Shown here: in pieces, positions 1 to 25,035 of the stretch
How the letters are laid out: every line of letters begins with the position of its first letter
Numbering within the stretch: the first letter of the stretch is position 1
IMG/VR virus record: IMGVR_UViG_3300010883_000427
Location: 1 to 25,035 of that record
Source of the DNA: a virus
Reading direction: 5' to 3' (one strand)
DNA length: 25,035 nucleotides
Position numbers and translations under genes: made by a program
The notes under the pieces: generated by a model
What the model saw: the letters and a program-made list of their open reading frames with translations, nothing else
Told to the model about the DNA's origin: nothing
Database searches by the model: none

Positions 1-828
1 ATAGCTAATACAGGTGTCGGAGCAAATGTAACAATAGATACTTTCCAAGTGAGTGTTAATGGCGGCGGCCGAAAGGCAGAAGGCTTCCAGATGAGAATGA
101 GAAACACAAACGGTAATGGATCATATGTTAACTATGGTAATACAATTATTCAAGCACACAATGGAACATCAACAGGTGTTAATGAGTCAGCAATTCCAGT
201 TTCAGCTTCTTTAGGAGCAACGTATGACACAAACGGAGTTAGATTAAATTCATTTAGCTCAACAAATGGCACACCAACATTTAGCTCAAGCACAGACTAT
301 TATGCGTCTAATGTTTGGACAGGAAATCAGACAGTAGCAGGAACAGATGAGGCCGTACAGAGATATGGTACTCTCAAACATGATGTTACTAATTATTCAA
401 CAGGTTACTTACCAGTAGGACCTAATCTTTCATCTGGAAGAACTGGAGTTCAATATCTTAGATTTGCATTTAAGAGAACAGCGATGGCTAATTTTAATAT
501 TAGATTAAATTCAACAACAGGTATTGCTTCATTACATATCGCAGCACCAGCAACAGGAATAGACAGTGCTTCAACATTAAACGGATGGTTAGATTGTACA
601 ACAGCATATGGTGGTGCTGGAACCCCAGGAGCAAATACAAGTGCTGATGGTAACGGATCAAATGGTTGCGGCCTTGGAGCTAGAGTTGCAGCTAATACAT
701 CCATAAGTAATATAGCATACGAACAAACGCTCGGTGATCAGAATGGATCTGGAGCATACAATAATCAAATATTAGTTAGTGTAGGTTTACACCCTAATCA
801 AACTTTAACCAAATTGGAAGTAGAATAA
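1..828 (+). CDS. Virion structural / tail-fibre protein, 3' part (5' end outside window)
   Basis: The frame is open from base 1, so the true start lies upstream; the GTG at 49 is only the first start-like codon inside the window. The visible 275 residues are rich in Asn, Thr, Ser and Gly with no charged catalytic motifs, as in beta-structured fibre or adhesin parts of marine T4-like phages. The C-terminal third contains Gly/Asn-rich loops (around NTSADGNGSNGCG) followed by a hydrophobic strand (NQILVSVGLHPNQ). The stop overlaps the next start (TAATG at 826-830), so it is translationally coupled to the following structural gene. The role as a fibre or baseplate-proximal structural protein comes from composition and position. 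I recognise no specific T4 counterpart. Confidence 0.6.
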   Translation: MANTGVGANVTIDTFQVSVNGGGRKAEGFQMRMRNTNGNGSYVNYGNTIIQAHNGTSTGVNESAIPVSASLGATYDTNGVRLNSFSSTNGTPTFSSSTDYYASNVWTGNQTVAGTDEAVQRYGTLKHDVTNYSTGYLPVGPNLSSGRTGVQYLRFAFKRTAMANFNIRLNSTTGIASLHIAAPATGIDSASTLNGWLDCTTAYGGAGTPGANTSADGNGSNGCGLGARVAANTSISNIAYEQTLGDQNGSGAYNNQILVSVGLHPNQTLTKLEVE

Positions 829-1577
829 TGGCTATTCAAGATGCACAAAAAATTGACCTGCTCTGGAAGAAGGTAGGGTTTGGTAAAGCTAAGTCTGATA
901 CTAACGCTAATAAAAAAGCGGCCAATGAAGCAATAGTTACTGAATTAATTATTAAGCCTTCTACTTTATGGTCACAAGCAGCAAGCATACCATCTACTCA
1001 GCCTGCCGCAAATGCAGGTGTGTTAATAATAAAGGATCAATTACAGACTACAGAAGATAATACATCTACGGCTAGAAGAACATGGAAGAGCAGTATACTT
1101 AATTGGGTGCCGCCTACATTTGGATCTACATATCAATTAAAGGTATATGTCGATACAACAGGATCAACTGACCCAGCTTCTAATGGAACACAAATATTTG
1201 AAACTGGATCAGGCTCTAGTGACGAATGGACATTCGACTATCAATCAGGCACATTACACTTCATAGGTGATAATTTACCGAGTCAAGTAGTAGCAGGTAA
1301 GAGTATCTTTCTTTCGGGAGCTAAATATAATGGCACGACCGGTTATAATGCAATGACTATTAGCAACTCAGAGCTAATTAACGGAACAATAACTAGTTTA
1401 AGTGCCCCTCTGGAAGTGAAAGATGGTGGAACAGGGCTCTCAAGCTTTACTTCAAACGCGTTGTTTGGTACATCCAATACAACAGCCATTGAATTTAAGT
1501 CTGGTAGCAATGGACAGGTAATGATAGTCACCAATAATGATGTCGATTTCGGCGATTTAGATGGTGGTACATATTAA
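828..1577 (+). CDS. Phage structural protein with tail-fibre C-terminal motif
   Basis: 249 aa, starting on the ATG that overlaps the previous stop. The first ~100 residues look globular (many Lys, Ala, Ile). Residues ~105-175 form a Gly/Ser/Thr-rich beta region around DEWTFDYQSGTLHFIG, a pattern I associate with cyanophage-type structural proteins. The C-terminus carries the common fibre motif VKDGGTGLSSFTSNALFG and ends in DGGTY. The same DGGTY end occurs on the 404-aa protein at 1872-3086, which suggests a shared terminal module. No enzymatic motif is seen. It is probably a virion fibre or collar component; the exact position in the particle is unknown. Confidence 0.6.
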   Translation: MAIQDAQKIDLLWKKVGFGKAKSDTNANKKAANEAIVTELIIKPSTLWSQAASIPSTQPAANAGVLIIKDQLQTTEDNTSTARRTWKSSILNWVPPTFGSTYQLKVYVDTTGSTDPASNGTQIFETGSGSSDEWTFDYQSGTLHFIGDNLPSQVVAGKSIFLSGAKYNGTTGYNAMTISNSELINGTITSLSAPLEVKDGGTGLSSFTSNALFGTSNTTAIEFKSGSNGQVMIVTNNDVDFGDLDGGTY

Positions 1578-1594
1578 ATAGGATTGAATAAATT

Positions 1595-1855
1595 ATGAGT
1601 AAGTGGAAGTTTTGGGAAAAGAAGATACTCAATAGCGAGCTAGGTGATATAGAACTAAAAGTACTAAGCACATATCTGATTAACCAACAGAATATTATTA
1701 ATAGCTTATCTGGAAAAAATCAGCAACTTGTAGCTGAAGTTTCAGTGTTACGTGAGGTGCTAGACGACCTGAGTAATATAAATAGTATGGACGTAAACAA
1801 AGCATTAAAATTAAAAGATATTAAGAGGAAGACAAGTCCTTTTATTAAGAATTAA
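1595..1855 (+). CDS. Small coiled-coil protein, fibre-associated, unknown function
   Basis: 86 aa, preceded by AGGA at 1580-1583 about 11 bases before the ATG. After a basic, Trp-rich start (SKWKFWEKK), residues ~18-65 show a regular spacing of Leu, Ile and Val with polar residues between, predicting a single coiled coil. The tail is Lys-rich. It sits between two fibre genes. A second tiny coiled-coil gene follows the next fibre gene (3111-3293). The size and helix content are reminiscent of T4 fibre chaperone gp57A (79 aa), but I see no sequence match. A role in fibre folding or trimerisation is inference only. Confidence 0.5.
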   Translation: MSKWKFWEKKILNSELGDIELKVLSTYLINQQNIINSLSGKNQQLVAEVSVLREVLDDLSNINSMDVNKALKLKDIKRKTSPFIKN

Positions 1856-1862
1856 ACAGGGG

Positions 1863-1870
1863 TATAAATA
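1863..1870 (+). promoter_or_regulatory. TATAAATA directly before the 404-aa fibre ATG
   Basis: Exact late consensus, but only one base before the start codon at 1872. A transcript beginning 5-7 bases downstream would start inside the gene. It may be chance, or serve a leaderless or downstream start. Confidence 0.2.
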
Positions 1871-1871
1871 A

Positions 1872-3086
1872 ATGGCTAGATCAGCTTTAATTAAACTAAG
1901 AAGAGGTTCCGGAGCTCCGGCTAATAATGCGCTGACTGAAGGCGAGTTAGCCATTGACGTAACGGCGAAGAAACTCTATTCCGCGAACTCAACTGGGTTT
2001 GCATTCACTCTAAGTGGAGATCAATACAACGCATCGCAGAGCGGTAACGCTACGCATGGTATCATCACACTTACAGTTGATAACACAACTTTATCAAACG
2101 ATAGCATATTAGTAACTGGTGGCACAGATACAGTAGTCGCTGGTAACTCAACAGTAATAAATATCAATTCAACCTCTACTCTCGACACAGTCGTTGGAAG
2201 AGGAGCTACAACAAGTAAAGTAGTAGGATTTGGTAATACAACAGTATCAGGATTCGCAAACGTATCAGGTAGTATTAATACAGCTTCTACAGTAGAAGTT
2301 GGAACATCGTTAAGAGTAGGAACAACATCATTATTTGATGGAGCAATTACAGTTGGTAATTCAACAGTTAATGCTGCTATTTCTTCTGGTGGTAATATTG
2401 ATACAGATGGAACTTTAACAGTTGCAGGCCTTTCAGACTTAAACGGCGCATTAGAAGTTGCTGGACTATCTACACTAACAGGTAATACTACATTCTCAGG
2501 ATTTGCTAATGTAGGTACTACTTTATCCGTTGAAACAACATCATTATTTAAAGGCAATGTCACAGTTGGCAACTCAACAGTTAACGCTGTTATAAGCTCC
2601 GCTGGTGATATTAATACAGACGGTTTACTAACCGTTGCTGGAAACACTTCTTTTAATGGAGCCAATAATGAAATAGCTGGCCAAGTTAATATTAACGACA
2701 CAACAGGTTCTTCTTCAACAGGCACAGGTGCTTTAGTTGTAGATGGAGGCCTTGGTGTTGCACAGAATGTGTTCATTGGCGGTAACTTAAACGTTGCTGG
2801 AACCACAACACAGATTAACTCAACTACAGTTTCAATAGATGATTCATTAATCAAACTAGCTGCTAACCAACTTGCAACTGACACAGATGCAGTTGACGTT
2901 GGTATTTACGGTACATATGATGTTGGTGGAACTCAGAAGTATTCTGGAGTATTCAGAGATACAAACAATGCTAATAAAGCATGGGTATTTGTAGACGGTA
3001 TTACTGCTGAACCAGGAACAACTGTAACATATGCTGCAGGCGATCTTGCTTATATTGAAGCAATCGTTGATGGTGGCACATACTAA
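1872..3086 (+). CDS. Tail-fibre-like repeat protein (404 aa)
   Basis: The N-terminus (RRGSGAPANNALTEGELAID, then KKLYSAN) is the short domain found at the start of many phage fibre and tropism-determinant proteins. The middle holds imperfect repeats built from phrases such as TTSLFDGAITVGNSTVNA, repeated as TTSLFKGNVTVGNSTVNA, with GFANV and LTVAG blocks. This is typical beta-solenoid fibre sequence. Towards the C-terminus the phrase GNLNVAGTTTQINSTTVSID matches a recurring fibre motif that is also present in the 913-aa protein downstream. The protein ends in DGGTY, like the product of 828-1577. The ribosome site AGGGG lies at 1858-1862. A host-binding or structural fibre role is likely from family and context. 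Confidence 0.7.
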   Translation: MARSALIKLRRGSGAPANNALTEGELAIDVTAKKLYSANSTGFAFTLSGDQYNASQSGNATHGIITLTVDNTTLSNDSILVTGGTDTVVAGNSTVININSTSTLDTVVGRGATTSKVVGFGNTTVSGFANVSGSINTASTVEVGTSLRVGTTSLFDGAITVGNSTVNAAISSGGNIDTDGTLTVAGLSDLNGALEVAGLSTLTGNTTFSGFANVGTTLSVETTSLFKGNVTVGNSTVNAVISSAGDINTDGLLTVAGNTSFNGANNEIAGQVNINDTTGSSSTGTGALVVDGGLGVAQNVFIGGNLNVAGTTTQINSTTVSIDDSLIKLAANQLATDTDAVDVGIYGTYDVGGTQKYSGVFRDTNNANKAWVFVDGITAEPGTTVTYAAGDLAYIEAIVDGGTY

Positions 3087-3110
3087 AGAATAATAAATGG
3101 TGATTATATT

Positions 3111-3293
3111 ATGGTAGATCAGAAGAATCAAGATCAATACGTGACTTATTATATTGCTCAATTGAACTCTGAGCTTAGTACTAAGACATTAGAATGTTTA
3201 AGTCTTAAAGCTCAGTTACAATTAGCAAATGATAAGATAAATGAGCTTATAGAAGCTCAACCGACTGTAAATACAGACGTAAAAAAGAAGTAG
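3111..3293 (+). CDS. Tiny coiled-coil protein (60 aa), unknown
   Basis: 60 residues with a helix-forming heptad-like core (YYIAQLNSELSTKTLECLSL through KINELIEA) and a Lys-rich C-terminus. It follows the 404-aa fibre gene by 24 bases, just as the 86-aa coiled-coil gene follows the 249-aa structural gene, so the fibre-plus-small-coiled-coil arrangement occurs twice in a row. A weak ribosome site (GGTGA) precedes the start. The product could be a fibre chaperone or a trimerising cap. The sequence itself does not decide this, and the gene might be a spurious ORF, although the spacing and start look natural. Confidence 0.45.
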   Translation: MVDQKNQDQYVTYYIAQLNSELSTKTLECLSLKAQLQLANDKINELIEAQPTVNTDVKKK

Positions 3294-3317
3294 GTGAAGG
3301 GGAAACGTGATCCCGAA

Positions 3318-3333
3318 CCTCTTATATAAGAGG
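3318..3333 (+). promoter_or_regulatory. 16-bp perfect palindrome in leader of the 376-aa fibre gene
   Basis: CCTCTTATATAAGAGG reads the same on both strands. It ends 11 bases before the ATG at 3345. As RNA it can form only a small hairpin without a proper loop; as DNA it could be a dimer-binding site. The centre (TATATAAG) resembles, but does not match, the late-promoter motif. The ribosome-binding AGAGGA lies in its right arm, so pairing would hide it. Function unproven. Confidence 0.4.
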
Positions 3334-3344
3334 AACTAGCCAAA

Positions 3345-4475
3345 ATGGCAGCAAAATTTTTAGTCAAGCGTACCTCGAGTACAGGTAACGCTCCAAACAC
3401 ATCTCAATTACAAACAGGTGAGCTAGCGCTCAATTTACCTGATGGAAGGATGTATGGTTCTAACGGAACTATAATCTTTGAGATAGGTGCCAATACTTCA
3501 GCTACGTCAGTAGGTGCAAACAACCTATTCATCAATGCAACAACCGCCAGAGTTAACTCAGCGTTAACAATAGGTGCCTTTACAATCCCAAGAACAGACG
3601 GAACTGCCAATCAGGTATTAACAACTGATGGTTCAGGCGCTGTTACATGGGAAGATGGATCATCAGGAGACGGCGCAGCAGGCGGCGGTCCTGGTATAAC
3701 TATTACAACATTTAAATATGAGCCTGCATCTAATCAGACTGTTTTCCAAGGCGTAGATGAGAATGGTAATATATTAGACTATGTCTCTGGACAAGAGGAC
3801 TTATATTTAAATGGTATTAAACTATTAGCAGATGATGACTATGCTGCTACGAATACAACTTGTATTACTTTAGCAGCTAATGCTGTATCTGGTGACACAT
3901 TAGAAATACAGAGAATAGTAGGTAACACTAATTATAAAGAATTTGAATATACAGTAGCATCTAACACAACATCCTTTTCTGGTGCAGACGATAATGGTAC
4001 TGTATTAAACTATATTGCAGGCGGAGAGCTTGTTTTCTTAAATGGTGTTAAACTAGTAACAACAGATGACTATGCTGCAGCTAACTCAACACATTGCGTA
4101 TTAACAGCTAATGCTGTATCAGGCGATATATTGCAAGTACTAGCATTTGGCGGAGCAACAAAAGATTTATTAGAAGCTACAGGGTATGCATCCGCAGACA
4201 CATCCTTGTTAACAATAGATACATTCAACAAGGCAACCTTTAGGACTGCTAAATACTTTATACAAGCGAACACGTCAGATTCATTTACGTCAAGTGAGGC
4301 ATTGGTAGTTCATGACGGAACTAACGCCTTTACTTCAGAGTATGGAATGATAAGCTCAAATGGTGTTTTATACGCCGTGAGTGCTGATATTTCTGGAGTG
4401 AATTGTAGGCTGAGAGTAACACCTACGAGAAGCGGGACAACATTTAAAATGAAACGAATAGGAATTAAGGTTTAA
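3345..4475 (+). CDS. Tail-fibre-like protein with tandem repeat domain (376 aa)
   Basis: The N-terminus (KFLVKRTSSTGNAPNTSQLQ, TGELALNLPDGRMYGSNG) is the same kind of short fibre N-domain as in the 404-aa protein upstream. Residues ~123-191 and ~200-268 are two copies of one domain: the phrase YLNGIKLLADDDYAATN recurs as FLNGVKLVTTDDYAAANS, and LAANAVSGDTLEI as LTANAVSGDILQV. The C-terminal ~95 residues (from about STADTSLL-like residues 282 to 376) form a further domain that is shared with the next gene at 4478-4888. A Gly-rich hinge (SSGDGAAGGGPG) lies at ~107-117. It is probably a multi-domain fibre; the modular make-up suggests receptor-binding diversity. Confidence 0.65.
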   Translation: MAAKFLVKRTSSTGNAPNTSQLQTGELALNLPDGRMYGSNGTIIFEIGANTSATSVGANNLFINATTARVNSALTIGAFTIPRTDGTANQVLTTDGSGAVTWEDGSSGDGAAGGGPGITITTFKYEPASNQTVFQGVDENGNILDYVSGQEDLYLNGIKLLADDDYAATNTTCITLAANAVSGDTLEIQRIVGNTNYKEFEYTVASNTTSFSGADDNGTVLNYIAGGELVFLNGVKLVTTDDYAAANSTHCVLTANAVSGDILQVLAFGGATKDLLEATGYASADTSLLTIDTFNKATFRTAKYFIQANTSDSFTSSEALVVHDGTNAFTSEYGMISSNGVLYAVSADISGVNCRLRVTPTRSGTTFKMKRIGIKV

Positions 4476-4477
4476 AC

Positions 4478-4888
4478 ATGGCTAAGACAAAAGCATTTAA
4501 CATGGCAGAGTTGATCAGGCATTTAAATTACAATGCGACAAATGATACACTTGAAACAACAAAGTCAATTAAATCAGAAGGTAAAGTAAGAAAGACTAAG
4601 GTCACTACAACAACTAGTCAGCAAGAAATTGACTCGTTTGTAAAGGCTGATTACAGCGCAGCGCAGTATATAATTACTGCTAGTCAGGGTGGTGAGTTTC
4701 ACACAACTGTTATATTAATAAACCATGACAGCACAACAGCATTTGATACTCAATACGCAGATGTAATGAGCGATGCTGTCATAGCTACGTATGCAGGTAA
4801 TGTGAGTGGAAGTACCATTCAGCTATTAGCCACACCAGTAGCAACAAACACTACATTTAAATTCCAAGTTGAATTTGTAGATGCATAA
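4478..4888 (+). CDS. Small fibre-domain protein (136 aa), paralogue of the preceding C-terminal domain
   Basis: It starts two bases after the previous stop. Residues ~45-136 align by eye with the C-terminus of the 376-aa protein: AAQYIITASQGGEFHTTVIL versus TAKYFIQANTSDSFTSSEAL, then DSTTAFDTQYADVMSD versus DGTNAFTSEYGMISSN, then GSTIQLLATPVATNTTFKF versus NCRLRVTPTRSGTTFKM. The first ~45 residues are basic and helical (AFNMAELIRHLNYN) and have no counterpart there. It looks like a free-standing copy of a fibre tip domain with a new helical anchor. A virion role is inferred. Confidence 0.6.
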   Translation: MAKTKAFNMAELIRHLNYNATNDTLETTKSIKSEGKVRKTKVTTTTSQQEIDSFVKADYSAAQYIITASQGGEFHTTVILINHDSTTAFDTQYADVMSDAVIATYAGNVSGSTIQLLATPVATNTTFKFQVEFVDA

Positions 4889-4891
4889 ATA
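4884..4891 (+). promoter_or_regulatory. Candidate late promoter CATAAATA before the 913-aa fibre gene
   Basis: It matches the T4 late motif TATAAATA and the cyanophage form NATAAATA at seven of seven fixed bases. It lies 20 bases before the ATG at 4911 and contains the stop codon of the previous gene (TAA 4886-4888). AAGGATAGGG follows as the ribosome-site region. Confidence 0.55.
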
Positions 4892-4910
4892 AAGGATAGG
4901 GACAACAAAA

Positions 4911-7652
4911 ATGGCAAATCAAAATTTTAGAGTTAAGAACGGTTTAGAAGTCGGCGGCGTAGAGGTTGTATCCTCTTCCGGTGCTGTCAATACTACCGCT
5001 TTTGGCGTATCAGGTGCATCGGCTGGTACAACAGGTAACACAACATATGTGCCTGTTATTACAGTTAATACCAGAGGTATAGTAACTAACGTTCAGTCAG
5101 CAGCTATTAGTTCAATATCTGATTATACATACACAGCAAGCAACTCAACCTTTATTCTTACTACTGGTACCGGCACTGCATTTGCACAAACACTTCCAAC
5201 AGCCAATACAACATCTTCAGGGTTTATTAAAGTAGGTGACCTACTTGCAGTTAACTCAACTGGATTTGCATCAGTATCAGAATCAAGTATTGACCATGAC
5301 GCGCTTACAAACTTTGTAGCTAACGAGCACATTGATCACTCAACCGTGAGTGTAACAGCAGGCTCTGGTCTATCAGGTGGTGGTACAATAGCAGCAACTA
5401 GAACAATTAATGTTGTAGCTGGTGACGCAATTATTACTAACTCAACAGGTGTTTTTGTTAACAACGCTGCATTAACAATTACAGGACTAGCTGATTACGG
5501 AGCTAACAAAGTAATCGATCATAGCACTATCTATATTAAAGGTGGTAATGGTTTATCAGGTAATTCAGCGATTAATGCTAACGTTGAGCTTTCTTTTGCA
5601 GCAGGCAACTCACAATTAATATCCAACACAACTGGTGTATGGATTAATTCAGCTTCAATTGATCATGACACTCTAGCTGGATTTGTAGCTAACGAACATA
5701 TTGATCACTCAGCTGTATCAGTTACAGCAGGTAATGGGTTATCTGGAGGCGGCACAATTGCAGCTACTAGAACAATAACTGTTAGTGCAGGCGACGGTGT
5801 AGCATCCAATTCAACTGGCACACACGTTGTAGGCGCAACAGGTATTGTATCTAACGCAACAGGTGTATATGCTGATGAAGGCAACATTGATCTTCATAAC
5901 CTGAGTGGATACGTAGCGAACGAACATATTGATCACTCAGCAGTTACAATAACTGCTGGTGGTGGTTTAACAGGTGGTGGTACAATAGCTGCTACTAGAA
6001 CACTAGCCATAGGCGCTGGTGTTGGTACTGTAGTAAACGCAGATGACGTAGCAGTAATTCCAGGTGATGGTATAACAGCCAATTCAACTGGTACTCACGT
6101 TGATGCATCTACCGGTCTTACAGCTAACTCTACTGGATTATTTACAAACGATTCACAAATCGTTATGACAGCATTGTCTGGTTATGACGCTAATGAAAAT
6201 ATAGATCATACTGGTGTTACTGTGACAGCAGGCGCCGGTCTTACTGGTGGTGGCACAATAGCTGCTACTAGAACATTAACAGTCGGAGCCGGTGATGGTA
6301 TAACAACTAACAGTACAGCTGTATCAGTTACAGCAGGTAATGGTGTTAGTGTTAATTCAACAGGAGCTCATGTAGTTGGCGGCACTGGTGTAGTATCCAA
6401 TTCAACAGGTGTTCATATCGGACAAGCAGTTGGTACAGGAGATACTCCTACATTTGCTGACTTGGTTATCTCTGGTAACTTAACAGTATCAGGAACAAAA
6501 ACACAATTAAACACAACTGACTTAGCAGTTAACGATGCTATTATAACAGTTGTATCTGGATTAGGCTCAGGAGTTGCTCCTTCATTGGATGCAGGTATTG
6601 AAGTTAATCGTGGTAGTGCAGCTAATGCAACCATATACTGGGATGAGTCAAATGATAGATGGACTCATAAATTAACTGGTGGAACAGAATACGTTTTCCA
6701 TACAAAAGCAACCGATATTGCTCTAGGAACAGACACATCTGGTAACTATGTTGATGGTGTAACAGCAGGCGTAGGTATAGCAGTAACACATACTCCAGGA
6801 GAAGGATCAGATCCTTCAATAGCAGTATTAGCTAATACAGGTATCGTATCTAATTCAACTGGTGTATTTGTAAACTCATCAGAAGTAGCTCATGATAGCA
6901 CAAGCGGATTTGTAGCTAACGAACATATTGATCACTCAGCAGTAAGTACAATAGCTGGTACTGGTTTAACAGGCGGCGGTACAATAGCTGCTTCTAGAAC
7001 ATTAAATGTTATAGGTGGAAACGGAATAACCGCAAACGCAGATGACGTAGCAGTAGACGCACAAACAGGACTTACAGCTAACTCTACTGGACTATTTACA
7101 AACGATTCACAAATCGTGATGACAGCATTATCTGGTTATGACGCTAATGAAAATATAGATCATACTGGTGTTACAATTACAGCTGGTAGTGGTTTAACAG
7201 GCGGCGGTACAATAGCTGCTACTAGAACATTAACAGTCGGAGCCGGAAACGGAATAAGTGTTAACGCAATTGCAACAGCAGTTTTAGCAAACACTGGTAT
7301 CACAGCTAACAGTACTGGTGTATTTAGTAAAGATTCAGAAATTGTCCATGATAGCTTAAGTGGCTTTGTAGCTAACGAACATATTGATCATACTAGTGTA
7401 TCAATCTCAGCCGGCGCTGGTCTAACTGGTGGTGGCACAATAGCTGCTTCTAGATCATTAGCAGTAACAGGCGGCACAGGAGTAGTAGCTAATTCAACAG
7501 GTGTTCATATCGGACAAGCAGTTGCAACAACATCCGCAGTCACATTTGCTGACGCGACTATATCAGCCAATACAAAGGTAACAACATTACTGGACGGTTC
7601 TAATAGAACATTAAAGATCTATAATGCCGCCGGAAGTGTGGTATGGGGGTAA
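4911..7652 (+). CDS. Large repeat tail-fibre / whisker-position protein (913 aa)
   Basis: The protein is built from at least seven copies of a ~40-residue unit: (V/D)ANE(H/N)IDH, then V(S/T)xTAGxGL(S/T)GGGTIA, then A(T/S)R(T/S)L, plus one degenerate copy (GANKVIDHSTIY). The copies are separated by linkers with phrases such as VVSNSTGVHIGQAV and GLTANSTGLFTNDSQIVM. Around residues 520-640 lies the shared fibre motif GNLTVSGTKTQLNTTDLAVN with DAGIEVNRG. Its place directly before gene 13 is where T4 carries the whisker gene wac, but the sequence is fibre-like rather than fibritin-like. It is probably a trimeric beta-structured fibre or collar appendage. Internal duplications make its length likely to vary between relatives. 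Confidence 0.7.
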   Translation: MANQNFRVKNGLEVGGVEVVSSSGAVNTTAFGVSGASAGTTGNTTYVPVITVNTRGIVTNVQSAAISSISDYTYTASNSTFILTTGTGTAFAQTLPTANTTSSGFIKVGDLLAVNSTGFASVSESSIDHDALTNFVANEHIDHSTVSVTAGSGLSGGGTIAATRTINVVAGDAIITNSTGVFVNNAALTITGLADYGANKVIDHSTIYIKGGNGLSGNSAINANVELSFAAGNSQLISNTTGVWINSASIDHDTLAGFVANEHIDHSAVSVTAGNGLSGGGTIAATRTITVSAGDGVASNSTGTHVVGATGIVSNATGVYADEGNIDLHNLSGYVANEHIDHSAVTITAGGGLTGGGTIAATRTLAIGAGVGTVVNADDVAVIPGDGITANSTGTHVDASTGLTANSTGLFTNDSQIVMTALSGYDANENIDHTGVTVTAGAGLTGGGTIAATRTLTVGAGDGITTNSTAVSVTAGNGVSVNSTGAHVVGGTGVVSNSTGVHIGQAVGTGDTPTFADLVISGNLTVSGTKTQLNTTDLAVNDAIITVVSGLGSGVAPSLDAGIEVNRGSAANATIYWDESNDRWTHKLTGGTEYVFHTKATDIALGTDTSGNYVDGVTAGVGIAVTHTPGEGSDPSIAVLANTGIVSNSTGVFVNSSEVAHDSTSGFVANEHIDHSAVSTIAGTGLTGGGTIAASRTLNVIGGNGITANADDVAVDAQTGLTANSTGLFTNDSQIVMTALSGYDANENIDHTGVTITAGSGLTGGGTIAATRTLTVGAGNGISVNAIATAVLANTGITANSTGVFSKDSEIVHDSLSGFVANEHIDHTSVSISAGAGLTGGGTIAASRSLAVTGGTGVVANSTGVHIGQAVATTSAVTFADATISANTKVTTLLDGSNRTLKIYNAAGSVVWG
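6114..6292 (+). repeat. 179-bp direct repeat, copy 1 (mate at 7068-7246)
   Basis: By hand alignment the two 179-bp blocks differ at about 18 positions. Only four of those fall in the first ~108 bases. They are 954 bases apart, a multiple of three, and encode the GLTANSTGLFTNDSQIVM to TRTLTVGAG section twice. Confidence 0.75.
7068..7246 (+). repeat. 179-bp direct repeat, copy 2 (mate at 6114-6292)
   Basis: Second copy of the block at 6114-6292, in the same reading frame of the 913-aa fibre gene. Differences concentrate in the right 70 bases, mostly at third codon positions plus the VTAGAG/ITAGSG codons. Confidence 0.75.
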
Positions 7653-7655
7653 TAT

Positions 7656-8402
7656 ATGGCCCTTCCAGCAAGTAGAGTAGCATTTAAAGAATACTGCTTA
7701 AGAAAATTAGGTTACCCTGTAATCGAAATTAATGTTGAGGACATGCAGGTCGAAGATAGAATCGACGAAGCATTACAATTTTATTGGGATTATCATTTTG
7801 ACGGTGTCGTAAAAGACTACTATAAATGGACAGTGGGCGCCTCTGACATTACAAATAGATACCTGACAGTTCCAGAAAATATTATTGGAGTTGTTAGAAT
7901 TTTTGATATTGGTGATTCACTATCAACAAATAATCTATTCAATATTAGATATCAAATTGCTTTGAATGATTTGTACGATCTAACTTCTTTCAATCAATCC
8001 CTAGTAACATACTATACTAATATGCAACACATTCAATTTATTGAAGAGCTATTAGTCGGCAGACAGCCAATCAGATATAACAGACATGTTAATAGACTAT
8101 ACGTAGACATGGATTGGGAAAAGGTGCAGGTGGGTGAAAAGATCATAGCAGAAGCATACCAGATAGTAGACCCAGAAACATTTACTAATGTCTATAAAGA
8201 TAGATGGTTGCTAAGCTATGCATCAGCAAAAATCAAATATCAATGGGGATCAAACTTAACGAAATTTGAAGGAATGCAATTACCTGGCGGCGTACAATTT
8301 AATGGAACCAAGATAATGGATGATGCAGAGCGAGAGATCAATCAGTTAGAACAAGAGATGATTTCAAGTTACAGTCTTCCAGTATCTGATATGATCGGAT
8401 AA
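7656..8402 (+). CDS. 13: Neck protein gp13 (head completion)
   Basis: 248 aa; T4 gp13 is 309 aa. Together with gp14, gp13 forms the neck that seals the filled head and docks the tail. The sequence opens with ASRVAFKEYCLRKLGYPVIE and continues with EDRIDEALQFYWDYHFDG and DRWLLSYASAKIKYQWGSNL. This is the conserved pattern of T4-type gp13 proteins, which I recognise from marine T4-like phages. GGGGG at 7645-7649 serves as a ribosome site. It is first in the compact run 13-14-15-16-17, whose genes overlap or touch. The order matches T4 exactly, which strongly supports the call. Confidence 0.9.
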   Translation: MALPASRVAFKEYCLRKLGYPVIEINVEDMQVEDRIDEALQFYWDYHFDGVVKDYYKWTVGASDITNRYLTVPENIIGVVRIFDIGDSLSTNNLFNIRYQIALNDLYDLTSFNQSLVTYYTNMQHIQFIEELLVGRQPIRYNRHVNRLYVDMDWEKVQVGEKIIAEAYQIVDPETFTNVYKDRWLLSYASAKIKYQWGSNLTKFEGMQLPGGVQFNGTKIMDDAEREINQLEQEMISSYSLPVSDMIG

Positions 8403-8408
8403 TGTTTA

Positions 8409-9161
8409 ATGCGAAGCACTTTCTTTCAGAATTACGAAGCTAGCGGAGAAGCTCGCTTAATAGAAGATCTCGTAATAGAATCTATTTCTATCTACGGGCA
8501 GGAGACTCTGTACCTTCCAAGAAACAGAGTTGAGACTGATCAGTTATATTCTGAAGCCCCTCTTTCTAAATTCGAAACTACTTATCCAATTGAGATGTAT
8601 ATTAAATCAGTTGAAGGGTTTGAAGGCGAAGGTGAGTTCATGTCTAGATTTGGTTTACAAATCCAAGACCAAATGGTACTCACAGTTGCAAGAAGAAAGT
8701 TCCAAGAAGAAATAGAAGAGTTTGAGCCAGAAATAACAAGACCAAGAGAAGGTGATTTAATATTTTTACCTTGGGTCAAAGGATCTCTTCCTACAGCGAC
8801 AGGAGCATTGTTCGAGATTAAATTTGTTAATCATGATGCAGTGTTCTATCAAATGGGCGACCTACAAACATACGACATTACATTAGAGAGATTTAACTAC
8901 TCAGAAGAAAGGCTTGATACAGGTGTCGCATTAATTGATAATATTGAAGTTGATAATTCACAAGACTATCAATTAGACGCTACTACTATTACAACAGAGG
9001 CTGGAGTCATAGTAACAGCAGAGAATGGAGTGTCGTTTATAAACGATAACTACGATAAGAGACTAGTCGATAAAGATGATGACTCAACAATGTTTGAGGA
9101 TACAGCAGATGGCTTTATTGACTTTAGTGATATTAATCCATTCAGTGAAGGAGTACTATAA
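8409..9161 (+). CDS. 14: Neck protein gp14
   Basis: 250 aa against 256 in T4. gp14 works with gp13 to complete the neck after DNA packaging. Recognisable stretches are MRSTFFQNYEASGEARLIED, YGQETLYLPR near residue 30, and LIFLPWVKGSLPTATGALFE in the middle, all typical of the family. The ATG at 8409 is used: the earlier ATG at 8402 is in another frame and closes after about 13 codons. The final TAA overlaps the ATG of gene 15 (TAATG, 9159-9163), implying coupled translation. Confidence 0.9.
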   Translation: MRSTFFQNYEASGEARLIEDLVIESISIYGQETLYLPRNRVETDQLYSEAPLSKFETTYPIEMYIKSVEGFEGEGEFMSRFGLQIQDQMVLTVARRKFQEEIEEFEPEITRPREGDLIFLPWVKGSLPTATGALFEIKFVNHDAVFYQMGDLQTYDITLERFNYSEERLDTGVALIDNIEVDNSQDYQLDATTITTEAGVIVTAENGVSFINDNYDKRLVDKDDDSTMFEDTADGFIDFSDINPFSEGVL

Positions 9162-9991
9162 TGTTCGGCCAAAAATTCTATAATGGAGTCATTAGGAAGT
9201 ATGTTATATACTTCGGGACTTTATTTAATGACTTAGAGATAGATCGAGTGGACAGTGCTGGAACAGTGCAGCAGACCTTGAGAGTCCCTATCTCCTACGG
9301 TCCTAGGCAGAAGTTTATAGAAAGGCTTGATGTGGACGCTAATCTCGACAGAAAGGTGGCATTGCAGTTACCTCGTATGTCATTTGAGATGACAGCATTC
9401 CAATACGATGCTGAAAGAAGACTGTCACCAACTAAAAAAATCTATCAAGCTAAGACAGACGATACAAATAATCTGTTATCTACATATACACCAACACCAT
9501 TTGATATAGGTTTTCAGTTAGCTATTATGGTTAAGAATGCTGAAGATGGAGTAAGAATACTAGAACAGATACTACCATTCTTTACTCCTGAATTTACAGC
9601 AACACTAAAGCTTATAGACAATATGGATTTTGTTCTTGATGTCCCAGTTATATTCCAAGGATTAAATACAGAAGATTCATATGAAGCAGACTATACAACA
9701 AGAAGAGTATTAATACATACTTTAGATTTTGTAGTAAAAGGTTTTGTATTTGGAAATGTTAAAGATCAGAAAGGTCTTATCAGATCAGCTAATACTCAGT
9801 TCCATGTTGACCCAGGTGCAACAGGCGTCTTTAAACTGGACGCTACATCTGTAGCCAGTAAGGTTGTTGTTAAACCAGGTTTAGATGCTAACGGTGTTGC
9901 AACATCTAATTCTAGCGTAAGTATAAATACTAATAGTATTAACGCTAATGATAGCTTTGGTTATATAACTGAGAAGACTTTTAATGGATAA
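9161..9991 (+). CDS. 15: Proximal tail sheath stabiliser gp15
   Basis: 276 aa against 272 in T4. gp15 caps the tail sheath and tube and joins the tail to the neck. The N-terminal pattern GQKFYNGVIRKYVIYFGTLF, then VPISYGPRQKFIERL and ALQLPRMSFEM, is highly characteristic of the family. The C-terminal ~60 residues are Asn/Ser-rich and probably flexible. A TATAAATA motif lies within this tail at 9922-9929 and may start a transcript for genes 16 and 17. The stop is eight bases inside gene 16. Confidence 0.92.
   Translation: MFGQKFYNGVIRKYVIYFGTLFNDLEIDRVDSAGTVQQTLRVPISYGPRQKFIERLDVDANLDRKVALQLPRMSFEMTAFQYDAERRLSPTKKIYQAKTDDTNNLLSTYTPTPFDIGFQLAIMVKNAEDGVRILEQILPFFTPEFTATLKLIDNMDFVLDVPVIFQGLNTEDSYEADYTTRRVLIHTLDFVVKGFVFGNVKDQKGLIRSANTQFHVDPGATGVFKLDATSVASKVVVKPGLDANGVATSNSSVSINTNSINANDSFGYITEKTFNG
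9922..9929 (+). promoter_or_regulatory. Possible internal late promoter TATAAATA ahead of genes 16-17
   Basis: This is an exact T4 late consensus inside the 3' end of gene 15, 54 bases before the start of gene 16. It is spelled by codons for Ser-Ile-Asn-Thr, so it may be chance: a few such motifs also occur deep inside other genes here. Confidence 0.3.
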
Positions 9992-10382
9992 TAATGATGC
10001 AATTGGTGAATTTTTAGAATTAGAACCAATCAAGAAAGATATAAAACAAGCCAATCAGCTTGTTAAAGATTCTAAAATAGACAATGATTTTGAATATGCT
10101 AGAGGCAACCTCTACCAAGTGATTGAGAATGGGTCCAATGCTTTGACTGATCTACTACAAGTAGCACAGCAAGGACAGCACCCGAGAGCTTACGAAGTAG
10201 TGGCTACACTAGTCAGAACATTATCTGACGCAAACATAGCGCTAATGGATTTAACTAAAAAGAAACAAGACATAACAGGGGAAGCAGTTAAGAACCCTAA
10301 TACAGTTAATAATAATCTGTTCGTCGGAAGTACCGGCGATCTTCAAAAGCTTATAAAAAAAGAATTAGATGAATCAAGTTAG
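9984..10382 (+). CDS. 16: Small terminase subunit gp16
   Basis: 132 aa; T4 gp16 is 164 aa. The small terminase forms a ring that recognises viral DNA and stimulates the gp17 motor. The conserved central part reads FEYARGNLYQVIENGSNALT, then AQQGQHPRAYEVVATLVRTL, two predicted helices forming the oligomerisation core. The short C-terminus (LQKLIKKELDE) is helical. It overlaps gene 15 by 8 bases and gene 17 by 14 bases, so the terminase subunits are translationally coupled. Its position immediately before gp17 confirms the assignment. Confidence 0.9.
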   Translation: MDNNDAIGEFLELEPIKKDIKQANQLVKDSKIDNDFEYARGNLYQVIENGSNALTDLLQVAQQGQHPRAYEVVATLVRTLSDANIALMDLTKKKQDITGEAVKNPNTVNNNLFVGSTGDLQKLIKKELDESS

Positions 10383-11991
10383 AGAGAACTACCTAGGAAA
10401 TCCAAACCTTAAACGCGCCAATGTTCCTCAGGAGTTTTCTCCAGAGCAAGTTAGTGAATTTATTAAGTGTAGTAAATCTCCGCTCTATTTTATTAATAAC
10501 TATATACAGATTGTCAATATAGATGAAGGCTTAATTCCTTTTGACTTATATGATTTTCAAGAAGATATAGTTGATCTTATTACAGAAGAAAGATTTGTAA
10601 TATGTAAGATGCCTAGACAGTCAGGTAAGACGACAACAGTCGCAGCTGTGCTATTATGGTATATAATGTTCCATGAATCGTTTTCATTAGCTATTCTTGC
10701 TCATAAGTCTCAACAATCAAGAGAAATATTAGGAAGAATATCTTTAGCATACGAACACTTACCAAGATGGTTACAACTAGGTGTAGTAGAATGGAACAAA
10801 GGTAACGTAGAATTAGAAAATGGTTCCAAGATATTAGCTGCATCTACATCAGCATCAGCTATTAGAGGTGGATCATTTAACCTTATTTACTTAGACGAGT
10901 TTGCATTCGTTCCAATGCATATACAGGAAGAGTTTTTTGCTTCTGTATATCCTACGATTTCATCTGGTAATACTTCTAAAGTATTAATAACATCCACACC
11001 TAATGGAATGAATCTATTCTATAAGATATGGAATGATAGTGAAAATGAACTAAATGACTATAAAAGAATAGACGTTCATTGGTCTGACATTCCTGGAAGA
11101 GATGAGAAGTGGAGAGAAATGACCATCAGAAATACTTCTGCTGATCAGTTTAGAGTTGAGTTCGAATGTGAATTCATAGGAAGCTCAAATACATTAATAA
11201 GCCCGTCAGTATTAAAGCGGCTCGTATATGAGAATCCAATCTTTACAAACGAAAGTATAAGAGTATTTGAAAGCGCTCAGAAAGATCATCTTTATCAGAT
11301 GGTAGTTGACACGGCGCGTGGGGTTAACAATGATTATTCGGCATGTGTAGTATTAGATATTACTGAATTACCTCATAGAGTAGTATGTGTGTATCAGAAC
11401 AATACAATAAGCCCAATGAATTATCCAGTTGTATTGCAATCGATGGCCAAGCAATACAATAATGCCTATATATTAGTAGAGTCAAACGATATTGGTATGA
11501 GTGTAGTCGAGAGTCTGCACAATGAATTAGAAGTAGAAAACGTTCTTATGTCAGCTGCTAGAGGAAGAGCAGGGCAAGTACTTTCATCAGGGTTTGGCGC
11601 AGGTGGACAGTATTTTGGTGTTAGAACAACGAAGCAAGTTAAGCGGAACGGTTGTTTGAATCTTAAGACTTTAATCGAGAGTGATCAGCTGATTATCTCT
11701 GACTTTAAAATCCTAGAAGAGTTAACACATTTTACGCAAAAAGGTGAATCATGGGAAGCAGATGGCGGGCATGATGATTTAGTTATGTGTTTAGTTCTTT
11801 ATGGATGGTTAAGTATACAAGACTACTATAAGGAAATAACAAGCACTGATATACGTAAACATATTCAAGGGCAGAGTGCTGCACAGCATGAAGAGGATAT
11901 GTTACCATTAGGGTTTATAGATGATGGCCACGAAGACGTACCAGGGGGTATGGAAATAATTGACTGGGAGACAGGAGACAAGGTTTTCTAA
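10369..11991 (+). CDS. 17: Large terminase subunit gp17 (packaging ATPase/nuclease)
   Basis: 540 aa; T4 gp17 is 610 aa. It pumps DNA into the prohead through the portal and cuts the concatemer. The ATPase domain shows Walker A PRQSGKT at residues 82-88, Walker B LIYLDE at 172-177 with catalytic Glu177, and the coupling motif TSTPNG at 208-213. The RNase H-fold nuclease domain shows MVVDTARG (Asp314), VESND (Glu371, Asp374) and GGHDDLV (Asp469/Asp470), the expected acidic cluster. The C-terminal ~50 residues are acidic and variable. The start at 10369 lies inside gene 16. All catalytic motifs are present, so the enzyme is predicted to be active. Confidence 0.96.
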   Translation: MNQVRENYLGNPNLKRANVPQEFSPEQVSEFIKCSKSPLYFINNYIQIVNIDEGLIPFDLYDFQEDIVDLITEERFVICKMPRQSGKTTTVAAVLLWYIMFHESFSLAILAHKSQQSREILGRISLAYEHLPRWLQLGVVEWNKGNVELENGSKILAASTSASAIRGGSFNLIYLDEFAFVPMHIQEEFFASVYPTISSGNTSKVLITSTPNGMNLFYKIWNDSENELNDYKRIDVHWSDIPGRDEKWREMTIRNTSADQFRVEFECEFIGSSNTLISPSVLKRLVYENPIFTNESIRVFESAQKDHLYQMVVDTARGVNNDYSACVVLDITELPHRVVCVYQNNTISPMNYPVVLQSMAKQYNNAYILVESNDIGMSVVESLHNELEVENVLMSAARGRAGQVLSSGFGAGGQYFGVRTTKQVKRNGCLNLKTLIESDQLIISDFKILEELTHFTQKGESWEADGGHDDLVMCLVLYGWLSIQDYYKEITSTDIRKHIQGQSAAQHEEDMLPLGFIDDGHEDVPGGMEIIDWETGDKVF

Positions 11992-12002
11992 CCACCGGTT
12001 TT

Positions 12003-12010
12003 AATAAATA
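12003..12010 (+). promoter_or_regulatory. Candidate late promoter AATAAATA before gene 18
   Basis: It lies in the 57-base gap between genes 17 and 18, 39 bases before the gp18 ATG, and is followed by a strong ribosome site AGAGGAG at 12035-12041. It fits NATAAATA and its placement is as expected for a highly expressed late gene. Confidence 0.6.
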
Positions 12011-12048
12011 TAATCAGACGATTTATTGATTTTTAGAGGAGACATAAT

Positions 12049-14139
12049 ATGGGATTTCAAGTTAGTCCTGGTGTAAATGTAAGCGAAATAGACTTAACCA
12101 CAGTCGTACCTGCAGTCTCTACTACAGAAGGCGCAATAGCTGGCGTATTCAATTGGGGTCCCGCTGAACAGCGAGTCCTAGTTGATAGTGAAACATCTTT
12201 AGTTGCTAGATTTGGGGAACCAACATCTGACAACGCAGAGACTTTTTTCACTGCTGCCAACTTTTTGTCTTATGGAAATAAACTATACGTTGTTAGAACA
12301 GTTTCATCAGCAGCAAGAAATGCTACTGGTGTTGTTGCAGGCGGGAATACATCTGGAATCTCTTTAAAGAATTCAGATTCTCTTGACGCTGCAGTAACTG
12401 CTGCTAACGATGCTCATATCACCGCGGCAAAATATGTCGGTGTTAGGGGTAATGGTTTACGAGTAGAGGTTTGTGATAGTACGAGTGCTTGGCAAAGCAA
12501 CGTTGTTTTAATTAACGGCGGCGCTGCAAGTGCAAACGCAGACATTGCAACATCAGATACAGTTACAAAAATGTCTTTCAGTATTGGTAGCACTAGTGCA
12601 ACCATAGCATTGAAAGGCGCATCAAGTAGTGTTGCAAACGCTACATTAACAACCTTATTGACAGGTGTTGCTGCTGATTTACAAGTAGGAGACCTAGTTA
12701 AAGTAGGTAACTCTTCTATAGGTGAACAGAAGTTAAGCATTAAATCAATAGCTGCAGCAGGTTCAGATACATATGTCGATGACGGCAGTGGTGTATTTAC
12801 AGCTAGCAGAACGGTTACATTAAATAATAGATTCACATTATCTACTGATTATAGTACAGGAACAATACAAAGGTTCTGGAAGTATAGCGATTCATTCGAC
12901 AATGCTCCAGGCACATCAACTTACGCAGCTGGAAAAGGCGGCGCAGGTGATGAAGTTCATGTTGTAGTAGTAGATGAAGCTGGTGACATTACCGGAACTC
13001 AAGAAACAATTCTTGAGAAATGGGAAGCTCTTTCAAGAGCCACTGACGCTAAAAACGAAAGCGGCGAATCTACTTATTACTACGACAAAATTAACGATGC
13101 TTCTGAATGGATTTACTTTGTAAATTCAGTATCAGGTCACACACCAGGAATTGCTTCTGGATTGACTGCATTATCTACAGCACTTCCGGTGAAGCTTGAC
13201 TTCGCAGGTGGCCTAGATGGTAGCACAGAATCTAGTATCTCATTAGGAGATATAGCAGTTGGTTACGACTTGTTCTCAGACGGAGCAGATGTAGATGTAT
13301 CATTAGTAATGATAGGTAAGAGTAAAGGCGGCACCAACGGTGAAGCATTACTTAACTACGTAATCGATAATATTTGCGAAGTAAGAAAAGATTGCGTTGC
13401 GTTTGGTTCGCCAGACAAAGCGGATGTCGTAGACGTTACAGCCCCTTCAACAGCAGCAGACAATGTCGTCGCATTTAGAAACACTTGTAGATCGTCTTCT
13501 TATGCTATGTTAGATAGTGGTTATAAATACGCTTACGATAAGTACAACGACGTTTACAGATGGGTCCCATTAAATGGCGACGTAGCTGGTCTTTGTGCTA
13601 GAACTGACAACGAAAGAGATGCTTGGTTTTCACCAGGTGGTTTCAATAGAGGTCAGATCAAAAACGTAATTAAGTTAGCGTTCAACCCAAGACAAGCATA
13701 TAGAGATGTACTTTACAAAGCAGGTGTTAACCCAGTAGTTGCATTCCCAGGTCAGGGAACAGTTCTATTTGGTGATAAGACATTGCTAAGTAAGCCTTCT
13801 GCATTCGATAGAATCAACGTAAGACGTTTATTCATCGTTCTAGAGAAAGCAATTAGTACAGCTTCTAACTTCACATTGTTCGAGTTCAATGATGAGTTTA
13901 CTAGATCACAGTTTGTTAACCTAGTTGAGCCTTTCTTAAGAGATGTTCAAGGGCGAAGAGGAATATATGACTTTAGGGTTGTATGTAACGATTCAAACAA
14001 CACTGGCGAAGTAATCGACAGAAACGAATTTGTAGGAGATATTTATATCAAACCTGCTAGATCAATTAACTTTATTCAACTAAACTTTGTAGCCGTTAGA
14101 TCGGGTGTAGAATTTAGTGAAGTAGTTGGAAAATTTTAA
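12049..14139 (+). CDS. 18: Contractile tail sheath protein gp18
   Basis: 696 aa against 659 in T4. It polymerises around the tail tube and contracts during infection. The N-terminus (FQVSPGVNVSEIDLTTVVPA, then GAIAGVFNWGP) is the conserved sheath start. The C-terminal polymerisation domain contains GVNPVVAFPGQGTVLFGDKT, then NVRRLFIVLEKAI, FEFNDEFTRSQFVN and DIYIKPARSINFI, all hallmark sheath motifs. The middle (residues ~100-330) is Ala/Ser/Thr-rich and corresponds to the surface-exposed variable domains. A strong ribosome site and a late-promoter motif precede it, fitting a major structural protein. Tail tube gene 19 follows after 10 bases. Confidence 0.95.
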   Translation: MGFQVSPGVNVSEIDLTTVVPAVSTTEGAIAGVFNWGPAEQRVLVDSETSLVARFGEPTSDNAETFFTAANFLSYGNKLYVVRTVSSAARNATGVVAGGNTSGISLKNSDSLDAAVTAANDAHITAAKYVGVRGNGLRVEVCDSTSAWQSNVVLINGGAASANADIATSDTVTKMSFSIGSTSATIALKGASSSVANATLTTLLTGVAADLQVGDLVKVGNSSIGEQKLSIKSIAAAGSDTYVDDGSGVFTASRTVTLNNRFTLSTDYSTGTIQRFWKYSDSFDNAPGTSTYAAGKGGAGDEVHVVVVDEAGDITGTQETILEKWEALSRATDAKNESGESTYYYDKINDASEWIYFVNSVSGHTPGIASGLTALSTALPVKLDFAGGLDGSTESSISLGDIAVGYDLFSDGADVDVSLVMIGKSKGGTNGEALLNYVIDNICEVRKDCVAFGSPDKADVVDVTAPSTAADNVVAFRNTCRSSSYAMLDSGYKYAYDKYNDVYRWVPLNGDVAGLCARTDNERDAWFSPGGFNRGQIKNVIKLAFNPRQAYRDVLYKAGVNPVVAFPGQGTVLFGDKTLLSKPSAFDRINVRRLFIVLEKAISTASNFTLFEFNDEFTRSQFVNLVEPFLRDVQGRRGIYDFRVVCNDSNNTGEVIDRNEFVGDIYIKPARSINFIQLNFVAVRSGVEFSEVVGKF

Positions 14140-14149
14140 GGAGTAAGAC

Positions 14150-14695
14150 ATGGCATTTAATATAAACGAAATTAGATCGCAGCTTACATTAGGCGGCGCA
14201 CGTCCTTCCTTATTCCAAGTACGAATAAATAACCCGGCTGAATCAGCTGGCGACTTGAAGGCTCCATTTTTAATCAGAGCTTCTCAGATCCCAGCCTCAA
14301 CGTTAGGGTTAATTGAAGTACCTTACTTTGGAAGGAAACTAAAAATTGCTGGGGACAGAACATTCGCTGAATGGCCTGTTACAGTTTTAAATGACGAAGA
14401 CTTTTTAATCAGAAATGCATTAGAAGCTTGGTCACATGAAATAAACGCCCATCAAGAAAATGTAAGAGGGTTTGGTAGTGCAAGTCCTTCTGCGTATAAG
14501 TCAGATGCAACAGTAACTCAGTTTAGTAAAACTGGGGTACCGATCAGAGAGTATAAGTTCGTAGGAATTTATCCAGCTCAAATTGAAGAGATTCAATTAG
14601 ATTGGGAAGCTGTAGATCAGATCCAACAATTCAGTTGTATTTTTCAATACGACTACTGGACTGTATCTGGTGCAACTGGAAACGCGGGCACATAA
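14150..14695 (+). CDS. 19: Tail tube protein gp19
   Basis: 181 aa; T4 gp19 is 163 aa. It forms the inner tail tube through which DNA passes. The sequence shows the family pattern LGGARPSLFQVRI near the start, ASQIPASTLGLIEVPYFGRK, then ADRTF-like GDRTFAEWPVTVLNDEDF, and YPAQIEEIQLDW near the C-terminus. GGAG at 14139-14142 is the ribosome site. Its place directly after the sheath gene is invariant in T4-like phages. The stop codon lies within a CATAAATA motif. Confidence 0.93.
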   Translation: MAFNINEIRSQLTLGGARPSLFQVRINNPAESAGDLKAPFLIRASQIPASTLGLIEVPYFGRKLKIAGDRTFAEWPVTVLNDEDFLIRNALEAWSHEINAHQENVRGFGSASPSAYKSDATVTQFSKTGVPIREYKFVGIYPAQIEEIQLDWEAVDQIQQFSCIFQYDYWTVSGATGNAGT

Positions 14696-14698
14696 ATA
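14691..14698 (+). promoter_or_regulatory. Candidate late promoter CATAAATA between genes 19 and 20
   Basis: It overlaps the gp19 stop (TAA 14693-14695). A transcript from it would run through the hairpin at 14711-14733 before reaching gene 20, so either the hairpin is not a full terminator or the motif is not the gene 20 promoter. Confidence 0.4.
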
Positions 14699-14710
14699 TA
14701 TTGAAAGAGA

Positions 14711-14746
14711 GCCAGGCTATCAATTAGTCTGGCAATCTTCTTTTTT
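14711..14746 (+). terminator. Hairpin with T-tract between genes 19 and 20
   Basis: GCCAGGCTA (14711-14719) pairs with TAGTCTGGC (14725-14733), a 9-bp stem with one G-U pair and a 5-base loop. AATCTTC and six T follow. It may act as a terminator or attenuator lowering portal expression relative to tail tube, or as an RNA processing or stability element. Confidence 0.55.
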
Positions 14747-14762
14747 ATAATGGAGATCACAA

Positions 14763-16328
14763 ATGGCTGAATTATTTGGCTTTGAAATAAAGCGTAAGCA
14801 AGCGGAAGAAGAGTCTAAGACGCAACCTTCTTTTGTCACACCTCAGTACGATGACGGAGCTGTTAATGTTACCACTACAGGTGGCATGTATGGAACGTAC
14901 GTAGACCTAGAAGGTACGGCAAAGAACGAAGCTGAATTGGTTACTCGCTATCGTAAGATGTCTTTACAACCTGAAGTCGAACATGCAATCGACGATATCA
15001 TTAATGAAACTATTATATCAGATCCTACTCAGCCAGTAGTTGATATTAATTTAGATGGTACCGATTTTAGCACTAAGGTTAAAAATCTTATCGATGCAGA
15101 ATTCAAAAAAATATCTGAATTACTTTATCTCAATCAAGGCGGCTACGAATTATTTCGTAAGTGGTACGTTGACGGTCGTATGTATTTCCATGCAGTCATC
15201 GATGAAGATAAGCCTGAAGAAGGTATAAAAGAGCTAAGATATATTGATCCAAGAAAGATCAGACTTATTAGAGAAACTAAGAAAGTCAAGCAAGGCGGTG
15301 TACCGGTTGTTAAAGTTATAAATGAATTTTATATTTTTAATGATAAAGGGTTCCACTCCAAGTCAACTATGTCACCGGACCCAATTGTAGCGGGCGGAGC
15401 ACAAGGACTTAAAATAGCCAAGGATAGTATATTACATATTACATCTGGCTTAACAGACGAATACAATAAAATGGTTTTATCGCATTTGCATAAAGCTATT
15501 AAACCTCTTAACCAATTACAAGTGTTAGAGGATGCATCAGTCATCTACAGAATATCGAGAGCCCCTGAGAGAAGAATCTTTTATATCGACGTAGGTAACT
15601 TACCTAAAATGAAGGCAGAACAATATCTAAGAGATATGATGACTAAGCATAAGAACAGATTAGTCTACGATGCTGCTTCAGGAGAGATCAGAGATGATCG
15701 TAAGTTTATGACTATGATGGAAGATTTCTGGCTACCTAGAAGAGAAGGCGGCAGAGGGACAGAAATAACAACCTTACCTGGTGGACAAAATCTAGGTGAG
15801 ATGGAAGATATAGAATACTTTAAAAAGAAATTATATAGATCTCTTAATGTGCCTGTTAGTAGATTAGAGCCAGACGCTGGCTTCACTCTAGGCAGAGCAT
15901 CAGAGATTTCAAGAGATGAACTTAAATTTAATAAGTTTATCAGAAGATTAAGATTACGATTCAGCCTATTATTTATTAAAGCGTTAGAGAAACAATTAGC
16001 ACTTAAGAGTGTTATGACAATAGATGAATGGCATCACGCTATTCATTATGTTAAGTTTGATTACGTTGAAGACAATCACTTCGCAGAATTAAAAGATTCA
16101 GAAGTTGTAAGAGAAAGACTACAAACGTTAGATGCTCTTGTTCAACACACTGGAACATACTTCTCGAAAGACTGGGTACGTAAGAATATACTAAGATTAA
16201 ACGAGCAAGAGATAGCTGATATGAAGTCATCTATGGATCAAGAATCCAGTGATGAACAGGACTTTGGACCCGGCGGGGGGTCTCATCCTGAAGCACCATG
16301 GAATCAAACTGAACCAGAAGAGCAATAG
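14763..16328 (+). CDS. 20: Portal vertex protein gp20
   Basis: 521 aa against 524 in T4. The dodecameric portal nucleates prohead assembly and is the DNA channel for gp17. Conserved family stretches include YRKMSLQPEVEHAIDDIINE, then RYIDPRKIRLIRE, VIYRISRAPERRIFYIDVGN, NLPKMKAEQYLRDMM and LPGGQNLGEMEDIEYFKKKL. The last ~30 residues are Gly/Glu-rich and probably disordered. GGAG at 14752-14755 is the ribosome site. The gene starts the head-assembly block 20-67-68-21-22-23 in T4 order. Confidence 0.95.
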   Translation: MAELFGFEIKRKQAEEESKTQPSFVTPQYDDGAVNVTTTGGMYGTYVDLEGTAKNEAELVTRYRKMSLQPEVEHAIDDIINETIISDPTQPVVDINLDGTDFSTKVKNLIDAEFKKISELLYLNQGGYELFRKWYVDGRMYFHAVIDEDKPEEGIKELRYIDPRKIRLIRETKKVKQGGVPVVKVINEFYIFNDKGFHSKSTMSPDPIVAGGAQGLKIAKDSILHITSGLTDEYNKMVLSHLHKAIKPLNQLQVLEDASVIYRISRAPERRIFYIDVGNLPKMKAEQYLRDMMTKHKNRLVYDAASGEIRDDRKFMTMMEDFWLPRREGGRGTEITTLPGGQNLGEMEDIEYFKKKLYRSLNVPVSRLEPDAGFTLGRASEISRDELKFNKFIRRLRLRFSLLFIKALEKQLALKSVMTIDEWHHAIHYVKFDYVEDNHFAELKDSEVVRERLQTLDALVQHTGTYFSKDWVRKNILRLNEQEIADMKSSMDQESSDEQDFGPGGGSHPEAPWNQTEPEEQ

Positions 16329-16353
16329 ATGCTGAGATCTCGTTTAGAGGTGT

Positions 16354-16368
16354 GATAAATAATAAATA
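16354..16368 (+). promoter_or_regulatory. Tandem late-promoter motifs before the gp67-like gene
   Basis: GATAAATA (16354-16361) and AATAAATA (16361-16368) overlap by one base and both fit NATAAATA. They lie 16-30 bases before the start at 16384. The ribosome site GGAG is at 16373-16376. Confidence 0.55.
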
Positions 16369-16383
16369 TAATGGAGAATGAAT

Positions 16384-16638
16384 ATGCCTGATGTAGATTA
16401 TAATAAAGTGAATGTTGATGATATTGTTAAAGGCGCTATAGGCGATAAACCAGTATCAGTTAAGCAAGCGTTCGATGACGAGATGCTAAATAGAGTAGCA
16501 GATGTTATCTCTGGTAAGAGAGATGAAGTAGTTCAGTCCATGGTTGGTAATAAAGAACCAGAAGAGGTTGAAGCAGAAGCAGAAGCACCTGAAGAAGTAG
16601 CAGATGTTGAGCCGGAAGAAGATGGACTCGACGCATAA
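16384..16638 (+). CDS. 67: Acidic prohead core protein, gp67-like (5' part, ends at an in-frame TAA)
   Basis: 84 residues before TAA at 16636. Position between portal gene 20 and protease gene 21, small size and a strongly acidic second half (EEVEAEAEAPEEVADVEPEE) match T4 gp67, an internal core component of the prohead. The ATG at 16384 is preferred to the one at 16378 because GGAG at 16373-16376 is 7 bases before it but only 1 base before the other. The reading frame continues past the stop for 38 acidic codons to TAG at 16753 (see the next entry), so the natural product was probably 123 aa. The gp67 name rests on synteny and composition, not alignment. Confidence 0.6.
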   Translation: MPDVDYNKVNVDDIVKGAIGDKPVSVKQAFDDEMLNRVADVISGKRDEVVQSMVGNKEPEEVEAEAEAPEEVADVEPEEDGLDA

Positions 16639-16755
16639 GTCACAGATGATGAGCTGGAAGCTGCACTAGATGACGAGGATGAAAATCCTGAAGAAGAGCT
16701 TCCAACTGAAGAAGAACAAATAGAAGACGATTCTGAAGAAGAATCAAGTCAATAG
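16639..16755 (+). pseudogene. Continuation of the gp67-like frame beyond the in-frame TAA
   Basis: Directly after TAA 16636-16638 the same frame runs on for 38 codons to TAG at 16753-16755 and spells an acidic tail (DDELEAALDDEDENPEEELP, EEEQIEDDSEEES). Composition is the same as upstream of the stop. There is no ATG or ribosome site for a separate gene in this piece. It is best read as the natural C-terminus of the gp67-like protein, cut off by a CAA-to-TAA-type change, an assembly or sequencing error, or a readthrough site. Confidence 0.6.
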
Positions 16756-16764
16756 AGGAATAAA

Positions 16765-17292
16765 ATGGCGAAGAAACTTAAAGACATTCTTGAAGCAGTA
16801 GGCAAACTGCCTCATCACGGTCGTGATAAAGCTGAAGGCGAGAAGGACTTTAAAAACCTTCATACTGCCGTCATAAACGATCCTGAACACCCAACAGGCA
16901 AAAAGAATATGGATATTCTTAACGCTAAGTCGATGAAGAAAGATACATCGAAAAGAACACACCTGACTAAAGATGAAGAAGAGTTAGCTAATGAAGACGT
17001 TAATTCTGTTCTTGAGTCAATCCTTTCAGAAGAAGATCTCTTAGAAGATTTTCAAGAGTCAGTACTTGATGATATACAAGCTATAGTAGAAGCCGATGAA
17101 GAGCGCTCAGTTGAGCTAACAGACGGCACAATGATCGATGTAGATCCTGATACAGCTAGAAATATTGTTAACGTAATGGAATTCTTAAACGATGAAAATT
17201 CAGAGAAGTTCTTAGAGAAGCTTGAAACATCAGAAGAAGATTTCCTAAGAATGGTTGACTTTGCTATATCAATGGGAGATGAAGCGCAATGA
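16765..17292 (+). CDS. Putative prohead core protein at the gp68 position
   Basis: 175 aa; T4 gp68 is 141 aa. The first ~70 residues are basic and polar (KKLKDILEAVGKLPHHGRDK, with HPTGKKNMD). The remainder is acidic and helical (EELANEDVNSVLESILSEED, EEDFLRMVDFAISMGDE). There are no enzymatic motifs. Location between the gp67-like gene and gene 21 is that of T4 gene 68, a minor scaffold-core protein, and marine T4-like phages carry a comparable gene here. GAGGAA before the ATG is the ribosome site and overlaps the end of the gp67-like frame. The TGA overlaps the next ATG. The gp68 label is by synteny. Confidence 0.55.
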   Translation: MAKKLKDILEAVGKLPHHGRDKAEGEKDFKNLHTAVINDPEHPTGKKNMDILNAKSMKKDTSKRTHLTKDEEELANEDVNSVLESILSEEDLLEDFQESVLDDIQAIVEADEERSVELTDGTMIDVDPDTARNIVNVMEFLNDENSEKFLEKLETSEEDFLRMVDFAISMGDEAQ

Positions 17293-17534
17293 TCATCGAC
17301 ATTAAAGGCGCAGAAGCATCAATCACCTCCACCGCATCCAATTTTAGCGGTGCTAGACTAATCAAAATCAATGCTACAGCAGCAGCAACAGTTGTTACTT
17401 TAACAACAGCAGCTGATGCAGCTATTGGTACTACAACATTACTTGCAGGTACACATCTTATCGCTAAGTCTCCAACAGACAAGATAGCATGCGCTCCTAC
17501 AATAAACGGAACCCCAGTCGGGTTCGCGAATTAA
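17289..17534 (+). CDS. Conserved-looking 81-aa beta-rich protein in the head operon, unknown
   Basis: It starts at ATGA (17289-17292), overlapping the previous stop, so it is translationally coupled. It is Ala/Thr/Ile-rich with alternating hydrophobics (ARLIKINATAAATVVTLTTA, then GTTTLLAGTHLIAKSPTDKI), suggesting a small beta-sandwich. There is no signal peptide or membrane segment. T4 has no gene between 68 and 21. A small secreted-looking beta protein in the middle of the head genes could be a capsid decoration or a prohead-internal protein, but the sequence does not show which. Confidence 0.6.
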   Translation: MIIDIKGAEASITSTASNFSGARLIKINATAAATVVTLTTAADAAIGTTTLLAGTHLIAKSPTDKIACAPTINGTPVGFAN

Positions 17535-17543
17535 GGTAAAGAT

Positions 17544-18206
17544 ATGAAGCTAATAACAGAAGTAACCTTTTCAGACTTTGAATACCTAAAAGAAGGTAAA
17601 ACAGAAGACGGAAAACAGAACTACTTTATTGAAGGCGTATTCTTACAATCAAATTTAAAGAATAGAAATGGTCGTATGTATCCTAAGGAAACAATGACCA
17701 AAGAAGTTGGTCGCTATATTAAAGACAATATAGATGCGAAGAGAGCATATGGTGAACTAGGTCACCCTTCAGGTCCAACTATCAACCTAGAAAGAGTTTC
17801 ACATATGATTACATCTTTGAAAGAGGATGGAGACAACTTCATAGGAAGAGCCAAGATTTTGGATACTCCTTATGGACAAATCGTAAAAAATCTAATGGAT
17901 GAAGGCGCACAACTAGGTGTATCTTCAAGAGGTATGGGATCAATAAAGCCTAACAGAGATGTTATGGAAGTACAAAGTGATTTCATGCTAGCTACAGCAG
18001 CCGATATTGTTGCTGATCCATCTGCACCTGATGCTTATGTAAGAGGTGTTATGGAGGGTGTGGATTGGGTTTATAACGCTGCTGAAGGTCAATGGAGATC
18101 ACAACGAGTTATAGATGAGGTAATAAAAACCGGAACGAAGAGTGTTAAACAACTTCAAGAACGCAAATTTGAGTTCTTCCAGAAGTTTCTTGACTCGCTA
18201 GTATAA
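17544..18206 (+). CDS. 21: Prohead core scaffold protease gp21
   Basis: 220 aa against 212 in T4. This serine protease matures the prohead by cutting scaffold, core and capsid proteins. It has the family pattern NRNGRMYPKETM, then AYGELGHPSGPTINLERVSH with catalytic-type His74, and AQLGVSSRGMGSI with the Ser127/Ser128 nucleophile region, followed by DIVADPSAPDAYV. Gene 21 sits between core genes and the scaffold gene as in T4. A ribosome site of the AAGGTAAAG type lies before the ATG. It should act on gp22, the gp67/gp68-like proteins and gp23. Confidence 0.93.
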   Translation: MKLITEVTFSDFEYLKEGKTEDGKQNYFIEGVFLQSNLKNRNGRMYPKETMTKEVGRYIKDNIDAKRAYGELGHPSGPTINLERVSHMITSLKEDGDNFIGRAKILDTPYGQIVKNLMDEGAQLGVSSRGMGSIKPNRDVMEVQSDFMLATAADIVADPSAPDAYVRGVMEGVDWVYNAAEGQWRSQRVIDEVIKTGTKSVKQLQERKFEFFQKFLDSLV

Positions 18207-18212
18207 GGTTTT

Positions 18213-18220
18213 TATAAATA
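18213..18220 (+). promoter_or_regulatory. Late promoter TATAAATA before gene 22
   Basis: Exact T4 late consensus in the 67-base gap between genes 21 and 22, 53 bases before the gp22 ATG. A strong ribosome site AGAGGAG at 18259-18265 follows. The gap is otherwise very AT-rich. Confidence 0.65.
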
Positions 18221-18273
18221 ATACATATAAAGTATTAAAATAGTTTTAATTAAATTTTAGAGGAGTCGTAAAA

Positions 18274-19308
18274 ATGGCTAAAAAAGAAATGGAAACAGTG
18301 AACAGCGAAGCTGCAGTCGGACTTGATGAATTCAAAGCCACAGGCGATGCTTCTATGATTGCTGACCCAGTTTCTACTAAGAGCAACAAAAGACCTGCAG
18401 ACAAAGACGATGGCGAAAAAGCAATGCCAACTTTATCTAAGGCCGGTATGGTAGCTGCGGTAGTACAAAAATTATCTTCTTTTGGTAAAGGAGAAGTCAA
18501 CGATGCTTACAACACAATTTTTGGAAAGGGCCCTGCTGCTGGCGGTGGTTCTTCTAAAAATGCTGCAAGCATTAAAACAAAAGGTATGAGAGAAGACATC
18601 GAGGATATTTTTGATGGCGAAGAACTTGCTGAAGAATTCATGGAAAAAGCTGAAACAGTTTTCACTGCAGCAGTAACTGCTAGAGTAATTGCAGAGCAAC
18701 TTAGACTAGAAGAAGAATTCGAAGCAAAGCTTGAAGAAGCTACTTCATCTTATATAGAAGAAACAAACACTAAGGTAGACAAGTACCTTTCATATGCCGC
18801 TGAAGAGTGGGCATCTGAGAACGAAGTTGCAATCGAATCTGCTATTAAAGTAGAAATCGCTGAAAACTTCATGTCAGGCCTCAAAGGCTTATTCGAAGAG
18901 AACTTCGTTGATCTTCCAGAAGAGAAGATTGATCTTGCTGCAGAGCAAATCGAACGAGCAGAGAAATTAGAAGCCGATCTAAACGAAGCAGTTGCTTCGA
19001 AGATTGAACTTCAGAACGATATTGATAGTCTTTTGAAGAGCGCATATGTTGCTGAGCAATCAGAATCATTGACCGTTACTCAGAAGGAAAAGCTTTCAGC
19101 ACTTGCTGAAGGTATAGAGTATGATAGCCTTGATGACTTTCAAGCAAAACTAGATGTCATTAAGACTCAGTACTTTGCTTCAAAGAGCGTAACAGCCGTA
19201 ACTGAGGAGACTTTCGAAGAGCCTCTCCAGGAAGCAGAGGAAAAGGCTGCAGTCGATCCTTTAATGGAGAGATATGCCGGTGCGATTTCGCGTACCGTTA
19301 AAAGATAA
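18274..19308 (+). CDS. 22: Prohead scaffold (major core) protein gp22
   Basis: 344 aa; T4 gp22 is 269 aa. The scaffold shapes the prohead and is later degraded by gp21. It is highly charged and almost entirely helical after residue ~105, with long Glu/Ala/Leu-rich coiled-coil stretches (EEFMEKAETVFTAAVTARVI, QLRLEEEFEAKLEEATSSYI, EQIERAEKLEADLNEAV). The first ~100 residues are less ordered, with Gly/Pro/Lys segments (GKGPAAGGGSSKN). The extra length relative to T4 is mainly this N-terminal part. Position directly before gene 23 and a dedicated late promoter fit the role. Confidence 0.88.
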   Translation: MAKKEMETVNSEAAVGLDEFKATGDASMIADPVSTKSNKRPADKDDGEKAMPTLSKAGMVAAVVQKLSSFGKGEVNDAYNTIFGKGPAAGGGSSKNAASIKTKGMREDIEDIFDGEELAEEFMEKAETVFTAAVTARVIAEQLRLEEEFEAKLEEATSSYIEETNTKVDKYLSYAAEEWASENEVAIESAIKVEIAENFMSGLKGLFEENFVDLPEEKIDLAAEQIERAEKLEADLNEAVASKIELQNDIDSLLKSAYVAEQSESLTVTQKEKLSALAEGIEYDSLDDFQAKLDVIKTQYFASKSVTAVTEETFEEPLQEAEEKAAVDPLMERYAGAISRTVKR

Positions 19309-19311
19309 ATA
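19304..19311 (+). promoter_or_regulatory. Candidate late promoter GATAAATA before gene 23
   Basis: It contains the gp22 stop codon (TAA 19306-19308), 32 bases before the gp23 ATG. A related TATAAATT follows at 19321-19328. The ribosome site AAGGAG lies 19329-19335. Confidence 0.6.
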
Positions 19312-19343
19312 ATGTTAGGGTATAAATTAAAGGAGAACTACTA

Positions 19344-20219
19344 ATGAACCTAAATCAAAACTTAGTTGAAAAGTGGCAGCCAATTCTTGAGCACGAAGAT
19401 CTACCAACGATCGGAGATTCTCATAAACGAGCAGTTACAGCCCAACTATTAGAAAATACAGAAATAGCGTTAAGAGAAGGAAGCGCTTATTCTTCACAAT
19501 CACTCCTCTCAGAAGCAGGAACTCACACTCCTGTCAACGCAACTGGCACAGCTGGTTTCGGTGACGGCGTTCAGAACTATGATCCTGTTTTAATTAGCTT
19601 AGTAAGAAGAGCTATGCCTAACCTTGTTGCATATGACATGTGTGGCGTTCAGCCTATGTCTGGACCTACTGGTCTTATATTTGCAATGAGAAGTAAGTAT
19701 ACTACTGCTGCTAACTCAGCCACTGAAGCATTCTACAACGAAGCAGATACTGCTTTCGGAACTATTAATGCTGGTGCAAACACTGTCGGTGACAAAAACG
19801 TCGGTACTACACCTGCTACAGCGAATAACGCTGAAGCTGGATTGTATAACTTTGCAGACGGTATGTCTACTAACCAAGCTGAAGCTCTCGGAAATGCATC
19901 TAACGCTGCTTTCCCTGAAATGGCTTTCTCAATTGAGAAAGTATCTGTTACAGCTGGGTCAAGAGCTCTGAAAGCTGAATACACAATGGAACTTGCTCAG
20001 GATCTTAAAGCCATTCATGGTCTAGATGCTGAAACAGAACTTGCGAATATTCTTTCTACAGAAATTCTTGCAGAGATTAACAGAGAAATCATTAGAACAA
20101 TTAACGTTGTTGCTAAGCAAGGTGCTCAAACTGATACAACAACCGCCGGAACATTTGATCTAGATACTGATTCAAATGGTCGTTGGTCTGTTGAGAAGTT
20201 CAAGGGCTTAATGTTCTAA
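19344..20219 (+). CDS. 23: Major capsid protein gp23, N-terminal part (ends at an in-frame TAA)
   Basis: 291 residues before TAA at 20217. Family motifs are clear: NLVEKWQPILEHEDLP at the N-terminus; the region after VTAQLLENTEIALREG; SLVRRAMPNLVAYDMCGVQP; LIFAMRSKYT; then VTAGSRALKAEYTMELAQDL, LKAIHGLDAETELANILSTE and NREIIRTINVVAKQGA. The stop falls in the well-known conserved stretch GRWSVEKFKGLMF-x-IERDANQIA, where T4 has Lys and marine relatives typically Gln. The frame and homology continue without a gap afterwards (20220-20687). A full gene would encode about 447 residues, normal for marine gp23. A protein ending here would lack the capsid C-terminal portion and could not build a capsid. 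Confidence 0.9.
   Translation: MNLNQNLVEKWQPILEHEDLPTIGDSHKRAVTAQLLENTEIALREGSAYSSQSLLSEAGTHTPVNATGTAGFGDGVQNYDPVLISLVRRAMPNLVAYDMCGVQPMSGPTGLIFAMRSKYTTAANSATEAFYNEADTAFGTINAGANTVGDKNVGTTPATANNAEAGLYNFADGMSTNQAEALGNASNAAFPEMAFSIEKVSVTAGSRALKAEYTMELAQDLKAIHGLDAETELANILSTEILAEINREIIRTINVVAKQGAQTDTTTAGTFDLDTDSNGRWSVEKFKGLMF
20217..20219 (+). other. In-frame TAA inside gene 23
   Basis: Codon 292 reads TAA between TTC and ATC. Upstream and downstream codons align without indel to the conserved gp23 phrase LMF(Q/K)IE. A single C-to-T change from CAA would create it. Confidence 0.85.
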
Positions 20220-20687
20220 ATCGAAAGAGATGCTAACCAAATTGCAAAAGACACTCGTAGAGGAAAGGGTAACGTATTGATCACATCAAGTGACGTTGCT
20301 TCTGCTTTACAAATGGCTGGCGTGCTTGATTATGCTCCTGCTTTAAACTCAAACAACCTCCAAGTTGATGACACTGGTAATACTTTTGCCGGCGTACTTA
20401 ACGGACGTTATAGAGTTTACATCGATCCTTACACTACTGGTAACTATTACACATTAGGTTATAAAGGATCTTCAAGCTTCGATGCTGGTCTTTTCTATTG
20501 CCCATATGTTCCATTACAAATGGTTCGTGCGGTCGGTGAGAATACTTTCCAACCAAAAATTGGCTTTAAAACTCGTTACGGCGTAGTTGCAAATCCATTT
20601 GCTGAAGGAACTGCTTACGGCGCTGGTGCATTAACTAAAGACTCTAACGTATATTACAGAAGAGTATTGGTTAACAACATCATGTAA
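20220..20687 (+). CDS. 23: Major capsid protein gp23, C-terminal part (same frame after TAA)
   Basis: 155 further codons in the same frame: IERDANQIAKDTRRGKGNVL, then SSDVASALQMAGVLDYAPAL, FAGVLNGRYRVYIDPY, GLFYCPYVPLQMVRAVGEN and FKTRYGVVANPFAEG. This is the conserved C-terminal half of the T4-type capsid protein, which closes the HK97-like fold. There is no ribosome site or ATG near the break; the first start-like codon is TTG at 20277, inside a conserved strand. I therefore read it as part of gene 23 and not as a second gene. Confidence 0.88.
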   Translation: MERDANQIAKDTRRGKGNVLITSSDVASALQMAGVLDYAPALNSNNLQVDDTGNTFAGVLNGRYRVYIDPYTTGNYYTLGYKGSSSFDAGLFYCPYVPLQMVRAVGENTFQPKIGFKTRYGVVANPFAEGTAYGAGALTKDSNVYYRRVLVNNIM

Positions 20688-20705
20688 TCTAAAGTTTTAA
20701 ACTTT

Positions 20706-20734
20706 AAAAAGAGCCCTTACGGGCTCTTTTTTTT
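20706..20734 (+). terminator. Rho-independent terminator after gene 23
   Basis: Stem GAGCCC (20711-20716) with GGGCTC (20721-20726), loop TTAC, a run of A before the stem and eight T after it. A smaller AT palindrome (AAAGTTTTAAACTTT, 20691-20705) sits just upstream. It ends the head-gene transcription unit. Confidence 0.92.
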
Positions 20735-20811
20735 GGTCCGAGGTTGCCTAAATAGAATAGTTAGATAGAGACACTCTTTATCTACAGACATACACACACA
20801 CAGGAGGTAAC

Positions 20812-21024
20812 ATGTCACAAGGAAAATCAGGGTTCGAGATTCGAGCCGAATTGCTAAACCTAGCTCAAGGTCTATTGATAGATAATAGACAAAATAGAGT
20901 AGATACTATTCAATACAACAATGAAGTACTCGGAAACAAAGAAGCAATAGCTTCGGAATCGATAGGTACACAGGAAGTGGTTGATACGGCTAAGTCGCTG
21001 TACAATTTTGTTAACGAGAAGTAA
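20812..21024 (+). CDS. Small conserved phage protein (70 aa), unknown
   Basis: 70 aa with a near-perfect ribosome site (AGGAGGT, 20802-20808), among the strongest in the window. The sequence begins SQGKSGFEIRAELLNLAQGL and ends AKSLYNFVNEK, predicting two amphipathic helices joined by a polar linker. Proteins with the KSGFEIRAELL start occur after gene 23 in marine T4-like phages as far as I recall, always without assigned function. The 5' leader has a CA-rich stretch (20788-20802). It stands alone between the gp23 terminator and the iscU promoter region. A high translation signal suggests abundant product, perhaps virion-related. Confidence 0.7.
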   Translation: MSQGKSGFEIRAELLNLAQGLLIDNRQNRVDTIQYNNEVLGNKEAIASESIGTQEVVDTAKSLYNFVNEK

Positions 21025-21032
21025 TAAAGTAG

Positions 21033-21061
21033 TTGCAATAAGTCGAGAGATCGACTATAAT
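21033..21061 (+). promoter_or_regulatory. Sigma70-like promoter before the Fe-S cassette
   Basis: -35 TTGCAA (21033-21038), 17-base spacer, -10 TATAAT (21056-21061). The spacer holds a perfect palindrome AGTCGAGAGATCGACT (21041-21056) that touches the -10 box and may be an operator. A start near 21068 would place the hairpin at 21081-21119 almost at the 5' end of the RNA. Confidence 0.65.
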
Positions 21062-21067
21062 ATATTG

Positions 21068-21125
21068 TAGATAGCAACCTTGGGACTAAGTTCAACGCCA
21101 TAGAGGCAGCTTAGTCCCATTTTTT
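21068..21125 (+). ncRNA. Short leader or small RNA ending in an intrinsic terminator, upstream of iscU
   Basis: Transcription from the TTGCAA/TATAAT promoter would give about 57 bases ending at a U-tract (21120-21125). Stem TGGGACTAAG (21081-21090) with CTTAGTCCCA (21110-21119) is 10 bp. Inside its 19-base loop a small GCC/GGC hairpin (21097-21107) can nest. AACCTT (21076-21081) can alternatively pair with AAGGTT (21126-21131). This suggests attenuation of iscU or a stand-alone small RNA. Confidence 0.45.
21081..21125 (+). terminator. Intrinsic terminator / attenuator 25 bases before iscU
   Basis: Ten-bp perfect stem followed by ATTTTTT. It would stop transcripts from the 70-aa gene and also those from the promoter at 21033-21061, unless bypassed. 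Confidence 0.8.
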
Positions 21126-21149
21126 AAGGTTAACCTATCAGGAGATTAT

Positions 21150-21578
21150 ATGCCATATTCACAGAAAGTAGTAGACAGATTTAACGCTGTATTAGATGAA
21201 CCATCCAAACATGGAGTTGGTAGATTCGACCCAGCTGATCCAAACGTAGCTACTGGTATGACAGGTGCACCAGCATGTGGTGATGTCATGAAATTGGATC
21301 TTAAAATCAATCCAGATAATAATATTATTGAAGACGTAAAATTTAAAACGTACGGTTGTGGCTCTGCAATTGCATCTTCCTCTCTATTTGTTGATATGCT
21401 TATCGGTCTAACTACCGAAGAAGCTTCTCTCATTAAAGATAAAGACATAGCAGAAGCTCTGGAGCTTCCATCAATCAAGATACATTGCTCTGTATTAGCT
21501 CAAGATAGCATACAGATGGCAATTACTGATTGGAAAGGAAAGCTCGATAAGAGAAAACATAACCAGTTCGATGATTGA
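21150..21578 (+). CDS. iscU: IscU-type Fe-S cluster assembly scaffold
   Basis: 142 aa; bacterial IscU is ~128. IscU holds a nascent [2Fe-2S] or [4Fe-4S] cluster built from cysteine sulfur (IscS) and passes it on. All ligands are present: Cys43 and Asp45 in GAPACGDVMKLDLKIN, Cys70 in KFKTYGCGSAIASSS, His112-Cys113 in IKIHCSVLAQDS. The HscA-recognition motif, LPPVK in E. coli, reads LPSIK at 106-110. About ten extra residues lie near the N-terminus and a charged tail (DKRKHNQFDD) at the end. Ribosome site AGGAG is 5 bases before the ATG. It overlaps iscA by 8 bases. No iscS, hscA or fdx is nearby, so host partners would be needed. As a phage gene it is a likely auxiliary metabolic gene. Confidence 0.95.
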   Translation: MPYSQKVVDRFNAVLDEPSKHGVGRFDPADPNVATGMTGAPACGDVMKLDLKINPDNNIIEDVKFKTYGCGSAIASSSLFVDMLIGLTTEEASLIKDKDIAEALELPSIKIHCSVLAQDSIQMAITDWKGKLDKRKHNQFDD

Positions 21579-21936
21579 GTTAACCGATGCAGCGGTAATT
21601 AAGGCGGCTGAGAAAGCAAAGGATGATGGTAGAAGTACTATTTCATTTGGGATTACTGGCGGTGGCTGTTCTGGTTACGAGTATGTTATTAAGTGGGCTG
21701 ATGATGGCCCTTTACAAGGTACTATAACAGACTACGGAAATTTCCAGATCTATATTGAAGCAGGCAGCGAACCTTACTTAATGGGATCAACATTAGACTG
21801 GGTTAAAGAAGGTCTAAATGAATCATTCAGGATAGTCAATCCTAATGAAGAAGCGGCATGTGGATGCGGAGTTAGCATCTTGTTCGATCAAGATAAGATA
21901 AATACTAATGAAGCTTTATTAATGGAGACCGCATGA
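21571..21936 (+). CDS. iscA: IscA/ErpA-type (A-type) Fe-S carrier protein
   Basis: 121 aa. A-type carriers receive clusters from the scaffold and deliver them to target enzymes. The diagnostic Cys-X63-Cys-Gly-Cys pattern is intact: Cys33 in GGGCSGYEY and Cys97/Cys99 in EEAACGCGVSI. The N-terminal helix and beta region (IELTDAAVIKAAEKA, STISFGITGGGCSG) match the family. The C-terminus is ~12 residues longer than usual (KINTNEALLMETA) and carries a GATAAATA late-promoter motif in its coding sequence. It overlaps iscU by 8 bases and gene 3 by 4 (ATGA). Whether it is closer to IscA, ErpA or SufA cannot be decided by eye. Confidence 0.93.
   Translation: MIELTDAAVIKAAEKAKDDGRSTISFGITGGGCSGYEYVIKWADDGPLQGTITDYGNFQIYIEAGSEPYLMGSTLDWVKEGLNESFRIVNPNEEAACGCGVSILFDQDKINTNEALLMETA
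21897..21904 (+). promoter_or_regulatory. Candidate late promoter GATAAATA inside iscA, ahead of gene 3
   Basis: It fits NATAAATA and lies 28 bases before the gene 3 ATG, within codons for the extra C-terminal residues of iscA (Asp-Lys-Ile-Asn-Thr). It could let gene 3 be transcribed late, independently of the Fe-S genes. Confidence 0.45.
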
Positions 21937-22466
21937 GCGAATTAACATCACAACCTACTAATATGTCCTTCTTGAGTCCTCTCAAGTTTGGATTTAATGT
22001 AGCTAAATTACCTAACGTCAACTTCTTTTGTCAGTCGGTTCTATTACCTGCCATCACACTACCAAAGCTTGATGTATCAACACCATTTGTAAGAATTCCT
22101 ATGCCAGGTGATCATATAGATTTTGGTGAAATGCAGATTACTTTTAGAGTAGATGAAGACATGAAGAACTACATAGAAGTATTTAATTGGATAACAGCAT
22201 TAGGTTCACCAAGCACCTTTGATGACTACAAACAAATGTCAGACAGTGACAGAAGACTCAACCCATTAGGAACACAAGAGATAGTCTCAGATGCTTCTTT
22301 ATTAATCTTTAATAGCGCAGCTAATCCAAATATAGAGATTAAATTTAAAGGTCTATTTCCATCAACAATTTCAGAATTAACACTAGACCTAAGAGCTCAA
22401 GACGTAATGTACATAGAATGTGTAGCGTCCTTCAACTACGAGCAGTACGAAATCATACCATTATAA
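21933..22466 (+). CDS. 3: Tail completion / tail tube terminator protein gp3
   Basis: 177 aa against 176 in T4. gp3 caps the tail tube at its head-proximal end. The order of motifs matches T4 gp3: a hydrophobic strand with SVLLPAITLPKLDVSTPFVR, then the phrase ITFRVDEDMKNYIEVFNWI (T4 has VRFIVDEELRSWIGMYEWM), a Ser/Asp-rich loop, NPNIEIKFKGLFPSTISELT and the final CVASFNYEQYEII. A tail-tube fold is shared with gp19, so gp19 was considered and rejected. Its place between gene 23 and uvsY is where marine T4-like phages keep gene 3. It is the only virion gene in this operon, behind iscU and iscA. Confidence 0.85.
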   Translation: MSELTSQPTNMSFLSPLKFGFNVAKLPNVNFFCQSVLLPAITLPKLDVSTPFVRIPMPGDHIDFGEMQITFRVDEDMKNYIEVFNWITALGSPSTFDDYKQMSDSDRRLNPLGTQEIVSDASLLIFNSAANPNIEIKFKGLFPSTISELTLDLRAQDVMYIECVASFNYEQYEIIPL

Positions 22467-22467
22467 G

Positions 22468-22496
22468 TTGACTTCGACGGTGAAAGCCGTTATAAT
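22468..22496 (+). promoter_or_regulatory. Sigma70-like early promoter before uvsY
   Basis: -35 TTGACT (22468-22473, five of six consensus bases), 17-base spacer, -10 TATAAT (22491-22496). The spacer contains ACGGT-GAAA-GCCGT, an inverted repeat with a GNRA-type loop. It fits early or middle expression of a recombination gene. Confidence 0.75.
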
Positions 22497-22524
22497 ATAG
22501 TATAAAGCCGTGAGAATATAGTAT
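22483..22524 (+). repeat. 21-bp tandem duplication spanning the uvsY -10 box and start codon
   Basis: Copies at 22483-22503 and 22504-22524 lie head-to-tail and differ at two bases: TATAAT in the first copy is GAGAAT in the second. The second copy ends in the first two bases of the uvsY ATG and supplies GTGAG as its only ribosome-site-like sequence. Confidence 0.85.
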
Positions 22525-22957
22525 GACCTTAGATGATATAATGGCCCTTTGGAGCAAAGACTGCGATCTCGATCGTACAGAGCTCGGTGAAGAGTCATTA
22601 AAGATACCACAACTACACTCAAAATACTTTAACATCTTTTCTAAGGAGAGATTGTTACTACGTAAACTCGAAACCGATCAAAAAGTACTTCATAAGCAGA
22701 AGTATGAATGGTTTAATGGCACTATGGATATAGATGACCTCACAGAACTCTCCTGGGAGCCAAATCCGCTTAAGATATTAAGAACAGATATAGGTCAGTA
22801 CATAGATGCTGATCAAGACATAATACAGCTAAATTTAAAACTAGCGTATCAGAAAGAGAAAGTAGAATTCTTAGAGAATGCTATCAGATCTCTTAACTCG
22901 CGAGGCTTTAATATTAAGTCAGCGATAGATTGGGAGAAATTTAAAGTAGGATTATAA
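22523..22957 (+). CDS. uvsY: Recombination mediator UvsY
   Basis: 144 aa against 137 in T4. UvsY loads the UvsX recombinase onto ssDNA coated with gp32, for recombination-dependent replication and repair. The family layout is present: N-terminal LDDIMALWSKDCDLDRTEL, HSKYFNIFSKERLLLRKLE followed by a Lys-rich helix, and the hallmark end ENAIRSLNSRGFNIKSAID, where T4 has a closely similar SRGFAIKHIQD. The start at 22523 lies in the second copy of a 21-bp tandem repeat. It has its own early-type promoter and is followed after one base by a small gene. Confidence 0.9.
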   Translation: MTLDDIMALWSKDCDLDRTELGEESLKIPQLHSKYFNIFSKERLLLRKLETDQKVLHKQKYEWFNGTMDIDDLTELSWEPNPLKILRTDIGQYIDADQDIIQLNLKLAYQKEKVEFLENAIRSLNSRGFNIKSAIDWEKFKVGL

Positions 22958-22958
22958 T

Positions 22959-23159
22959 ATGATATTACCAAACGACACAGAAGCTAGACACATTGTATGG
23001 GAACTGCATCACGAGATGCACAACACTCGTAATTGTGGATTCACCGGCCTTGATATGAAGAAAAGGCTCTGGGGTATAAAGAATGCTGTTGACGCAGCTC
23101 TAGCAACTGCACCCAAGTACCACGGCGAACCAGAGTTCAAGGAAATTGAAGTTAAATGA
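22959..23159 (+). CDS. Small protein (66 aa) between uvsY and the dehydrogenase, unknown
   Basis: 66 aa with ribosome site AGGA at 22948-22951, 7 bases before the ATG. The sequence is helical and rich in His, Arg and Trp (EARHIVWELHHEMHNTRNCG, then DMKKRLWGIKNAVDAAL). It recalls small conserved proteins next to uvsY in marine T4-like phages, none with a known function. There is no Cys pair or zinc-finger pattern. The TGA overlaps the ATG of the next gene (ATGA, 23156-23159), so it is coupled to the dehydrogenase. Confidence 0.65.
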   Translation: MILPNDTEARHIVWELHHEMHNTRNCGFTGLDMKKRLWGIKNAVDAALATAPKYHGEPEFKEIEVK

Positions 23160-23947
23160 AAGCAGCTATATTAGGATACGGCTTCGTAGGTAAAGCTACT
23201 GAGCAATTATTGATAGACACAGAGTTTGATATTGTTATACAAGATCCAGCACTCGGCTTAAAAATTGATGATTGGACAGACGTAGAGTATGTTTTTATAT
23301 GTGTACCTACTCCTCTGTATGCAACATCTTTTGTCGATGAAAATGGATCAAAGATTCCTGTCTGCGGCAGACTAGAATTACGTCTTGTAGACAATGCAAT
23401 AAGATCTATACCTACTTGTCCAAATGGTAAGCCTCCAAGGATAGTAATACGAAGTACTATTGGCCCAGATCAGCTATCAGCTGATTGGTTATTTATGCCG
23501 GAGTTTTTAAGAGAGATTCATTGGGCAGAAGATGTAGCTAATAAAGACAAGTCTATTATTATAGGCGGGCATGGCGCAGCTGCTCTAGGCGCTCTCATGC
23601 CTAAAGGTAGACAGGTTAAGATAGTTACCGCTAAGGCTGCAGCTATATTTAAATTGAGTCGTAATGCTATGCTAGCAGCAAAGGTAATTATGGCCAATGA
23701 GATCAAAGAGGTATGCGAGACGTATCAAGTTGATTATGAAACTGTTAAAGAGTTATTCATTGTGGATGGTACACTAGGTACTACTCATTTTGATGTTCCG
23801 GGACCAGATGGCAAGTCTGGATTTGGAGGTAAGTGTCTACCTAAAGACACAGAGCATTTCGCTGGGCTACTTCCCTTAACGGATCGTTTTAGTGCAGTGA
23901 ATATATTTAATACGACCGTTATAGAAAATCAAAAGTACAGAAAATGA
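23156..23947 (+). CDS. Short UDP-glucose / GDP-mannose dehydrogenase-like protein
   Basis: 263 aa; cellular enzymes are ~390-450. The NAD-binding Rossmann start is clear (AILGYGFVGKATEQLL, Gly7-x-Gly9-x-x-Gly12), followed by FICVPTPL (48-54), RSTIGP (~99-104), PEFLREIHWAEDV (115-127), and the central helix KLSRNAMLAAKVIMANEIKE. The catalytic-cysteine motif GFGGKCLPKDT is intact with Cys227. The C-terminal sugar-nucleotide-binding domain of full-length enzymes is missing, so the substrate may differ or a partner may be required. It is flanked by 4-base ATGA overlaps on both sides, in one operon with a nucleotidyltransferase. A role in sugar-nucleotide oxidation for glycan or capsule modification is inferred. 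Confidence 0.82.
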   Translation: MKAAILGYGFVGKATEQLLIDTEFDIVIQDPALGLKIDDWTDVEYVFICVPTPLYATSFVDENGSKIPVCGRLELRLVDNAIRSIPTCPNGKPPRIVIRSTIGPDQLSADWLFMPEFLREIHWAEDVANKDKSIIIGGHGAAALGALMPKGRQVKIVTAKAAAIFKLSRNAMLAAKVIMANEIKEVCETYQVDYETVKELFIVDGTLGTTHFDVPGPDGKSGFGGKCLPKDTEHFAGLLPLTDRFSAVNIFNTTVIENQKYRK

Positions 23948-24363
23948 AAATAGGATTCACATGTTCAGCGTTTGATCTGTTGCATGCAGGTCATATTAAT
24001 ATGCTAAGAGAAGCTAAGTCACAATGCGACCATCTCATTTGTGGATTGCAGGTTGATCCATCTCTCGATCGAGATACAAAAAACAAACCTATTCAAACAA
24101 TCGTAGAAAGATATACTCAACTGCAAGCAGTTAGCTATGTAGATGAGATTATTCCCTATGTATACGAGCAAGATCTTAAAGACATCTTAATGATGATGCC
24201 AATTAATATACGTATATTAGGTGAAGAGTATCGCAATGCATCCTTTACAGGTAAAGAGATCTGTCAAGAGAGAGGCATTGAGCTATACTTTAATAATAGA
24301 TCACATAATTTCTCTACGAGCAACCTCAGAAAAAGGGTAGAAGATAATCCAAAGAATGTCTGA
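23944..24363 (+). CDS. TagD-like cytidylyltransferase (glycerol-3-phosphate cytidylyltransferase family)
   Basis: 139 aa, the usual size of the family. The nucleotidyltransferase signature is complete: FTCSAFDLLHAGHINMLREA with His14-x-Gly16-His17, then LICGLQVDPSLD, and the C-terminal STSNLRKRV segment equivalent to the family's second nucleotide-binding motif. LGEEYRNASFTGKEIC resembles phage members. The family activates glycerol-phosphate or sugar phosphates with CTP. The exact substrate is not visible. It starts inside the stop of the dehydrogenase gene and ends 8 bases inside uvsW, so the two sugar-nucleotide genes are wedged between uvsY and uvsW in one operon. Confidence 0.85.
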   Translation: MKIGFTCSAFDLLHAGHINMLREAKSQCDHLICGLQVDPSLDRDTKNKPIQTIVERYTQLQAVSYVDEIIPYVYEQDLKDILMMMPINIRILGEEYRNASFTGKEICQERGIELYFNNRSHNFSTSNLRKRVEDNPKNV

Positions 24364-25035
24364 TCTAATCACCGTCGAAAAATACAACGACGCATACATA
24401 AAGGTATTATGCGAACCGGGTGTAGGATATGAACTATCTGAGTACTTCACATTTGTAGTACCTGGAGCTAAGTTTATGCCGCAGGTTAAAAGTAAATTCT
24501 GGGACGGTAAGATAAGACTTTTCAATGTTGCTACTGGACTCTTATATGCTGGATTAATTCCCTACATAAGAAAGTTTGCTTATGATAGAGAGTATACAGT
24601 TGACGTAGATTACGAATTACAAGATACAGACTATTCATTAAAAGAAGCACAAGAGTTTTGCTCTGCTTCAACTACCTTTGAGCCAAGAGATTATCAAGTA
24701 GAAGCATTTGCTCATGCAATGAGAACAAGAAGAGCTCTATTACTATCACCGACAGCATCAGGCAAGTCATTAATTATCTATATGCTAGCTAAGAAGATGA
24801 TAGAAGCAGGTAGAAAGATACTTGTTATAGTCCCTACTACATCGCTAGTATATCAGATGAAGACAGACTTCCAGGAATATGGCTACGACAAGAATGTAAG
24901 AGTCATTGATGGAACACAAGACAAAAGCTGGCGTAATGATATTGATGAAGACATAGTTGTATCAACCTGGCAGTCAATATATAAAATGCCTAAGCCTTGG
25001 TTTAATCAATTCAAATGTGTTATGGGAGATGAAGC
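24356..25035 (+). CDS. uvsW: UvsW helicase, 5' part (runs off the window)
   Basis: 226 codons are visible; T4 UvsW is ~500 aa. UvsW is an SF2 helicase that unwinds R-loops and regresses forks, switching T4 to recombination-dependent replication. The ATG at 24356 overlaps the previous gene by 8 bases; starting here gives SDLITVEKYNDAYIKVLCEP and the small N-terminal domain with SKFWDGKIRLFNVATG. Helicase motifs follow: Q-motif-like FEPRDYQVEAF (108-118), Walker A SPTASGKS (131-138), Ia IVPTTSLVYQM (158-168), Ic-like VVSTWQSIYK (201-210), and the start of the DEAH box (MGDEA) at the very end. It is adjacent to uvsY as in other T4-like phages. Confidence 0.93.
   Translation, partial: MSDLITVEKYNDAYIKVLCEPGVGYELSEYFTFVVPGAKFMPQVKSKFWDGKIRLFNVATGLLYAGLIPYIRKFAYDREYTVDVDYELQDTDYSLKEAQEFCSASTTFEPRDYQVEAFAHAMRTRRALLLSPTASGKSLIIYMLAKKMIEAGRKILVIVPTTSLVYQMKTDFQEYGYDKNVRVIDGTQDKSWRNDIDEDIVVSTWQSIYKMPKPWFNQFKCVMGDE

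Follow-up and report, generated by a model that had tools for sequence, protein, structure and literature searches.

An in-frame ochre codon in the major capsid gene of an uncultivated T4-like phage is probably a consensus error

Why does the major capsid gene of a T4-like phage carry a stop codon within its reading frame? We analysed 25,035 nucleotides of IMGVR_UViG_3300010883_000427, an uncultivated-virus record assembled from a marine phage (positions 1 to 25,035; hereafter the window), in which codon 292 of the gp23 gene, in frame with the ATG at 19344, is TAA. Premature stops in the major head gene are familiar from the classical amber and ochre mutants of T4 gene 23, which make a fragment and no capsid and, as conditional lethals, are propagated in the laboratory on hosts with a suppressor. 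The window phage resembles these mutants in its premature major-head stop, but no suppressor is seen in it. The initial annotation listed a consensus error, a real nonsense mutant and readthrough as options; sequence comparison favours the first two and disfavours the third.

An interrupted frame in an ordinary head module

Past codon 292 the gp23 frame remains open to its final TAA, giving 447 codons before that stop (Table 1). The whole frame matches 376 of 376 positions of the Pfam Gp23 family (PF07068, E 1.3e-150) with one TAA inside, and positions 3–286 and 288–444 of PHROG 138 'major head protein' match residues 1–291 and the remainder, respectively. Frame, Pfam and PHROG 138 together confirm the original observation that an in-frame TAA interrupts a major capsid gene whose gp23 sequence runs on to codon 447, and a stop with the two parts of one conserved domain in frame on either side of it is not just a chance occurrence. 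Relatives keep the surrounding phrase EKFKGLMF-x-IERDANQIA. The uninterrupted frame of the T4-type gp23 family is broken in the window record only, and the TAA is a lesion in a member of that family, with no evidence of another family.

Table 1 Features of the window that bear on the in-frame stops
Feature	Position in window	Strand	Support
Neck protein (gp13-like), intact in window; codon 12 is TAA in 3300009420_001906 and 3300027813_000522	7656..8402	+	
Prohead-core (gp67-like) frame, closed by second private TAA (16636-16638)	16378..16638	+	PHROG 1064 'prohead', E 1.6e-4
gp23 (major capsid), N-terminal 291 codons and in-frame TAA	19344..20219	+	PHROG 138, E 6e-93
In-frame TAA, gp23 codon 292	20217..20219	+	CAA in near-identical record; CAA, CAG or CAC in relatives
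gp23 C-terminal part, 155 codons and natural stop, same frame	20220..20687	+	PHROG 138 positions 288-444, E 8.5e-64

The T4-like head module around gp23 is normal. Genes for a portal, a small prohead-core-like protein, a protein in the prohead protease position and a scaffold precede gp23, and a prohead core protein lies immediately upstream of gp23 in three T4-like records inspected, as in the window. The remaining recognised conserved genes of the window are uninterrupted. Elsewhere, the window encodes a 913-residue repetitive protein, tail-type by eye (4911–7652), in whose gene a 182-base stretch at 6111–6292 recurs at 7065–7246 with 89.6% identity. UDP-glucose/GDP-mannose dehydrogenase-like and cytidylyltransferase-like genes (23156–24363) lie 3′ of the structural genes and ahead of a helicase-like gene.

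Codon 292 in related phages

Using an exact pattern with codon 292 left open, we found a second IMG/VR record, 3300009420_001906 (52,248 bases), that aligns to all 25,035 window bases with nine substitutions and no insertions or deletions (99.96% identity). The two records are the same phage population. At codon 292 this record reads CAA, and its gp23 gene has no internal stop; unlike the window, it has a nonsense codon in the neck gene, where codon 12 is TAA. Outside the region shared with the window (L100 13686–15078 and L101 810–4315) we noted by eye a queC-like gene with a glutamine amidotransferase and folE-, queD- and queE-like genes, a set that suggests 7-deazaguanine DNA modification.

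A sense codon stands at the homologous position in all 80 related gp23 loci from IMG/VR (CAA in 53, CAG in 25 and CAC in 2), encoding glutamine in 78 and histidine in 2. Among cultured phages the codon is CAG in Stenotrophomonas phage DLP6 and CAA in Methylophilales phage Melnitz and Pelagibacter phage HTVC008M; these three records have no internal gp23 stop, unlike the window. Over the full protein, marine and other T4-like gp23 sequences (Melnitz, HTVC008M, DLP6 and Synechococcus phages) are about 64–72% identical to that of the window, and T4 gp23 itself (PDB sequence) aligns glutamine at the site, at about residue 356 of the precursor by a manual count on the alignment. We also searched 2.9 million viral contigs in IMG/VR, leaving out the window's own record, with a degenerate pattern that places TAR at codon 292 of the phrase; the pattern covered the form in which Ile follows the codon, without its Val and Leu variants, and returned no other carrier. 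By these comparisons the codon 292 stop is private to the window record. The initial annotation had proposed that reads with CAA at this codon would mark the stop as an error; at the level of contigs, the 99.96%-identical record and all relatives do carry a sense codon there.

Assembly damage is present in such records. The gp23 gene of the closest relative, 3300030333_002321 (91%), contains 10 N where scaffold pieces were joined, followed by a short CAGGGC; we considered a frameshift error in this gene and rejected it, the break being a scaffold gap plus a short duplicated end. Another IMG/VR gp23 locus (L061) has a broken 3′ end.

Nonsense differences between near-identical records

The nine differences between the window and 3300009420_001906 comprise three nonsense, three missense and three synonymous changes, distributed over both records. 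The window carries the nonsense codon at gp23 codon 292 and at codon 87 of the prohead-core-like gene, and 3300009420_001906 carries it at neck codon 12; all three fall in head or neck genes. Without selection about 3–5% of changes (4.6%) are expected to be nonsense, and under purifying selection almost none. At least three of nine would arise by random unselected change with P of about 0.002–0.006, a test that is post hoc in part, one of the three sites having prompted the choice of the window. Several of the nine sites have no matching relative, and there the direction of change is not assignable. One missense difference, at 21490, gives 3300009420_001906 phenylalanine in place of a serine, which we take to be conserved, beside the cysteine of an 'HCS' motif in a NifU_N/IscU-like protein. 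The gene for this scaffold overlaps a gene for an Fe-S_biosyn (A-type carrier) protein (21150–21936), forming a phage-borne iron-sulphur assembly pair. Lesions in both records, in genes indispensable to a phage, have the look of unfiltered errors or unfiltered new mutations.

At the second private TAA of the window, 3300009420_001906 reads GAA and the prohead-core-like frame continues to a TAG at 16756–16758, 6 bases ahead of the next gene start. In the window the shorter frame opens a gap of 126 bases within a tightly packed arrangement of genes. We considered this TAA as a second lethal lesion and set that reading aside: among the relatives listed with a closed frame the protein spans 60–112 residues, and because length varies in this way an 86-residue version may be tolerated.

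The neck gene, named gp13-like from gene order and a reading of its sequence (a Pfam search of the protein gave no match), is probably essential. Its codon 12 (position 7689) is GAA in the window and TAA in both 3300009420_001906 and a third record, 3300027813_000522, whose 8,690 bases correspond to window positions 4310–12999 and differ from the window at 7689 only; at 7487 and 9089, both synonymous sites, this third record has the bases of the window. The stop was not found in viral contigs beyond these two records. All relatives found have a conserved glutamate at codon 12, and 3300009420_001906 is therefore the changed record there. The TAA in two records may reflect either one read set assembled twice or a real nonsense allele in two samples. 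Given that JGI has reassembled data sets, we suspect that one set of reads underlies both 3300009420 and 3300027813. Unless the same reads were assembled in both, some nonsense calls may be something other than isolated errors.

Origin of the codon 292 stop

The TAA is probably a single-base C-to-T consensus error in the assembled contig, in a gp23 gene that is otherwise ordinary. Such a change could have begun as a read, amplification or template-damage error and been fixed in the consensus by low coverage, and the capsid protein of the living phage population would have its full 447 residues, with glutamine as residue 292. From assembled sequences we infer sequencing or assembly, rather than the virion, as the source of the change. 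Because the 99.96%-identical record and every relative examined have a sense codon, the stop is almost certainly a one-base sequencing or assembly error, or at most a dead mutant, with no new biology. A rare, real but non-viable genome ranks second and is less likely. The TAA would then be a true nonsense mutation, in a genome that is non-viable or dependent on complementation, or in a minority variant of a mixed population picked by the assembler, an origin to which we assign a low though not negligible probability. TAA is one base away from CAA, synonymous differences between the near-identical records indicate that the population may be polymorphic, and the neck gene provides a nonsense codon common to two records. 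Against this, gp23 ending at residue 291 is without over a third of its conserved domain, which would keep the genome from spreading; the 52 kb of 3300009420_001906 showed no further gp23-family copy; and a dead variant should be rare and would thus seldom become the consensus. On either account the living phage almost certainly lacks the stop.

Decoding of the TAA, by a suppressor tRNA, by reassignment of TAA or by a local readthrough signal, would also yield a full-length capsid, and the intact downstream gp23 frame is compatible with it. Phages do reassign stop codons, TAG to Gln and TGA to Trp; these cases concern TAG and TGA (PMC11210395). In the window TAA is the commonest terminator (21 of 30 genes, with TGA ending 6 and TAG 3), and we rejected an alternative genetic code on this terminator use. 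TAA is neither recurrent in frame nor avoided as a terminator: internal stops occur at the two private sites only, among the genes listed, and across 7,818 codons the gp23 stop is the sole internal one when the prohead-core-like gene is taken as ending at its own TAA. Both CAA (166) and CAG (92) are in normal use. Neither the window nor the 52 kb record, both of which are fragments of a larger genome, yielded a tRNA gene, and there was no Rfam match; the fold 3′ of the codon 292 stop does not improve on shuffled sequences (z −0.77). The stop was found in no relative, and it thus lacks the conservation expected of programmed readthrough. With TAA the commonest terminator, and with no tRNA, Rfam element or unusual fold, decoding of TAA is very unlikely. 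Even less credible is that ochre codons at GAA or CAA positions are tolerated in the population, the host decoding UAA leakily enough for full-length head proteins; the sites behind this reading are the two private to the window and the one common to the two other records. Least probable of all is a split capsid, in which two polypeptides co-assemble and the second restarts at TTG 20277 (codon 312). A mechanical open reading frame does begin at that TTG, preceded by the purine-rich stretch AGAGGAAAGGG, but because this stretch encodes RRGKGN, a motif of gp23 itself, its presence is accounted for by protein conservation. Neither the relatives nor the near-identical record show a split at that point.

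Were the ochre codons real and tolerated, the host would have to decode UAA naturally and efficiently, a surprising result. For uncultivated viruses the case counsels caution: where a nonsense codon appears in an essential gene of one record, near-identical records should be compared before recoding or suppression is inferred.
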